Shown here piece by piece: positions 1-64,000 of a stretch of DNA of 64,000 nucleotides (its first letter is position 1; every line of letters begins with the position of its first letter). Origin of the DNA: Deferrivibrio essentukiensis (GTDB taxonomy: Bacteria > Chrysiogenota > Deferribacteres > Deferribacterales > Deferrivibrionaceae). Location of the stretch: NCBI RefSeq assembly GCF_020480685.1, contig NZ_JAJAFU010000001.1, positions 62,001-126,000 of the forward strand, in the 5' to 3' direction. The position numbers and the translations under genes are program-made. A model generated the notes under the pieces. The model saw only the letters and a list, made by a program, of their open reading frames with translations. It made no database searches and was not told the origin of the DNA.

Positions 1-1256
1 TGTTCACCATGCTTTGTTTTTTCAAGATATGTTCCCCAGTCATAAGATACTATTTTTGCTTTTATGCCAATTTTGGCAAGATCAGCCTGAATTGCTTCAG
101 CTACTTTTTTCCCGTTTGGGTTATAAGGTCTTGGTACCGGCATAGCCCAGATATCTGTTTCAAAACCGTTGGGATAACCTGCTTCGGCTAAAAGCTGTTT
201 AGCTTTTTCAGGGTTATACTCATAAGGTTTTATATCATCGTTGTAGCTCCACATTGTCGGTGGAATAGGGTTTTTTGCAGGTTTGCCAAATCCGGCATAC
301 ACTGCGTCAACAATCGCCTGTTTGTTAATTGCCATATTGATCGCTTTTCTTACCAGGATGTTATCAAAAGGTTTTTTCTGTGTATTCATTGCAAGGTAAC
401 CAACATTTAAACCTTCCTGCTTAACAAGCTTGATGTTAGGGTCTTTTTCAAGGTCAGCCACCTCTTCAGGGTTTGGGAAGTCCATTATGTGAATTGAGCC
501 GGTTTTAAGCTCAGCAGCCCTTACAGAGTTGTTAGGGATAACCTTTAATATTAATTTGTCAAGGAATGGTCTTCCGCCCCAATAATCTTTATTTGCCTTG
601 TAGATTATTCTGTCATCTTTAATCCACTTTAAAAATACAAATGGTCCTGTCCCTACCGGGTATTTGCCGATATCTTCAGCTTTACCGGCCTTAAGAAGGT
701 CATCAGCATATTGTTTGCAAAGGATTGAAGCAAAATCCATTGCGAGGTTTGCAATAAATGGTGCTTCAGGTTTTTTAAGGACAAATTTGACAGTGTATTT
801 GTCTACTTTAACTATATCTTTTACGATATTGTCCATATCCATTGCTTGCCAGTATTCGTAAGCACCCCCGACTTTGTAGTAAGGGTGATTTGAATCCATT
901 TGTCTTTTTAGTGAAAAAATTACATCATCAGCAGTTAATTCTACATCTTTCTTGAAAAACTCAGTTTTGTGGAATTTTACACCTTTTCTTAGGTAAAAAG
1001 TGTATTCAAGACCATCTTTGCTGACTTCCCACTTTTCAGCCAGGGCAGGTTCTATTTCTGTAGAGCCGTGCTTAAACTGAACAAGGTTGTCGTATACCTG
1101 AGTGGAGCCGTAAAATGACTCGCCGTCAGTAGCATGTGCGGGGTCAAGAGTCACAGAATCCCCACCTCTACCAAATACGAGTGTGCCACCGTATTTTGGA
1201 GAAGCGATTGCAACTGTTGCCATTAAGAGTAAAGCAAAAATTAACAGTTTTTTCAT
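1..1256 (-). CDS. ABC transporter substrate-binding protein, family 5 (peptide type), partial
   Basis: The reverse strand reads open from an ATG at 1256 off the window's left edge, about 418 codons, so the C-terminus is missing. The product starts with a Sec signal peptide (MKKLLIFALLLMATVAIAS) and then shows family-5 solute-binding hallmarks: a YGGTLVFGRGGD start, a TLDPAHATDGES segment, LRKGVKFHK, and a VRKAINMAINKQAIV helix near residue 320. Such proteins capture peptides or related solutes in the periplasm for a Dpp/Opp-type ABC importer; the real ligand cannot be told. A strong AGGAGG lies 8 bases before the ATG. Permease genes, if linked, lie beyond the window. The family is secure; calling it DppA would be a guess. 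Confidence 0.9.
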   Translation of the reverse strand, partial: MKKLLIFALLLMATVAIASPKYGGTLVFGRGGDSVTLDPAHATDGESFYGSTQVYDNLVQFKHGSTEIEPALAEKWEVSKDGLEYTFYLRKGVKFHKTEFFKKDVELTADDVIFSLKRQMDSNHPYYKVGGAYEYWQAMDMDNIVKDIVKVDKYTVKFVLKKPEAPFIANLAMDFASILCKQYADDLLKAGKAEDIGKYPVGTGPFVFLKWIKDDRIIYKANKDYWGGRPFLDKLILKVIPNNSVRAAELKTGSIHIMDFPNPEEVADLEKDPNIKLVKQEGLNVGYLAMNTQKKPFDNILVRKAINMAINKQAIVDAVYAGFGKPAKNPIPPTMWSYNDDIKPYEYNPEKAKQLLAEAGYPNGFETDIWAMPVPRPYNPNGKKVAEAIQADLAKIGIKAKIVSYDWGTYLEKTKHGE

Positions 1257-1297
1257 AGAGAAATCCTCCTTTCTTTTTTGCCAAACGTAAGCTTTTT

Positions 1298-1326
1298 TTA
1301 CTATCACAAATTGAATCATTGTTCAA
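1298..1326 (-). promoter_or_regulatory. Candidate sigma-70 promoter of the substrate-binding protein gene
   Basis: On the reverse strand, TTGAAC (1321-1326) and TAGTAA (1298-1303) are separated by 17 bases, about 40 bases before the start codon. The -35 box overlaps an inverted repeat TTGAA-N6-TTCAA (1311-1326) that could be an operator. The -10 match is weak. Confidence 0.4.
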
Positions 1327-1379
1327 GCAATAAAATGGTGTTTGATAATACTTAAATATGTTTAATATGATATTTTGTA

Positions 1380-1409
1380 TTGAATATTTACGTTATACTA
1401 ATTTATAAT
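1380..1409 (+). promoter_or_regulatory. Candidate promoter directly abutting the thiolase start codon
   Basis: TTGAAT (1380-1385), an 18-base spacer and a perfect TATAAT (1404-1409) stand just 5 bases before the ATG at 1415. Initiation from this box would fall on or beside the start codon, which implies a leaderless message; no Shine-Dalgarno sequence is visible. Confidence 0.45.
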
Positions 1410-1414
1410 TAATT

Positions 1415-2836
1415 ATGAACAGAATATACATTGCAGATGCAGCCCTTTCAGGGTTTGGAAAATCAAAAGACTCTCTTGTGGATATTATCAGGGAGGCTGT
1501 GAGTAATCTTAATTTTGATTTGAAAGATATTGATGCTATTTTTTTAGGGCTAATGAATCCTGAAGGCTTTTTGGGTGTTGGAAATATTGCATCCTATGTG
1601 GCTGACAAATTGGGATTATCCGGCAAACCAGCCGTAAGGGTTGAGACAGCTTCTTCCACCGGTGCAGCGGTACTTTTTTATGCTTATGCTACATTGGCTT
1701 CAGGTATCTATAAAAATGTACTTGTGCTTGCTGCAGAAAAGATGACTCATCTTGATACCCCAAGGACTACCAAGCTTATTGCGGAAGTTATTGACCCTTA
1801 TGAAAGAAAAATTGGGGTAAGTATGCCATCTTTGGCAGCGATGGTTACAAATAGATTTGCTTATGAAAATAAATTAAATATCGTAAAATTACAAAATTTA
1901 CTGTTTGCTGTGGCAGAAAAAAATCATTACTACGGCAAATTTAATGAATATGCTCAATTTAGAAAGGTTATTACTAAAGAAGATTATTTAAAGAGCAAAG
2001 TTATTTCAGCCCCGTTAAGACTTTATGATTGTTCACCTATAAGTGATGGAGCGGCTGCAATGGTTATTTCAAGAGTGACTGGCGATATTGAAATTGTCGG
2101 AGTAGGGCAAGGGACTGACAAGCAAGCTCTTACAAAGAGGGAGTATATTACACATTTTGAATCTACGAGAAAGGCTGCAAAGCAGGCATATGAAATGGCA
2201 GGTATAGGTCCTGATTCTATTGAGTTTTGTGAAATTCATGATGCATTTACCCCTTTTGAAATTACAGGACTTATAGATACAGGATTATGTGACACTAAAA
2301 AGATTTATGATTTTTATTTAAAAAAAGAGTGCTACAAGGATGGCAAGCTTCCGGTAAATTTATCGGGTGGTTTAAAGTCCAGGGGTCATCCGGTAGGGGC
2401 GAGCGGTCTTGCTCAGGTGGTTGAATGTTATAGGATTATGACAGGCAAGTGCGATAAAAGTATTATACCAAAAAAGAATGATGTTGCTCTTACTCAGAGT
2501 ATCGGTGGTCTTGCCACAAATAATTTTGTGTCTATTCTTAAAAGAAAAAATGCTCTTGTTAAATATTTTAATATTGACGGATTGAAGTTTAAGAATAAAA
2601 AGGGGCAAGAATCTAAAAGTCTTAGGATATATACATATACAATCTTAAATACACCGCCTGAGGGGTTTGAGTCGCCGTTAAGGGTAGTAATGTGCGAGAG
2701 GGAAGGGAAAAAGTTTATGGCTAAATATCATGGCGATATCAAAGATTTGAAGATAGACAAAAGGGTAAAAATTTTATCTAAAACTGAAGGTGTTGTCACT
2801 GTCACGTCGATAAAAAGGTTTGGCCTTAAAAGATGA
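1415..2836 (+). CDS. Thiolase-superfamily protein (SCP-x/archaeal type) with fused C-terminal OB-fold
   Basis: Residues 1 to about 390 form a thiolase fold of the SCP-x/archaeal acetyl-CoA acetyltransferase type: VETASSTGAA around residue 80, EIHDAF with His near 275, and the SRGHPVGASG loop with His near 325. The nucleophilic Cys expected at residue 80 reads Ser, so ordinary acyl-enzyme chemistry is doubtful. After a basic linker, residues about 405-473 look like the DUF35-type OB-fold that usually partners such thiolases as a separate protein, here fused and lacking its zinc ribbon. The ATG gives the canonical family N-terminus but has no ribosome binding site. The stop overlaps the next gene's ATG by 4 bases. 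Substrate unknown; lipid or acyl-CoA metabolism is inferred. Confidence 0.82.
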   Translation: MNRIYIADAALSGFGKSKDSLVDIIREAVSNLNFDLKDIDAIFLGLMNPEGFLGVGNIASYVADKLGLSGKPAVRVETASSTGAAVLFYAYATLASGIYKNVLVLAAEKMTHLDTPRTTKLIAEVIDPYERKIGVSMPSLAAMVTNRFAYENKLNIVKLQNLLFAVAEKNHYYGKFNEYAQFRKVITKEDYLKSKVISAPLRLYDCSPISDGAAAMVISRVTGDIEIVGVGQGTDKQALTKREYITHFESTRKAAKQAYEMAGIGPDSIEFCEIHDAFTPFEITGLIDTGLCDTKKIYDFYLKKECYKDGKLPVNLSGGLKSRGHPVGASGLAQVVECYRIMTGKCDKSIIPKKNDVALTQSIGGLATNNFVSILKRKNALVKYFNIDGLKFKNKKGQESKSLRIYTYTILNTPPEGFESPLRVVMCEREGKKFMAKYHGDIKDLKIDKRVKILSKTEGVVTVTSIKRFGLKR

Positions 2837-4188
2837 AAAGCAGATTTATAAAAGAGTCAAACTTTGAAGTAAGTGTCGAAAAGCTTTTTTCCTGGCATGA
2901 AAGAGATGCAGTTATAAAGAGGCTTACCCCTTGTTGGGAAAGTGTTATTCTGCTTTCTCAGACCGGTAGAGTTTGTGAAAATCCTCGTGTATTTTTTAAA
3001 GTAAAAGCGGGACCTTTTTGGATTGATTATGTGGCAAAACATGTGGAATATGAGAAAAATAGAATGTTTATTGATATTCAGGAAAAGGGGCCATTTAAGA
3101 AATATAAACATTCACATATTTTTAATCGGTTAGAGGAGAATGTTTCACAACTTAAAGACCATGTTGAATTTGAAATGCCTTTACACTTTTTAACAAAATA
3201 TTTTGTATTTAATAAATTCAGAAGGATGTTTGACTACAGACATACTATTACAAGAAATGATATAGATTTTCTTGAAAAGTTTAATGTAAAACCTATGCGG
3301 ATTGCTGTGACTGGAGCAAGTGGTGATATCGGCAGGAATCTTTTACCCCTTTTGCAGACTCACGGTCACAAAGTTATCAGACTTATAAGGGACAAAGAGC
3401 TTACAGACGAAGAAAATTATTATTGGGAAGTAGATACAGGTAAGGTTTATGGCAGTGACTTAAACTTTGATGCGGTAATTCATTTGGCTGGCAAGCCAAT
3501 CGGCAATAAAAGATGGAATGACAAGATAAAAGGTGAAATTGTCAAAAGCAGGATTGATAACACAAAGAAGTTAGCTAAATTTTTGTTAAGCCTGGAGAGA
3601 AAACCAAGAGTTTTTATTTCTGCTTCAGCTATAGGTTACTACGGAGAAACGGGGGATAATTTTGTGGATGAAGAGGGTGTGTCTGGCAATGAGTTTATTT
3701 CATATATTTGTAAAAATTGGGAAGATTCAGCAAATATTTTAAAAAGCAGTATGCGGGTTGTAAATTTACGTATTGGTGTTGTAATGTCCTACTGTGGCGG
3801 TGCTCTAAATAGGGTGCTTCCATTTTTTAATACGGGATTAGGTGTAGTATTTGGAAAGGGGGATAATTATCTTAGTTGGGTAAGTATGGATGATGCTCTT
3901 TACAGTATTTTGTTTTCACTTTACAAAGACAATATCAGTGGTGCTGTAAATGTTGTGTCACCTAATCCGGTGCGCCAAAAAGATTATGCTAAAACACTGG
4001 CAAAGGTTTTAAATCGGCCTCAATTTATAAAAGTCCCTGAAAAAGTCGTAAGGCTTTTATTTGGTGATATGGGTAGAGAAATCCTCTTGACAAGTACAAG
4101 AGTTTATCCGAAAAAGTTATTGGATAATGGGTTTAAATTCTATTTTCCCGATTTGGAATATACTATTAGGCACACTTTAGGCAGGTAA
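2833..4188 (+). CDS. SRPBCC domain fused to TIGR01777-family NAD(P)-dependent epimerase (YfcH-like)
   Basis: The 451-residue protein has two parts. Residues 1 to about 150 resemble an SRPBCC/START-like hydrophobic ligand-binding domain (MKSRFIKESNFEVSVEKLF start, FEMPLHFL near 117). From about 155 a Rossmann domain begins with IAVTGASGDIGRNLL and continues with IHLAGKPIGNKRWN, SASAIGYYG and SWVSMDDA, the pattern of the TIGR01777 sugar-nucleotide-epimerase-like family. The family has no settled biochemical role. The ATG overlaps the preceding stop (ATGA), so translation is probably coupled to the thiolase gene, and together with the membrane protein downstream they form a three-gene operon. 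Joint work on an acyl or isoprenoid-like substrate is inference. Confidence 0.87.
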   Translation: MKSRFIKESNFEVSVEKLFSWHERDAVIKRLTPCWESVILLSQTGRVCENPRVFFKVKAGPFWIDYVAKHVEYEKNRMFIDIQEKGPFKKYKHSHIFNRLEENVSQLKDHVEFEMPLHFLTKYFVFNKFRRMFDYRHTITRNDIDFLEKFNVKPMRIAVTGASGDIGRNLLPLLQTHGHKVIRLIRDKELTDEENYYWEVDTGKVYGSDLNFDAVIHLAGKPIGNKRWNDKIKGEIVKSRIDNTKKLAKFLLSLERKPRVFISASAIGYYGETGDNFVDEEGVSGNEFISYICKNWEDSANILKSSMRVVNLRIGVVMSYCGGALNRVLPFFNTGLGVVFGKGDNYLSWVSMDDALYSILFSLYKDNISGAVNVVSPNPVRQKDYAKTLAKVLNRPQFIKVPEKVVRLLFGDMGREILLTSTRVYPKKLLDNGFKFYFPDLEYTIRHTLGR

Positions 4189-4189
4189 A

Positions 4190-5293
4190 ATGAATTTTGG
4201 TACAAGGCTACTTTTTTTTAGCACATTGACTTTGGCAATGATTTTTGGCTTTATGCATCTGATTATCCCCGAGTATAATTTTGAAAGACTGCACATTTTT
4301 TTGTTTAATTTATGCTCAGGTGGCTCAATAATTATTTATTTTACTGAGAATAGAGGGGTAATGAGTCTTAAAAATAAGATTTTTTTTATTTTGACATTTA
4401 TCTATGCCTTTTTATCTTTTTTTCATATGTATGTTTATGCTATAGCTGTTTCTTTGATTTTGGTTGTTATCGTGGAAATGGTAAGGGTAAAAAAGTTTTC
4501 TTTTTTCCCGTTTGACTTTTTTACCACAAAAGTCCCTACTTACGACAAATTTCATCATGCCTCACTACTTTGTATCTCATTGGGGCTGTTACTTTCTACT
4601 TTTGCCATATACAACCATGAATTTTCAAAGCTACTTCCGTTTGAAAAATTTGAGCTTAATACCTTTTTTCTTGGGTTTTCTTTTCCTGTATCTCTTATTT
4701 CACTATCAATGATATTTAAGATGATGCACAGGGCTAAGACGCCGATAGGCAGATATACTAAAATAGCAATTTTTTGGACAATAAATCTTGGGGTGATAAT
4801 ATTTTTTATCTTTATCCTATTTGAGTCTGCTATTTTAGAGCTTGTAATATCCCTTATACTTGTTGTGGCAGTAGTTACTACTCTTTTTTTATATATAAAT
4901 TTAGGGCTAAAAGAGCAGCAAAAGGCATTTTTGACTTCAGGGATTTGTTTTTTGATAGCTACAGCTGTAACAGGGGTAGCCTATATTGCAATATATTTTT
5001 ATCCTGACTACAATACGGCGGAGAATTTAAGATTGTTAAGAAATATTCATAGGATTATCTCCCTTTATGGGTGGAATTTGTCAGGGCTTGTTGTAATTAG
5101 TCGGATAAATGATTTTCCAATCAGACTACATTCCGGTAGGATTATATTTCTTCACTGGATAACAGTTTTTCTGCTTGCACCAATGGGATACTACAGCCTT
5201 ACTTTTGCAGCCCTCGCGGTAATATCATATATCATATTTTTGTATTTTGTATTTTTTAGCAAATGCGTAGATGACGTTTGTAAAGTGATATGA
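4190..5293 (+). CDS. Polytopic inner-membrane protein of unknown function
   Basis: The 367-residue product is almost wholly hydrophobic, with roughly ten predicted membrane helices, the first at residues 5-25 (LLFFSTLTLAMIFGFMHLII), and short basic loops. I recognise no family. The ATG follows the epimerase stop by one base, so it is the third gene of that operon. The C-terminus carries two cysteines (KCVDDVCK). It converges on ispF, 13 bases away. Confidence 0.75.
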   Translation: MNFGTRLLFFSTLTLAMIFGFMHLIIPEYNFERLHIFLFNLCSGGSIIIYFTENRGVMSLKNKIFFILTFIYAFLSFFHMYVYAIAVSLILVVIVEMVRVKKFSFFPFDFFTTKVPTYDKFHHASLLCISLGLLLSTFAIYNHEFSKLLPFEKFELNTFFLGFSFPVSLISLSMIFKMMHRAKTPIGRYTKIAIFWTINLGVIIFFIFILFESAILELVISLILVVAVVTTLFLYINLGLKEQQKAFLTSGICFLIATAVTGVAYIAIYFYPDYNTAENLRLLRNIHRIISLYGWNLSGLVVISRINDFPIRLHSGRIIFLHWITVFLLAPMGYYSLTFAALAVISYIIFLYFVFFSKCVDDVCKVI

Positions 5294-5306
5294 GTGAATT
5301 TTAAGT

Positions 5307-5786
5307 CTATAATTTTACCAATGTGGACACTGCAATGGCTGCAAGACCTTCACCGCGGCCTGTAAATCCCATTTTTTCAGTAGTGGTTGCTTTTATTGTA
5401 ATATCATCAATGTCAATCTCCATTGTTTGAGCAAGGGTTTCTCGCATTAGATGGATATAACTCTTAAATTTAGGTTTTTCGCCTATTATCTCAGCATCTA
5501 CATGAGATATTTGGTAATTTTTCTCTTTTATCAATCTAACAGACTCTTTTAAAAGCACTTTTGAGTCGATATTTTTAAATCTATCGTCATTATCGGGAAA
5601 AATTTGACCGATATCTTTACCAAGTGCAGGCCCTACAAGGCTATCAATAATTGCATGAATTAATACATCTGCATCACTATGACCAAGAAGTCCAAATTCA
5701 AAATCTATTTTTATACCGCCGACAATTAAAGGTCTATTTTCGCAAAACCTATGAGCGTCAATTCCTATCCCGGTCTTTATCTTCAT
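5307..5786 (-). CDS. ispF: 2-C-methyl-D-erythritol 2,4-cyclodiphosphate synthase
   Basis: IspF closes CDP-methylerythritol 2-phosphate to the cyclic diphosphate in the MEP isoprenoid pathway. The product has the metal-binding GIGIDAHRF start, GLLGHSDADVLIHAI, the FPDNDDRFKNIDS loop and a C-terminal TTTEKMGFTGRGEGLAAIA. I place the start at the ATG at 5786 (159 residues) because it gives the family N-terminus; an in-frame TTG at 5819 would add 11 lysine-rich residues inside the upstream small gene. It is the last gene of a glnS operon and overlaps the 57-residue gene by 29 bases. ispE lies in the same window at 57826. Confidence 0.96.
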   Translation of the reverse strand: MKIKTGIGIDAHRFCENRPLIVGGIKIDFEFGLLGHSDADVLIHAIIDSLVGPALGKDIGQIFPDNDDRFKNIDSKVLLKESVRLIKEKNYQISHVDAEIIGEKPKFKSYIHLMRETLAQTMEIDIDDITIKATTTEKMGFTGRGEGLAAIAVSTLVKL

Positions 5787-5931
5787 TTTGTTCTTCTTTA
5801 CCTTCTGTTTTAATTTCAATAGTTAAATCCCTTGCATAATCAAGACACTTTGAAGGGTCAGCAATTGAGTATTTTTTATTACAAGTTGCTCTCCAAGCAC
5901 AAATTGAACAGGTAGGTTTTGGCTCTCCCAT
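5758..5931 (-). CDS. Small four-cysteine protein (57 aa)
   Basis: A reverse-strand ORF starts with ATG at 5931, preceded by a GAGGG ribosome site, 10 bases after the glnS stop, and overlaps the ispF start. The product begins MGEPKPTCSICAWRATCNKK and has Cys at 8, 11, 17 and 29, a C-x2-C-x5-C-x11-C spacing suitable for zinc or an Fe-S cluster. The last third is a charged Lys/Glu/Asp tail. Position, ribosome site and compact Cys motif argue that it is a real gene. From memory, similar short C-A-W-R-A proteins occur in other anaerobes; function unknown. Confidence 0.72.
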   Translation of the reverse strand: MGEPKPTCSICAWRATCNKKYSIADPSKCLDYARDLTIEIKTEGKEEQNEDKDRDRN

Positions 5932-5941
5932 GGCTTCCCTC

Positions 5942-7624
5942 TTAGTTTTTATTTTGTATCTTTGCCCAACTGTCTTTTAAATTAACAGTCAGGTTAAAAA
6001 CAGGTAGATTTTCATTAGTGTCATAATCTGTGCAGAAATAACCAATTCTTACAAATTGATACTTTTCAAGAGGCTTCGTTTCTCTTAAAGAAGGTTCACC
6101 TTTTGCAATAATTGTTTGCACAGAATTAGGATTAATGTTAGCCGTAAAATCTTCCCCCTCTTCAACATCGTCAGGATTTGGCTTGGTGAAAAGTCTGTCA
6201 TACATATTTAATTTGACGTCAATGCAATGAGTTGCAGATACCCAATGTATTGTCCCTTTTACCTTTCTGCCATCATTAGTCCATCCGCCTCGGCTTTCAG
6301 GGTCATATGTGCAGTAAACTGTGGTAATGTTACCATTTTCATCTTTTTCAAAATCTGTGCATGTAACATAATAGCCGTGCAGCAATCTTACCTCTTTGCC
6401 GGGAGCAAGTCTAAAATATTTTTGGGGCGGATTTTCCATAAAGTCTTCCCTTTGTATAAAAAGCTCCTTTGTGAAAGGGATAAGCCTTGTGCCTGCATTA
6501 TCATCTTCGGGATTATTTTTCGCCTCCATAAAGTCAACTTTATCTTCAGGGAAGTTTGTGATGATAAGCTTTATTGGGTCGACTACAACCATCCTTCTTT
6601 CAGCCCTTTTATTCAAATCTTCACGTATGCAGTGCTCTAAAAGCTCAATTTCTACAATACTGTTACTCTTAGCTACCCCGATTCTTTCGGCAAAATCCCT
6701 CAAACTTTCAGGGGTAAATCCACGTCTTCTCAGTCCTGATACTGTAGGCATCCTTGGGTCATCCCAACCGTTTACATATTTTTCAGTTACGAGCTTTAAA
6801 AGTTTTCTTTTACTTAAAACGGTATAAGTAAGATTTAATCTTGCAAACTCTATCTGTTGAGGATGGAACACTTCAAGTTGGTCTAAAAACCAATCGTAAA
6901 GAGGTCTGTGGTCTTCAAACTCCAAAGTGCATATAGAGTGAGTGACCCCTTCTATAGAGTCTTCAAGTCCATGAGCCCAATCATACATTGGGTAGATGCA
7001 CCATTTGTCTTTTGTCCTGTGGTGATGTGCGTGAGAAATCCTGTACATTACAGGGTCACGCATATTTAAGTTAGGTGAGCTCATATCTATTTTTGCTCTC
7101 AAAACGCATTCACCTTCTTCAAATTCGCCATTTTTCATCTTTTCGAAAAGTTCTAAATTTTCTTCTACACTTCTATTTCTGTAAGGAGAATCTTTCCCCG
7201 ACACGGTAAGTGTCCCTCTATATTGCCTCATCTCTTCTGCAGTTAAGTGGCATACATATGCTTTACCTTTTTTTATCAGCTCTACAGCATAGTCATACAT
7301 CTGCTGAAAGTAATCAGAAGCATAAAATTCCTTTTCACCGTAATTAAATCCAAGCCATTTTACATCTTCTATAATAGATTTTACGTATTCATCACTCTCT
7401 TTCTCAGGGTTTGTGTCATCAAATCTAAGGTTACACTTTCCATTAAATTTTTCAGCCAAACCAAAATTTAGACAAATTGACTTAACGTGACCTATATGCA
7501 AATAACCGTTTGGTTCAGGCGGGAATCTTGTGATTACTTTTCCGTCATTTTTATTATTTTTAATATCTTCAATTATAATATCTTCTATAAAATTGTTACC
7601 TTTTTCAGGCAAAGGGTTAGACAT
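5942..7624 (-). CDS. glnS: Glutaminyl-tRNA synthetase
   Basis: GlnRS charges tRNA-Gln with glutamine directly. Class I signatures are present: [12 protein letters not shown] at residues 35-46, FDDTNPEKE soon after, and a KMSKS-equivalent VLSKRKL near residue 270, followed by the [16 protein letters not shown] stretch typical of GlnRS rather than GluRS. The C-terminal two-barrel anticodon-binding domain follows from about 340. At 560 residues it is full length. A CGGAG ribosome site lies 9 bases before the ATG. Its presence suggests direct glutaminylation rather than sole reliance on GatCAB, though GatCAB may still exist for Asn. Confidence 0.97.
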
Positions 7625-7764
7625 ACTTACTACTCCGTTTATTTTATTTAATTTTGCCTGATTAATACATTTTTTTCCATATTTTGCAATAATAAAGATA
7701 GCTGTCTTTATCCAACTGTTTGTACTTTTAAGCTAAAACAAATATTGAACTTTGAACGTAGAAC

Positions 7765-9297
7765 TTATACCTTTTCCCACTCAAAATTGATAACATTTTT
7801 TTCATTAGAGCTGAATTCTATCCCCACAAGATAAATCTCTTTAGATTCATTGAGATACTTTTCAGCATAACTCTTTTCCTTTATCTGTTTTAATGCTTCA
7901 CCTTTCTTCCCATCAACTTTAAATTCAATGATATAAATTTTATCCCCCACAAATAAAGTCAAATCAATCCTACCATTATTAGTTACATCTTCGCCAATAA
8001 TTCTTATGCCAAGAGATGAAAGGTATGCGTATATTACGCTTGCATAAAACCCTTCATATAGTTTTATGTCGTTTTTTGTGTGATTGGTATATGGTATTGA
8101 TGCAAATAGAGTAGTCAAAGTTGACTTAAAATCTTCAATTTTTCCATAAAAAAGGGATTTTATCAGAGGGTCTTTTATCTTTGTATCACCTTTGTATAGA
8201 TAATGAATTATATAATCGTTTAATGATATTTGGACTTCTAAGTTTGGTATTCTTAGTTTGTATTCTATAGATTGCAAAAGCTCATTATGTTTTACTTTAT
8301 CTATAGTCAAATAACCTGACTGAAAAAATAAAACTTCCAAATCTATATGTTCTATATCAAAGCTTGATAATATCTTATCATCTACAACTAAATTTGTAAG
8401 TTTAGGCAAAAAATAGTTTCTCTCTTTTATTAATTTAATTAAAAATGAAGGTGTACCGGTTTCAAACCAATAATTTCTAAATAAAAATTCGTTGCTGATA
8501 AACTGTAAAATATCAAAGGGATTATAAACATTATCCTTGAGAAAGTTATAGCCGTTATACCACCTTTTTACCTTTTCCATATCTACGTTTTCAAAGTAAG
8601 GCCTAAAAGTTGTTTCGATGTCATTTTGTGTATAACCACAAATATTCCCATATTTTGGATTAAGTGAAATATCAGTTAGCATATTAAGACCACTAAAGAT
8701 AGATGCCTTGGAAAATTTGCTTACACCGGTAAGAAATGCAAATCTTATATAAGCATCATTATCTTTTATTATTGAATAAAGCCCCTTGATAAATTCTCTG
8801 TTTATCTTTGCCTGCTCTATATTTTCAATTACATCAAGTATAGGTTTATCATATTCATCTATTAGTATGACGACTTTTTGATTATATTTTTTATAAGCTT
8901 TTTGTATTAATTCATTAAAACATGAGGAAGGATTATTATTATTTTCACATTCAATTCCGAGTGTTTTCTGATTAGTTTTAAAAATATCAATTGCTCTATC
9001 ATTTACTTTTTCGAGAGTGGTCAAATCACCTGCCCAACTAATTTTAATCACCGGGTATTTTTCATCCCAGTTCCATTTATCGTAAATATAAAGACCTTCA
9101 AAAAGCTTTTTATTACCTTCAAAAAGCTCTTTTAGTGTATCAAGAAATAGGGATTTACCAAATCTGCGGGGGCGAGAAAGGAAAATATATATGTAATTAT
9201 TGACTAATTCATAAGCTTCCTTTGTTTTATCAACATAAATATAATCTTCTTCTCTTATTTTTCTGAATGTTTGAACCCCTATTGGTAATTTTTTCAT
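7765..9297 (-). CDS. AAA-ATPase-like / PD-(D/E)XK nuclease-like protein
   Basis: The 510-residue product begins MKKLPIGVQTFRKIREEDYIYVDKT, the hallmark of the AAA-ATPase-like family (PF09820). It has a Walker A-like RPRRFGKSLFLDTL near residue 46, a Walker B-like VVILIDEYDKPI near 147, and a C-terminal PD-(D/E)XK_9 region with GRIDLTLFVGDKIYIIEFKV (Asp and E-x-K near 460-475). I use ATG 9297, 8 bases after a GAGGG, instead of GTG 9306. The family is often multi-copy in anaerobes and its role is unproven; nuclease or defence functions are speculation. It stands alone between glnS and the ferredoxin operon with no terminal repeats, so no mobile boundary can be drawn. Confidence 0.86.
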   Translation of the reverse strand: MKKLPIGVQTFRKIREEDYIYVDKTKEAYELVNNYIYIFLSRPRRFGKSLFLDTLKELFEGNKKLFEGLYIYDKWNWDEKYPVIKISWAGDLTTLEKVNDRAIDIFKTNQKTLGIECENNNNPSSCFNELIQKAYKKYNQKVVILIDEYDKPILDVIENIEQAKINREFIKGLYSIIKDNDAYIRFAFLTGVSKFSKASIFSGLNMLTDISLNPKYGNICGYTQNDIETTFRPYFENVDMEKVKRWYNGYNFLKDNVYNPFDILQFISNEFLFRNYWFETGTPSFLIKLIKERNYFLPKLTNLVVDDKILSSFDIEHIDLEVLFFQSGYLTIDKVKHNELLQSIEYKLRIPNLEVQISLNDYIIHYLYKGDTKIKDPLIKSLFYGKIEDFKSTLTTLFASIPYTNHTKNDIKLYEGFYASVIYAYLSSLGIRIIGEDVTNNGRIDLTLFVGDKIYIIEFKVDGKKGEALKQIKEKSYAEKYLNESKEIYLVGIEFSSNEKNVINFEWEKV

Positions 9298-9465
9298 TGT
9301 ATACACCCTCTACAATATTATAAATTATTATATCCCATCAGAATAATTTTGTAAATAAACGTTCTATTCTTCCCACAGAGACTAAGTACTAATTTCTAAA
9401 TGGTAGAATCAGATTATTTAAAAGCTCTTTGCGCAACCTTGTATAGGACTTAATTTATTAATTTT

Positions 9466-10962
9466 TCATGTAAGCAAGCCACCTTTTTTTATAGATGTCA
9501 CATAAATAGCAGGCATATCGGATACCGGACATTTGTATGTGCAGATACCGCAGCCGATACATAGCTCAGGGTTAACCATCGGGTTTTTTACAATATATTC
9601 TTTGCCATTTTTTAAAACTGTATGCTCATAAAAAAAGATAGCTTTGGGGCTTGTGGGGCAGTGCTCTTCACAAACCATGCAATTTACATTATAAGCATAT
9701 GGCAGGCACCTGTTTTTATCAATAAAGGCTGTTCCGATAACAAATCTTTTTTTATCCTCAATGGCTAAATTTTTAATTGCGCCAGTAGGGCATATCTGCC
9801 CACAAAGATTGCAGTTGTAAACGCAGTAACCGAAAGAGGGATTTCCAATAGGTGTCCAATAGCCAATAATCCCTGCCTGAAGAAAGGCAGGTTGTAAAAA
9901 GTTTTCCGGGCAAACCTTCATGCACCCGCCACATCTGATACATAAGGCAAGAAAATCTTTTTCATTTTCTGCGCCAGGTGGCCTTAATAGAGAAGGGTTC
10001 TTTTCAGGTTTAATTAAAGAAACATTAATCAAACTCATTCCTACCAAAGCTGATACAGATGAGGATACCATACCTCTTCTTGTTAAATCTATTTTAGATG
10101 ATTTATTATAAAAAGTATAATCAAGGGCTCTTACTGAGCATCTATCAACACAGTCAAAAAGTAACATACATTCACTACTTTTAAATGATTCAGACCCTGG
10201 CTCTGCCTGAGCTATACAATATTTATTGCAAATTCCACAATTTAAGCAGGAATCGTCTCTTCTTATTTTAAACAAAGAATACTTTGATAATAAACCATAG
10301 AGCCCTCCCAACGGGCAAAGATAAACACACCAGAATCTGCTTTTATAGAAATTTAACACAATGAGGAGTAAAAAGAAAAATCCCACAGCAAAAGCCTGAC
10401 CGTAGTAGTAATCTTCTCTTCCAAGGATATTATAAAAAAGAAAATCCTTTATGCTGTCAGGAAGAAACTCAAGTTTGTAAAATAAAGATAATATTGGCAG
10501 CAAAAATATCCCAAAACCTTTAACCACTATTGACAAAGGGTCGAAATACCCTGAGAGGTTTATCCCGAAAATAGCTGTAAAAAGTATGAAAAAAAGAAGA
10601 TAATACTTTAGTCTGTAAAAATTTGTCTGTTTGTTGTCTTTTTTATAAAAATTTAGCTTTGAGGCAATAAAACTGAAAAAATGATGTATCGTCCCAAAAG
10701 GGCAAACCCATCCGCAGAAAAATCTTCCCAAAACAAGAGTTAGAAGAATAAAAATGATACTAAAACCATATATTAATTCGAAACGGTGTGAAGCTAAAAA
10801 GGTATTAATTGTAATTAGAGGATCTACGATAAAGATATATTTTATCCCTCCTTTTAAGGAAAATCCCCCGCTAAAATCATTTAAGTCAATTATGGCATTA
10901 AAGAATATTAATATAAAAATGACAAAGAAAGTTATCTGAGAGATTAGCCTAAATCTTTTCAT
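9466..10962 (-). CDS. Membrane-bound polyferredoxin (NapH/NosR-like, 4Fe-4S)
   Basis: The N-terminal half has about five membrane helices with two CxxxCP motifs of the NapH/MauN type (CGWVCPFGTIHH near residue 88, CVYLCPLGGLYGLL near 212). Multiple 4Fe-4S sites follow: CLNCGICNKYC near 239, CIRCGGCMKVCP near 340, CNLCGQICP near 382, CMVCEEHCP near 428 and CIGCGICTYKCP near 467. It is probably an electron conduit between the quinone pool or cytoplasm and an extracytoplasmic partner. It overlaps the 3' end of the DUF362 gene by 14 bases and has only a weak ribosome site, so translational coupling is likely. NosR or NapH proper is unlikely because no nos or nap genes are nearby. Confidence 0.88.
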   Translation of the reverse strand: MKRFRLISQITFFVIFILIFFNAIIDLNDFSGGFSLKGGIKYIFIVDPLITINTFLASHRFELIYGFSIIFILLTLVLGRFFCGWVCPFGTIHHFFSFIASKLNFYKKDNKQTNFYRLKYYLLFFILFTAIFGINLSGYFDPLSIVVKGFGIFLLPILSLFYKLEFLPDSIKDFLFYNILGREDYYYGQAFAVGFFFLLLIVLNFYKSRFWCVYLCPLGGLYGLLSKYSLFKIRRDDSCLNCGICNKYCIAQAEPGSESFKSSECMLLFDCVDRCSVRALDYTFYNKSSKIDLTRRGMVSSSVSALVGMSLINVSLIKPEKNPSLLRPPGAENEKDFLALCIRCGGCMKVCPENFLQPAFLQAGIIGYWTPIGNPSFGYCVYNCNLCGQICPTGAIKNLAIEDKKRFVIGTAFIDKNRCLPYAYNVNCMVCEEHCPTSPKAIFFYEHTVLKNGKEYIVKNPMVNPELCIGCGICTYKCPVSDMPAIYVTSIKKGGLLT

Positions 10963-11833
10963 ACTGTATATTCATATTAGATTTTGATATCCGTCCCAAA
11001 CCGTTATCTGCAGCCAGGGTCAGATATCTTACATCATATGGATTTATTTCAAGGTATTCGCAAGCGACTGCATCGCCGGCAACTACGTCGGTTGTAGCAA
11101 TGATTCTGTTTAATTTTCTGACATATGAAAGACTACCGCCTGATGGACCGCCTTGTAACATTATTCGGGTACAATCGATTAATGTCAGGTTTGGCTTGAA
11201 AAAAGTGGCAAGCTCAAAGATAGCCTGATGTAGATTCTGATGCAGGAAGCCTCTGTTTCCACCTATGGCCCCCATCCAATTTTTCATACCTATAGTAACT
11301 TTTGAGGAAGAATGATTTTTTGCCACAGGGATATTTATTACTTTGTCAACCTCTTTGAAAATCTTAAGCACCGGCCACTGTCCGAGAAATTTTCCACCAA
11401 TATCCATATTTTCATAGTGCCTTCTCTGAGGGATAAAAACATCAGCATTTTCTTTTTGAGCCAAAAGTGGTATTTTGGAAAGGTTAAACACACTTCTTGC
11501 ATTATCGCAAGGATTGTCAGTAACTATAACTTTTTTTGCACCAGCTTTATAACACAGCTTTATAACCTCTGCGACAACTTCTGGGTTTGTATTGGCAGCG
11601 TACTGCGGCTCTCTTGCCCATGCCATATTAGGTTTTATCGCTACAACATCCCCCTTTTTAATAAATTTATCGATACCACCTAACATCTCAATGGCAGTAC
11701 TTGCTGCTTTTCTATGGTCGGTTGATTCTGCAATGGCGAGATTTGACTTAATGCCACCTTCAGCTAATGAAGGGATACTCATGGCAACAGATGTGGCAAA
11801 TCCAAATTTTAAGAAATTTCTTCTATTAATCAT
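10949..11833 (-). CDS. Tat-exported DUF362 protein
   Basis: The product starts MINRRNFLKFGFATSVAMSI, a twin-arginine signal (RRNFLK) followed by a hydrophobic stretch and a likely cut near LAEG. The mature part is a DUF362 domain with VVAIKPNMAW, KKVIVTDNPCDNA, KNHSSSKVTIGMKNWMGAIGG and GPSGGS segments. No Fe-S motif is present. I chose ATG 11833 rather than 11845 because GGAG sits 6 bases before it. It is the first gene of a two-gene operon with the polyferredoxin, which suggests a periplasmic partner of that electron conduit. DUF362 function is not established. Confidence 0.88.
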   Translation of the reverse strand: MINRRNFLKFGFATSVAMSIPSLAEGGIKSNLAIAESTDHRKAASTAIEMLGGIDKFIKKGDVVAIKPNMAWAREPQYAANTNPEVVAEVIKLCYKAGAKKVIVTDNPCDNARSVFNLSKIPLLAQKENADVFIPQRRHYENMDIGGKFLGQWPVLKIFKEVDKVINIPVAKNHSSSKVTIGMKNWMGAIGGNRGFLHQNLHQAIFELATFFKPNLTLIDCTRIMLQGGPSGGSLSYVRKLNRIIATTDVVAGDAVACEYLEINPYDVRYLTLAADNGLGRISKSNMNIQYEKI

Positions 11834-11927
11834 AAAAAACTCCATATTGTTAAAGTTTTTACTAAAAAATAAAAAAATCGTACAAACTCTATGCTAAAAG
11901 TTAATCCTTTAAAAAAATTAGTAAAGT

Positions 11928-11945
11928 AAAATTGTTAACAATTTT
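11928..11945. promoter_or_regulatory. 18-bp perfect palindrome, candidate operator
   Basis: AAAATTGTTAACAATTTT is a perfect palindrome centred on GTTAAC. It sits in the intergenic region between the divergent DUF362 and TPR/folE2 operons, about 95 bases from the first start and 90 bases before the second promoter's -35 box. No terminator U-run follows it, so an operator is likelier than a terminator. Confidence 0.4.
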
Positions 11946-12035
11946 AAAAGTGTATTAGCCTTTTGTGAGTGCTTAATGTAGATAAACCGACAATGAGGCA
12001 TTAATTACAATAATAAACTTTTAAACAAATATATC

Positions 12036-12064
12036 TTGAAAATGGTGTAATGAATATATATAAT
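12036..12064 (+). promoter_or_regulatory. Sigma-70 promoter of the TPR-folE2 operon
   Basis: TTGAAA (12036-12041), a 17-base spacer and a perfect TATAAT (12059-12064) lie 33 bases before the start codon, with GGAG at 12087-12090 as ribosome site. Confidence 0.7.
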
Positions 12065-12097
12065 CCCAACCTCAAATAAAAATAATGGAGATATTTG

Positions 12098-12817
12098 ATG
12101 TATACACTGATTATTTCACTTGGTATTGGCACATTAGCCGGAATAGGGGTATATTTCCTCTCTTACAATTATTTTCTTGCGATATTGACTGCAGCAGTGT
12201 TCGTGATAGGGATTAACTATTTTATAGGCAAAAAATTTCTCAAGAAGTTGACCGACCTCTTTAAGATGGTTGAAAAAGATTTGAAAGCTGACAGGGCTGA
12301 TAAGGCGATTGAAAGGCTCAAGTCAGGTTATGACTACTCCAAATGGCAGTTTTTGGTTAAGCAGCAGATTGATTCTCAAATTGGTATGATACTTTACACT
12401 AAAAAGAAGTTTGATGAAGCTTTGCCGTATTTGAAAAATGGGCTAAGTAAAAACTGGATGTCCATGTGTATGCTTGCTACCTACTACTTTAAAAACAAGA
12501 ATATTGACGAAGCAAAGAAGGTAATGGAAAAAGCTATCAAGGCTACACCCAAAGAAGGGTTTGTCTATGCCGTATATGCTTATATCCTTGACAGTAACGG
12601 AGAGAGGGACAAGGCAATCGAAGTATTAACCAAAGGGCTTAAAAAATCCCCGCTTGATGAAAAACTTGAATCAAATCTCGAGCTTTTGAAAAACGGGAAA
12701 AAGATGAAGATGCAAAACTACGGGACATTGTGGATGCAGCTTAATATCGAAAAAATTCCTCAAGGTGCCAAACCTTATCAAGCTCTTATTGGCAGACAAA
12801 AAATAAAACGCAGATAA
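12098..12817 (+). CDS. Membrane-anchored TPR protein
   Basis: The 239-residue product opens with two closely spaced hydrophobic segments (residues about 2-20 and 24-44), then a helical region with tetratricopeptide-like repeats: ALPYLKNGLSKNW, AKKVMEKAIKATPKEG and AIEVLTKGLKKSPLDE. The repeats should face the cytoplasm or periplasm as a protein-docking scaffold. ATG 12098 is preferred to TTG 12095 because it stands 7 bases after GGAG. Its stop overlaps the folE2 ATG by one base (TAATG), so the pair is coupled, but no functional link is known. Confidence 0.82.
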   Translation: MYTLIISLGIGTLAGIGVYFLSYNYFLAILTAAVFVIGINYFIGKKFLKKLTDLFKMVEKDLKADRADKAIERLKSGYDYSKWQFLVKQQIDSQIGMILYTKKKFDEALPYLKNGLSKNWMSMCMLATYYFKNKNIDEAKKVMEKAIKATPKEGFVYAVYAYILDSNGERDKAIEVLTKGLKKSPLDEKLESNLELLKNGKKMKMQNYGTLWMQLNIEKIPQGAKPYQALIGRQKIKRR

Positions 12818-13611
12818 TGTTAAAAGATATACAAAGCCAGCAAGATTTTAGAAATATTACCATAGACAAGGTAGGGATAAAGGATATCCTTTATCCTATT
12901 ACTCTGAAAGATAAAGCCAAAGGTAATCAGCATACCGTTGCAAAGATAAATGCGTATGTGCAGCTTCCTCACAATTTTAAGGGGACACACATGTCGCGGT
13001 TTGTTGAGATTCTTAACGGGTATAGGGAAAATATAAGTATTTCATCATTTAAACTGATTCTTGATGAGCTCTGCGAGAAGCTCAACTCTGATGAGGCTCA
13101 CATAGAGGTTTATTTTCCGTACTTTGTGGAGAAAGTTTCCCCCGTTTCAGGTCAGATATCTCTGATGGATTATGAGTGTGGCATTATCGGCTCAAAATCC
13201 AAAGATAAAAAAGACTTTGTGTTATCCGTAAAAGTCCCCGTATTATCCGTATGTCCTTGTTCAAAAGAGATTAGTAAATATGGCGCACATAATCAGAGAA
13301 GTTATGTAAAAATTGATATCAGATATTGCAAAATGGTGTGGATTGAAGAGCTGATTGAGATAGCTGAGCGGTCAGCAAGTGCTCCGATATATGCACTTTT
13401 AAAGCGGGAAGATGAAAAGTATATTACCGAAAAGTCCTATGAAAATCCTGTTTTTGTAGAAGATATAGTAAGAAATGTGGCGGAAAAACTTATTGCTGAC
13501 GATAGAATTACATGGTTTGAAGTATCAAGTGAAAACCAGGAAAGTATACACAACCATTCCGCTTATGCCGTAATTATGAGGGATAAGAGAAAAGGGTTGG
13601 TTAACCCTTAA
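12817..13611 (+). CDS. folE2: GTP cyclohydrolase FolE2 (type IB)
   Basis: FolE2 converts GTP to 7,8-dihydroneopterin triphosphate, the entry to folate. The 264-residue length, GTHMSRFVEIL near residue 50, the metal-binding CPCSKEISKYGAHNQRS near 145-160 and a C-terminal ENQESIHNHSAYA match the type IB family. This form can use metals other than zinc. Its 3' end overlaps the convergent IclR gene by 11 bases. pabB/pabC for the aminobenzoate half of folate lie at 38353-39931. Confidence 0.96.
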   Translation: MLKDIQSQQDFRNITIDKVGIKDILYPITLKDKAKGNQHTVAKINAYVQLPHNFKGTHMSRFVEILNGYRENISISSFKLILDELCEKLNSDEAHIEVYFPYFVEKVSPVSGQISLMDYECGIIGSKSKDKKDFVLSVKVPVLSVCPCSKEISKYGAHNQRSYVKIDIRYCKMVWIEELIEIAERSASAPIYALLKREDEKYITEKSYENPVFVEDIVRNVAEKLIADDRITWFEVSSENQESIHNHSAYAVIMRDKRKGLVNP

Positions 13612-14380
13612 ATCCAAATTTAATAGAAAGCCTTCTGGCTATATCTTTTACCATTGATGCAGCCTCAGTATTCATTTTTTCTTCGCTTAGCCTTTCTTTC
13701 GGGGCGCTAATACTGATACCTGCAATTACATCCCCCATAAAGTTAAATACCGGTGCACCGACACATCTTACTCCAAGCTCGTATTCTTCATTATCTGTCG
13801 CAAAGCCATGTTCTCTTACCTTTTCAAGCTCTTTTTGAAGAAGGTTGAAATCATCTATTGTATTTTCAGTTACTTTTATAAGTTTCTCTTGAGAAAAGTA
13901 TTTTTCAAATTCTTTCTTTTCCATGAAGGCCATTTGTGCCTTACCTGTGGCAGTGGCATAAGCTGGTCCCACATTTCCTATTCTTGGTAGCACTCTTACT
14001 GATTTGTTTGTTTCTACTAAGTTGAGATAGACTACTTTTGATCCTCTAAGGACGCTTATATAAGCCGATTCACCTGTCAAGTCTCTTAACTCTGTCAAAA
14101 ACTGCATGGATATGTCAATTAGACTCAGTTTGTTTAGGTATGCTTGTGCGATTTGAAAGGTCTTTACGCCAAGCCTGTAGTTGCCTGTATACCTGTTGTG
14201 CTCGACATACCCGAAATTTTCGAGTGTGGTTAGCAACTTATTGACATTGCTCCTTGTTAGCCCAAGCTTAATACCGATTTCGCTTACACTTAATTCGTTG
14301 TCACAATCACCAAGTATTTCCAATATATCTATTGCATTGTTTACTGCTTGGACAGCGTATTCCGTTTTATCTCTTTTCAT
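13601..14380 (-). CDS. IclR-family transcriptional regulator
   Basis: An N-terminal winged helix (residues about 7-75: AVQAVNNAIDILEIL, LSVSEIGIKLGLTRSNVNKLLTTLENFGYV) is followed by the IclR effector domain with VLPRIGNVGPAYATATGKAQMAFM, YELGVRCVGAPVFN and IAGISISAP. ATG 14380 gives the usual start (MKRDKTEYAVQAV) after GGGG; a TTG at 14392 is possible. IclR proteins sense small organic acids and aromatics. There is no obvious target: neighbours are folE2 (convergent) and an MscS channel upstream on the same strand. Confidence 0.93.
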   Translation of the reverse strand: MKRDKTEYAVQAVNNAIDILEILGDCDNELSVSEIGIKLGLTRSNVNKLLTTLENFGYVEHNRYTGNYRLGVKTFQIAQAYLNKLSLIDISMQFLTELRDLTGESAYISVLRGSKVVYLNLVETNKSVRVLPRIGNVGPAYATATGKAQMAFMEKKEFEKYFSQEKLIKVTENTIDDFNLLQKELEKVREHGFATDNEEYELGVRCVGAPVFNFMGDVIAGISISAPKERLSEEKMNTEAASMVKDIARRLSIKFGFKG

Positions 14381-14470
14381 ATTCAACCCCAAAAGGTATT
14401 ATTCTTTTATAACGTATTTATATATTTTTACCAAAAAAAAATCAAATATTTCAATACAATATTAAATGTG

Positions 14471-15964
14471 TCAGCTGATACTGAATATTTTTTTAAATTT
14501 TTCAAACACTCCGGCGTAATTTGTTTTTTTGCTTCCTCGGGTCGGATTGTTTGCCTCATTCCCTTTGCTTCGTGATTCGATGACACTTCTCACTTTATCA
14601 ATTACCTTTCTTTCTCGTTGGAGTAACACTTTGAATGCCTGCCTGTCGATTTCGATAGCTTTTGCCTTAGTGACAGCCGTGATTGTAGCATACCTTTTAT
14701 CTCCGGTCAAAAGGCTCATTTCACCAAAAAAATCTCCTGGCTGCAATATTCCTAAGTTCTTGCCGTGCTTTTTAGCTTCAAATTTACCTTCAAGTACGAA
14801 AAACATGCTTTCTCCGCTTTCCCCTTCTTTTATGACCTCTTCATTTTCAAGATATTCTTTAATAAGTCCGTATGAAAGAAAATCTATCAGGACACTTTCG
14901 CTAATTTCTGAGAAAATATCAGATGCTTTTAATTTGTTTATTAATTCGGTATTTATAACCGGCCCCTCTTCCTCTTTTTTCATAATTACCGTTCTTATTG
15001 GGAAAGGTATCTCTATCCCTTTATTCTTGAAATTGTACCAAATACCACTATATATTTCATCTTTTGTTTTCCTTAGATTTCCTATCCCTTTCACTGTATA
15101 GTAAATTTCATATACAATCGATGAGTCACTATACTCTTTAAGAAAGATGTTTATCAGCTTTGTATTTGGGTTGCTTTTTACAACTTCAGATATAGCAGAT
15201 TTAACAAGAATTGGTGAAGCAGAATAGGAAACACCAATTGTAATCATTTGGTTTATTTCAGGAGTAGGTTTTGTGTAATTAATAACCTTATCTTTTGCCA
15301 AGTTGTTATTTGGCAAGATAATATAAATATCTTGTAAGTTTTTGATTTTAGTGTAACGCCAATTTATTTCAACTACTTCTCCAAGGATAGAGTCAATTTC
15401 TATCCAATCTCCTATTTCGAAAGGTTTTTCAAGTTGAATGATGAGTCCAGAGATAAGGTTGCCTATGGTATCCTGCATGGAAAGACCTATTATTGCTGTC
15501 AGGATTGCCGACGGTGTCAAAATTGCTGCTAAATTAAATTCAAATACAGATCTCAGGAAATATAATAAAAAGACTGCAATTATTGCAAATTTCAGTATAT
15601 CGGCAATTATATGGCTCGTTTTTGATGTCTTTTTTTTGATAATTTCAAGGTAATAAATATCTACCACAATTATTTTTACAAAAATACCAAAAGCAATGAT
15701 TTCGACACCTTTTGAAAATTTAATAACAGGTGGGAAATCCTTATAGAAATAGATTATAAATTCAGAAACCGTTATTATGGCAACATATTTTACAAGCTTA
15801 GCAAAATTGACAGATACCTTCCCTCTTTTTGCAAGGATTTTCAGATAAATAAAAATTAATAATGTTAAGAATATAATGCCGGCAAGACTTAGGGCTAAAA
15901 AAATATTTTCTCTTGTTAAAACATCGCCTAATGTGATACCGATAAATGGCAGTTTGTTATTCAT
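14471..15964 (-). CDS. MscS-family mechanosensitive channel with C-terminal cyclic-nucleotide-binding domain
   Basis: Four or five membrane helices occupy residues about 18-180. The MscS pore helix and beta domain follow (ILTAIIGLSMQDTIGNLISGLIIQLEKPFEIGDWIEI, residues about 150-195), then the alpha/beta cytoplasmic domain. A cNMP-binding domain lies at about 365-480 (GESGESMFFVLEGKFEA, LGILQPGDFFGEMSLLTGDKRYATITA), where GEMSLLTGDKRYAT is the phosphate-binding cassette. It thus looks like a cyclic-nucleotide-modulated osmotic or ion channel. ATG 15964 is preferred on hydropathy; ATG 15991 would overlap the divergent gene's ribosome site. Neither has a clear Shine-Dalgarno. Confidence 0.9.
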   Translation of the reverse strand: MNNKLPFIGITLGDVLTRENIFLALSLAGIIFLTLLIFIYLKILAKRGKVSVNFAKLVKYVAIITVSEFIIYFYKDFPPVIKFSKGVEIIAFGIFVKIIVVDIYYLEIIKKKTSKTSHIIADILKFAIIAVFLLYFLRSVFEFNLAAILTPSAILTAIIGLSMQDTIGNLISGLIIQLEKPFEIGDWIEIDSILGEVVEINWRYTKIKNLQDIYIILPNNNLAKDKVINYTKPTPEINQMITIGVSYSASPILVKSAISEVVKSNPNTKLINIFLKEYSDSSIVYEIYYTVKGIGNLRKTKDEIYSGIWYNFKNKGIEIPFPIRTVIMKKEEEGPVINTELINKLKASDIFSEISESVLIDFLSYGLIKEYLENEEVIKEGESGESMFFVLEGKFEAKKHGKNLGILQPGDFFGEMSLLTGDKRYATITAVTKAKAIEIDRQAFKVLLQRERKVIDKVRSVIESRSKGNEANNPTRGSKKTNYAGVFEKFKKIFSIS

Positions 15965-15992
15965 GCTAAATTTTATACTGAGGAGGTGCATT

Positions 15993-17063
15993 ATGCAATC
16001 AAAAGTTTATTTTTCATCACTAAATAATAAAAAATTTAATTCCCCTCTAAACAAGATAAAAAAGCTTTTTAACAGACTTGAGCCGAGCAGGTATTTTGGT
16101 AAAAAATCTTTAATTGCCATTAAAACCCATTTTGGAGAGCTTGGCAATACTGCCTTTATTAATCCCGTGTATATCAGGCCTATAGCTGAAACTCTTGTTC
16201 AGCTTGGAGCAAACCCTTACCTTACCGATACAAATACGCTTTATGTGGGGATGAGGACAAACAGTGTAGACCATTTAAAAAATGCTTATTTGAACGGGTT
16301 TAACTTTTCTACTTTACAATTACCGGTAATTATAGCGGATGGACTTAGAGGTGAAAATTCCGTTTCAGTACCTATTAAAGGTGAGCTTTTAAAAAGTGTC
16401 AAATTAGCAGCTGATATTATAAATGCTGATGGTATGGTTGTTGTTTCACATTTTAAAGGGCATGAAGTATCAGGCTTTGGAGGAGCAATAAAAAACTTGT
16501 CTATGGGATGTGCTTCGAGGGAAGGGAAGCTTGAGATGCATTCCATATCTGTGCCATCTGTTCATGAAGACAAATGTACTTCTTGCGGCAGATGCCTTTT
16601 TGCTTGTGCCCATAACGCGATAACGATAAATCCTAAAGCAAAAATTAATGAAAATTGTACCGGGTGTGCAAGGTGTATCGCTGTATGTCCTGAGGAAGCT
16701 ATTGGTATTAACTGGAATGAAACATCCGAAAATACTCAGCTTAAAATGGCTGAATATGCGTTTGGGGTAAATGAAGCATTAAAAGGGAAAATTTTGTATG
16801 TTAATATACTGACAAATATTAGCCCTGCGTGTGATTGTTATCCAGGGAATGATGCTCCGATTACAGGGGATATCGGGTTTTTATCTTCAACTGACCCGGT
16901 GGCAATTGATATGGCATCTTTCGATCTTGTAAAAAAGGCTATGGGGGTAAATGCTGACCCTTTTAAAGAGATTTATTCTTATCTTGATTCTATGATTCAG
17001 TTGAAGCATGCAGAAAAGTTAGGGCTTGGAAGTTGCAGTTACGAACTCATACCTATTAAATAA
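15993..17063 (+). CDS. DUF362 protein with two 4Fe-4S clusters
   Basis: The 356-residue cytoplasmic protein (no signal peptide) has an N-terminal DUF362 half (KSLIAIKTHFGELGNTAFINP, DGMVVVSHFKGHEVSGFGGAIKNLSMG), an inserted ferredoxin pair near residues 190-230 (CTSCGRCLFACAHNAI and CTGCARCIAVCPEEAI), and a C-terminal DUF362 remainder with CDCYPGNDAPI and STDPVAIDMASFD. A perfect AGGAGG lies 6 bases before ATG 15993. It is transcribed away from the MscS gene, so its promoter must lie within that gene's 5' end. It is a cytoplasmic cousin of the Tat-exported DUF362 protein at 10949. Electron transfer is inferred. Confidence 0.92.
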   Translation: MQSKVYFSSLNNKKFNSPLNKIKKLFNRLEPSRYFGKKSLIAIKTHFGELGNTAFINPVYIRPIAETLVQLGANPYLTDTNTLYVGMRTNSVDHLKNAYLNGFNFSTLQLPVIIADGLRGENSVSVPIKGELLKSVKLAADIINADGMVVVSHFKGHEVSGFGGAIKNLSMGCASREGKLEMHSISVPSVHEDKCTSCGRCLFACAHNAITINPKAKINENCTGCARCIAVCPEEAIGINWNETSENTQLKMAEYAFGVNEALKGKILYVNILTNISPACDCYPGNDAPITGDIGFLSSTDPVAIDMASFDLVKKAMGVNADPFKEIYSYLDSMIQLKHAEKLGLGSCSYELIPIK

Positions 17064-17089
17064 TATAGCCACCAAATATGGTGGCTATA
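17064..17089. terminator. Hairpin terminator between convergent genes
   Basis: TATAGCCACC (17064-17073) pairs perfectly with GGTGGCTATA (17080-17089) around a 6-base loop. It begins immediately after the DUF362 stop. Downstream runs are A/T-rich on both sides, so it may also end the leftward cysK operon. Confidence 0.75.
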
Positions 17090-17153
17090 TATGCATTTTA
17101 GAAAATTTTTTCCCTAAGAGTAATATTATTTGCCTGGCACTTTATTTTCAATT

Positions 17154-17318
17154 TCATCTTTGAGTGAAAGAGAGGCAATTTTGACCAGAAGTAGAGAGGA
17201 CTACCTGACTGGGAATGATTTTACTTTTAAAGCCATAGGCCTTACACCCGTAAGGCCTGTTTTCATCCCATGTAACATAGAAAAATTTACATTTGTAGCA
17301 ATTAATCTTTTTTCGCAT
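17154..17318 (-). CDS. Small cysteine-containing protein of the cysteine operon (54 aa)
   Basis: The ATG at 17318 follows the cysK stop with no gap, with an AAGG just upstream. The product opens MRKKINCYKCKFFYVTWDEN and continues RPYGCKAYGFKSK, SQVVLSTSG and NCLSF. Four Cys (7, 10, 25, 48) form a C-x2-C...C...C pattern suggesting zinc or Fe-S binding. From memory, short proteins with TWD...PYGC...GFKS and a C-terminal SG-x2-C occur in many proteobacteria without known function. It is below the usual annotation cut-off but the position at the end of rrf2-metY-cysK and the dense motif make it convincing. Confidence 0.78.
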   Translation of the reverse strand: MRKKINCYKCKFFYVTWDENRPYGCKAYGFKSKIIPSQVVLSTSGQNCLSFTQR

Positions 17319-18269
17319 TTACCTTACAAATAAGTCTGTGCTCAAATATCTTTCCCCTGTATCACACACGATAAATACAATATTGTCATTTTGCTTTGCA
17401 AGATTTTTTGCCACTTTTTTTGCTGCTTCAAAATTAGCTCCTGAAGAGATACCCGCTGCAATCCCTTCAGTAAAGGCAAGCTCTTTCGCCGCTTCAATGG
17501 CTTCCTCATCATCTATTGTAAGAATATGGTCAACTACATTTAAATCTAAATTTTTAGGTATAAAACCAGCACCTATCCCCTGTATTTTATGTGGTGCAGG
17601 GGCGAAATCTTCTTTACTTAGATACTTAGTGATTGCAGGGCTTTTTGCAGGTTCAACCGCAACGCTTGTGACACTTTTAAAAGAAACACTTTTCAGATAC
17701 CTTGATGTCCCAGAGATTGTGCCCCCTGTCCCTACACCTGCAACAAAAAAATCTACATTACCTTGAAGGTCTCTGAATATTTCAGGACCAGTAGTAGCCT
17801 CGTGAATTTTAGGATTTGCAGGATTCTCAAATTGCTGAGGCATAAAATATTTTTCAGGGGTTTCTTTTAAGACTTCGGTTGCTTTGTCAATAGCCCCTTT
17901 CATCCCTTTTTCAGCAGGTGTAAGAATAAAGTCTGCTCCGTAATATTTCATCATAGCTCGTCTTTCGACACTCATTGACTCAGGCATGACAAGTGTCACT
18001 TTAAACCCGAGTGAAGCCCCCATCATGGCAAGGGCAATCCCTGTATTGCCGCTTGTAGGCTCAATAATTTTCATCCCCTCTTTTAATTTACCTGTTGAAA
18101 TAGCATCGTTAAGCATTCCGTAAGCAATTCTGTCTTTTACCGAAAACCCCGGATTTCTGCTTTCAAGTTTTGCAAATAGATTTACTCCAAGCTCCTTTGA
18201 TACTTTTTCAAGCCTTACAAGCGGTGTATTTCCTACTGTCTGGTACATTTTGTTATATAAATTCCTCAT
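17319..18269 (-). CDS. cysK: Cysteine synthase (O-acetylserine sulfhydrylase)
   Basis: This PLP enzyme makes cysteine from O-acetylserine and sulfide. It has VGNTPLVRLEKV, the PLP lysine in FSVKDRIAYGM (Lys 45), the substrate loop EPTSGNTGIALAM, and the phosphate cradle GVGTGGTISGTSRYLK. Length 316 residues is typical. The ATG follows an AGAGGT ribosome site and lies 8 bases after the metY stop, within an operon headed by an Rrf2 regulator that likely controls it in response to sulfur state. Confidence 0.95.
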   Translation of the reverse strand: MRNLYNKMYQTVGNTPLVRLEKVSKELGVNLFAKLESRNPGFSVKDRIAYGMLNDAISTGKLKEGMKIIEPTSGNTGIALAMMGASLGFKVTLVMPESMSVERRAMMKYYGADFILTPAEKGMKGAIDKATEVLKETPEKYFMPQQFENPANPKIHEATTGPEIFRDLQGNVDFFVAGVGTGGTISGTSRYLKSVSFKSVTSVAVEPAKSPAITKYLSKEDFAPAPHKIQGIGAGFIPKNLDLNVVDHILTIDDEEAIEAAKELAFTEGIAAGISSGANFEAAKKVAKNLAKQNDNIVFIVCDTGERYLSTDLFVR

Positions 18270-18277
18270 AATTACCT

Positions 18278-19564
18278 CTACATTTTGTTTAGTGCCTGTT
18301 CGATATCTGCTATAATATCTTCAGGCTCTTCTATCCCTACTGAAAATCTTATAAAATCATCAGTAACGCCTGCTTTTTCTCTATCCTCTTTGCTTAGCTG
18401 TTGATGAGTTGTGCTTGCGGGGTGAATTACAAGACTTCGTGCATCACCAATATTGGCTACATGGCAAACCATTTTCAAAGAATTTATAAATTTTACCCCT
18501 GCGTCATATCCCCCTTTTACTCCAAAGCCAATGATAGCCCCATAACCATTTTTTAGATATTTAACTGCATTTTTATGGTCAGGATGAGAGCTCAGTCCCG
18601 GATAGTTGACCCAAGATACTTTTGGATGCCCTTCAAGAAATTTTGCTATTTCAAGAGCATTTTCGCAATGTTTCTTCATCCTTAAAGTCAATGTTTCAAG
18701 CCCTTCTATAGCCATGAAAGAATTGAATGGGCTGATACACGCTCCTATGTCTCTTAGAAGCTGCAGCCTTACTTTCATTGAAAAGCTTGCACCCTTTAAT
18801 ACGGCTTTATTATGATTTCCAAAAGCATCCCAATATATAAGACCATGATAAGATTCATCAGGGTTTACAAATTCGGGAAATTTGCCGCTGCTCCAATCGA
18901 AATCCCCTTTTTCAACAATAGCTCCACCCATGCTTGTACCGTTGCCGGTAACATATTTTGTTATAGAATAGATAACAATATCAGCACCATAGTCGAAAGG
19001 ATTGCAAATGTAAGGGGCAACAGTGTTATCAACAATAAGTGGTATTTTTAAGTCGTGGGCATATTTTGCAATTTTTTCAAAATCGCCCACATTATTTTTA
19101 GGATTGCCTATAGTTTCGATGTAAAATGCTTTAGTTTTTTCATCAGCAGCATTTAGGTAGTTTTCAGGGTTACTTGAGTCTATTAGTTTTACCTCTCTTC
19201 CAAGTTTCCTGAATGTGTTTTTAAAAAGGTTGTATGTCCCTCCGTAGAGGTTTGAAGAAGAAACGATATTGTCTCCAAGCTCGGTAATATTTAATATTGC
19301 GTAAAACATTGCAGCATGACCGCTTGCTGTGGCAATTGCAGCTGTCCCGCCGTGTAGAGCGGCCAATCTTTTTTCAAGCACATCTGTTGTAGGGTTCATC
19401 AATCTTGTATAAATATTGCCAAACTCTTTTAATGCAAAAAGGTTGGCTGCATGCTCAGTGGATTTGAACATATATGCTGATGTTTGATAAATTGGTACTG
19501 CTCTTGCTCCTGTTGAGTCAGGCTCATAACCTGCGTGTAAAAGTTTGCTTGATACATTTTTCAT
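18278..19564 (-). CDS. metY: O-acetylhomoserine sulfhydrylase
   Basis: This Cys/Met-metabolism PLP enzyme joins sulfide to O-acetylhomoserine, giving homocysteine directly. The 428-residue length is typical of MetY. Landmarks are [22 protein letters not shown], the cofactor aspartate in [10 protein letters not shown], the PLP lysine in [15 protein letters not shown], and the C-terminal [19 protein letters not shown] lies 8 bases before the ATG. It is the second gene of rrf2-metY-cysK. A gamma-elimination activity cannot be excluded, but sequence and context favour synthesis. Confidence 0.94.
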
Positions 19565-19579
19565 GGCTCGTCCTCCGGC

Positions 19580-20002
19580 TTATATTATAAAATCTACTGT
19601 ATTTTTATTTCTTATTATTTCGGCAATCTTGACAGCCGTGATACTTTTGAAGAAATCGGCAATGGTGTTATTCAGATCATCAAAAATATTTTTAAAAACG
19701 CACAGATGCTTGTTTTGCAATGGTTCGCATTCAAAAACTTTTGTACTTGCCTCAGTGACGTTTATTATGTCAAAAAGTGTTATCTCTTCAGGATTTTTAA
19801 GTATGTAAAATCCACCTTTTGCGCCTCTTTTAGAGTTAATTATGCCGCTTGTTTTTAAGTCATTTAGAGTGAGCTCTAAAAATCTTGGTGGGATATTGTA
19901 TTTAGATGATATGTCAGATGCTTTTAAAAAACTTTTCCCATGGTTTAGTGTCAGCTCTCCGATGGCAATCATTGCATAAACAGTTTTGACATTAAGGTTC
20001 AT
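19580..20002 (-). CDS. Rrf2-family transcriptional regulator (CymR-like by context)
   Basis: The 140-residue protein has the Rrf2 winged helix (KTVYAMIAIGEL, ASDISSKYNIPPRFLELTLNDLKTSGII, SKRGAKGGFYIL) and a dimerisation helix. Only two cysteines occur in the cluster loop (CEPLQNKHLC), fewer than the three used by IscR or NsrR, so an Fe-S cofactor is uncertain. As first gene of a metY-cysK operon it is most simply read as a cysteine-metabolism repressor analogous to CymR. ATG 20002 is chosen over TTG 20005; AGGAGG is close upstream. Confidence 0.9.
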   Translation of the reverse strand: MNLNVKTVYAMIAIGELTLNHGKSFLKASDISSKYNIPPRFLELTLNDLKTSGIINSKRGAKGGFYILKNPEEITLFDIINVTEASTKVFECEPLQNKHLCVFKNIFDDLNNTIADFFKSITAVKIAEIIRNKNTVDFII

Positions 20003-20020
20003 CAATCCTCCTTTTTAGGT

Positions 20021-20048
20021 AGGATATATGAGAATTTGAAATTGTCAA
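20021..20048 (-). promoter_or_regulatory. Candidate promoter of the rrf2-metY-cysK operon
   Basis: On the reverse strand a consensus TTGACA (20043-20048) is followed after 16 bases by TATCCT (20021-20026). The -10 to start-codon distance is 18 bases, leaving room for the AGGAGG ribosome site. I see no long palindromic operator. Confidence 0.5.
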
Positions 20049-20075
20049 TATAAAAAATCATATTTTTGATGATTT

Positions 20076-20417
20076 TTATGACTTTAATAGCAGTTTGTTC
20101 AAAAATGTTATTAACTCGGACTTATCTATTACAAAGTCAAACCGACTAAGCTCATTATCATCAATGTTGTCTAAAATCCCAGAGCAGAAGATTGTTTTTA
20201 TATCAGCTGTAGTATCTTTGACAAATCTATTGAAACTCACCCCTTTCTCGTTCTTAAGATTTTGATCAATAATTGCGTATTTTATATGATTTTTTTTGAC
20301 GATTTCTTTCGCCTCATCAATTGTCCGTGCGTAGTAAAATTTAGCCCCTGCGCTTGCACAAACAAAACTAAGCATTTTGGCAAAAACTTCTTCATCATCC
20401 AACAAAAGTATACTCAA
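20076..20417 (-). CDS. Single-domain response regulator
   Basis: The product is a lone receiver domain of 113 residues: acidic pair in SILLLDDEEVF, phospho-acceptor Asp in YAIIDQNLK, Ser in IFCSGI and the conserved Lys in VIDKSE. I take TTG 20417 as start because AGGAG stands 7 bases before it and longer versions add a non-domain tail. No output domain or cognate kinase is nearby; it may work by protein contact as CheY-type regulators do. Divergent from lolA. Confidence 0.8.
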   Translation of the reverse strand: MSILLLDDEEVFAKMLSFVCASAGAKFYYARTIDEAKEIVKKNHIKYAIIDQNLKNEKGVSFNRFVKDTTADIKTIFCSGILDNIDDNELSRFDFVIDKSELITFLNKLLLKS

Positions 20418-20474
20418 TCCTTTACTCCTTTGAAAAAAATATCTATAATATAGCATATTTTTACGGAGGATAAA

Positions 20475-21068
20475 ATGAGGATATTTTACTTTTTTATGAT
20501 TTTTGTTTTTTCAAGCAGTCTGTTTGCTGAGAATATAGATACTTTGATTAATAAATTTACTTCAATCAAGAGTTTGAAGGCAGATTTTTATCAGGAAACA
20601 ACTATTAAAGACTTTGGCACAGATGCATATACAGGTGTTATCAAATTGCTATCAAACAGCAAAGTCATTTGGGATTATAAAAGTCCATACCCTCAGTATT
20701 ACCTTTTTACAAAAGATAGTATGGAGTACTATGACAGCTCAACCGAGCAGTTGATAAGACAAAAGGTAACTTCAAGCGGATCTAACAATATAATTTTTCA
20801 AATTTTACTTGATTTGAAGGAATCCAAAAACACATTTAATTTTGAAGCTGTATCAGATAATGTTGTAAAGCTTATTCCGAAAACCGATATTGGACTCAAA
20901 TATCTTTTGATAGAATTTTCCGATGAGTATATAAAGAAGATAACAAGTGAAGATAATAATGGAAATCTTACTACAGTGACTTTTACCAATGTTCAAATTA
21001 ATGTTAAGCTCGATGGGTCCGAATTTAAGAAAGAAGTCCCTTTGAACACAGAGATTTTTAATTACTGA
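20475..21068 (+). CDS. lolA: Outer-membrane lipoprotein carrier protein LolA
   Basis: LolA ferries lipoproteins across the periplasm. The product has a signal peptide (MRIFYFFMIFVFSSSLFA, cut before EN), then the LolA half-barrel: FTSIKSLKADFYQET, GVIKLLSNSKVIWDYKSPYP, DSMEYYDSSTEQLI and DIGLKYLLIEF. At 197 residues it is normal length. AGGAT lies upstream of the ATG. A LolB-like lipoprotein is encoded far away at 57227. This gene shows that the organism has an outer membrane. Confidence 0.93.
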   Translation: MRIFYFFMIFVFSSSLFAENIDTLINKFTSIKSLKADFYQETTIKDFGTDAYTGVIKLLSNSKVIWDYKSPYPQYYLFTKDSMEYYDSSTEQLIRQKVTSSGSNNIIFQILLDLKESKNTFNFEAVSDNVVKLIPKTDIGLKYLLIEFSDEYIKKITSEDNNGNLTTVTFTNVQINVKLDGSEFKKEVPLNTEIFNY

Positions 21069-21071
21069 TCA

Positions 21072-22328
21072 ATGGATGTTCTGTTATCTTTTTTTATGTC
21101 CACTGCCCTTGCTCTTTTGATAGGGGTAGAGCGACAGTATAGTGTCAGAAATAGTTCTGAAAATGAGGCTGTGGCAGGTGTAAGGACATTTTCTCTGGTT
21201 GGCATTCTTGCTTATTTATCAGGATTTTTGACAATCAAATTAAGCTATCTTTTTGGAATCGCCGGATTTTTGACAGTACTTCTTTTGGCAGGATTGGGGT
21301 ATTTAAGAGATTTTTCTACAAAAGGGAGGGGGCTTACAACTGAAATTGCACTTGTGGTGACCTTTCTCTCTTCATATTTAATCTCTGTAGGTTACAGACA
21401 AGTTGGCGTAATCAGCGGCGTTATTTTGTTCACTTTTTTGTCCAATAAGGATTTACTTCACACCTTTGTCAGTAAGCTGACTAAGGACGATTTTGTGGCT
21501 ACACTGAAGTTTTTAATATTGGCTGCAATTGTTTATCCGCTTTTGCCGGATAACTCTTTTATGGGGATTTCAATGCTAAACCCCGCAGGGGTATTTAAAA
21601 TAGTTGTTTTGATTGCCGGCATATCTTTTATGGGTTATGCGGGGATAAGACTAGTTGGGGCTAAAAAGGGCCTGATTGTATCTGCAATTTTAGGCTCATT
21701 TGTCTCTTCAACTGCGGTTACGATAAATCTTTCAAATTTTTATAAAAGCAACAAGGAATCTGGCAGGCTTTTGACGGCAGGTATTATTTTAGGTTGTACG
21801 ATAATGTTTGTGAGGGTTTTAATATTGGCATGGGTATTCAATAATACCCTTTTTAAAAATATCTTTATCTACTTTATACCTGCGATAATTTTTTTACTGA
21901 TTTTTTCCGGGATCAGTCTAAAAGATGCGTCAAAAGATAATCTTGATAACTTTAAGATAGAAAATCCTGTAAGTATATCTTCGGCTGTAAAATTTGGATT
22001 ATTGCTTTTGGTTATAATATTGATGGCAGATTTTATGAAAAAACACTTTGGTGATGCAGGGGTTTTAGTTTTAGCAGCTATTTCAGGCATTAGTGATGTG
22101 GATGCGATAACAGTTTTGATGTCAAAAATGGCGTCTACGGATTCGGGGAACAATATATATATGCTGGCAATTATTGTAGCTTCCATCGTAAATAGCCTGG
22201 TTAAAGGTTTTCTTGCAGTTTATATTGGTGGCAAAAATTTTGGGTTGCGGGTTCTAAGTGCACTTTTTGTGGGGAGTTTCATAATAGTTATTTTTTACTT
22301 TTTAAATACCGTTTATTCTCTTTTTTAA
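21072..22328 (+). CDS. MgtC/SapB-type membrane protein with DUF4010 domain
   Basis: The 418-residue protein has about 12 membrane helices. The N-terminus (ALALLIGVERQ, GVRTFSLVGILAYLSGF) is the MgtC/SapB-like domain and the rest matches DUF4010 (YPLLPDNSF, GSFVSSTAVTINLS, ISGISDVDAITVLMSKMA). Ion transport or homeostasis is presumed but unproven. It starts 3 bases after the lolA stop and converges with selB, overlapping its 3' end by 41 bases. Confidence 0.88.
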   Translation: MDVLLSFFMSTALALLIGVERQYSVRNSSENEAVAGVRTFSLVGILAYLSGFLTIKLSYLFGIAGFLTVLLLAGLGYLRDFSTKGRGLTTEIALVVTFLSSYLISVGYRQVGVISGVILFTFLSNKDLLHTFVSKLTKDDFVATLKFLILAAIVYPLLPDNSFMGISMLNPAGVFKIVVLIAGISFMGYAGIRLVGAKKGLIVSAILGSFVSSTAVTINLSNFYKSNKESGRLLTAGIILGCTIMFVRVLILAWVFNNTLFKNIFIYFIPAIIFLLIFSGISLKDASKDNLDNFKIENPVSISSAVKFGLLLLVIILMADFMKKHFGDAGVLVLAAISGISDVDAITVLMSKMASTDSGNNIYMLAIIVASIVNSLVKGFLAVYIGGKNFGLRVLSALFVGSFIIVIFYFLNTVYSLF

Positions 22329-24123
22329 TAAAGTCGGGGTGATTGTCCAGAGTTTCAAGGAGCGGGACAAGGATTTTTCTTGGGGCGTTTATAATCTCTT
22401 TTGAGTTTTTTATGTCAACGTATCCATCTTTTAAGGCAAGTTTTTTAGCGTCTTCAATAAATTTATCATATGTTGTTTTTGCGACATAGACATTATCTGC
22501 TAATTTTTTTATCATATCTCTATTGGAAAGTATTTTTATTGCATTGTTAGCATCATCTAAAGTGATATTCATCCTTTCGGCAATGAGTGTCTTATTGGAG
22601 AGGGTAATATCTTTTTGTATTTCCTGTAATACCTTGCCGGCTAATATCTCTAATGGTGAATCATTTTTTTTCTCTATCGTAAAATTATTAATTTTAAAAC
22701 TTTCGTTTAGGACTTTAGTTTCAAGAAGATTTTTTATTACGGCAAAAAGCTTTTTATTCCCCAAATAAGTTTCTGGTATTACTGATGAAATATCAATATT
22801 GTCTGATTCCTTGAGCTTATTTTTTACTATACCTAACCATTTTGAGATGAGTTTTGCATCAATTTTAAGGTTGTCAAATGAAAGTATTTTTAGCTCTTTT
22901 AAAATATTGTCAACTTCAAAATCAAAGTATTGCGTTTTGGTATAAAAGTATAACCCCTTATCAATATTACTAAATATATGCTCAATTGTGTCTTTTACGT
23001 TTTCTTTGAGAAGAGCTTCGTGGATAATCTTATTTTTTATGCCGAGTGAAGGGGCAATAATTTTACCTGCACAAACGGTAGTGGTAGGCTCAAGCCCTCT
23101 TATAAGAAATGTCTCACCTGTAAATGCCGGATACTCGGTTTGAAAGACTATTTTGCAGAATGCTGACTCACCATTTTTAACATTTTTATTACCGAAAAGG
23201 ATAATTTTTGCATCGACGTGTGTTGCCCCAATAAATACATGATAAGTTTTGTTTGTTTTAAGGACAAATTCTTTGTCTATTTTGTCAAAGATTATAATTT
23301 TGCAGTAGTACTCTTTGAAAGGTTTATATGAATCTTTAAAATATAAAATATTCCCCCTTTCAACTTTGCCTGCTTCAATCCCGGTAATATTGAGAGCTAA
23401 TCTTTGGTGAGCTTTGCCGACATTAACTGCTTTGCCGTGTACGTTTATATTTTTAATTTTTACGCTAATATTTTGAGGGTATAGGTTAAGTTCATCTCCG
23501 ATACTTATTTTTCCGAATAAGCAGCTGCCCGTTACAATAGTGCCAAAACCTTTTTTATGAAATACCCTGTCAATGCGATAATAAAAGGGCTTGTTTTCAT
23601 TATCCGATTTGAAAATTTTAGCATGTTCTAAAATTATTTTTTTAAGTTTTTTCAAACTCTCTTCATTGAAAATGCTTACAGGGATAAAGTCAATTGTTTT
23701 AAAATTATAACCGATAAAAAAATCCCTAATTTCAGACACATTTTTGTCTAAGGTTTGACTGTCTAAGAGATCTGACTTTGTGATTACCACAATTATTTGT
23801 TCGATACCAATCGACTTGATTATGTTTGTATGTTCTATTGTTTGAGCTTTAATTTTTTCCTGTGCATCTACAACTATTAATCCTATATCAAAGCTTGTAG
23901 CACCTGCTATCATGTTTTTAACAAAGCTTTCATGACCCGGCACATCGATAAATGATATCAAATGGTTATCCAATTCAAAACCGGCATACCCCAAATCGAT
24001 GGTGATACCTCTGTTTTTTTCTTCTTTAAGTCTGTCCGGATCTGTACCTGTAAGAGCTTTGACAAGTGATGATTTGCCGTGGTCAATATGTCCGGCTGTG
24101 CCGATAATTATATTTTTGCCCAA
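22288..24123 (-). CDS. selB: Selenocysteine-specific elongation factor
   Basis: SelB delivers Sec-tRNA to UGA codons that carry a SECIS element. The G domain is clear: [52 protein letters not shown] and VITKSDLL; beta-barrel domains II-IV follow, then winged helices from about residue 430 to the end (611 residues, as in E. coli). It overlaps the 3' end of selA by 16 bases, so the two are co-translated. No selenoprotein gene is visible in the window. Confidence 0.95.
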
Positions 24124-25454
24124 TTTATGGCCTCAGCAAGTGTTAATATTTCATCTTCAGTAATTGCCATCATATCAAAAAGTAAATGGTCTTCCCCTTT
24201 TCTGCATATCACAGGGGTTTCAAATTCCCTCAGGCGCTTTTCCATTGACTTTGCTTTGTAGGTATGGATTATAAGCCCTATCGAGTCAACCTCTTGTAAA
24301 GGGCAGCTTCCACCCCCGATGTATGTTTTGGTAGTCACAATTTCCGAATCTATTTCACCTATTAGTGACTTTAACTTTTCAGCCTTTTTTGTTAACTCGT
24401 AACTATTTGCCTTAAAAAGGGTTAATGATTTTATTTTATTTTCATCCGCTTCAATGTAACTTTTAAAAGTCTCTTGCAGAAAAGCGAGAGTAATTTTATC
24501 CACTCGCAACATCCTTAAAAGTTGATTTTTCTTAAGTTTGTCTATTAATTTTTTCTTGCCTAAAATTATTCCACACTGCACAGAGCCTATTAGCTTATCT
24601 CCACTTGCACTAACCAAGTCGATACCGCTCTCTACCACTTCCTTTAGTGTAGGTTCATTGCATAATGTTTTAAAAATGTCCGAGAGAAAGCCGCTGCCAA
24701 GGTCATAGTAGGAAATAATATTTTTATCTTTTGCCAGTTTTGCAATCTCTTTGTGGCTTACATCTTCGGCAAATCCTATGATATTATAATTACTTTTGTG
24801 GACTTTCATTAGTATGGCAGTTTTTTTGTCAATATTTTCCTCATAATCGCGAAGTTTTGTTTTGTTTGTTGTGCCTACCTCTTTTAGTTTCGCACCGCTA
24901 TTATTCATCACTTCAGGAATACGAAAACTGCCACCAATTTCAACTAATTCGCCTCTGGAAACGATGACATTTTTGTTTTTTCCGAATGTATTCAGTATTA
25001 AGAATACCGCTGAGGCATTATTATTTACGATTAAAGCATCTTCAGCCCCCGTCAGTATCTTTAAATATTCCGCTACATGATGGTATCTGTCACCTCTTTC
25101 CCCTTTTTTTAAGTCATACTCAAGGTTTGAATAGCTTGTAACAATCTTTTTGATGTTTTCAAATATTTCCTCAGATATTGGTGCCCGTCCGAGATTTGTA
25201 TGAAGCACTACACCGGTAGCATTAATTACAGGTATGAGTGTGCCCCTATATATTTGCATGTATCTTAAATGAATGTCTTTTATTATTGTGTGTGAATCTA
25301 AGGTTTTTACATTGCCTTTAAGAATTCTCTTTCTCAGAGCATCAAGCACTTCGTCGATACAGTAGTTAAGAAGTGCCCTATTATGGCAGTTTGCTGACAA
25401 GGAGTTTAATAAAAAATTTTTATTCGGTATTTTTTTAAGTAATTCTTTAGTCAT
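24108..25454 (-). CDS. selA: L-seryl-tRNA(Sec) selenium transferase
   Basis: SelA converts Ser-tRNA(Sec) to Sec-tRNA(Sec) with selenophosphate. Landmarks are [48 protein letters not shown], and the PLP lysine in [14 protein letters not shown] (Lys 287). At 448 residues it is full length. It has no clear Shine-Dalgarno and leads the selAB operon; argD is divergent, 94 bases away. selC (tRNA-Sec) and selD are not in the window. Confidence 0.96.
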
Positions 25455-25500
25455 ATTGAAGTAAATATATAAAAATATTAGGTGCTATTGCAACATAAAA

Positions 25501-25529
25501 TTGATTTTTAGGATACAATTATATATAAT
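25501..25529 (+). promoter_or_regulatory. Sigma-70 promoter of the arg cluster
   Basis: TTGATT (25501-25506), a 17-base spacer and a perfect TATAAT (25524-25529) lie 19 bases before the argD ATG, with CGGAGG as ribosome site. No ARG-box-like palindrome is evident. Confidence 0.72.
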
Positions 25530-25548
25530 CCTTGTTTTCGGAGGCGCT

Positions 25549-26706
25549 ATGGACAGTTTAATCAAATGTTATAAGCGTTATGATATCTCCTTTATCAAAG
25601 GGGAAGGTGCTTATCTTTTTGATAAGGATGGCAAAAGTTATATTGACTTTGGCTCCGGTATATCGGTGACAAATTTAGGTCATTCTTTTGAGCCTGTTGT
25701 TAAAGCAATTTGCGAGCAAGCAAAATCGCTCATTCACACTTCTAATCTTTATGGTATTGATATTCAGGAAGAGGTTGCGGATATTATTTCTGAAAATTCG
25801 TTTGGTGGCAGCGTGTTTTTTTGCAATTCCGGAGCAGAGGCAAACGAAGCCGCTATTAAGCTTGCAAGAATTTATGGCAATAAAAAGTATAATGGTTTGC
25901 GATATAAAATTATATCATTGAAAAACTCCTTTCATGGAAGGACTTATGCGACACTTTCTGCAACCGGGCAAGATAAAGTAAAAGATGGATTCAGACCGGT
26001 GGCAGATTACTTTTTTCATATTGATACTAATGACTTTGATGCATTTTTAAGCCTTGCCAAAAAAAATAATGTGGTTGCAGTGATGATTGAGCTTGTTCAG
26101 GGGGAAGGCGGTGTAGTACCACTTGAAAGAGGATTTGTCAAAGCACTTTACGATTATGCAAAAAATAATGATATACTCTTAATTGTGGATGAGATTCAAA
26201 CGGGAATGGGCAGGACAGGAGAGCTTTTTGCCTACAAGCATTACGGTATAGAGCCTGATATCATGACTATGGCAAAAGCGCTTGGTAACGGTGTGCCAAT
26301 AGGTGCAATGGTCGCGAGAAAAGAAGTGGGTGAGTATTTGAGCTATGGTACTCATGGTTCTACCTTTGGGGGTAATTTCCTCGCGTGTGCGGCAGCAAAG
26401 AGTGTTTTGAAAGAGATGCTTAAGCCCGGGTTTTTGAAGTCTGTTAAGGAAAAAGGGGATTATATCAAAGAACGTCTTGTTAAAATTTTTAGTAATGTTG
26501 GAGATGTCAGGGGGATTGGAATGATGCTTGGTGTTAAGCTCTGCGAAGATATTGATGCAGCAGAGTTTGTGAAAAAAGCATTAGTAAGCGGCTTAGTGAT
26601 TATCCCTGCCGGGAATAATACGTTTAGGGTCTATCCACCGTTAAATATAGATTACGATACGTTAGACAAGGGCTTGCAAATTTTTGAACAACTTTTGACA
26701 AAATAG
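25549..26706 (+). CDS. argD: Acetylornithine aminotransferase
   Basis: The 385-residue class III PLP aminotransferase makes N-acetylornithine in arginine synthesis. It has GSGISVTNLGHSFEPVV, NSGAEANEAAIKLAR, HGRTYATLSATGQ, the cofactor aspartate in LIVDEIQTGMGRTG, and the PLP lysine in TMAKALGNGVPIGA. ATG 25549 follows CGGAGG by 4 bases. It heads argD-argF-argG-glyQ. Some ArgD enzymes also act in lysine synthesis (DapC). Confidence 0.93.
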   Translation: MDSLIKCYKRYDISFIKGEGAYLFDKDGKSYIDFGSGISVTNLGHSFEPVVKAICEQAKSLIHTSNLYGIDIQEEVADIISENSFGGSVFFCNSGAEANEAAIKLARIYGNKKYNGLRYKIISLKNSFHGRTYATLSATGQDKVKDGFRPVADYFFHIDTNDFDAFLSLAKKNNVVAVMIELVQGEGGVVPLERGFVKALYDYAKNNDILLIVDEIQTGMGRTGELFAYKHYGIEPDIMTMAKALGNGVPIGAMVARKEVGEYLSYGTHGSTFGGNFLACAAAKSVLKEMLKPGFLKSVKEKGDYIKERLVKIFSNVGDVRGIGMMLGVKLCEDIDAAEFVKKALVSGLVIIPAGNNTFRVYPPLNIDYDTLDKGLQIFEQLLTK

Positions 26707-26715
26707 GAGGAAGTT

Positions 26716-27639
26716 TTGAAAAGAGATTTTTTAACACTTAAAGATTTTACGAGAGAAGAGCTTATAGAGATGATTGAGCTTGCAATAAAGTTGAAAAGGG
26801 ATAGAAAGGAAAATATTGATCAGACTCATTTTATGAAGGGGAAAAAAGTCGCACTTGTTTTCGAGAAATCTTCTACAAGGACAAGAGTTTCCTTTGAAGT
26901 TGGTGTTTATGAGCTTGGTGGTTACCCGCTATTTTTAAGCAAAAATGATATTCAGCTTGGACGAGGTGAAACTATTGCTGATACCGCAAGGACACTTTCC
27001 CGCTATGTTGATATGATAATGATAAGGACTTTTGCACACTCTAAAATTGAGGAATTGGCAAAATATTCATCAGTCCCCGTGATTAACGGACTTACTGATG
27101 ATTTTCATCCGTGTCAGGTAATGGCAGATGTTATGACTATTTATGAAAAACTCGGCAAATTTAACGGGGTTAAGGTTGCATTTGTCGGAGATGGTAATAA
27201 TATGGCAAATTCATGGATGATTGGTGCGGCAAAGTTTGGAATGGATTTTACGTTAGCTTGTCCAAAAGGCTATGAAGCTAAAAAGGAAGTTTTTGAGGAA
27301 TCACAAAAAATCGGCAAAGAGACCGGTGCTACTATAGATATCGTTTATGACCCTTATGAGGCAGTAAAAGGTGCAGATATAATTTATACGGATGTTTGGG
27401 CAAGTATGGGGCAAGAGGAAGAGACGGAAAAGAGGATAAAAGATTTTAAAGGGTATCAGGTGGATTCTAACCTAATGAATGCAACGGGGAAAAAGACATA
27501 TTTTATGCATTGTTTACCTGCCCACAGGGGTGAAGAGGTAACAGAGGATGTTTTAGAGTCTGAAATGTCAATTGTTTTTGATGAGGCAGAAAACAGACTT
27601 CATGCCCAAAAGGCTATTATGGTAAGTTTAATAAAATAA
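26716..27639 (+). CDS. argF: Ornithine carbamoyltransferase
   Basis: It joins ornithine and carbamoyl phosphate into citrulline. The carbamoyl-phosphate site STRTR is at residues 53-57, with HPCQVMAD near 131, FVGDGNNMANSW, and the ornithine-site HCLPAHRGEEV near 270. The start codon is TTG (26716), 5 bases after AGGAGG; no ATG gives the family N-terminus. It lies 9 bases after argD. The synthetic role is clear from the neighbours, against a catabolic ArcB. Confidence 0.95.
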   Translation: MKRDFLTLKDFTREELIEMIELAIKLKRDRKENIDQTHFMKGKKVALVFEKSSTRTRVSFEVGVYELGGYPLFLSKNDIQLGRGETIADTARTLSRYVDMIMIRTFAHSKIEELAKYSSVPVINGLTDDFHPCQVMADVMTIYEKLGKFNGVKVAFVGDGNNMANSWMIGAAKFGMDFTLACPKGYEAKKEVFEESQKIGKETGATIDIVYDPYEAVKGADIIYTDVWASMGQEEETEKRIKDFKGYQVDSNLMNATGKKTYFMHCLPAHRGEEVTEDVLESEMSIVFDEAENRLHAQKAIMVSLIK

Positions 27640-27657
27640 AATAATCGGAGGTTCACT

Positions 27658-28869
27658 ATGGCAAGAGAGAAAGTAGTATTAGCGTATTCAGGAGGACTTG
27701 ATACATCAGTTATTTTAAAGTGGCTTGAGCTTAAAGGGCTTGATGTCATTGCTTATGTTGCGGATTTGGGGCAGAGGGATGATTTGCCGGCAATAGAAAA
27801 GAAGGCTTATGCATCCGGTGCTAAAGACTTTAGAATAGTTGATTTAAAGGAAGAGTTTGTTAAGGATTTTGTTTTTACATCTATAAAATTTAATGCCCTT
27901 TACGAAGGTAGATATTATTTAGGGACTTCCCTTGCAAGGCCAATTATAGCAAAGGGTATGGTTGAGCTTGCCAAGGAATATGGTGCCAAATATATTGCTC
28001 ACGGTGCAACAGGAAAGGGTAATGACCAGGTAAGATTTGAATTAACTGCTGCTGCGCTTGCTCCGGAATTAAAGGCTATCGTGCCATGGCGTGACCCTGA
28101 ATTTTTTAACGTAATTAAAGGTAGAAAGGAAGCTATGGAGTTTGCAGCCAAACATAATATTCCTGTTAAGGCAACAGTTGACAAGCCTTGGAGTAGTGAT
28201 GAAAACTTGATGCACATAAGCTTTGAAGCAGGGATATTAGAAGATCCTGCTCAGAGGCCACCAAAAGATATGTTTGAATTAACAGTTGCTCCTGAAGATG
28301 CCCCGGATACTCCTGAAACTGTTGAAATTGAATTTGTTAAAGGTGAGCCTGTAGCTGTTAATGGTGAAAAGCTGAGCCCTGCAAATTTACTAAAGAAATT
28401 AAATGAAATAGGCGGAAGAAATGCAGTAGGTAGAGTAGATATGGTTGAGAGCAGATATGTAGGTATGAAGTCAAGAGGTGTGTATGAAACACCGGGTGCA
28501 ACTATTTTGATGGCTGCACATAGAGATTTGGAAGGGCTTACACTTGACGGCTCGCTTATAAACCTTAAAGATACTTTGATGCCAAGGTTTGCTCATCTTG
28601 TGTATGCAGGCTATTGGTATTGTGCTGAGATGGACTGCTTAAGAGCATTTTTGGAAAAATCTCAAGAATTTGTGACAGGAAAAGTTATGCTTGAGCTTTA
28701 CAAAGGGAATATTACTGTTGTTTCAAGAGAGTCAGCATATACACTTTATGATAAATTGGTAGTATCTATGGATGACGATTTAGGTGCTTATAACCAGACA
28801 GATGCTACAGGATTTATAAAATTACACTCTTTACCACTAAGAGCGAATGCTAAAAGGATGAAAAAGTAG
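27658..28869 (+). CDS. argG: Argininosuccinate synthase
   Basis: It ligates citrulline and aspartate using ATP. The PP-loop AYSGGLDTSVILKWL is at residues 9-23; YLGTSLARPIIAKGMVELA, HGATGKGNDQVRFEL and YETPGATILMAAHRDLE follow. At 403 residues it is full length. A CGGAGG ribosome site lies 18 bases after the argF stop. argH is not in the window. Confidence 0.96.
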   Translation: MAREKVVLAYSGGLDTSVILKWLELKGLDVIAYVADLGQRDDLPAIEKKAYASGAKDFRIVDLKEEFVKDFVFTSIKFNALYEGRYYLGTSLARPIIAKGMVELAKEYGAKYIAHGATGKGNDQVRFELTAAALAPELKAIVPWRDPEFFNVIKGRKEAMEFAAKHNIPVKATVDKPWSSDENLMHISFEAGILEDPAQRPPKDMFELTVAPEDAPDTPETVEIEFVKGEPVAVNGEKLSPANLLKKLNEIGGRNAVGRVDMVESRYVGMKSRGVYETPGATILMAAHRDLEGLTLDGSLINLKDTLMPRFAHLVYAGYWYCAEMDCLRAFLEKSQEFVTGKVMLELYKGNITVVSRESAYTLYDKLVVSMDDDLGAYNQTDATGFIKLHSLPLRANAKRMKK

Positions 28870-28914
28870 CTAAAGTATTAGAAAAAATGTGCGATACATA
28901 TTGATGGAGGAAAG

Positions 28915-29784
28915 ATGTATTTTCAAGATGTAATTTTGAAGTTGCAGGAGTTTTGGGCTAAAAATGGTTGTATCATATATCAGCCTTACGATATAGAGGT
29001 AGGTGCGGGGACGTTTAACCCCGCTACTTTTTTAAAATGTTTAGGCCCTGAGCCTTGGAATGTTGCATATGTGGAGCCAAGCAGAAGGCCTACTGACGGA
29101 AGATATGGTGAAAATCCCAACAGATTGCAGCACTATTATCAGTTTCAGGTTATCTTAAAACCTTCACCTGAAAATATTCAGGAGCTTTATCTTGATAGTT
29201 TAAAATATTTAGGAATTGACCCGCTAAAGCATGATATTAGGTTTGTTGAAGACGATTGGGAATCTCCTACACTTGGAGCTTGGGGGCTTGGCTGGGAAGT
29301 ATGGCTTGATGGTATGGAAATTACTCAGTTTACCTATTTTCAGCAGGCAGGAGGAATAGATTTAAAACCTATAAGTGGAGAAATTACTTACGGTCTTGAA
29401 AGGATTACAATGTATCTGCAAGGGGTAAATTCTGTATTTGACCTTAAATGGAATGAAAATGTTACTTATGGAGATGTTTACCATAGAAATGAGGTAGAAG
29501 GGTCAACTTACAATTTTGAGGTAGCTGATACTGACATGTTATTTAAGCTTTTTGATATGTATGAAGCTGAGTGCAAAAGGACGGTTGAAAGAGGATTACC
29601 GCTTCCGGCATATGACTATTGCTTGAAGTGCAGTCATACTTTTAATCTGCTTGATGCAAGAAATACGATTTCAGTAACTGAAAGGACTGGTTACATTGCA
29701 AGAGTTAGAAATTTGGCAAAACTTTGTGCGGAAAGTTATCTGAAAAGTCGTGAGGAGATGGGTTTTCCGCTTTTAAAAAGATAA
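28915..29784 (+). CDS. glyQ: Glycyl-tRNA synthetase alpha subunit
   Basis: This is the catalytic alpha chain of the bacterial alpha2-beta2 Gly[60 protein letters not shown] in shorter blocks, and [21 protein letters not shown]. At 289 residues it is typical. GGAGG precedes the ATG. The beta subunit gene glyS, which normally follows directly, is absent: a strong terminator comes next and then a chemoreceptor gene. Confidence 0.96.
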
Positions 29785-29800
29785 CTTCTTGTAAATTAGT

Positions 29801-29842
29801 AGCTTTTTGTATGCTGATATTAGTATACAAAAAGCTTTTTTT
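29801..29842 (+). terminator. Rho-independent terminator after glyQ
   Basis: AGCTTTTTGTAT (29801-29812) pairs perfectly with ATACAAAAAGCT (29825-29836), 12 base pairs, followed by a run of seven T. It closes the arg-glyQ transcript. The 144 bases from here to the chemoreceptor gene show nothing else I can name. Confidence 0.88.
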
Positions 29843-29986
29843 ATACATGTACACAAACATAAAAATTTTGCTTGTTAAATATGAAGAATGCTCTTAAATT
29901 ATATGTATTATGAAGTTAATATAATTGGACGGCATAAATTTTATATTTAATAAAAAATATGCACAAAAAATAGTTTGGAGCAGTTT

Positions 29987-31987
29987 ATGTTTTCTAATAT
30001 GAAAATCAGGACTAAAATTGTCCTGTCAGTCAGTGTTATCCTTATAATAAGCCTTTTGTTAATGGGATTTACTATCGTAACTATAACAAAAAAGAAGGTT
30101 TCTGAGGAGATTGCAAAGCAGATTACCGCAGAGGTAGACACTTTTAAAAAATCTCTGGAAGGGACATTTAAAACAGCTGATTTGGTTGCTGAAAACGGAG
30201 TAAAAGACGGATTCCAAATGCTTGAAAATGAGGCAAATGGTTTTGCGGAAACACTGATGAATATGTATTCTCTATATGCAGCTCAAGGGGAGGATCAGTC
30301 GACCCTATCTTTTAGAATGGCAAATCTTATCTTAAAGAAAAAAGTTTTAAAGACCGGTTTTGCTTATGCGTTAAAAGTAGATGATGGTAGTTATGCGGTT
30401 AAGCCTCCTTATTCCAAAAGTATGAAAGATAGTGGTGACTATCTCAATCAGATACTTGAAGAGATGAATGGTACAATTACTTATGAGATAGATACGGAGA
30501 AAGGAAAACAGAAAATATATGCGGCTTTTAGATATTTTATTCAAATGAATTGGGTGGTAGTAGTAGCTATCCCCGAAGATGAGCTATTATCAGGTTCAAG
30601 AGTGCTTCAGACTAAAATGCTTGATAATATAAAAGAAACAATCAAGACAACTAAGATAGGAAAGACAGGTTATTTTTACGTTATGAATTCTAAAGGGGTA
30701 TTGGAAGTTCACCCTAATAAAAAATATGAAGGCACAAGTATTTTAAAGTATGATTTTGCAAAAGAGATGGTGAAAAATAAGAACGGGGTTGTAAGGTACG
30801 AGTGGGAAGGGAAGTATAAAATAGTAGCCTATAAGTATTATGCCCCGAAAGATTGGATTATTGCAGGTGGTTCATACGAAGATGAGTTTACAGGTAGTAC
30901 TATTACGGCTATAAGGTCTATTATGTTATTGTCAAGCATAATAGTTATTGGGATCTTTTTGGTATTGTTGAGGATTATTTTTAAGATAAATATTTTAAAT
31001 CCGATAGATGAACTCCAGAGACTTTTTTCTGAAATTGCCGAAGGGGATTTAACAAATACCCTTTCTGTAAAAAGTAGGGATGAGATTGGTATAATTATTG
31101 AAAATGTGAATAAAATGGTGGAGCAGATGAATACAGCTTTATGCGGAGTAAGTAAAGCTACAATTGATGTTACAAGCTCTGCCGATGCATTGGCCGTATC
31201 CAGCGATGAAATGAGCCAAGGTGCAGAAAGTCAGGCGGAAAGAGTGTCCCAGGTGGAAGTGGCTGTTCATCAGATGACTGCAACAATTCAGGAAATTTCT
31301 CAAAATATAGAGCAAATTACGAATGAAATTAATTCAGTGAGGGAATCCGCAGACACAGGCAGAAAGATTTTGGATGATACTGTCGATAGTATAAACACAC
31401 TTTCAGGCTCAGTAATCAATACGGGACAAAGTATCAAGCAACTTGGGAAATCTTCTGAGCAGATAGGTGAAATTTTAAGCGTAATATCAGAGATTGCTGA
31501 CCAGACAAACTTGTTGGCATTAAATGCTGCAATAGAAGCAGCAAGAGCAGGGGAGCATGGTAGAGGGTTTGCCGTGGTGGCTGATGAAGTTAGAAAGCTT
31601 GCCGAAAGGACTGTGAAAGCGACTGGCGAGATTGACAATATGATAAACAATATCCAAAAAGAGGTGGAGACTTCCGTAAACGATATGGATAAAGGGGTGA
31701 AACTTGCTGAAGAGGGTAGCATGATGGTAGGTAATCTCAAGATAAGCCTCAGTGAGATTATTGATGGGGTAGTTGAAATTGCCGATAAGATTACGGCTGT
31801 TGCTACCGCAGTTGACCAGCAAAGTGCAACAAGTCAGGAGATTTCAAATAATATGGCTGATATTGCTGCCATATCACAGGAAAACTCTTCAATAGCTGAG
31901 GAGAATCACAATCAGGCAGAAAGATTAAAGGGTTTGGCTGAAGAGCTAAGAGTGATAGTTTCAAAATTTAAATTGAAAGAATGTTAA
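29987..31987 (+). CDS. Methyl-accepting chemotaxis protein with Cache sensor domain
   Basis: A membrane helix (residues about 9-33) leads into a periplasmic region of about 270 residues whose end resembles an sCache_2 domain ([27 protein letters not shown]), followed by a second helix near 305-328, a HAMP domain, and a methyl-accepting signalling domain with the highly conserved hairpin tip ([37 protein letters not shown]). ATG 29987 stands 6 bases after GGAG; TTG 29975 is an alternative. The ligand is unknown, though sCache domains often bind small carboxylates or amino acids. There are no other che genes nearby. Confidence 0.94.
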
Positions 31988-32030
31988 AAAATGCTTTACA
32001 AATTATAGTGGATAATATATAGAGTGAATT

Positions 32031-32093
32031 ATGAAAAATTTTAAAGTGAATTTAAATTTAACAGCTTGGTGGTGGACAGTAACAATAAGTTAG
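32031..32093 (+). CDS. trpL: trp operon leader peptide with three consecutive Trp codons
   Basis: A 20-residue ORF ending ...NLTAWWWTVTIS contains TGG TGG TGG at codons 13-15 and lies 127 bases before trpE. A weak GAGTG precedes the ATG. Three tandem Trp codons just before mutually exclusive hairpins is the textbook design of ribosome-mediated attenuation, in which stalling at the Trp codons signals low charged tRNA-Trp. Confidence 0.88.
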   Translation: MKNFKVNLNLTAWWWTVTIS

Positions 32094-32149
32094 GTTGTTC
32101 ACCATAAAACTATGTCGATAAGGGCCGTGTGGTGAGCAACCACACGGCC
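32079..32149 (+). promoter_or_regulatory. trp attenuator: pause, antiterminator and first terminator segments
   Basis: Segment 1 (within codons 14-19, about 32070-32085) can pair with segment 2 (TTGTTCACC). Segment 2, GGTTGTTCACCA (32093-32104), pairs over 12 positions, one of them G-U, with segment 3, TGGTGAGCAACC (32130-32141): the antiterminator. Segment 3 lies inside a perfect 11-bp hairpin, GGCCGTGTGGT (32123-32133) with ACCACACGGCC (32139-32149), then TTTT: the terminator. When ribosomes stall at the Trp codons, segment 1 is masked, 2:3 forms and transcription continues. Confidence 0.82.
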
Positions 32150-32165
32150 TTTTCTGTTATATTCT

Positions 32166-32198
32166 AAGGCCGTGGGATAAAACTCGCGGCCTTTTTTT
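32166..32198 (+). terminator. Second, tandem trp terminator hairpin before trpE
   Basis: AAGGCCGTGGG (32166-32176) pairs with CTCGCGGCCTT (32183-32193) around ATAAAA with two G-U pairs, and seven T follow (32192-32198). It is a stronger terminator, by U-run, than the first hairpin. Its 5' arm repeats GGCCGTG of the first hairpin, so it can also pair with that hairpin's 3' arm CACGGCC (32143-32149). AGGAGG for trpE begins 11 bases later. Confidence 0.8.
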
Positions 32199-32219
32199 AT
32201 ACCAAAAGGAGGATATAAA

Positions 32220-33689
32220 ATGCTTTTTCCGGATTTTGAGACATTTAAGGAAGATTTTAAAAAGTATGACAGAGTGCCTGTCTACAGAGAGATTGTGGGG
32301 GATACGTTTACACCTATTGCACTTCTAAGAAACTTTTCAAGTGAAGATAATCTGTTTATGCTTGAGAGTGCAAATTTGGATAAGACGTTTTCAAGATTTT
32401 CGTTTTTTGGGTTTAAGCCTAAAGAGGTATTAACCTTTAAAAACAGAAAACTTTATTCCTTAAAAAATGGGAAGAAAACTGAAATTGATATTAACCCTAT
32501 GGATTATCTCAATAACAATATCAAGACATTTAATGGAAAATATTATGATGATTTCGGAGATTTTACCGGTGGATATGTAGGTTACATCGGTTACGAGATG
32601 ATTAATTATATGGGGATTTTGAGAAACAGGATTAAAGAGCCAAGTCATGAAAGTTTAATGCAGCTGATGCTTATTGATGAATTTTATATTTTTGATAATC
32701 ACTTAGGAAAAATGTATTCATGTGTGTCCGTTGACTGTAAAGAAGATGCAGAGCAGGCATATGAAAAAGCAAAAAAAACAACACTAAAAATGGCTGAAAA
32801 ATTACACGGGCTGAATTTTGATAACTTTGAGACCGATGATAATTTTGATATCAATAGTGAATATGAGGAAAATGAATTTATTGAAACGGTTGAGAAGTTA
32901 AAGAAGGATATTTATGATGGCGAGGTAATACAGTGCGTAATCTCAAATAAATATGAAATAAATTCAAAAATAAATCCTTTAAGCCTTTACAGAGCGCTCA
33001 GAAATCTAAACCCGTCACCTTATATGTTTTATTTAAAGTTTAATGGTGAAGTTGTGTGCGGCTCGTCCCCTGAGATACACCTTAAGGTAAAAGATAGAGT
33101 TGCCACATTAAAGCCTATAGCGGGGACTTATCCTGTGGGAGAAAATCTTGATGAGATAAAGGGAAATCTTTTAAAGGATGAGAAGGAGCGAGCCGAGCAT
33201 CTTATGCTTTTGGATTTGGCAAGAAACGATTTATACACTTGCTGCAAACCTGAAAGTGTAAAGGTTAGCAAGTCCTTTGTGCCTGAAGTTTATTCTCATG
33301 TAATTCACATAGTTTCAGAAGTGACAGGTAAGCTAAACGATGATTCCTCAAATATTGAACTTTTTATGAATACATTTCCAGCAGGCACTGTAACAGGTGC
33401 ACCAAAGGTAAGGGCTATGGAGCTTATTGACAGTTATGAAAAAAGCCCGAGAGGATTTTATGCAGGCTGCACAGGGTATTTTTCTTACAGCGGTAATATG
33501 GATACCTGTATCACCATAAGAAGTGCAAAGGTAACAAACAGTAAGACTGTTTTCAGGGCAGGTGCAGGAATTGTCCACGATAGTGTCCCTGAGAAAGAGT
33601 ACAAAGAGGTGCAAGAAAAATTAAAGGCACTTTTCAAAGCTCTTGAAAGAATAAAAAATATGGAGAGGTACAATGTTTTTACTAATTGA
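32220..33689 (+). CDS. trpE: Anthranilate synthase component I
   Basis: TrpE makes anthranilate from chorismate with TrpG. The N-terminal domain keeps the tryptophan feedback motif (MLESANLDKTFSRFSF, residues about 41-56). The chorismate-binding domain has EVIQCVISNKYEI, YMFYLKFNGEVVCGSSPEIHL, KPIAGTYPVG, EHLMLLDLARNDL and FPAGTVTGAPKVRAMELID. At 489 residues it is full length. Expression is governed by the leader just upstream. The 3' end overlaps trpG by 17 bases. Confidence 0.97.
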   Translation: MLFPDFETFKEDFKKYDRVPVYREIVGDTFTPIALLRNFSSEDNLFMLESANLDKTFSRFSFFGFKPKEVLTFKNRKLYSLKNGKKTEIDINPMDYLNNNIKTFNGKYYDDFGDFTGGYVGYIGYEMINYMGILRNRIKEPSHESLMQLMLIDEFYIFDNHLGKMYSCVSVDCKEDAEQAYEKAKKTTLKMAEKLHGLNFDNFETDDNFDINSEYEENEFIETVEKLKKDIYDGEVIQCVISNKYEINSKINPLSLYRALRNLNPSPYMFYLKFNGEVVCGSSPEIHLKVKDRVATLKPIAGTYPVGENLDEIKGNLLKDEKERAEHLMLLDLARNDLYTCCKPESVKVSKSFVPEVYSHVIHIVSEVTGKLNDDSSNIELFMNTFPAGTVTGAPKVRAMELIDSYEKSPRGFYAGCTGYFSYSGNMDTCITIRSAKVTNSKTVFRAGAGIVHDSVPEKEYKEVQEKLKALFKALERIKNMERYNVFTN

Positions 33690-34227
33690 TAACTACGATT
33701 CCTTTACATTCAATCTTTTTGGGGTATTTAAAAAGCTTGGACAGGAGGTGAATGTTATTAAAAATGATGAATTTATCAAAGCTGACAACTATAAAGGGAT
33801 AATACTTTCTCCCGGGCCTTCAAATCCTGCTAATTCAGGGACAACTCTTAAATATTTAAATGAATATGCAGGCAAATTGCCTATTTTTGGTGTTTGCTTA
33901 GGGATGCAGGCAATAGGCTACTATCTGGGAAATCAAGTGAGAAATGCAAAAACGATAAAGCATGGTAAAGTTGAGGATGTAAAGGTTATTAAAGAGGATG
34001 TTTTATACTGTGGGATTCCGAAATTATTTAAGGCTGTCCGCTACCACTCCCTTGTGGTGGATATTGATGAAAATTTTATTACTTCAAAAAGTGTTTCCGA
34101 TAACGAGGCGATGTCCATAGAGATTCCTGAAAAGAAATTGTTTGGAGTCCAGTATCATCCCGAATCATTTTTAAGTGAGTATGGGGACAAAATAGTAGAA
34201 AATTTTGTAAAATATTGTGGAGGCTAA
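33673..34227 (+). CDS. trpG: Anthranilate/aminodeoxychorismate synthase glutaminase component
   Basis: This class I glutamine amidotransferase of 184 residues has LIDNYDSFTFNLF at the start, LSPGPSNPA, the nucleophile in FGVCLGMQAIGYYLG, and the His-Glu pair in VQYHPESFLSE. It supplies ammonia to TrpE. Because pabB lies in the same operon and no separate pabA is seen, it may serve both enzymes, as known for Bacillus subtilis. It overlaps trpE at its start. Confidence 0.95.
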   Translation: MFLLIDNYDSFTFNLFGVFKKLGQEVNVIKNDEFIKADNYKGIILSPGPSNPANSGTTLKYLNEYAGKLPIFGVCLGMQAIGYYLGNQVRNAKTIKHGKVEDVKVIKEDVLYCGIPKLFKAVRYHSLVVDIDENFITSKSVSDNEAMSIEIPEKKLFGVQYHPESFLSEYGDKIVENFVKYCGG

Positions 34228-34228
34228 A

Positions 34229-35215
34229 ATGGAAACATTAGTAAAAAAAATCAATTCTGAAGAAAGGTTGGCTTTTGATGAATATGTGAAGTTTTTTGAT
34301 TCGATGGTAAACGGCAGTCTGACTGATGCTCAGATTGGGTCAGCACTTATTGCACTGAGAATAAAGGGTGAAACCGAAGAAGAGATTTCAGCTGCTGCAA
34401 CAGTATTAAACAGATACAAGATAAAATTAGATGTTAAGCCTAAAAATAAAATAGATACTTGTGGCACAGGCGGGGATGGTAAATCAACTATAAATGTATC
34501 TACGATTGTTTCAATTGTATTGGGCAGCTTTGGGTTTAATGTTGTAAAGCATGGGAATGTGGCTCAAAGTGGTAAAGTAGGCTCAGCAGATATTTTGGAA
34601 ATTATGGGTGTCCCTGTGAAGTTGACTAAAGAGGATGCAGAAAAATTTTTATTAAAGCACAATTTTGTATTTCTCTTTGCACCAAATTATCACCCTATTC
34701 TCAAATCGGTGGGCAAAATAAGAAGGGAGCTAAAAGTGCCAACAATTTTTAACTACTTAGGCCCGATGTTAAATCCTGCAGACCCTGAGTATCAGCTTAT
34801 CGGAATAAACTCGGCCTCAAAGCTTGATGTTTATGCGAAAGCTTTAGTAAAAATGAATAAAACTAATGTTTTGGTAGTTTCATCAAAAGACGGTTATGAT
34901 GAGATTTCAAGTAATGATGTAACTTTTGCAAGAAAAATAACTGGCAAAGGTATTGAAGAGTTAGTGATTAATCCACAAGATTTTTTCAGCCCATTTGAAA
35001 TGCCACGGGTTGAAAGTAATGATGAGGCGAAAGAGCTTTTTAAGAGAGCTATTGAAGGTGCAGATGAAAAGCTTAATAACCTGATTGCAATAAATACGGC
35101 ATATGCATTTCAACTTATTGAAAATGACGATTTAAAAACAATTTTTGAGAAAGTTGTAAATAAACTTAAAAGCGGTGAAGTGAAAAAATATTTTGAAAGC
35201 TTAAGAGGTAATTAG
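34229..35215 (+). CDS. trpD: Anthranilate phosphoribosyltransferase
   Basis: TrpD transfers phosphoribose from PRPP to anthranilate. Motifs are the PRPP loop DTCGTGGDGKSTINVST near residue 73, VVKHGNVAQSGKVGSADILE, FLFAPNYHPILKSVGKIRRELK and FNYLGPMLNPA. I use ATG 34229 (328 residues), preceded by GTGGAGG; GTG 34217 would overlap trpG further. trpD is a separate gene here, not fused to trpG. Confidence 0.96.
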   Translation: METLVKKINSEERLAFDEYVKFFDSMVNGSLTDAQIGSALIALRIKGETEEEISAAATVLNRYKIKLDVKPKNKIDTCGTGGDGKSTINVSTIVSIVLGSFGFNVVKHGNVAQSGKVGSADILEIMGVPVKLTKEDAEKFLLKHNFVFLFAPNYHPILKSVGKIRRELKVPTIFNYLGPMLNPADPEYQLIGINSASKLDVYAKALVKMNKTNVLVVSSKDGYDEISSNDVTFARKITGKGIEELVINPQDFFSPFEMPRVESNDEAKELFKRAIEGADEKLNNLIAINTAYAFQLIENDDLKTIFEKVVNKLKSGEVKKYFESLRGN

Positions 35216-35968
35216 ATGTTGTCTAAAATTCTTGAAAATAAACGTATTGAGATAAATGGGCTGCAGGTGCCGAATATCGAAAGAAAAAAGGGAATAATTA
35301 ATCCTTTGCAGTTTTTAAAAAACAGACCTGTTATTGCCGAAGTAAAAAAAGCTTCCCCAAGTCTTGGAGACATTAATATAGACGTTAATGTTGTAGAGCA
35401 GGCAAAAAATTATGAAAAGGCGGGTGCCGGTGCAGTAAGTGTGCTTACGGATGAAAAATTCTTTAAAGGGAGTTTTAGTTATCTACAGCAGGTTGCTTCT
35501 CAGGTGAAGATTCCTGTTTTGTGTAAGGACTTTATAATTTCCAAAAAACAGATAGATTTAGCTTACAAATTTGGTGCAGATATTATTCTTTTGATAGTCA
35601 AGGCATTAAGTGAAAAAGAATATGTGGAGCTTTTTAATTATGCTAAAAGTCTTGGACTTTATGTTTTAACAGAAATTCATGAAAAAAAAGAGATTGCAGT
35701 AGCTGAAAAGGTAGAGGTAGATATTTTAGGTGTAAATTCGAGAAACCTTGAAACTCTTGAGATTGATAAGAAAAAGTGTGCAGAGATAATTTCAAGCCTC
35801 AGTAAAGGTTATTTTAAAGTAGCTGAGAGCGGAATCAACAGCAAGGAGGATGTGTTAATGTTTCAGGCAGCAGGTGCTGATGCATTTTTGATAGGCTCTT
35901 ATTTGATGCAATCAAAAATTCCGGGTGAAAAGATTTTGGAAATATATGAGAGTTTGAAATGTTTGTAA
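35216..35968 (+). CDS. trpC: Indole-3-glycerol phosphate synthase
   Basis: The TIM-barrel enzyme cyclises CdRP to indole-glycerol phosphate. It has VIAEVKKASPSLGDIN with catalytic Glu and Lys, GAGAVSVLTDEKFFKGS, VLCKDFIISKKQIDLA, LTEIHEKKE, LGVNSRNLETLEID and VAESGINSKEDV. The N-terminal extension is short (250 residues overall). The ATG directly follows the trpD stop with no gap. Confidence 0.96.
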   Translation: MLSKILENKRIEINGLQVPNIERKKGIINPLQFLKNRPVIAEVKKASPSLGDINIDVNVVEQAKNYEKAGAGAVSVLTDEKFFKGSFSYLQQVASQVKIPVLCKDFIISKKQIDLAYKFGADIILLIVKALSEKEYVELFNYAKSLGLYVLTEIHEKKEIAVAEKVEVDILGVNSRNLETLEIDKKKCAEIISSLSKGYFKVAESGINSKEDVLMFQAAGADAFLIGSYLMQSKIPGEKILEIYESLKCL

Positions 35969-36498
35969 AAGTATGTGGTATAAAAACTTTTGAACATATA
36001 GATTGGGCAATGTCTCTCGGGTATACTGCTGTAGGGGTAGTACTTTATAAAAAGAGCAAAAGATATGTCGATGATGATACAGCAAAAAAACTTGCTCAAT
36101 ATGCAAGGGGTAAGATTAAATCTGTTGCCGTTAGTGTTAGTTATGCAGATGTATCAAATGTAGAGGATAGTTTTGATTATATTCAGGTGTATGAGCAGAT
36201 AAATAAAAATAATCTCATTTTTGCGTCAAATGCCAAACCTTTAGATAATAACTTTAAGTATTTTTTATATGATAACAGTAAAGGCAGCGGTGAATTTGAA
36301 AGTTTTCCTGAGTGGTTAGAAATGCTCAGAAGTAAATTAATAATTGCCGGTGGGCTTAATTATAAAAATGTAAAAAATGTAATAAAACAGTATCAACCTT
36401 TTGGAGTTGATGTATCCTCAGGTGTGGAAAATGCACAGGGGGAAAAGGATTATGAGCTTATGAAAAAGTTTATAGAATCGGTAAAAGGTGGTGAATAA
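35959..36498 (+). CDS. trpF: Phosphoribosylanthranilate isomerase
   Basis: The product begins MFVKVCGIKTFEHIDWAMSLG, where the Cys in KVCGIK is the catalytic base, and ends with IIAGGLNYKNVKNVI and GVDVSSGVENAQGEKD, the phosphate-binding and C-terminal signatures. At 179 residues it is slightly shorter than the usual 200, mainly in the middle. It overlaps trpC by 10 bases. Confidence 0.95.
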   Translation: MFVKVCGIKTFEHIDWAMSLGYTAVGVVLYKKSKRYVDDDTAKKLAQYARGKIKSVAVSVSYADVSNVEDSFDYIQVYEQINKNNLIFASNAKPLDNNFKYFLYDNSKGSGEFESFPEWLEMLRSKLIIAGGLNYKNVKNVIKQYQPFGVDVSSGVENAQGEKDYELMKKFIESVKGGE

Positions 36499-37664
36499 TG
36501 AAAGGGTTTTACGGTGAATTTGGTGGCCAATTTGTGGCTGAGACTCTTATTCCGGTATTGGATGAGTTGGACAAGAGTTTTGAATTACTTAAATGTGATA
36601 AAGATTTTAATGATAAGCTGAATGACTTACTTAAAAACTATGCCGGCAGGCCTACCCCTATTTATTATGCAGAGAATATGTCAAAAAAATACGGGTGCAA
36701 GGTATATTTTAAAAGAGAAGATTTGCTGCATACCGGGGCTCACAAGATTAATAATTCATTAGGGCAGGCACTGTTGGCAAAAAAAATGGGGAAAAAGCGG
36801 ATAATTGCCGAGACAGGCGCAGGGCAGCACGGTGTGGCAACGGCAACGGTTGCAGCACTTTTAAACCTTAAGTGCACAGTTTATATGGGAAGTATTGATG
36901 CAAAAAGGCAGTCGATGAATGTAAAGCGTATGAAGATGCTTGGCGCGGAAGTGAAAGTAGTGGATGAGGGGACTAAGACTTTAAAAGATGCAGTAAGTGC
37001 AGCACTTAGAGAGTGGGTTTCAAGCTGTAATACTACTCATTATGTACTTGGGTCAGCATTGGGGCCGTATCCGTTTCCTAAGATTGTTTCTCATTTTCAG
37101 TCAGTGATAGGGAAGGAATCAAGGGAATATTTTGAAAACTTAGGGATTATGCCTGATTATATTATTGCCTGTGTCGGTGGTGGGAGCAACGCAATAGGAG
37201 TGTTTAAAGGTTTTTTAGATGTAGAAAGTGTAAGACTTGTTGGTGTCGAAGCGGGCGGAATTTCGGATAAAGATGGTGAACATGCAGCAAGGATGAGTTT
37301 TGGAAAGAAGGGTATATTTCAAGGGAGTTTGTCTTATGTTTTGACAGACAAATCGGGGCAGATTAGCAATGTCCACTCTGTGTCAGCTGGTCTTGATTAT
37401 GCGGGTGTTGGACCGGAGCATTCATTTTTAAAAGAGATAAAAAGATGTGAGTATCACTATGCAAGGGATAAAGAGGCTTTGGACGGGTGCTTAGAGCTTT
37501 GTAAGCTTGAGGGGATTCTTCCTGCCCTTGAGTCAAGCCATGCCGTTGGCTATTTCATAAAAAATGCATCAAAGTTTAAAGATAAAACTATACTTATAAA
37601 TCTTTCAGGAAGAGGGGATAAGGACTTGGAGATTATTTTGGAAAATATGGAGGGAACAATATGA
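36498..37664 (+). CDS. trpB: Tryptophan synthase beta chain
   Basis: TrpB condenses indole with serine. It has FYGEFGGQFVAETL, GRPTPIYYAENMSKKYG, the PLP lysine in HTGAHKINNSLGQALLAK, AETGAGQHGVATATVAAL, and the phosphate loop CVGGGSNAIGVF. The 388-residue length is canonical TrpB1. The ATG overlaps the trpF stop (TAATG). Confidence 0.97.
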   Translation: MKGFYGEFGGQFVAETLIPVLDELDKSFELLKCDKDFNDKLNDLLKNYAGRPTPIYYAENMSKKYGCKVYFKREDLLHTGAHKINNSLGQALLAKKMGKKRIIAETGAGQHGVATATVAALLNLKCTVYMGSIDAKRQSMNVKRMKMLGAEVKVVDEGTKTLKDAVSAALREWVSSCNTTHYVLGSALGPYPFPKIVSHFQSVIGKESREYFENLGIMPDYIIACVGGGSNAIGVFKGFLDVESVRLVGVEAGGISDKDGEHAARMSFGKKGIFQGSLSYVLTDKSGQISNVHSVSAGLDYAGVGPEHSFLKEIKRCEYHYARDKEALDGCLELCKLEGILPALESSHAVGYFIKNASKFKDKTILINLSGRGDKDLEIILENMEGTI

Positions 37665-38356
37665 AAGGTTTTTATATTTTAGGGGGGTATCCCGATATGA
37701 AGAAATTTGAAGAGGTTTTTAAGTATATTGCCGAAAAAGCGGATTTTGTTGAAGTAGGGTTAGCCTATAATGACCCTGTGGCAGACGGCCCCGTAATCGC
37801 TGAGGCTGCAAGCAAGGTTGTAAAGTCCAATATCAAAATAGATGATATTTTGAAGATTGTTGAAGCTTATAAAAAGTCAAAAGTTTACATTATGACATAC
37901 GCAAATATATTTTATCAGTACGGATTGAAAGAATTTTCTCAAAAATATAAAAATTTGATAAATGGTGTCATTATAGCTGATTTGCCAAATAGAATGCACA
38001 GCTTTTTTTACGATAACGGGTTTGATATTCCAGTAATTCCGTTTGTTACGCCTGAAAGCCGAGATGAAGATATTGAAGAGTTGAAAGGGTCCAAAGCGGA
38101 TTTTATATATTTTGTAGGTGTCAGAGGTGTAACAGGAAGTGAAGTAAATTTTCTGGATACTGAGTTGGTGGAAAAAGTACAATTTGTCAAAAAGGTGACT
38201 AACAAGAATGTTGTGTTTGGTTTTGGAATTAAAACTAAAAAAGATACTGAAAAGGTAATGACATATGCAGACGGATTTGTTATAGGGACTGAGGCGGTAA
38301 AAAGGCAAACAAATATTAATGAGTTTAAAAAGTATATCGAGTCGATTATTAGATGA
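37661..38356 (+). CDS. trpA: Tryptophan synthase alpha chain, short N-terminus
   Basis: TrpA cleaves indole-glycerol phosphate. The catalytic Glu (FVEVGLAYNDP) and Asp (NDPVADGPVI) are present, with FVTPESRDEDIEEL, GVRGVTGSEV and VVFGFGIKTKKDTEKV. At 231 residues it is about 30 shorter than usual: it starts MKGFYILGGYPD, so the N-terminal helix found before the first strand in E. coli TrpA is absent. The ATG has a GGAGG 7 bases upstream and the upstream in-frame region has no better start nearby. It overlaps trpB by 4 bases. Confidence 0.92.
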   Translation: MKGFYILGGYPDMKKFEEVFKYIAEKADFVEVGLAYNDPVADGPVIAEAASKVVKSNIKIDDILKIVEAYKKSKVYIMTYANIFYQYGLKEFSQKYKNLINGVIIADLPNRMHSFFYDNGFDIPVIPFVTPESRDEDIEELKGSKADFIYFVGVRGVTGSEVNFLDTELVEKVQFVKKVTNKNVVFGFGIKTKKDTEKVMTYADGFVIGTEAVKRQTNINEFKKYIESIIR

Positions 38357-39357
38357 TAAAGACCTCTGAGAAAAAAAGTTTAGTAATAAATAGTAAGAAC
38401 TTTTGCGATAAATTTAATAATTTTTACAATCGTGGCATACCGTTTATTTTTCTTATTGATTACAATATGAAAGAGTTTGTAATTGAAAAGCTTGAAGATG
38501 TTGAGCCTGAATTGATATTATTTGATTTTCCGGGTGCTAATAACGTTAAGCACAAGTGGAGTAGCGCAAAGTATACCCCCCTGTCATTTTCCCCTATATC
38601 GTATGAAACCTACAAGCTTGGATTTGATTATGTCAAAGATAATCTTATTCAGGGCAATAGTTATCTGACCAATTTTACGTGCAAAACTGAAATTTTTACA
38701 AATTTGTCACTAAATGACATCTTTCTGATAAGTAAGGCGAAATACAGGGTTAAATTTCTTGACAAATTTGTGTGTTTCTCCCCCGAAACTTTTGTGAAAG
38801 TAGATGGTGATTTTATTTACACGTATCCTATGAAAGGTACAATCAGTGCTGATTTACCTAATGCAAAAGATAAATTGTTAAATGACGAAAAAGAGATGGC
38901 AGAGCACATTACCATAGTTGACCTGCTAAGGAATGATCTCAATATGATTGCAGAGGATGTAACGGTTACAAAGTTTAGGTATGTAAGTGGGATAATAAGT
39001 CGAAAGAATAAGCTTTGGCAAACAAGCAGTGAAATTAGAGGACGGTTGCGTAAAAGCTTTAAAAACAGTATTGGGGAGAGTTTATTATCACTTTTGCCTG
39101 CAGGCTCGGTTACCGGAGCTCCAAAAAAAGAAACAGTAAAAATAATAAAAAATGCTGAAAAGTATGATAGAGGTTTTTATACCGGGATAGCGGGGGTGTT
39201 TGATGGAAAAATACTTGATTCCTGCGTTTTAATTAGGTTTATAGAAAATGATAATGGAAAGTTTTTCTATAAATCAGGCGGTGGGATAACCGTTTATTCG
39301 GATTGTCAAAGAGAATATAAGGAGATGCTTGATAAGATATATGTCCCTACTTTTTGA
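38353..39357 (+). CDS. pabB: Aminodeoxychorismate synthase component I
   Basis: A 334-residue chorismate-binding enzyme: LIQGNSYLTNFTCKTEI, FSPETFVKV, YTYPMKGTISADLP, EHITIVDLLRNDLNMIAEDV and LLPAGSVTGAPKKETVKII. The tryptophan-binding N-terminal part of TrpE is missing, the LRNDL and KGT motifs fit PabB better, and pabC follows, so I assign aminodeoxychorismate synthesis for folate. The start overlaps the trpA stop (ATGA), making it part of the trp transcript. Confidence 0.88.
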   Translation: MIKTSEKKSLVINSKNFCDKFNNFYNRGIPFIFLIDYNMKEFVIEKLEDVEPELILFDFPGANNVKHKWSSAKYTPLSFSPISYETYKLGFDYVKDNLIQGNSYLTNFTCKTEIFTNLSLNDIFLISKAKYRVKFLDKFVCFSPETFVKVDGDFIYTYPMKGTISADLPNAKDKLLNDEKEMAEHITIVDLLRNDLNMIAEDVTVTKFRYVSGIISRKNKLWQTSSEIRGRLRKSFKNSIGESLLSLLPAGSVTGAPKKETVKIIKNAEKYDRGFYTGIAGVFDGKILDSCVLIRFIENDNGKFFYKSGGGITVYSDCQREYKEMLDKIYVPTF

Positions 39358-39931
39358 AACAATTAAGCTATATAACGGCGTATTTTATAATTTGGAGTAT
39401 CATGAAAAAAGAATGGTGAATTCTGTTCATAATCTTTATGGGGTAAATGTTAATTTTTCCCTGAAAGAGCGCCTATATCTATTAAATTTACCTAAGTATG
39501 GACTTTATAAAGTAAAAGTTATTTATGACAGGGATGTCAAAGTGGTAGAAATCGCGGAGTATGAAAAAAGAAAAATTGATAGACTTTTTGCGGTCTTCAA
39601 TGACACTATAAATTATAGATTTAAATTTCTTGACAGAAAGTGCTTTGATATGTGTCAGACGGAGTCGCAAGCGGAGTTTTTATTTATTAAAAATGGCATA
39701 GTTACCGATACTACATTTTCAAATGTAGCTTTTTTTGACGGAAGAATGTGGGTTACCCCATCGACTTTTCTATTAAATGGAACCAAGAGACAGTATTATA
39801 TTGACAAAAACGTATTAAAAGTGGCGGATGTTCGTCTTACGGACATAGCAAAATATAAAAATATATCACTTATAAATGCCATGCTTGACTTGGAAGATAT
39901 TGTGATAGATATTAAAAACATTCATTTTTAG
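39341..39931 (+). CDS. pabC: Aminodeoxychorismate lyase-like class IV aminotransferase
   Basis: The product (MSLLFETIKLYNGVFYNLEYH) is a short fold-type IV PLP protein of 196 residues. Landmarks are EKRMVNSV, the candidate PLP lysine in YRFKFLDRK near residue 95, EFLFIKNGIVTDTTFSNVAFF, and WVTPSTFLLNGTKRQYY. Position right after pabB supports 4-amino-4-deoxychorismate lyase. It overlaps pabB by 17 bases; TTG 39329, closer to AGGAG, is an alternative start. It is shorter than most PabC (about 270), so activity is inferred. Confidence 0.8.
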   Translation: MSLLFETIKLYNGVFYNLEYHEKRMVNSVHNLYGVNVNFSLKERLYLLNLPKYGLYKVKVIYDRDVKVVEIAEYEKRKIDRLFAVFNDTINYRFKFLDRKCFDMCQTESQAEFLFIKNGIVTDTTFSNVAFFDGRMWVTPSTFLLNGTKRQYYIDKNVLKVADVRLTDIAKYKNISLINAMLDLEDIVIDIKNIHF

Positions 39932-40033
39932 GTTAATTTTATTTCCTATTGATTTTTTAATTTAAAAAGTATAGCAAAATTTTGTTGATGTGCTATCTTT
40001 CATACCATAACACAAATTTGCTGAGAGATTAAT

Positions 40034-40429
40034 ATGAATGAATTGAATATTTTAAAGTATGTTGACGATGTTATTCGTTTTTGTGAGATGCAATTTCCCA
40101 GAAAGTGTAATTGTTGTGGGTATGAGTTTAAGGATTTTAAGGATTTTTTGAAAAATACCAAAATCCCTGACCATGTCGCGATGAGTAATTTGCAGATAAT
40201 CGATTTTAAAGATATACACGATGTTATTGCGTATAGAAATTGTAAGTGTGGCACTACTATCACTCTCCCTTGTTCAATTGGGCTTGGAAGTAAATTTCTT
40301 TTTCTTGATACGATTGAGTATGACTCAAAGGAGACAGGGATGTCCAAAGCGGATGTGGCAATTAAGTTAAGGGATGAGGTTTTGAAGAAAGTTTTGGGAG
40401 ATTCAACTGAAGATATGGATGGCGAATAA
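40034..40429 (+). CDS. Hypothetical protein with zinc-ribbon-like cysteines
   Basis: The 131-residue product has two Cys clusters, CNCCGYEF (near residue 25) and NCKCGTTITLPC (near 70-80), which could form one zinc ribbon around a 40-residue insert. The rest is mixed alpha/beta and ends in an acidic tail (DSTEDMDGE). I recognise no family. It stands alone between pabC and rpsB with a weak GAGAG ribosome site. Confidence 0.65.
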   Translation: MNELNILKYVDDVIRFCEMQFPRKCNCCGYEFKDFKDFLKNTKIPDHVAMSNLQIIDFKDIHDVIAYRNCKCGTTITLPCSIGLGSKFLFLDTIEYDSKETGMSKADVAIKLRDEVLKKVLGDSTEDMDGE

Positions 40430-40496
40430 ACCATTAGAAATTTATTTTTCATAACAAGTTTTCGATATTAAATTGATAAGTTTTTTGTTATTTTTC

Positions 40497-40525
40497 TTGC
40501 AAATATATAACTTATATGTTATTAA
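40497..40525 (+). promoter_or_regulatory. Candidate promoter of rpsB-tsf
   Basis: TTGCAA (40497-40502), a 17-base spacer and TATTAA (40520-40525) lie about 100 bases before rpsB, so transcription would include the structured leader that follows. Confidence 0.5.
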
Positions 40526-40542
40526 ACCCTCCCTAAAACGCA

Positions 40543-40603
40543 CGCCTTTCCAATGAATTTAGGCTAGTGCCTTTAAAAGGTGCCTAAGTTTATAAGGCGG
40601 AGG
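40543..40603 (+). promoter_or_regulatory. Structured 5' leader of rpsB, possible S2 autoregulatory site
   Basis: An outer stem CGCCTT (40543-40548) with AAGGCG (40594-40599) encloses TTAGGC (40559-40564) with GCCTAA (40582-40587), which itself encloses CCTT/AAGG (40570-40580). The nested fold ends 15 bases before the AGGAGG of rpsB. Feedback of S2 on its own leader is known in E. coli; whether this fold does so is inference. Confidence 0.5.
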
Positions 40604-40623
40604 AAAAACAAATAGGAGGAAAT

Positions 40624-41430
40624 ATGTCTCACATTTCAATGAAAAGCCTGTTAGAGGCAGGTGTTCACTTTGGCCATCAGACAAAAAGATGGAACCCAAA
40701 AATGACCAAATATGTATTTGGTAAGAGAAACGGTATTTATATTGTTGACCTTCAGAAAACAGTTCAGTGCTTTAATCAAGCTTACGAATTTGTAAGGGAT
40801 ATGGCTAAGGAAGGAAGAAAATTCCTTTTTGTCGGTACTAAAAAACAGGCACAGGATGCTGTTAAGGAAGCAGCTGAAAAGTGCGGAAGCTATTATGTAA
40901 ACAACCGCTGGCTTGGTGGTACATTGACCAACTTCCCTACAATTAAGGGTAGAGTTCAGAGGATGAAAGAGCTTGAAGAGATGTTTAATTCAGGCTACGT
41001 CAACAGATTCAAGAAGAAAGAAGTGTCTACTCTGAAAAAAGAGTATGATAAATTAATGAAAAACCTTGCCGGTATAAGAGATATGGATGAAATCCCTGAT
41101 ATTATGTTTATTATTGACATAAAAAGGGAGATGAATGCTGTAAACGAAGCTAAAAAACTTAATATTCCAATAGTTGCCATAGTTGATACGAACTCTGACC
41201 CTGAGTTGGTAGATTTTCCAATCCCCGGTAATGATGATGCAATCAGGGCTTGTCAGCTTATTGCTGAAAGGATAGCTGATGCTATTAATGAGGGGAGACA
41301 GTTGAAAGAGGACGGTCTTGTTGAAGAGATTAGAGTTGCTTCAACTGAAGAGGAAGAAGGGGAGGATATCCCTATAGATGAGATAATATCTGCTGACATT
41401 GAAAACATTGATGATGAAGAGGAGGAGTAG
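40624..41430 (+). CDS. rpsB: 30S ribosomal protein S2
   Basis: The product begins [20 protein letters not shown] and shows [45 protein letters not shown] and [23 protein letters not shown], all diagnostic for S2. The last 35 residues are an acidic extension ([12 protein letters not shown]...). AGGAGG stands 5 bases before the ATG. It forms the conserved rpsB-tsf pair. Confidence 0.98.
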
Positions 41431-41432
41431 AA

Positions 41433-42086
41433 ATGGCTGAAATTACTGCTGCTTTAGTAAAGGAGCTTAGAGAAAAAACTGGTGCCGGCATGATGGACTG
41501 TAAAAAGGCACTTAACGAGACAAATGGTGATTTGGAAAAGGCTATAGAGCATTTGAGAAAGAAAGGGCTTGCTGATGCAGCTAAAAAATCAGGCAGGATT
41601 GCTGCTGAAGGTATGGTATCTTCTTATATTCATGCTGGTGGTAAAATAGGTGTACTTGTTGAAGTTAACTGTGAAACTGATTTTGTGGCAAGAAATGAAG
41701 ATTTTCAAGAGCTTTGCAAAGATATAGCAATGCATATTTGTGCTGCAAACCCAAAGTTTGTTTCTCCAGAAGAGGTTGACCCGGAGCTTGTGGCTAAAGA
41801 AAGAGAAATTTATATAGCCAAGGCAAAAGAATCAGGTAAGCCTGATAATATTATAGAAAAAATGGTAGAAGGTCAGATTTCAAAGTTTGTTAATAGTGTA
41901 TGTCTTTTGACTCAGCCTTTTGTGAAAAATCCAGATGTAACTGTTGAGAAGTATATTGCTGAAAAGATTGCTAAGATTGGTGAAAATATTAGAGTTAGAA
42001 GATTTGTTAGATATGAATTGGGAGAAGGCTTGGAAAAAAAGCAGGAAAACTTTGTGGAAGAGGTAATGAAACAGATCAAAAAATAG
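41433..42086 (+). CDS. tsf: Elongation factor Ts
   Basis: EF-Ts recycles EF-Tu by GDP/GTP exchange. The N-terminal UBA-like domain carries [20 protein letters not shown] and the core has [18 protein letters not shown]. At 217 residues it is the short form with one coiled-coil core. It lies 2 bases after the rpsB stop. Confidence 0.98.
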
Positions 42087-42133
42087 CCTGTCCACTTGAG
42101 ACTTCGTTAAGAGTGCTAAGTATATTGAATAAA

Positions 42134-42159
42134 AAAGCCCGCTGATTAGGCGGGCTTTT
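42134..42159. terminator. Bidirectional terminator between tsf and a convergent gene
   Basis: GCCCGC (42137-42142) pairs with GCGGGC (42150-42155), extended by AAA/TTT, and followed by T-rich sequence on the + strand and, by the upstream A-run, on the - strand. Its edge touches the end of the convergent gene at 42158. Confidence 0.88.
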
Positions 42160-42802
42160 ATTTTAATCTAAAAGATTGAATCGTCGATTCTAACTCTTCA
42201 GGAAAACTATCCGTTGGCGGGTTTTTGGCTATAGCGGTTAAGTTATACAATAGTCCATCTTTTACAACAAAGCGCATCACCCCGTAATTTTTATCTTCAT
42301 TCAGTTTAAATGTAAATCTTAGCAATTTATCCTGTGAATGATTTGTCGTTTCCAAATAGTTAAAACTGCTATACTTCTCTTTTAACTTCTTTGTAAGATC
42401 AGGCATCATCTCGTTTAGCGAGCCTTTGGCCTTGATTATTGAAACCGTTATGGTGTTTGAATTTTTTTTATCATCAGATTTTTTTTCTGCATAAATGGAA
42501 GCGGTAGGGTCAACTGCAGCCAAATAGCGGTAACCTTTTGGTATAAGAATAACGTATCCGTGAGTAGATTCGTATAATGTATCATTATCGGCAAGTATAC
42601 TTTGGGTTTCAAAAGAGACTTTTTCCGGTTCTGAGGGAGTACTCTTGTAGTAGTCGTAAAGTTGGTTTGCTGCAAGTCCTGAGAATAAAACAAATCCATA
42701 CATAATCCATTTATTTTTGTAAAATTTAACGAGTCTTTTGTTTGTATATAAACTAATCAGTGTCCCGGCAAAAAAAAGATAGAGAAAAATTAATGGATTC
42801 AT
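42158..42802 (-). CDS. Hypothetical membrane-anchored protein
   Basis: Two hydrophobic helices (residues about 3-22 and 33-50) are followed by an extracytoplasmic domain of about 160 residues (STHGYVILIPKGYRYL, KGLLYNLTAIAKN, LESTIQSFRLK) whose pattern vaguely recalls PsbP/DUF1795-type domains. AAGGGG lies 6 bases before the ATG. I cannot assign a function. Confidence 0.7.
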   Translation of the reverse strand: MNPLIFLYLFFAGTLISLYTNKRLVKFYKNKWIMYGFVLFSGLAANQLYDYYKSTPSEPEKVSFETQSILADNDTLYESTHGYVILIPKGYRYLAAVDPTASIYAEKKSDDKKNSNTITVSIIKAKGSLNEMMPDLTKKLKEKYSSFNYLETTNHSQDKLLRFTFKLNEDKNYGVMRFVVKDGLLYNLTAIAKNPPTDSFPEELESTIQSFRLK

Positions 42803-42876
42803 TTATACCCCTTATCGTGTTTTGTAAAAATTATCATTAAAAGACTAAATATTCAAGTTTTTTACCTTCTATTTTT

Positions 42877-43347
42877 TCAGTTTACTTCAATTATAAATTT
42901 TTTTAACAACTCTAATGAGTAATCCCCTGTTATTGCTACCCAATAATTTTCATCCCCTTTTAAAAAATAATAGTTATCCATTCCCATTCCGATGACATAA
43001 AATACTTCTATATTGTCGACATTTATTTTGTTGACGTATCTAAATGCTTTACTGAGAGGAATTTTTTTATTCATTGCTTCGATTAATTCTTTAGCATCTT
43101 TTTCTGTTTTTGATTTGGATGCCCATACCACCAAGTAGTGAGTGTCGCTCTTATATTCTGCTACATAGGCATCTTTTAATGGAAATTTTTTACCGTGAAG
43201 CTTGAAAATTTCATCTGACGCAAGTTTGCCGGTAGTAACTCTTATAATTTTCATATGATTCATATTGTTTTGTATCTGCTGTGGTGGGCCGAAGGCAAGG
43301 GCTGTATAAGAAACAAGTAATAGAATTGTTACAAATATTTTCATCAT
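42877..43347 (-). CDS. Hypothetical exported protein
   Basis: A signal peptide (MMKIFVTILLLVSYTALAFG) precedes a 135-residue mature domain (KLHGKKFPLKDAYVAEYKSD, YLVVWASKSKTEKDAKELIEAMNKKI, FYVIGMGMDNYYFLKG). No family recognised. It is 74 bases upstream of the membrane-anchored hypothetical on the same strand, so co-expression is possible. ATG 43344 is an equal alternative start. Confidence 0.68.
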   Translation of the reverse strand: MMKIFVTILLLVSYTALAFGPPQQIQNNMNHMKIIRVTTGKLASDEIFKLHGKKFPLKDAYVAEYKSDTHYLVVWASKSKTEKDAKELIEAMNKKIPLSKAFRYVNKINVDNIEVFYVIGMGMDNYYFLKGDENYWVAITGDYSLELLKKFIIEVN

Positions 43348-43550
43348 AGATTTTACTTTTCTCCCAAACAGTTTAATTAAAGTATTATTAGCACAATTAT
43401 ACCAAAAGTTAAACCAAAACCTAATGCTTATATGAAATAATGTTTTGATTAAGAGATACAGTAATTTGAATTTAAGTTTATATTCGCTTAACGTCTTAAA
43501 TTTAATGTTTAATGCATATTCTAATAAAACTTAGTTATTTTATGGTGTGT

Positions 43551-43590
43551 TGTTAAAAAAATTGTTAAGTTATGTTAAAATTTATGTTAA
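43551..43590 (+). promoter_or_regulatory. Four phased TGTTAA direct repeats upstream of a transporter gene
   Basis: TGTTAA occurs at 43551, 43563, 43573 and 43585, with spacings of 12, 10 and 12 bases, about one helical turn. The last is 46 bases before the transporter ATG. Same-face repeats suggest cooperative binding of a regulator. No clear -35/-10 pair could be separated from them. Confidence 0.45.
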
Positions 43591-43636
43591 TAAAGATATG
43601 CCCAGTTTTATTTAACTACAGTCAAAGGAGGTTCCA

Positions 43637-44923
43637 ATGCAAGAAAAAAAATCTTTATTACGTATGTACCTGAGCTCAAACTTGCTTTTAAGAATTTTGA
43701 TCGGTTTGATTTTAGGTGCAATTTGTGGTCTTGTTTTTGCTGACAAGTTGATGTGGGTTAAACCATTTGGTGACCTTTTTGTCAGACTTTTAAAAATGAT
43801 AGTTTTACCTGTCGTTATTACTTCATTGGTTGTTGGTGCTGCAAGTATTCACCCTTCAAAACTTGGTAAAGTTGGTATTAAGGTGTTGGTAATTTATTTA
43901 ATTACTTCAGGCTTTGCTGTTGCTATAGGTCTTTTCTTTGGAAATTTGTTCAAGCCTGGTAAAGGGGTAGACCTTGCATCAATCGGCACAGGAGTGGCTA
44001 AGCAGGTTAAAGCGCCAAGCCTTGTTGATACGCTACTTAATGTAGTTCCAACAAACCCTTTTAAAGCGATTGTCAATGGTGATATATTGCCGGCAATTTT
44101 CTTTGCTATGCTTGTGGGGATTGGTCTTGCATATCTTAGAGATAGTGAAGATAGTAGAATAAAAAATGCAGCCGAAACAGTTTTCAATTTTTTTGACGGA
44201 AGTGCTGAAGTTATTTATAAAATAGTTAGGTGGATACTCGAATATGCTCCAATAGGTGTTTTTGCACTTATTTATGTCGTGTTTGCAAAGCAAGGAGCTA
44301 AGGCTTTTGGACCGCTATTGTCAGTTACTGCTACTGTTTATGTGGCACTAATTGTTCACCTTATAATAGTGTATGGAATAATCCTTAAAATCGGAAGATT
44401 TCCATTTGTAAAATTCTTTTCAAAGTCTAAAGAGGCAATCATCACTGCTTTTGTTACAAGAAGTAGTAGTGGCACTCTTCCTGTGACGATGAATGTGGCT
44501 AAAAACCAGCTTGGTATCTCTAAAGGTATATATTCTTTTACCCTTCCTTTGGGTGCAACAATTAATATGGACGGTACTGCAATTTATCAGGGTGTGTGTG
44601 TAATGTTTGTAGCCTTTGCTACTGGAATGGATTTGACCCTTACTCAGCAGGTGACAGTAATAGTTACTGCCGTGCTTGCATCTATTGGTACTGCAGGTGT
44701 CCCGGGTGCCGGTGCAATTATGCTTCTTATGGTGCTAAACTCTGTCGGGTTTGATCTTTCTTCTTCAAGCAGCCCTGTAGCTCTTGCATATGCAATGATA
44801 TTGGGCGTAGATGCGCTTCTTGATATGGGTAGAACAGCACTTAATGTAGCGGGAGATTTGACTTGTACAGCTTCAGTCGCTAAGTTGGAAAATGAAGTAG
44901 ATATGAAAGTTTTGGAAAGCTAA
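43637..44923 (+). CDS. Dicarboxylate/amino acid:cation symporter (DAACS family)
   Basis: The 428-residue protein shows DAACS signatures: [30 protein letters not shown], the serine-rich loop [17 protein letters not shown] (substrate-binding hairpin), [15 protein letters not shown] (helix 7, Na+ and substrate site) and [13 protein letters not shown] (NMDGT and helix 8 residues). It imports glutamate, aspartate or C4-dicarboxylates with Na+ or H+. The Arg of DMGRTALN near the C-terminus resembles the residue that favours acidic amino acids. AGGAGG precedes the ATG. The racemase gene overlaps its stop. Confidence 0.93.
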
Positions 44924-45615
44924 TGAAAAGGCTTGGAATTATTGGTGGTATGGGTCCGGAGGCAACTTCGGACCTTTTTTTGAAAATAATAAGACATACC
45001 CCTGCAAAAAAAGATCAGGAACATATTCCAATTATTATTGATAATTATCCTCAAATTCCTGACAGAACAGCTTTTTTAAAAGGGTTAGGAGAATCGCCCT
45101 TGCCGTATTTATTGGAATCGATTAGAAGGCTTGAAAAGTGTAATGTAGATTATTTATGTATGCCGTGTAATACGGCACATTATTTTTTGGATGAATTGAG
45201 GAAAACGACTAAGATACCTTTTATAAGCATAGTTGAAAGTACGTTAGAGTCTTTGGTAAAATCAAAAAAATCTTACAATAAAATCGGACTTATGGCAACT
45301 GATGGCACTTTTATTGGCAAAATTTACCATAGGGTTTTTGAGAAAGAAGGGGTAAATATTGTAAACTTTAATACTTCAATACAACAAGCAATTATGGACT
45401 CAATATACACACTAAAGTGTGGTAAAAAGGATGAAGCCGTCAAACTATTTATAGAGGTCTTTTCAAAAATAATTGACGAAGGATATGATTGTTTGATAGC
45501 AGGGTGTACCGAAATACCTATTTTATTGCCTTATATAGAAAAATCAAGTATTGACATATATGATGCAACGGAACTACTTGCTCTGAAAGCGGTTGAGCTT
45601 TGTTATAGGGGTTAG
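44923..45615 (+). CDS. Aspartate/glutamate racemase family protein
   Basis: The product begins LGIIGGMGPEATSDLFLKII and has the two catalytic cysteines of the family, in MPCNTAHYF (near residue 82) and AGCTEIPILLP (near 190). This PLP-independent family interconverts L- and D-aspartate or glutamate. At 230 residues it matches aspartate racemase rather than MurI, which has different flanking motifs. Its ATG overlaps the transporter stop (TAATG), pointing to a common substrate. Confidence 0.88.
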   Translation: MKRLGIIGGMGPEATSDLFLKIIRHTPAKKDQEHIPIIIDNYPQIPDRTAFLKGLGESPLPYLLESIRRLEKCNVDYLCMPCNTAHYFLDELRKTTKIPFISIVESTLESLVKSKKSYNKIGLMATDGTFIGKIYHRVFEKEGVNIVNFNTSIQQAIMDSIYTLKCGKKDEAVKLFIEVFSKIIDEGYDCLIAGCTEIPILLPYIEKSSIDIYDATELLALKAVELCYRG

Positions 45616-45618
45616 ATT

Positions 45619-46716
45619 ATGTATGCTTTAGAGTGCTATGGTTGTGGCACAACTTATGATATCAACGATAAAAGATGGAAATGTGATTGTGGCAGTTTTC
45701 TAAATATTAAGTCAGATATAAAATTTGAAATTTCCCTAATAGACAATAAATCGAGTGGACTTTGGCGCTATAGAAGATTTATCCCTATTTTTAACAATGA
45801 GTCTGTCATAACATACGGAGAAGGGTATACACCTATTGTTCAGGAAGAAGTATATGACAAAAAAGTCTATCTAAAATTAGACTATATGTTCCCTTCAGGC
45901 TCTTACAAAGACAGGGGCTCAACTGTTTTGTTAAGCAAAATAAAGGAGCTTGGAATTGATAATGTGGTTGAAGATTCTTCCGGCAATGCGGGGGCTTCAG
46001 TGGCAATGTATTCCGCTAAAGCAGGAGTAAAGGCTGATATATATGTGCCTGAATCTACATCAAAAGGTAAGCTTGTGCAGGTAGAGGCATTTGGTGCGAA
46101 TCTTGTTTTGGTTAAAGGGGACAGAGAGGCTACTACCAATGCAGTTATGTCTGCGGCAAAAGAGAAATACTATGCAAGTCACGTCTGGAATCCTTTTTTC
46201 TTTGAGGGTACTAAGACTTTTATATACGAGATATTTGAACAATTAGGAAATAAATTGCCTGAAAATATTGTAATGCCCGTTGGCAATGGTACACTTTTGA
46301 TAGGCGCTTATATCGCATGTAAAGAGCTTTTGAAAAGTGGTTATATAGACAAATTTCCAAAATTTTATTGTGTGCAATCTGAAAATTGTGCACCCCTTTT
46401 AGAAGTGCTTGAAGGTAATTACTGTGAATATAGTGAAACTATTGCTGAAGGGATTGCCATCAAAAAACCCCTCAGACTAAATCAGATGGCAGAGATAATA
46501 ACAGAAACCGGCGGGACTGTTGTTACTGTTTCAGATAGTGATGTCAAATCAGCTTTAAAAGAAATTATGAAAAAAGGTTATTTTATTGAGCCTACTTCTG
46601 CTTCGGTTATTGCAGCTTTAAAGGATATTGATGTTAGAGAGTCAGCGGTTGTAGAGCTTACAGGGGTAGGGCTAAAGGCAACTGAAAAGATTGGAGAGAT
46701 AATAAAAAAGCATTGA
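45619..46716 (+). CDS. Threonine synthase-like PLP enzyme with N-terminal zinc ribbon
   Basis: A 4-Cys ribbon (ECYGCG at 5-10, KCDCG at 21-25) precedes a fold-type II PLP domain: YGEGYTPIV, PLP lysine in SGSYKDRGSTVLLS, EDSSGNAGASVAMYSAKAG, the phosphate loop PVGNGTLLIG. This is the architecture of group-II threonine synthase (ThrC), which uses O-phosphohomoserine. The usual phosphate-binding context is somewhat divergent and it sits with an acidic amino acid transporter and racemase, so another amino acid substrate (for example a hydroxy- or D-amino acid) is possible. Confidence 0.82.
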   Translation: MYALECYGCGTTYDINDKRWKCDCGSFLNIKSDIKFEISLIDNKSSGLWRYRRFIPIFNNESVITYGEGYTPIVQEEVYDKKVYLKLDYMFPSGSYKDRGSTVLLSKIKELGIDNVVEDSSGNAGASVAMYSAKAGVKADIYVPESTSKGKLVQVEAFGANLVLVKGDREATTNAVMSAAKEKYYASHVWNPFFFEGTKTFIYEIFEQLGNKLPENIVMPVGNGTLLIGAYIACKELLKSGYIDKFPKFYCVQSENCAPLLEVLEGNYCEYSETIAEGIAIKKPLRLNQMAEIITETGGTVVTVSDSDVKSALKEIMKKGYFIEPTSASVIAALKDIDVRESAVVELTGVGLKATEKIGEIIKKH

Positions 46717-46777
46717 TTGACAGTTTGTTAATGCTTTATCCTTTTATTGAAAGCGGCTTGTGCCTGCAGTTATTGTC

Positions 46778-46805
46778 TTGATTAGTTTGATAATTTTGCT
46801 ACTAT
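46778..46805 (+). promoter_or_regulatory. Candidate promoter abutting the GerMN-like gene
   Basis: TTGATT (46778-46783), 16 bases, TACTAT (46800-46805), then only 6 bases to the ATG at 46812. No Shine-Dalgarno is present in that gap, again suggesting a leaderless message. Confidence 0.45.
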
Positions 46806-46811
46806 ATCTTT

Positions 46812-47243
46812 ATGAAAAGAATATCAATTATTTTAATAATATTATTACTTTTTTTAGTATTACTTTTTATCTCTTTATATAAAATTCCCGTTTTTGTAGG
46901 TGATGATAAATTTGGCTATACTTACGTATTGGTAAGCCCTTTTAACTCTGATGAGAATAAAATTCTTTTTTTATTGCAAAAACTTTCTGCACTATCAGAA
47001 TCAGAAACTGAATTTGATAAAATAATGACTTTTCAAAAAGTTGTTATTCAAGGTGATGTGCTCCGTATTTATATGTCGGGAGAAAGTGAAGCATCTTCAA
47101 GTTACAATGAAATGAGGATGATAGAGCAATTAAAAGAGCTGATAAGAAATAATTTTGACTATATAAAAAAAATGTTTATTATTGACGATGGCAAGATATT
47201 TAAACATATAGATGTTAGGTTTCCAATAATTATTGAAGATTAA
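46812..47243 (+). CDS. Membrane-anchored GerMN-like domain protein
   Basis: One membrane helix (MKRISIILIILLLFLVLLFI) precedes a 120-residue domain whose order fits GerMN: YTYVLVSPFN start, IYMSGESEASSS, then EMRMIEQLKELIRNNFDYIKKMFIIDDG. GerMN domains are often encoded just upstream of rph next to an N-acetylmuramoyl-alanine amidase in related lineages, and rph follows here by 9 bases; a cell-envelope role is inferred from that. The assignment is by pattern, not by strong motif. Confidence 0.65.
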   Translation: MKRISIILIILLLFLVLLFISLYKIPVFVGDDKFGYTYVLVSPFNSDENKILFLLQKLSALSESETEFDKIMTFQKVVIQGDVLRIYMSGESEASSSYNEMRMIEQLKELIRNNFDYIKKMFIIDDGKIFKHIDVRFPIIIED

Positions 47244-47252
47244 GGGGTTTTT

Positions 47253-47987
47253 ATGAGGAAAGATGGTAGAAATTTTGATCAGATGAGAGAGATTAGAATT
47301 GTTAAGGACTATATAATATATCCTGAAGGGTCAGTATTGATAGAATATGGTAATACTAAGGTAATCTGTAATGTAACTGTTTCTGAAGGTGTGCCACCAT
47401 TTTTGAAAGGCTCTGGCTCAGGGTGGGTAACAGCTGAATATCAAATGCTTCCACGCTCGACCCATCAGAGAAGTTCAAGAGAGGCTGTAAAGGGCAAATT
47501 GGGTGGTAGGACACAGGAAATCTCAAGGCTTATTGGTAGAAGTCTTAGAGCAGCTGTGGATATGTCAAAGCTTGGAGAAAGGACTTTGGTAATAGATTGC
47601 GATGTAATTCAAGCTGATGGCGGCACGAGGACTGCATCTATTAGTGGCGCATATGTGGCTTTGAATCTCGCAATCAATAAGCTTTTAAAAGAGGGTGCGT
47701 TGGAAGAGAGTCCGATTGTAAATCAGGTATGTGCGGTAAGTGTTGGTATTTTAAATGATGAAGTCATACTTGACCTTGATTATGATGAGGACTCAAATGC
47801 TGAGACTGATCTTAATATAGTGGCAACAGCTGACGGAAGAATTATTGAAATTCAAGGCACAGCTGAAAAGGAGCCTTTTGATCTTGGAAAACTTAACAAA
47901 ATGGTTGAAATGGGGCTAAAGGGGATAAAGTTTATTGGTGAGGTTCAAAATAAAGCTTTGGGAATAGAATGTTTAAAATCTTATTAG
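47253..47987 (+). CDS. rph: Ribonuclease PH
   Basis: A phosphorolytic 3'-to-5' exoribonuclease that trims tRNA 3' ends. It begins [16 protein letters not shown] and contains [66 protein letters not shown] and [18 protein letters not shown]. At 244 residues it is full length. Its end overlaps rdgB by 19 bases. Confidence 0.97.
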
Positions 47988-48562
47988 CTACCAAAAATAA
48001 ACATAAAGTCAGAGAAATATCCGATATACTTAAAAGTAGAGCTACCGTTGTTTCCGCTTTTGAAGAGCTTAATATATATGATGATATAAAAGAAATTGGT
48101 AAGACATTTGAAGAGAATGCATGTATTAAGGCGCTATATATATCAAAATTTGCAGATGATTACGTGATTGCTGATGATTCAGGCTTGGAAGTGTATGCAT
48201 TGGGAGGACGTCCCGGGGTTTTCTCAGCAAGGTTTGCCGGTGAAAATGCTACCGATGAGGAGAATAACAAAAAGCTTCTAAAAGAGCTTGAGAATATAGA
48301 CGACAGAAAGGCTCGCTATGTATGTGCTATTGCTTTAGCAAAAAAAGGCAAAATTATTGAAGTTTTTACTGGAGAGCTGAAGGGTGAGATAGGAGTTAAT
48401 CCTAAAGGGGATAATGGCTTTGGCTATGACCCTATTTTTGTCCTTAAAAATGGTAAAACAGCCGCTGAAATATCTCCTGAAGAAAAGAATAAAATTAGCC
48501 ACAGGGCAAAGGCATTAAAGAAAATGGAAAAATATTTTAGAGATTGGGGTGATAGATTATGA
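47969..48562 (+). CDS. rdgB: XTP/dITP diphosphatase
   Basis: The enzyme removes non-canonical purine triphosphates. It has [14 protein letters not shown] at the start, [15 protein letters not shown], the catalytic [23 protein letters not shown], and [11 protein letters not shown]. At 197 residues it is typical. The rph-rdgB pair is a common arrangement. Its 3' end overlaps aroK by 4 bases. Confidence 0.96.
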
Positions 48563-49065
48563 GCTATGAGAAAAATATATACCTTGTTGGTTTTATGGGG
48601 GCAGGTAAGAGTACTGTTGGCAGAGCGTTGGCAGATAAGACCGGGAAGATTTTTAAGGATTTGGATGATATTATAGAAGAGCGGGAAAATAAAAAGATAG
48701 TAGATATATTTGAAGAGAAAGGGGAAGAATATTTTAGAAGATTAGAGTCTGAAGTTATAGAAGAAGTCAGTAAAAGTAAAAATTATGTTGTTGCCACAGG
48801 TGGAGGCGCAATTGTAAATCCTACAAATTTTCAAAAATTAAAAGAAAGTGGTGTGCTGATAAGCTTGGCAGCAAGTCCGGAAGCTATCTATGAAAGGGTG
48901 AAAGATTCAAAAGATAGGCCACTCCTTAATGTGGAAAATCCTATTGAAGAGATCAAAAGGATGATGTTTGAAAGAGCGTATTATTACATAAAATCTGACC
49001 ACATTATTGAAACAACGGATAGAAGTATTGAGGAGATAGTTGAAGAGATTTTGGAGCTTATTTGA
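48559..49065 (+). CDS. aroK: Shikimate kinase
   Basis: It phosphorylates shikimate at the 3-hydroxyl. The P-loop GFMGAGKSTVG is at residues 11-21, then DLDDIIEERENKKI, the shikimate site EEYFRRLESEVI, GGGAIVNPTN, and the lid DRPLLNVENP. At 168 residues it is normal. It is followed directly by aroB, as in many bacteria. Confidence 0.96.
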   Translation: MSYEKNIYLVGFMGAGKSTVGRALADKTGKIFKDLDDIIEERENKKIVDIFEEKGEEYFRRLESEVIEEVSKSKNYVVATGGGAIVNPTNFQKLKESGVLISLAASPEAIYERVKDSKDRPLLNVENPIEEIKRMMFERAYYYIKSDHIIETTDRSIEEIVEEILELI

Positions 49066-50117
49066 TGAAAACCGTAAAAGTTGATTTAAGGAAAGAGATA
49101 GATAATTCTTACGAAATTTTAATCGGTTCAGATTTTATTAAAGGTATTTTAGCTGATTTTGATCCTAATGCTACCTTTTACGTGATAGATAAAAACGTTT
49201 TTAATCTGTACCCTTTTCTGCGGGAGTTAAAAAATAAATATATATTTGAGACAAGTGAAAAAAGTAAGAATATTAATTCGGTTGCGGAAATATTAAACTT
49301 TCTTAAAAACAGTAACTGTCTTAGGGATTCTAAGTTGGTAGCCGTTGGAGGTGGAATAATAGGTGATGTGGCAGGGTTTGCTGCATCTATTTTTATGAGA
49401 GGGATAGATTATTATCAGGTTCCTACTACCTTATTATCTATGGTTGACAGCAGTGTAGGTGGTAAGACCGGTGTCAACTTAGGGGATACCAAAAATTTGG
49501 TTGGTAGTTTTTATCAACCTAAAGCTGTTTATATTGATATGAAATTCTTAAATACACTAAGTTTTGAAGAGTATAAAAACGGTTTGGCGGAAGTTGTAAA
49601 GTATGCAGTTATGTTTGACGAATCGTTTTATAATATGCTTATTGAGAATTATGCAGAAGTAGAACAAAGAGGTAACATTCTGCAAGATATTATTTTAAAA
49701 TGTTGCCAAATAAAGGCCGACGTGGTTAAAGAGGATGAAAAAGAGAAAGGGAGAAGAATGCTTCTTAATTTTGGTCACACTTTTGGTCATGCAATAGAAG
49801 TGGATTCTGAACATAAGATTAAACATGGGTTTGCCGTTGCAACGGGCATGTATTTGGAAACGCTTTTTGGTCAATTTATGAAGCAAGTTGATAGTGATGT
49901 TACAGATAAGATAAGAATCATATTGGAAAGGTACGGTTTTGAGTTAAATTATAAATACCTTGACGAAGAGAAGTTTATAGGTGCTATAGCTATGGATAAA
50001 AAAGCACGGCAGAGTGGCGTCGTACTTGCCTTGACACAAAAAGTCGGCTCTGGTATGCTTTTAAAAGGGGTAGAATTGAATTTTATTAGGGAATTTTTTG
50101 TTTCCTTAAGGAGCTGA
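49065..50117 (+). CDS. aroB: 3-Dehydroquinate synthase
   Basis: AroB cyclises DAHP with NAD and a metal. Landmarks are VAVGGGIIGDVAGFAASIFMRG, VPTTLLSMVDSSVGGKTGVN, KNLVGSFYQPKAV, the metal-binding NFGHTFGHAIE, and DKKARQSG. I take ATG 49065, which overlaps the aroK stop and is 8 bases after GGAG, rather than TTG 49062. Length 350. Confidence 0.96.
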   Translation: MKTVKVDLRKEIDNSYEILIGSDFIKGILADFDPNATFYVIDKNVFNLYPFLRELKNKYIFETSEKSKNINSVAEILNFLKNSNCLRDSKLVAVGGGIIGDVAGFAASIFMRGIDYYQVPTTLLSMVDSSVGGKTGVNLGDTKNLVGSFYQPKAVYIDMKFLNTLSFEEYKNGLAEVVKYAVMFDESFYNMLIENYAEVEQRGNILQDIILKCCQIKADVVKEDEKEKGRRMLLNFGHTFGHAIEVDSEHKIKHGFAVATGMYLETLFGQFMKQVDSDVTDKIRIILERYGFELNYKYLDEEKFIGAIAMDKKARQSGVVLALTQKVGSGMLLKGVELNFIREFFVSLRS

Positions 50118-50118
50118 T

Positions 50119-51354
50119 ATGGACGAAAGCCAAAAATCAAGATATTTAAGAGATATCGAATACTTTTCAAAAAAATTAGAGGAAAATCCCAAGTCTAAAG
50201 TTTTTATGCCTTTGGCTATGGCATACTTAAAGCTTGAAAAGTATGATGAAACAATTGAGATTTGCACAAAAGGATTGGATAACAATCCGGATTATATCGC
50301 TGCAAAGACAATTCTTGCTCAGGCTTTTTTAGGAAAAGGTATGCTAAATGAAGCAAAGGGACTTCTTTTGGAAGTTGCCACCTTTTCAAAAGATAACCAT
50401 AGGGCTAACAAACTTCTTGGTGAAATTTATAGAGCCGAAGGAAATGTAGAGAAGGCAATCTACTATTATAGAACAGCATCTATGAATTCACCTGAAGATT
50501 TGGAATTAAGAAGGCTTATTGAAGAATTGGCAATGACTGTAGATGCTACCCCTAAAGGGTTGGACGATATCACGGATGAAAAACCCGACACTGAAGAAGT
50601 ATCTTTAAAAGAGGAAACTGATGAAGAGCCATCCGATTTAACTGAAGTAGCCGAAGACCTTGCGGATGAAGTTATCGAAGATATAAAGAGAGGGGAAGAA
50701 GCAGATATAGATATTTTTGAGGTTGAGGCTCAGCTTGAAGAGCTTATAAATGAAGGGGAGTATGAGAAAGCCTTAGAATATGTGAACGAAAAGCTTCAAT
50801 TTAATCCTGATTTGTTAAATAAAAAAGTTGCGGAAATAAATGCTTATTTGCACAAGGAGAATGTTGCGCAGGAAGAAATATTGGTGCCTGAAGAGTCTCT
50901 AAATGAAATAGAAGGATTAGAGGAAATAGGGGATTTAAACTTAGATGTTGAGCCACTTGATAAAATTGAAGACTTCACAGCAGATGAACAGTTGGATTTT
51001 GCAGAAGAGAAAGTGGTAGAAGAAGAGCTTGGTTTAGAAGAGGGGTTAGTGCTGAATGACCTTGAGCCCGAAAGTAAGCCTGAAAGTGAGTCCGAAAGTA
51101 AATCTGAAGACATGACTGTTAGGGATACTGGTAGCTATTCTGGTTATGGAGATAAAAGTGAAACAGAGGAAAATTTTGAAGATGTCAAGTCTGAGGACGC
51201 TACAGAAGATAAACTAACCGAGAGTGAACTTGACGTTGATTTTGATAAAAAGCTTGAACAACTTGAGCCTGTTAATCCTAACATGGAAGCAATTGAGAAG
51301 CTTGAAAATTGGCTTGAAAATATCAGCAAAGTAAAAGAGAAGAGAAATGTTTGA
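50119..51354 (+). CDS. TPR protein with long acidic C-terminal region
   Basis: Residues 1 to about 145 hold tetratricopeptide repeats (SKVFMPLAMAYLKLEKYDETIEI, YIAAKTILAQAFLGKGMLNEA, NRANKLLGEIYRAEGNVEKAIYYY pattern). Residues about 150-390 are very rich in Glu and Asp with Ser (SEDMTVRD, ESESKSED), probably disordered, with a short TPR-like break near 205-240 (LEELINEGEYEKALEYV). No signal peptide. The start is 1 base after aroB and its end overlaps a roadblock gene by 8 bases, so the pair may work together. Confidence 0.85.
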   Translation: MDESQKSRYLRDIEYFSKKLEENPKSKVFMPLAMAYLKLEKYDETIEICTKGLDNNPDYIAAKTILAQAFLGKGMLNEAKGLLLEVATFSKDNHRANKLLGEIYRAEGNVEKAIYYYRTASMNSPEDLELRRLIEELAMTVDATPKGLDDITDEKPDTEEVSLKEETDEEPSDLTEVAEDLADEVIEDIKRGEEADIDIFEVEAQLEELINEGEYEKALEYVNEKLQFNPDLLNKKVAEINAYLHKENVAQEEILVPEESLNEIEGLEEIGDLNLDVEPLDKIEDFTADEQLDFAEEKVVEEELGLEEGLVLNDLEPESKPESESESKSEDMTVRDTGSYSGYGDKSETEENFEDVKSEDATEDKLTESELDVDFDKKLEQLEPVNPNMEAIEKLENWLENISKVKEKRNV

Positions 51355-51703
51355 CAAAATATTAAAATTTATTGCCTCTTCTGTTAAAGGGGTGAAAGTT
51401 TTGGCGATATTTGATAGAGATGGAATAATAGTAAGTAAACTTGACAATAAAGAAAGGACAGCTGAAGAGATAGCTGCAGAGTTTTCTTCAGTTTTAAAAT
51501 ATATTGATAAAGTTACCACCTTTCTTATTACGGGAAAGATGGAAAAAATGTATATAGATTGCGATACGGAAGGGTTTTACTTGCATAAAATTAATAACTA
51601 TTACTACCTTGTTGCTGTAATTGATAAAACAACTATTTTAGGGAAATTGAAATATGTTGTTACCTCACTGGAGCCAAAGTTTAAAAAGGAGCTGGACTTT
51701 TAA
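51347..51703 (+). CDS. Roadblock/LC7-like small protein
   Basis: The 118-residue product fits a roadblock/LC7 fold: IASSVKGVKVLAIFDRDGIIVS, AEEIAAEFSSVLKYID, FLITGKMEKMYIDC, GFYLHKINNYYYLVAVID. Such MglB-like proteins often act on small Ras-like GTPases, but no GTPase gene is adjacent. It lies between a TPR gene and aroQ, overlapping both. Confidence 0.72.
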   Translation: MFDKILKFIASSVKGVKVLAIFDRDGIIVSKLDNKERTAEEIAAEFSSVLKYIDKVTTFLITGKMEKMYIDCDTEGFYLHKINNYYYLVAVIDKTTILGKLKYVVTSLEPKFKKELDF

Positions 51704-52131
51704 TGAAAAGGGTGCTTGTTATAAATGGACCGAATTTAAATATGCTCGGTCAGCGTGAACCATCGGTTTATGGCAATACTACGTACGAAGAGCTTGTGTC
51801 GATTATAAAGAATCATTGTGAGAGTAAAAATATATATGTAGAGGTTTTTCAGTCTAACCATGAGGGTGATATTATTGAAAGGATTCATAAATCTAAAGAT
51901 TTTGATGCATTAGTAATCAATGCGGGTGCCTATACACATACGAGCATTGCCATAAGGGATGCACTTGCTGCAGTAAATATACCGTTTATAGAAGTGCATA
52001 TATCAAACATTTACAAAAGAGAAACTTTTAGACATAAATCTATGTTATCGGACTTGGCTGTAGGGCTTATAACAGGTCTTGGAATACGTGGTTATCTATA
52101 TGCAATAGACTACTTTGCGGATATTAATTAA
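51703..52131 (+). CDS. aroQ: 3-Dehydroquinate dehydratase, type II
   Basis: The product begins VLVINGPNLNMLGQREPSVYG with the catalytic Tyr, then FQSNHEGDIIERIH, INAGAYTHTSIAIRDAL and EVHISNIYKRETFRHKS with the catalytic His. At 142 residues it is the normal type II form. With aroB and aroK it gives three shikimate steps in this cluster. Confidence 0.97.
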   Translation: MKRVLVINGPNLNMLGQREPSVYGNTTYEELVSIIKNHCESKNIYVEVFQSNHEGDIIERIHKSKDFDALVINAGAYTHTSIAIRDALAAVNIPFIEVHISNIYKRETFRHKSMLSDLAVGLITGLGIRGYLYAIDYFADIN

Positions 52132-52147
52132 TCTTTTGAGGTAAATA

Positions 52148-53197
52148 ATGGAAAAATTGAATACCCTTTTTAAGCAGCTTGAAAATCAAGGTATGCTTCC
52201 CTATTTTGTGACCAATCTTTCGCATATATACTATTTATCTAACTTTACAGGGTCAACCGCTTATATACTCATTGATGAAAATGGGTTTGAGTTTATAACT
52301 GACGGAAGGTATAAGAATCAAATAGAGAATGAAATAGATAAAGCTTTCAAGAGAGTGATTGTCGAAAACTACAATAGACATTTTGAAAAAATTGCTGAAA
52401 GATATAAAAAAATGTATGTAGATTTTAAAACGCCTCTGGATTTATATACGAAACTGAAGAAAAATTCAGATGTTATTGTTGACTTAAATGATATTATTGG
52501 GCAGTTAAGGCTGGTTAAAAGTGAAAATGAAATCGCTGTCATAAAAAAAGCATATGAAATTGCTGCAGGGGCATTTACAGATGCAATAAGTGAGTTTCAA
52601 TTTGGTGAAACTGAAAATGTATGGGCAGCAAAGTTAGAATATAATATGAAAGTCAGGGGTGCAAGAAGGCCCAGCTTTGATACAATCATTGCATCTGGGC
52701 ATAGAGGAGCTTTGCCACACGGTATAGCATCTGGTAAGAAAATAGATTTAGCTGAGCCCGTGATTGTCGATTATGGTGCTTTTATAAATTATTGCAGCGA
52801 TATTACGAGGATGATTTATAGCGGTAATGATAAAGAGGTGCTTGAGATTATTGATATTGTAAATAGTGCCAGGATGTTGGCAATTGAAAGTATTAGAGAG
52901 GGGAAGAAAGCTTGCGAAATAGATGCGATTGCGAGGGATTTTATAGAAAAGAAAGGGTATGGGCAGTTTTTTAACCATGGACTTGGCCACGGGGTAGGGA
53001 TTGATGTGCACGAAAAACCGTCATTAAACCCATTTGATGAGACAGTTTTAAAGGCAGGTATGATTATAACCATTGAGCCGGGCATATATTTTGAAAACAA
53101 TTTTGGTGTAAGGATTGAAGATACCGTTTTAGTAACTGAAAATGGTTGTGAAATTTTAAGCTCTATGTTAGAGAGACATTTTTATAAAATAAATTAG
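52148..53197 (+). CDS. pepQ: Xaa-Pro aminopeptidase (M24 family)
   Basis: A creatinase-like N-domain (residues 1-120, with FVTNLSHIYYLSNFTGSTAY) precedes the pita-bread catalytic domain. Metal ligands are visible: DYGAFINYCSDITRM (two Asp), NHGLGHGVGIDVHE (His), ITIEPGIYF and VRIEDTVLV (two Glu). It cleaves N-terminal residues next to proline. It precedes efp, a widespread gene order. pepP would be an equally fair symbol. Confidence 0.93.
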   Translation: MEKLNTLFKQLENQGMLPYFVTNLSHIYYLSNFTGSTAYILIDENGFEFITDGRYKNQIENEIDKAFKRVIVENYNRHFEKIAERYKKMYVDFKTPLDLYTKLKKNSDVIVDLNDIIGQLRLVKSENEIAVIKKAYEIAAGAFTDAISEFQFGETENVWAAKLEYNMKVRGARRPSFDTIIASGHRGALPHGIASGKKIDLAEPVIVDYGAFINYCSDITRMIYSGNDKEVLEIIDIVNSARMLAIESIREGKKACEIDAIARDFIEKKGYGQFFNHGLGHGVGIDVHEKPSLNPFDETVLKAGMIITIEPGIYFENNFGVRIEDTVLVTENGCEILSSMLERHFYKIN

Positions 53198-53210
53198 TTG
53201 AGGTGATTAG

Positions 53211-53783
53211 ATGCCAGTAACTCCAAATCAGTTTAAAAGAGGTTTAAAAATTCAAGTTGATGGTGAACCATACTCTGTAGTTGATTATCTTCATATAAAG
53301 ATGGGCAGAGGCGGTGCAAACGTCAGAACAAAAATGAAAAGCCTTTTAACAGGCAATGTAATCGAAAGGACTTTCAAGTCTGATGAAAAAATTGATCAGC
53401 CTGATTTTGAAGAAAAGCAGATGCAGTATCTTTACAATGATGGAAATGTTTACTACTTTATGGATAATGAAACGTATGAGCAGGTGGAGATTCCTGCTAG
53501 TGAAGTAGGGGATGCAGCACTTTTTATGCCTGAGAATACTATGGTGCTTGTTCAGGTGTTTAACCAAAAACCAATTGGAATTGTATTGCCAAATTTTGTG
53601 GAGCTTGAGGTTGTGGAAACAGACCCAGGTCTTAAGGGTGATACTGTCAGCGGTGGCTCAAAGCCTGCAAAGCTTAGCACCGGCGGAGTAATAAATGTTC
53701 CTCTCTTTATAAATGAAGGGGATGTATTGAAAATAGATACAAGAGATGGAAGCTATATAGAAAGGGTAAAAACATCTAAGTAA
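53211..53783 (+). CDS. efp: Elongation factor P, arginine-tip variant
   Basis: EF-P relieves ribosome stalling at polyproline. The product has the three-barrel layout (start MPVTPNQFKRGLKIQVDGEP, TFKSDEKID, MDNETYEQVEI, GDTVSGGSKPAKL, FINEGDVLKIDTRDGSYIER). The domain I tip reads KMGRGGAN, with Arg 33 where E. coli has the modified Lys 34 (KPGKGQAF). So EpmA-type lysylation cannot apply at that site. No modification enzyme is encoded nearby. Confidence 0.96.
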   Translation: MPVTPNQFKRGLKIQVDGEPYSVVDYLHIKMGRGGANVRTKMKSLLTGNVIERTFKSDEKIDQPDFEEKQMQYLYNDGNVYYFMDNETYEQVEIPASEVGDAALFMPENTMVLVQVFNQKPIGIVLPNFVELEVVETDPGLKGDTVSGGSKPAKLSTGGVINVPLFINEGDVLKIDTRDGSYIERVKTSK

Positions 53784-53816
53784 TAAGCAGTTACTATACC
53801 GTTAAGGAGCTTTAAG

Positions 53817-54299
53817 ATGGATATTAAAGATTTAAAAGATTTAATCAAATTTTTGGACAAATCGGGTTTTACTGAGTTTGAATATGAAAGTGATGACTTT
53901 AGAATATTTTTATCAAAACAGGTTAATGTTGCCGCACCTCAAGTTATGCAACCAACATTTATGCAACCGGTAACGCAGACTTTACCTCAACAGTCAGCCC
54001 AAACTACTGAGAATATTGCAACTGCTCCTAAAACAGAAAATGTCGCATCAAATCCAAATCATATAGAAATAAAGTCACCAATTGTTGGGACTTTCTATGA
54101 AGCTCCAGCGCCAGGTGCTGAGCCATTTGTCAGAGAGGGTGATATCGTTAAAAAAGGGAAAACACTCTGTATTATTGAAGCTATGAAAATTATGAATGAG
54201 ATAGAGGCTGAGTTTGATTGCAAGATAGTAAAAAAGGTTGGGGTAAATGCCGAGCCTGTAGAGTATGGTGAGACGATTTTTATAGTTGAAAAAGTCTAA
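53817..54299 (+). CDS. accB: Biotin carboxyl carrier protein of acetyl-CoA carboxylase
   Basis: The 160-residue product has an N-terminal helical part (MDIKDLKDLIKFLDKSGFTEFE), a Gln/Pro/Thr/Ala linker (residues about 45-80), and a biotinyl domain whose lysine lies in EAMKIMNE (Lys 124). A GTFYEAPAPGAEPFV thumb loop marks it as acetyl-CoA carboxylase BCCP. AAGGAG precedes the ATG. It pairs with accC. Confidence 0.97.
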   Translation: MDIKDLKDLIKFLDKSGFTEFEYESDDFRIFLSKQVNVAAPQVMQPTFMQPVTQTLPQQSAQTTENIATAPKTENVASNPNHIEIKSPIVGTFYEAPAPGAEPFVREGDIVKKGKTLCIIEAMKIMNEIEAEFDCKIVKKVGVNAEPVEYGETIFIVEKV

Positions 54300-54313
54300 T
54301 TTGGAGCTGTTAA

Positions 54314-55651
54314 ATGTTTAAAAAAGTACTTATTGCCAATAGAGGTGAAATTGCACTTAGAATTATTAGGGCATGCAAAGAGCTTGGAATTGAAACGGTA
54401 GCAGTGTATTCCGATGTGGATAGGGAGTCTCTCCATGTGGCATTTGCCGATGAGGCTGTATGTATTGGGCCAAGAGCCAGTAAAGATAGCTATCTCAATA
54501 TTAGAAACATTATTTCTGCAGCCGAGATTGCTGATGTGGATGCAATACATCCCGGCTACGGTTTTTTGGCTGAAAACGCTGACTTTGCAAAAATCTGTGA
54601 GGAATGCGGTTTTAAGTTTATAGGGCCTTCTGCAGAGCATATTGATTTGATGGGTAATAAATCAAAAGCAAAAGATTGTATGAAATCTTTTGGTGTTCCG
54701 GTTGTCCCAGGTAGTGACGGCCCGGTCAAGGATTCTGCCGAAGCTCTACAGATAGCAAAAGAGATTGGATTTCCTGTTATGATAAAGGCTTCTGCAGGCG
54801 GTGGCGGAAAAGGGATGAGGGTTGCTCATAATGATGTTACTTTTGTGAAGAATTTTGAGATGGCTCAGAGTGAGGCACAAAATGCTTTTGGCAATGGGGA
54901 AGTTTATATTGAAAAATTTATTGAAGAACCAAGACATATAGAAATACAAGTTTTTGGGGACGGTAAAGGGAATAGCTGGCATTTTTTTGAAAGGGAGTGC
55001 TCAATTCAAAGAAGGCATCAAAAGCTTTTGGAAGAAGCCCCAAGCCCTTTTTTGACAGACAGACTAAGACAAAAGATGGGGGAAGTTTCTTTACAGGCTG
55101 TTTCCAAACTTAAGTATGAAAATGCGGGTACCATAGAGTATTTGGTCGATAAAAATGGTAATTTCTATTTTATGGAAATGAACACAAGGATACAGGTTGA
55201 GCATCCTGTTACAGAGATGGTTACGGGTATTGACTTGGTTAAATTGCAACTTATGATTGCTTCCGGCGAAGATATAGACCTTAAGCAGAGCGACATTAAA
55301 ATTCATGGTCATGCCATTGAATTTAGAATAAATGCAGAAGACCCTGAAACTTTTACTCCATCTCCGGGCTTAATAGATGCACTTTATACTCCAGGCGGAT
55401 TAGGCGTAAGGGTAGATTCTGCCGTTTATCAAGATTATACTATACTCCCTTTTTATGACTCTATGATTGGTAAATTGATTGTTTTTGGGAATGACAGGGC
55501 TGAAGCGATAGAAAGAGGGAAAAGAGCTTTAGGTGAGTATGTATTAAAAGGGGTCAAGACAACGATTCCTTTACATTTAAAAATTCTTGACAATCATAAG
55601 TTTAGAAGTGGCGAATTTTCCACTGACTTTATAGATAGGCATTTTAAGTGA
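54314..55651 (+). CDS. accC: Biotin carboxylase
   Basis: The ATP-grasp subunit of acetyl-CoA carboxylase. It begins [20 protein letters not shown] and has [46 protein letters not shown] (ATP-binding loop), [19 protein letters not shown], and the catalytic [20 protein letters not shown]. At 445 residues it is full length. It lies 14 bases after accB; its stop overlaps the next GTG start. Confidence 0.98.
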
Positions 55652-57243
55652 AAAATATTTTTTTGCTGTTGTTAATTCTAAATTTTTTTGGTTGTGCTAC
55701 GGTAAGCAATGCCATTTCGGATAGCGCCAACTATGATAAAGAGTTTTTAACGGCTACTTACTATTTTAATAGTCAAGAGTATGATAAAGCGGCCAAAATT
55801 TATGAAAATATATTAAAAAATAATAAAGACAGTTATGTTGCGGTTAAGCTGACGGAAACTTATCTTGCTAAGAAAGACACCGAGAAGGCAAAAAATCTCC
55901 TTGAATCTTTTTTGGATGATAAGAGATTTAAGAATGACCCAGAATTAAATTTTTACATGGGCAAACTTTATATCGAATACCTTAATAAACTCAACGAGGG
56001 AAGGAAATATATAGAAGTTGCAACCGAGTATTCCGATAAACTGGAGTATTTAGAGTATTTGGCCAGGGTGTTAGAAGCAGGGGAAGATTATTCTGCTGCT
56101 ATTAATATTTATACCAAGTTAATTAATAAGACGAATGATTCGGAATATTACTATAAAAGAGGATTTTTGTATATTAAACTTGGAATAGTTAAAGACGGAG
56201 TTAATGACCTTATTAAGGCTGATGAAATAGTGCCAAATTTGAGAGCAAGATTGATGCTGTCAGATGTTTACATCAATCAAAAAGAGTATGAAAAAGCAGC
56301 GGAATATTTGGAAAAGGCCATTAGTCTTAATTCAAATTTCCCAAGCATCAAAATTAAACTTGCTGAGGTGTATAAGCAGCTTGGCGACAATAAAAAATAT
56401 ATAAGTTTGCTCGAGAGCTTGGTAGATGATTATAGCGGAAAAGAAAGGGTTTATGTTTTAAGACAGATAGCGGCCTCATTTTATGAGATTAAAGATTATG
56501 ACAATGCATTAAAATATTTCAAACTTATACTTCAGGATTCTCCTGAAGACACGCAGGCACTTTTTTATACGGGCATAGCATATGAGGCAAAAGGGGAAAC
56601 TGATAAGGCGATAGAATATTATGAGAAAGCTTACAACGTTAGAAATGACTATAGTGAGCCATTAAAAAGGATAGCCTATCTGCTTTTTGTTAAAAAAGAG
56701 TATGATAAGGCTGTTAACTATTTAGATAAGGTGGAAGACACAGGAAAAGATATAGAGTTTTTCAGACTAAAAGCAGCCATCTATGAAAATAACGGGGATA
56801 TTGAAAAAGCAATTGCTATTGTAAATGAGGGACTGAATAAAAATCCTGAAAGTGAAGAGCTTCTTTTTACATATGCTATTTTAAAAGAAAAGAAAAAGGA
56901 TTACGATGAAGTTGTAAAAACTCTTAAAAAATTAATTGAAATAAACCCTAAGAGCCCTACTTATCTTAATTTTCTTGGATACCTTTACGCCGATATGGGG
57001 ATAAATCTTGATGAAGCATATGATTTAATTAAAAGTGCTTTAAAGTACGAGCCTAACAACGCAGCTTATCTTGATAGTATGGCTTGGGTATTGTATAAAA
57101 TGAAAAAATATGAAGAGGCTTATGACTACCAGCGAAAGGCACTTAAAATTTCCCCTGAAGAGAAAGAGATGAGAGAGCATATGCAGTCAATTATGAAGGC
57201 GTTAAATATAAATAAATCTATTGAAGATGTTATTAAAGAATAA
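55648..57243 (+). CDS. TPR-rich lipoprotein
   Basis: The start is GTG (55648) overlapping the accC stop. The N-terminus is a lipoprotein signal with lipobox NFFGC (Cys near residue 16), and the remaining 510 residues are tetratricopeptide repeats, about a dozen (for example [77 protein letters not shown]). It is probably a periplasm-facing scaffold in the envelope. It overlaps the LolB-like gene by 17 bases, supporting an envelope role. Confidence 0.9.
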
Positions 57244-57829
57244 AGTAATACTTTTTATATTTATCCTTTTATTTATCTCATGTTCCAAGAAAGTTCAAAT
57301 CAACTATCACGAATCTAAATTTGATGTTATTGAAAAGGTGACTGTCAATAATCCAATAGTTTGTCAAATAAAAAGAAAAGGGATTTTTAGTTATGAAGAC
57401 AGATTTAACAGAGTCAAATTTAAAGGTTTGTTGGTTAAAGATTGTGAGGATAGATTTCGTTTAACCGTTATAGGAGCGTTTAATCAGCCGGCAATCATTG
57501 TTAGTGGTGACAGGAATAAACTTGATGTGGAAAAGTCTGAAATAGAGAATCCTGAAGCATATCTTGGAATATTTAATAAAAAGAATATAGATGTCATTCT
57601 TTCTATACTTAATTACCCTTTAATTTTGCCTGATAATACATATAATATGACTGTGGTTGATAATTCTTATAATTTTTCAAAAGGGGATATAACTATTTCT
57701 GTAAATGAAAATTATAAAATCTCAAAAATTAAAACAAAATTTATAGAGATAGATTATGAGTATGATGAAAATATCAAAGGTTTACAGACAATTACTCCTG
57801 AATTAATCTTAACGGTGACATTTTTATGA
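57227..57829 (+). CDS. LolB-like outer-membrane lipoprotein (by context)
   Basis: The 200-residue product has a lipoprotein signal ([20 protein letters not shown], Cys near 19) and a beta-rich mature part (IVCQIKRKGIFSYEDRFNRVKFKGLLVK, TVIGAFNQPAIIVSG, KISKIKTKFIEIDYEY). Strong LolB motifs are not obvious, but the shape fits the LolA/LolB half-barrel and it sits directly before ispE-prs-pth, where lolB is found in many bacteria. It overlaps the upstream TPR gene and ispE. TTG 57221 is an alternative start. Confidence 0.62.
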   Translation: MLLKNKVILFIFILLFISCSKKVQINYHESKFDVIEKVTVNNPIVCQIKRKGIFSYEDRFNRVKFKGLLVKDCEDRFRLTVIGAFNQPAIIVSGDRNKLDVEKSEIENPEAYLGIFNKKNIDVILSILNYPLILPDNTYNMTVVDNSYNFSKGDITISVNENYKISKIKTKFIEIDYEYDENIKGLQTITPELILTVTFL

Positions 57830-58668
57830 TTATTACATCTAAAAGTTATGCGAAAATAAATATTTTTTTAAATGTGTTAAATAAGCGTGATGACGGGTTT
57901 CACAATATAGAAACACTTTTTAGTAAAATAGATTTGTATGATCTTTTGGTTGCCCAAAGGGCTGATGAGTTTTCTATAACAGTCAATGACGAGAGTATTC
58001 CAACAGGTGAAAGTAATATAATCTATAAGGTTTATAATACACTTCAGAAAAAACTAAATATCAACCTTCCTGGCGTAAAAGTGAAGCTAATAAAAAATAT
58101 ACCCTCAGGGGCAGGGTTAGGTGGCGGCAGCAGTAACGCTGCAACTTTTTTAAATATATTAGATGAATTATTTTCCCTGAACCTAACACTTGATTTAAAA
58201 CTCAGTATACTTTCCCAAGTGGGCTCAGATACGTGTTTCTTTCTTTATGATAAGCCGATGATAGGTAAGGGGAGGGGTGAAATTTTAGATGATGCCCCCG
58301 GACTCCCTTTTATGTATATACTTTTAGTCAAGCCTAATATTTTTGTATCAACTGCAGAAATCTACCAAAATCTAAAATTAAAGTTGACATTCAATAAAGA
58401 AGTTTTTAGAATGCGCCACATTTTAAGCCTACAAGATGTTTTAAAAATAATGAATAACGATTTAGAAAATGTCGCTATTAGCAGATATAGGCTACTTCAA
58501 ACAGTTAAGGAAGAAATCATTAATTCCGGAGCTTTAAAAGCTATGTTAAGTGGGAGTGGAGCAACTGTGTTTGGAATTTTTAACTCAAGCTCACTTTTGG
58601 ATAAGGCATATAATTATTTTAGAAACAGATACCCAGATTATTTTATATATAGGACAAATAATATCTAA
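57826..58668 (+). CDS. ispE: 4-Diphosphocytidyl-2-C-methyl-D-erythritol kinase
   Basis: A GHMP kinase of the MEP pathway: SYAKINIFLNVLNKRDDGFHNIETLF near the start, the ATP loop KNIPSGAGLGGGSSNAATFL, GSDTCFFLYDKPMIGKGRGE and the C-terminal AMLSGSGATVFGIF. At 280 residues it is typical. The ATG overlaps the preceding stop (ATGA). Confidence 0.96.
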   Translation: MIITSKSYAKINIFLNVLNKRDDGFHNIETLFSKIDLYDLLVAQRADEFSITVNDESIPTGESNIIYKVYNTLQKKLNINLPGVKVKLIKNIPSGAGLGGGSSNAATFLNILDELFSLNLTLDLKLSILSQVGSDTCFFLYDKPMIGKGRGEILDDAPGLPFMYILLVKPNIFVSTAEIYQNLKLKLTFNKEVFRMRHILSLQDVLKIMNNDLENVAISRYRLLQTVKEEIINSGALKAMLSGSGATVFGIFNSSSLLDKAYNYFRNRYPDYFIYRTNNI

Positions 58669-58679
58669 AGGAGATATAC

Positions 58680-59624
58680 ATGGATTTTTTAGTTTTTGCA
58701 GGTAATTCAAACAGGCCTTTGGCAGAAGGTATTACCAAAAGACTCGGTCAAAGATTGGGTGACGCTACTGTGAGTAAATTTAGCGACGGTGAGATTTTTA
58801 TAAGAATTAATGAAAGTGTTAGAGGACGAGATGTATTTTTAATACAGTCAACATCAGCTCCTGCCGAAGTCCACATGATGGAAATGATGATAATGGTAGA
58901 TGCATTGAAAAGGGCATCTGCAAACTCTATTACTGCAGTTATGCCTTACTTTGGTTATGCAAGGCAGGACAGGACTACCGAGCCAAGAGTGCCAATAACT
59001 GCAAAACTTGTAGCAAATCTGCTTACCACATCAGGTATAGATAGAATTGTTACTATGGATTTGCATGCGGGGCAGATTCAGGGATTTTTTGATATTCCGG
59101 TGGACAACCTTTATGCAACCCCTATTATCACCAACTATCTTAAAGAAAAAGGGGCTTGTGGTGAAAGTTATGTGGTTTTGTCTCCTGATGCAGGTGGAGT
59201 GCCAAGGGCAAGAGGCTACGCCAAAATATTGGATACTTCCCTTGCTATTATTGATAAAAGGCGTACAGGCCCCAATGTTGCAAAGGCTATGCATGTAGTA
59301 GGGGATGTAAAAGGCAAAAAAGTAATTATTATAGATGATATGATTGATACTGCTGGGACATTGACTGAAGCTGCCTCAGCAGTGATTGAGCAAGGGGCAA
59401 AATCTGTTATTGCGGCAGCAACTCATGGTGTATTAAGCGGACCGGCTCTCGAGAGAATTATCAATAGCAAGCTTGAAGAGGTTGTTATCACCGATACGAT
59501 AAATGCCAGCAAAGAGGTTTTGAACAACGGTAAAATAAAAGTACTCTCAACTGCAAATCTTTTTGCAGAATCTATTTTGAGAATTTATAAAAAAGAGAGC
59601 ATAAGTTCATTATTTAATTATTAA
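58680..59624 (+). CDS. prs: Ribose-phosphate pyrophosphokinase
   Basis: PRPP synthase: FAGNSNRPLAEGITKRLGQ, DGEIFIRINESVRGRDVFLIQ, PYFGYARQDRTTEPRVPI, DLHAGQIQGFFDIPVDNLYA, and the PRPP loop VIIIDDMIDTAGTLTEAA. At 314 residues it is full length. An AAGGAG lies before the ATG. PRPP feeds trpD among others. Confidence 0.97.
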   Translation: MDFLVFAGNSNRPLAEGITKRLGQRLGDATVSKFSDGEIFIRINESVRGRDVFLIQSTSAPAEVHMMEMMIMVDALKRASANSITAVMPYFGYARQDRTTEPRVPITAKLVANLLTTSGIDRIVTMDLHAGQIQGFFDIPVDNLYATPIITNYLKEKGACGESYVVLSPDAGGVPRARGYAKILDTSLAIIDKRRTGPNVAKAMHVVGDVKGKKVIIIDDMIDTAGTLTEAASAVIEQGAKSVIAAATHGVLSGPALERIINSKLEEVVITDTINASKEVLNNGKIKVLSTANLFAESILRIYKKESISSLFNY

Positions 59625-59626
59625 AA

Positions 59627-60211
59627 ATGTCTGATAAGTATTTAATAGTAGGCTTAGGCAATCCGGGGGCAGAATATGCCCTTACCCGCCACAATATTGG
59701 TTTTATGGTTTTGGATTTGTTGGCAGAGCATTTTCGTTTGAACTTTAAAGGCGGATTCAAGGGGGATTATGCAGTTGCTGATATTTATGGGAAAAGGGTG
59801 TATTTCCTAAAACCTCAAACCTATATGAATCTAAGCGGTGATTCGGTTGCAAGTCTTGCAAATTATTTTAAGATTGAGAGTGAAAATACACTTGTTGTTC
59901 ATGACGATTTGGATATGGAGTTTGGAAAGTTTAAACTTAAACTCGGAGGGTCAGCGGGCGGACACAACGGTATAAGGTCTATTATTGCTTGTCTTAATAC
60001 AGAAAAATTCATCAGGGGGAAGTGTGGGATAGGCAGACCTAATGTGAGCGGAAGGAATTATGTGCTTGGAAAATTTACTCAAGAAGAGTTTGATAAACTT
60101 GATGAGTTTTTGAGTATTGCAAAAGATGCAATAATATGCTACCTCAATTGCGGCCTAAAAGAAGCAATGAATAGCTTTAATAATAAAAATATTAAGAAGG
60201 AGGAAAACTAA
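59627..60211 (+). CDS. pth: Peptidyl-tRNA hydrolase
   Basis: It recycles peptidyl-tRNA. The product has [22 protein letters not shown] with the catalytic His, [47 protein letters not shown] in adjoining blocks, and [10 protein letters not shown]. It begins 2 bases after prs; the ribosomal L25/Ctc gene often found between prs and pth is absent. Its stop overlaps the hppA ATG. Confidence 0.96.
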
Positions 60212-62223
60212 TGTTAAACGGTTTGCAGTACCTCGCTCCTGTGGCAGGGGTAATAGGCCTTATCGTGGCCTTACTTATTTATGGTTTTGTTAAAAAACAG
60301 CCTGTCGGAAATGAAAAGATGAGAGAAATTTCCGATATGATTCACGATGGTGCAATGGCTTTCTTGTCAAGAGAGTATAAGGTTTTGGTTGTATTTGTTA
60401 TTGTTGTTTTTGGGTTGATGTTTTTGTCACCTGACTTAGGGTTCAAAACAGCTGTTGCATTTCTTGCCGGTGCAATTTTTTCTGTTCTTGCCGGTTTTTT
60501 TGGTATGAAAGCGGCTACAAGAGCAAATGTTAGGACAAGTGAAGCTGCAAGGGCAAAAGGTGTCGCAGCTGCTCTTTTGGTGTCATATAACGGCGGTTCA
60601 GTTATGGGGCTTGCAGTCGCTTCATTGGGTTTGTTAGGTGTAGGCGTTTTTTATTTAATATTTGGAACACCTGAATCAGCAAAGTATATAAATGGTTTTG
60701 CAATGGGTGCTTCTTCAATTGCACTTTTTGCAAGAATCGGTGGCGGTATTTACACAAAGGCTGCTGATGTTGGTGCTGACTTGGTGGGTAAGGTAGAAGC
60801 TGGTATTCCTGAAGATGACCCGAGAAACCCTGGCGTTATCGCTGACAACGTTGGAGATAATGTAGGTGACATCGCAGGTATGGGTGCTGATATTTTTGAA
60901 TCTTATGTTGGCTCAGTTATTGCAACAATAGCTATTGCTGCAACAGCATCCCCTGACCTGATGAATTTGTTAGGTGGAGATAAATCTGCATTAATGTTTT
61001 TACCAATATTTTTGGCAATAGTTGGTTTGGTTGCTTCACTTATTGGTATCTTCTCAATGAATGCTCTTAAAAACATGGACCCGGCTAAGGCTTTAAGGAT
61101 GACAACTCTTATTGCTGCAGTAATATTTATACTTGGTGCATATGCTGCCATAGCATACTTTGGGATACATACAGGTGTTTTTTGGGCATTATTGTTTGGA
61201 ACAGTTGCCGGTGTTGCAATCGGTCTTATAACAGAGTACTACACTGCTGCAGCACCTGTTACAAGGATTATGCATGCATCTAAAACAGGTCCTGCTACAA
61301 ATATTATCCACGGATTTGCAGTAGGTCTTCAGTCTACTGTTTGGCCAATCATATTTATATGTGTAGCTATTTTTGTTGCAAACTGGCAAGCTGGTCTTTA
61401 CGGTATCGGTATTGCTGCTGTAGGTATGCTTGCAACTGTTGGAGTTACAATGACTGTTGATGCATATGGTCCTGTTGCTGATAATGCAGGTGGTATTTCT
61501 GAAATGGCTGAGCTTGGACCAGAAGTAAGAAAGATTACTGATAGTCTTGATGCCATTGGTAACACAACTGCTGCTGAAGGTAAAGGTTTTGCTATTGGTT
61601 CAGCTGCACTTACTGCACTTGCTCTCTTTGCTGCATATTCAAGTAGTGCGGGTGTAGATGTAATCAATATTACAGAGCCTACGGTAGTTATCGGTATGTT
61701 TATTGGTGGTGTATTGCCATTTTTTGTTGCTGCACTTACAATGACTTCTGTTGGTAAAGCTGCTGCACAAATGGTTGAGGAGATTAGACGTCAGTTTAGA
61801 GAGATTCCTGGTCTTCTTGAAGGCAAGCCTGGTGTAAAACCGGATCCAAAAACTTGTGTTGATATATCAACCGCTGCTGCATTGAAAGAGATGGTTCTAC
61901 CCGGTCTTGTTGCAGTTCTAGCACCTGTTGTAGTTGGTTTTGGACTTGGTAAGTATGCTCTTGGTGGTATGCTTGCTGGTGCTACTGTTACTGGTGTATT
62001 GCTTGCTCTTTTAATGGCCAATGCTGGTGGAGCTTGGGATAATGCTAAAAAAGGTATTGAAAAAGGTGAATTGGAAGGTGAGAAAAAAGGTGGAGAAGCA
62101 CACGCTGCTGCTGTTATTGGTGATACTGTGGGTGACCCATTTAAAGATACAAGTGGTCCGGCGATGAATATATTAGTAAAGCTTATGAGTATCGTCTCAC
62201 TGGTTATAGCTCCATTGTTATAA
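60211..62223 (+). CDS. hppA: Membrane-bound ion-pumping pyrophosphatase, K+-dependent type
   Basis: A 670-residue protein with about 16 membrane helices. Catalytic motifs are [45 protein letters not shown] and [18 protein letters not shown]. The [19 protein letters not shown] segment has Ala where K+-independent enzymes have Lys, so it should need K+; whether it moves H+ or Na+ is not decided here. It hydrolyses PPi to build an ion gradient. AGGAGG lies upstream and its start is coupled to pth. Confidence 0.95.
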
Positions 62224-62230
62224 ATCTTAA

Positions 62231-62255
62231 GGGCAGGTAAAACCTGCCCTTTTTT
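62231..62255 (+). terminator. Rho-independent terminator after hppA
   Basis: GGGCAGG (62231-62237) pairs with CCTGCCC (62243-62249), T/A closing the loop, followed by six T. It separates hppA from ychF. Confidence 0.9.
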
Positions 62256-62280
62256 GCATATAATTTAATCGAGGTTTAGT

Positions 62281-63372
62281 ATGGGATTTAATTGTGGTAT
62301 TGTTGGGTTGCCAAATGTTGGCAAATCAACCCTTTTTAACGCACTCACAAAAGCAAAAGCCGAAAGTGCGAATTATCCGTTTTGTACGATCGATCCTAAT
62401 ATAGGTATAGTTAATGTTCCTGATGAAAGGGTTGATTTTTTGGTTGAGCATATAAAACCAAAAAGTGTAGTTTATACGACAATTGAATTTGTAGATATCG
62501 CAGGACTTGTAAAGGGTGCAAGTAAAGGGGAAGGTTTAGGTAATAAATTTTTAACTCACATAAGACAGGTAGATGCGATAGCACACATTGTCAGGTGTTT
62601 TGAAGATAGTAACATAACTCACGTTGATGGCAATATTGATCCTGAAAGGGATATTGAGGTAATAAATACTGAGCTTTTACTTGCTGATTTGGAAGTACTT
62701 GAAAGAGCGATAAACAGGATTTCTAAAGCTGCTAAAAGCGGTGATAAGGAGCTGAAAGAGAAGTTAAGTGTTTTGGAAAAGATATACCAAAAAGCAAGCG
62801 ACGGTGTGATGCTTAGAAACGTTGTGGAAAAAGATGATTTAAAATATATTTCTGATTTATCACTTATTTCAGTCAAACCTGTAATGTATGTGGCAAATGT
62901 TGATGAGGAATCAATAATCGAAGATAATGAATATGTTGAAAAGGTGAAAAATATCGCTCAAAAAGAGGGCGCTGCATTTGTAAAAATTTCTGGAAAAATT
63001 GAGTCTGAACTTGCTGAGCTAAGCAAAGATGAGGCAAAAGAGTTTTTAAATGAGCTTGGGGTTGAAAAATCAGGGCTTGAATCACTTATTGTTTCCGGAT
63101 ATCAATTGCTCGATTTGATTACATTTTTTACCGCAGGTGAAAAAGAGGTAAAGGCATGGACAATAAAGGGTGGTACAACTGCAAAAGAAGCAGCGGGGAA
63201 AATTCACTCTGATATTGAAAGAGGGTTTATTAGAGCTGAAGTTATAGATTTTGAGACGTTTAGGGCGATAAAATCTATGACTAAAATAAAAGAGCTTGGA
63301 AAAATGAGGCTTGAAGGGAAAGAGTATATTGTAAAAGATGGAGACATAATATATTTTAGATTCAATGTTTAG
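62281..63372 (+). CDS. ychF: Redox-regulated ATPase YchF (Obg-like)
   Basis: An OLA1/YchF-family P-loop protein of 363 residues: GIVGLPNVGKSTLFNALTKA at 6-25, FVDIAGLVKGASKGEGLGNKFL, VANVDEES (an NKxE-equivalent typical of ATP preference), then a coiled-coil and the C-terminal TGS domain with TFFTAGEKEVKAWTI and YIVKDGDIIYFRFNV. It is linked to ribosome and stress functions. A GAGG ribosome site precedes the ATG. Confidence 0.96.
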   Translation: MGFNCGIVGLPNVGKSTLFNALTKAKAESANYPFCTIDPNIGIVNVPDERVDFLVEHIKPKSVVYTTIEFVDIAGLVKGASKGEGLGNKFLTHIRQVDAIAHIVRCFEDSNITHVDGNIDPERDIEVINTELLLADLEVLERAINRISKAAKSGDKELKEKLSVLEKIYQKASDGVMLRNVVEKDDLKYISDLSLISVKPVMYVANVDEESIIEDNEYVEKVKNIAQKEGAAFVKISGKIESELAELSKDEAKEFLNELGVEKSGLESLIVSGYQLLDLITFFTAGEKEVKAWTIKGGTTAKEAAGKIHSDIERGFIRAEVIDFETFRAIKSMTKIKELGKMRLEGKEYIVKDGDIIYFRFNV

Positions 63373-64000
63373 GATATTTTTAAGTACTTTACTATTTTTT
63401 GTTCTAAGTATGAATGCTTTTTCTCAAACAGATGGCGATGCTGTTGAGTTTGTGGGTATAGTTAAAAAACAGGTTGCTAATATTTATGAAAATCCGGACG
63501 AAAAGGCAAAAATATTAAGAAGATTTTACAGAGGGACTAAGCTCATAGTATTTGAAGTTGATGAGGAAGAATGGCTTAAAGTTAAAATAAATAATACGAA
63601 AACGGGATATATTAAAAGGGATGATGTAGATTTTAAAAATACATTAAAAAAAGAAGCTATTAAAAATTCTTATAAATATAATAAAGTAAGTCTAGAGTTA
63701 AAATCCGTAATTGAGAGGTTTAATATAAATTTTAGTGAATCAATGTACTTTCAGCAGGAAGGGATTGTGCCTCAATTTGAGTATATGGATCTGCTTTTTA
63801 AAGATGGTTTTCTTAAGGCTGAAATTGTTTATACTACGAAAACTAAATTTGAAAATGAAAGAACTGCAGGAAAGGAAAATCCGTTTGCGGAAGAGCTTAA
63901 GGATTTTATAGAGCTGTTGTTTTTTAAAATGATGATTTATGAAGCTGAATTTTACAGAATAAACTTGTATAAGTATAATAATAATGGCAAATTGGAAGAA
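63365..64000 (+). CDS. Exported SH3-like domain protein, partial
   Basis: An ATG inside the end of ychF (8-base overlap) opens a frame that runs past the window edge, 212 codons visible. It begins with a signal peptide (MFRIFLSTLLFFVLSMNAFS) and then a bacterial SH3-like segment (residues about 28-85: VGIVKKQVANIYENPDEKAK, FEVDEEEWLKVKINN, TGYIKRDDVDF), followed by a charged helical region. It is likely a cell-wall or envelope protein. The C-terminus and full function are unknown. Confidence 0.75.
   Translation, partial: MFRIFLSTLLFFVLSMNAFSQTDGDAVEFVGIVKKQVANIYENPDEKAKILRRFYRGTKLIVFEVDEEEWLKVKINNTKTGYIKRDDVDFKNTLKKEAIKNSYKYNKVSLELKSVIERFNINFSESMYFQQEGIVPQFEYMDLLFKDGFLKAEIVYTTKTKFENERTAGKENPFAEELKDFIELLFFKMMIYEAEFYRINLYKYNNNGKLEE

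Follow-up and report, generated by a model that had tools for sequence, protein, structure and literature searches.

In the window, i.e. the whole 64,000-nucleotide stretch of Deferrivibrio essentukiensis DNA that was analysed, a tryptophan biosynthesis operon has the gene order trpE-G-D-C-F-B-A-pabB followed by a pabC-like gene, and trpE is preceded by a leader that contains a short open reading frame (ORF) with three consecutive Trp codons and two terminator-like hairpins, referred to here as T1 and T2 (Table 1). The 200-nt leader is far more stable than dinucleotide shuffles of it (fold z -7.5). The first-pass annotation of this DNA assigned pabBC to the operon; pabB is recognised (NCBIfam PRK07093, 456 bits versus a cut-off of 275) whereas the match of the pabC-like gene is weak (27 bits, below the cut-off).

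Table 1. Features of the trp leader and operon (coordinates are positions in the window)
Feature	Position	Strand	Details
Predicted -35 element TTTACA	31995..32000	+	Best-matching promoter within the region scanned 5' of the Trp codons
Predicted -10 element TATAGA	32018..32023	+	7 nt before the leader ATG
Leader peptide ORF, 20 codons, MKNFKVNLNLTAWWWTVTIS	32031..32093	+	ATG 32031, TAG 32091-32093
Three Trp codons (TGG TGG TGG, WWW)	32067..32075	+	Kept in 23/23 loci
Segment 1	32069..32083	+	1:2 fold
Segment 2, partner of 1 or 3	32093..32106	+	1:2 and 2:3 folds
Terminator-like hairpin T1 (3:4)	32120..32152	+	Stem 32120-32133/32139-32152, U-tract TTTTCTGTT
Segment 3 as antiterminator partner of segment 2	32128..32141	+	2:3 fold
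Strand 4 core CACGGCCTT, 3' arm of T1	32143..32151	+	Predicted partner of strand 5 once T1 is dissolved; covariation with strand 5
Terminator-like hairpin T2 (5:6)	32166..32193	+	Stem 32166-32176/32183-32193, U-tract 32192-32198 (TTTTTTT); 23/23 loci
Strand 5 core AAGGCCGTG, 5' arm of T2	32166..32174	+	Covariation with strand 4
trpE, first operon gene	32220..33689	+	AGGAGG 32207-32212; best match TIGR00564, 440 bits
trpG, trpD, trpC, trpF, trpB, trpA	33673..38356	+	
pabB and weakly matching pabC-like gene	38353..39931	+	

Conservation of the leader ORF and its promoter

Within the order, 24 genomes, that of Deferrivibrio among them, carry homologous trpE genes (approximately 60% identity, and 50% for the most distant), and 23 loci from six families were analysed, the 24th being truncated by a contig end. 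In all 23 loci TGGTGGTGG lies within a short ORF upstream of trpE, bearing out the first-pass annotation, which had described a leader ORF with WWW at this position.

In 20 of the 22 loci scanned, the top-scoring promoter has a -10 element whose end lies 5-9 nt upstream of the leader ATG; for the two exceptions (L020 and L024) a second candidate is seen by eye at the usual distance. This spacing would put the transcription start on the leader ATG or no more than a few bases from it, and the predicted promoter position makes a leaderless trp leader ORF probable. A promoter placement with this probable implication had been missed in the first-pass annotation.

The TRAP protein (PF02081) was found in none of the 46 genomes of the order, and no TrpR match in the order exceeds the curated cut-off, with sub-cut-off TrpR-like matches in two of the 46 genomes. 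No Rfam match in the window is above cut-off, and the best trp-related Rfam match, RF04312, reaches 22.8 bits versus a cut-off of 59. Control by a trans factor, i.e. a TRAP-like protein or a T-box, instead of ribosome stalling is highly improbable in our judgement: the WWW ORF is kept in 23/23 loci, and in this genome we found no TRAP match and no T-box (RF00230) upstream of the operon, on which grounds both were rejected. The observation that points in the direction of such a factor comes from one other genus of the order, in which two genomes have sub-cut-off T-box matches (G012:C108:16463-16724 and G023:C149:5751-6012, with 88.8 and 80.7 bits versus a cut-off of 93) a short distance 5' of a different trpE with 38% identity.

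Segments 1-4 and the first terminator

The pairings 1:2, 2:3 and 3:4 described in the first-pass annotation are all present. The 1:2 pairing (32069-32083 with 32089-32105; -15.8 kcal/mol) overlaps the Trp codons, and the 2:3 antiterminator and the 3:4 terminator are mutually exclusive. The helix lengths need revision: 2:3 (32093-32106 with 32128-32141) comprises 14 pairs, two of them G-U, and is slightly longer than the 12 positions given previously, and the supposed 11-bp perfect hairpin 3:4 (32120-32133 with 32139-32152) is indeed a hairpin but has 14 pairs including one G-U, followed by TTTTCTGTT. In the alignment 93.8% of the 3:4 cells are paired and six columns have two-sided changes. In total, the Trp codons and the pairings are kept in the relatives, with compensatory changes where these were counted; this conservation was one of the two conditions on which the first-pass annotation had made its reading depend. 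Judged from the sequence, ribosome-mediated trp attenuation almost certainly operates at this leader.

The T1 U-tract is good in most loci and degraded in one family (L006, L007 and L009). In these three loci the T1 hairpin itself is kept, as if it had been made a pure relay hairpin.

A predicted second terminator upstream of trpE

Two terminator-like hairpins are present in the leader in all 23 loci, and in each of them at least seven of the nine nt after T2 are U. The 5:6 alignment is paired in 99.4% of cells and has two-sided changes in eight columns. T2 and its complementarity to T1 were missed in the first-pass annotation, in which the attenuation mechanism was correctly recognised but the account was incomplete, with one terminator described where two are present. 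In the window, T2 ends 26 nt before trpE. With T2 so close to trpE and little room left for a promoter, the operon could be expressed only if T2 is switchable or leaky, and one antiterminator, 2:3, would not on its own let polymerase past T2. In the family of L006, L007 and L009, in which the T1 U-tract is degraded, T2 retains eight U and termination is probably carried by T2.

Tandem terminators were rejected as a common feature on the basis of the complete 2.36-Mb genome of a congener (same genus), which was scanned in stretches: among the 274 strong terminators on both strands there is one tandem pair, and this pair is T1-T2 of the trp leader. Likewise, hairpins of the type GGCCGTG...CRCGGCC occur only at T1 and T2 across five whole genomes, and the shared stem is therefore not taken to be an uptake motif or a motif common to terminators. 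The congener (G001) also has an attenuator with one terminator and a Phe-rich leader ORF, MKNLTFGLFKKSADSFFFNFFFFYFYKLRYTA (L120:3056-3151), upstream of a gene (L120:3235-4247) that we take to be a DAHP synthase gene; given this ordinary Phe attenuator, double terminators are not general to the attenuators of this lineage.

Strand 5 of T2 tracks strand 4 of T1

The 3' arm of T1 (strand 4) and the 5' arm of T2 (strand 5) are complementary across nine columns, with 96.9% of cells paired in a register that was set by hand in divergent loci; two-sided changes are present in seven of the nine columns, of which the first two, being A/U-rich terminator flanks, are weaker evidence than the others. Slid out of register, the two strands reach at most 46.9% pairing and one two-sided column. 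The 4:5 covariation score is 0.439 compared to 0.271 for shuffles (0 of 500 shuffles reach 0.439), and 8 of 362,880 permutations of the nine groups match or exceed the cognate 4:5 pairing, two controls that remove shared ancestry only in part. On a TrpE tree, parsimony reconstructs five changes on both sides of 4:5, each producing Watson-Crick pairs: in L009, L014, the clade of L017 and L013/L015/L023, the family of L006/L007/L009 and the genus of L011/L012/L022. In the congener genome, none of 272 other terminator arms fits strand 4 of T1 as well as strand 5 of T2 does.

These data bear on an ordinary single-switch attenuator, in which T1 would be regulated, T2 would be an unregulated leaky back-up or an mRNA-processing or stability hairpin and the complementarity would be a by-product. 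We consider this scheme unlikely. It leaves the tracking of strand 4 by strand 5 via two-sided changes unexplained, and a strong unregulated terminator 26 nt before trpE, with T2 kept in 23/23 loci, would throttle the operon permanently, although a T2 that is leaky would reduce and not abolish expression.

The lower stems of T1 and T2 are nearly identical in most species, and they are unique to the trp leader. This likeness could alternatively arise if T2 were a duplicate of T1, recombination (gene conversion) kept the two similar and strands 4 and 5 did not pair in the RNA. However, the upper stems, loops and linkers of T1 and T2 differ, and strand 6 lags behind the changes common to strands 4 and 5, with G-U pairs or mismatches in L009, L012, L014, L017 and L022. 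Moreover, among the cells in which 3:4 lacks a Watson-Crick pair, strand 5 complements strand 4 in 17 and is identical to strand 3 in one. By this count of 17 versus 1, gene conversion of T1 into T2 is disfavoured, and we regard it as very unlikely.

Folding energetics

For 20 of the 23 loci, the folding calculations give a probability of 0.9 or more that strand 4 captures strand 5 when the latter has just been completed. When strand 3 is removed, 5:6 outcompetes 4:5 at equilibrium in 21 of the 23; 4:5 forms before 5:6 but is metastable, with a modest calculated barrier to its conversion into 5:6 (approximately 7 kcal/mol in most loci). The computed barrier from 2:3 to 3:4 is 13-28 kcal/mol, i.e. 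in these calculations 2:3 versus 3:4 is in the same kinetic regime as 4:5 versus 5:6, with larger barriers. Since T2 is thermodynamically favoured over 4:5, a relay between the two terminators must be kinetic, and its effect in the cell may be partial.

The equilibrium preference for T2 is also a point in favour of a single regulated switch at T1, as is one genus (L013, L015 and L023) in which T2 is very strong, 4:5 is G-U-rich or degenerate and the barrier is approximately 2.8 kcal/mol. In these three loci T2 is replaced by a very stable 15-17 bp hairpin with little Watson-Crick complementarity to T1, and in L013 and L015 T2 is separated from trpE by several hundred bases of repeat-like sequence.

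Discussion

Combining the pairing, conservation and covariation data with the folding calculations, we suggest that the best explanation of this leader is ribosome-mediated trp attenuation in which a relay links two terminators, a reading that we give a probability of roughly 0.7. Taken by itself, the two-terminator relay is likely on the sequence evidence. In this model, when charged tRNA-Trp is ample, the ribosome would run to the leader stop codon and cover or release segment 2, 2:3 would be blocked, 3:4 would form and T1 would terminate transcription. Polymerase slipping past T1 would meet T2, and 5:6 would be free to form with strand 4 locked in T1, i.e. under Trp sufficiency the pairings 1:2, 3:4 and 5:6 would give two stops. 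Under Trp starvation, the ribosome would stall on WWW and cover segment 1, and 2:3 would form, which would prevent T1 and leave strand 4 single-stranded. Free strand 4 would then capture the emerging strand 5 in the 4:5 helix before strand 6 exists, T2 would be disarmed and trpE would be transcribed. With one sensor and two serial terminators, leakage should be multiplied down under plentiful Trp, which would be useful in a lineage with no detectable Trp repressor. The fuller proposal, in which one ribosome stall disarms two serial terminators via chained strand exchange and this relay has been selected across six Deferribacterota families, probably for tight shut-off without a Trp repressor, seems to us reasonably likely.

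A classical trp attenuator consists of a leader ORF with Trp codons, mutually exclusive 1:2, 2:3 and 3:4 pairings and a U-rich terminator upstream of trpE (PMC1183508, PMC1262725). The systems of E. coli (trpL), Rhizobiales, Corynebacterium and Streptomyces are similar to the leader described here in segments 1-4, in the Trp-codon ORF and in the U-rich terminator; by contrast, the leader described here belongs to the phylum Deferribacterota and has a second conserved terminator, the 5' arm of which is predicted to pair with the 3' arm of T1, and unlike E. coli this order has no TrpR match above the cut-off. In Sinorhizobium meliloti the attenuator RNA begins at the trpL ATG, i.e. it is leaderless, and the operon is without transcriptional repression (PMC7298713). 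The predicted leaderless start is a likeness between the two systems, whereas the published S. meliloti scheme has one terminator and the lineage is unrelated.

In the his attenuator the pairing order alternates, with A:B, C:D and E:F opposed to B:C and D:E. The trp leader has a corresponding chain of alternative helices, with 1:2, 3:4 and 5:6 opposed to 2:3 and 4:5 (the latter from covariation), and shares with his the further alternative hairpin. It differs from his in having Trp instead of His codons and in that, for most species, 3:4 and 5:6 alike resemble terminators followed by U-tracts; the last hairpin is not the sole terminator, as T1 has a U-tract in most loci. The family of L006, L007 and L009, in which the T1 U-tract is mostly lost, is closer to the his layout. 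For the his attenuator of Salmonella and E. coli, the extra hairpin ahead of the terminator has been proposed to minimise basal readthrough in a system without a repressor (PMC1183508). As argued by Elf and Ehrenberg, the E. coli trp attenuator tolerates high basal readthrough because TrpR also represses, and his cuts leakage by its extra hairpin (PMC1183508). A trp operon without a detectable repressor and with what would be a gained second switchable terminator may provide a natural test of this idea, and the loci in which the T1 U-tract is degraded or 4:5 is degenerate could serve as a natural mutant series.

More than one terminator or attenuation element in a leader has been described elsewhere. 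The rimP leader of some Gammaproteobacteria has tandem terminators and, at the upstream terminator, a potential antiterminator (PMC2965389); it differs from the leader here in being without a described amino-acid leader peptide and in having inverse motifs and not a chained strand exchange. The mgtCBR leader of Salmonella has more than one attenuation element and two separate short ORFs (PMC3641672), compared to the single sensor proposed here for both terminators. In the literature covered, which includes little from subscription journals, we found neither trp attenuation in Deferribacteres or Deferribacterota nor a chained double terminator. Serial terminators under one ribosome sensor via a strand-exchange relay would constitute a novel architecture, of which we found no description.

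In 2010 leader-peptide systems were stated to be known only from Proteobacteria and Actinobacteria, with Firmicutes added in the same work (PMC2965389). The first-pass annotation had placed this DNA probably outside Proteobacteria and Actinobacteria, and rightly so: the organism belongs to the Deferribacterota, and loci from the same order include those of the Deferribacteraceae MAGs UBA1873 and UBA6799. These sequences give good support to ribosome-mediated trp attenuation beyond Proteobacteria and Actinobacteria, and leader-peptide trp attenuation would thereby be extended to a phylum for which we found no published example. At the DNA level, the leader of the window retrieved only closer relatives when compared with the phylum, a search of viral contigs returned nothing and none of 78 trpE loci from other phyla has a Trp-rich ORF together with tandem terminators. 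In a MAG of the Deltaproteobacteria (L041), a Trp-rich short ORF and one terminator with a GGCCGTGGACAC stem lie upstream of trpE.
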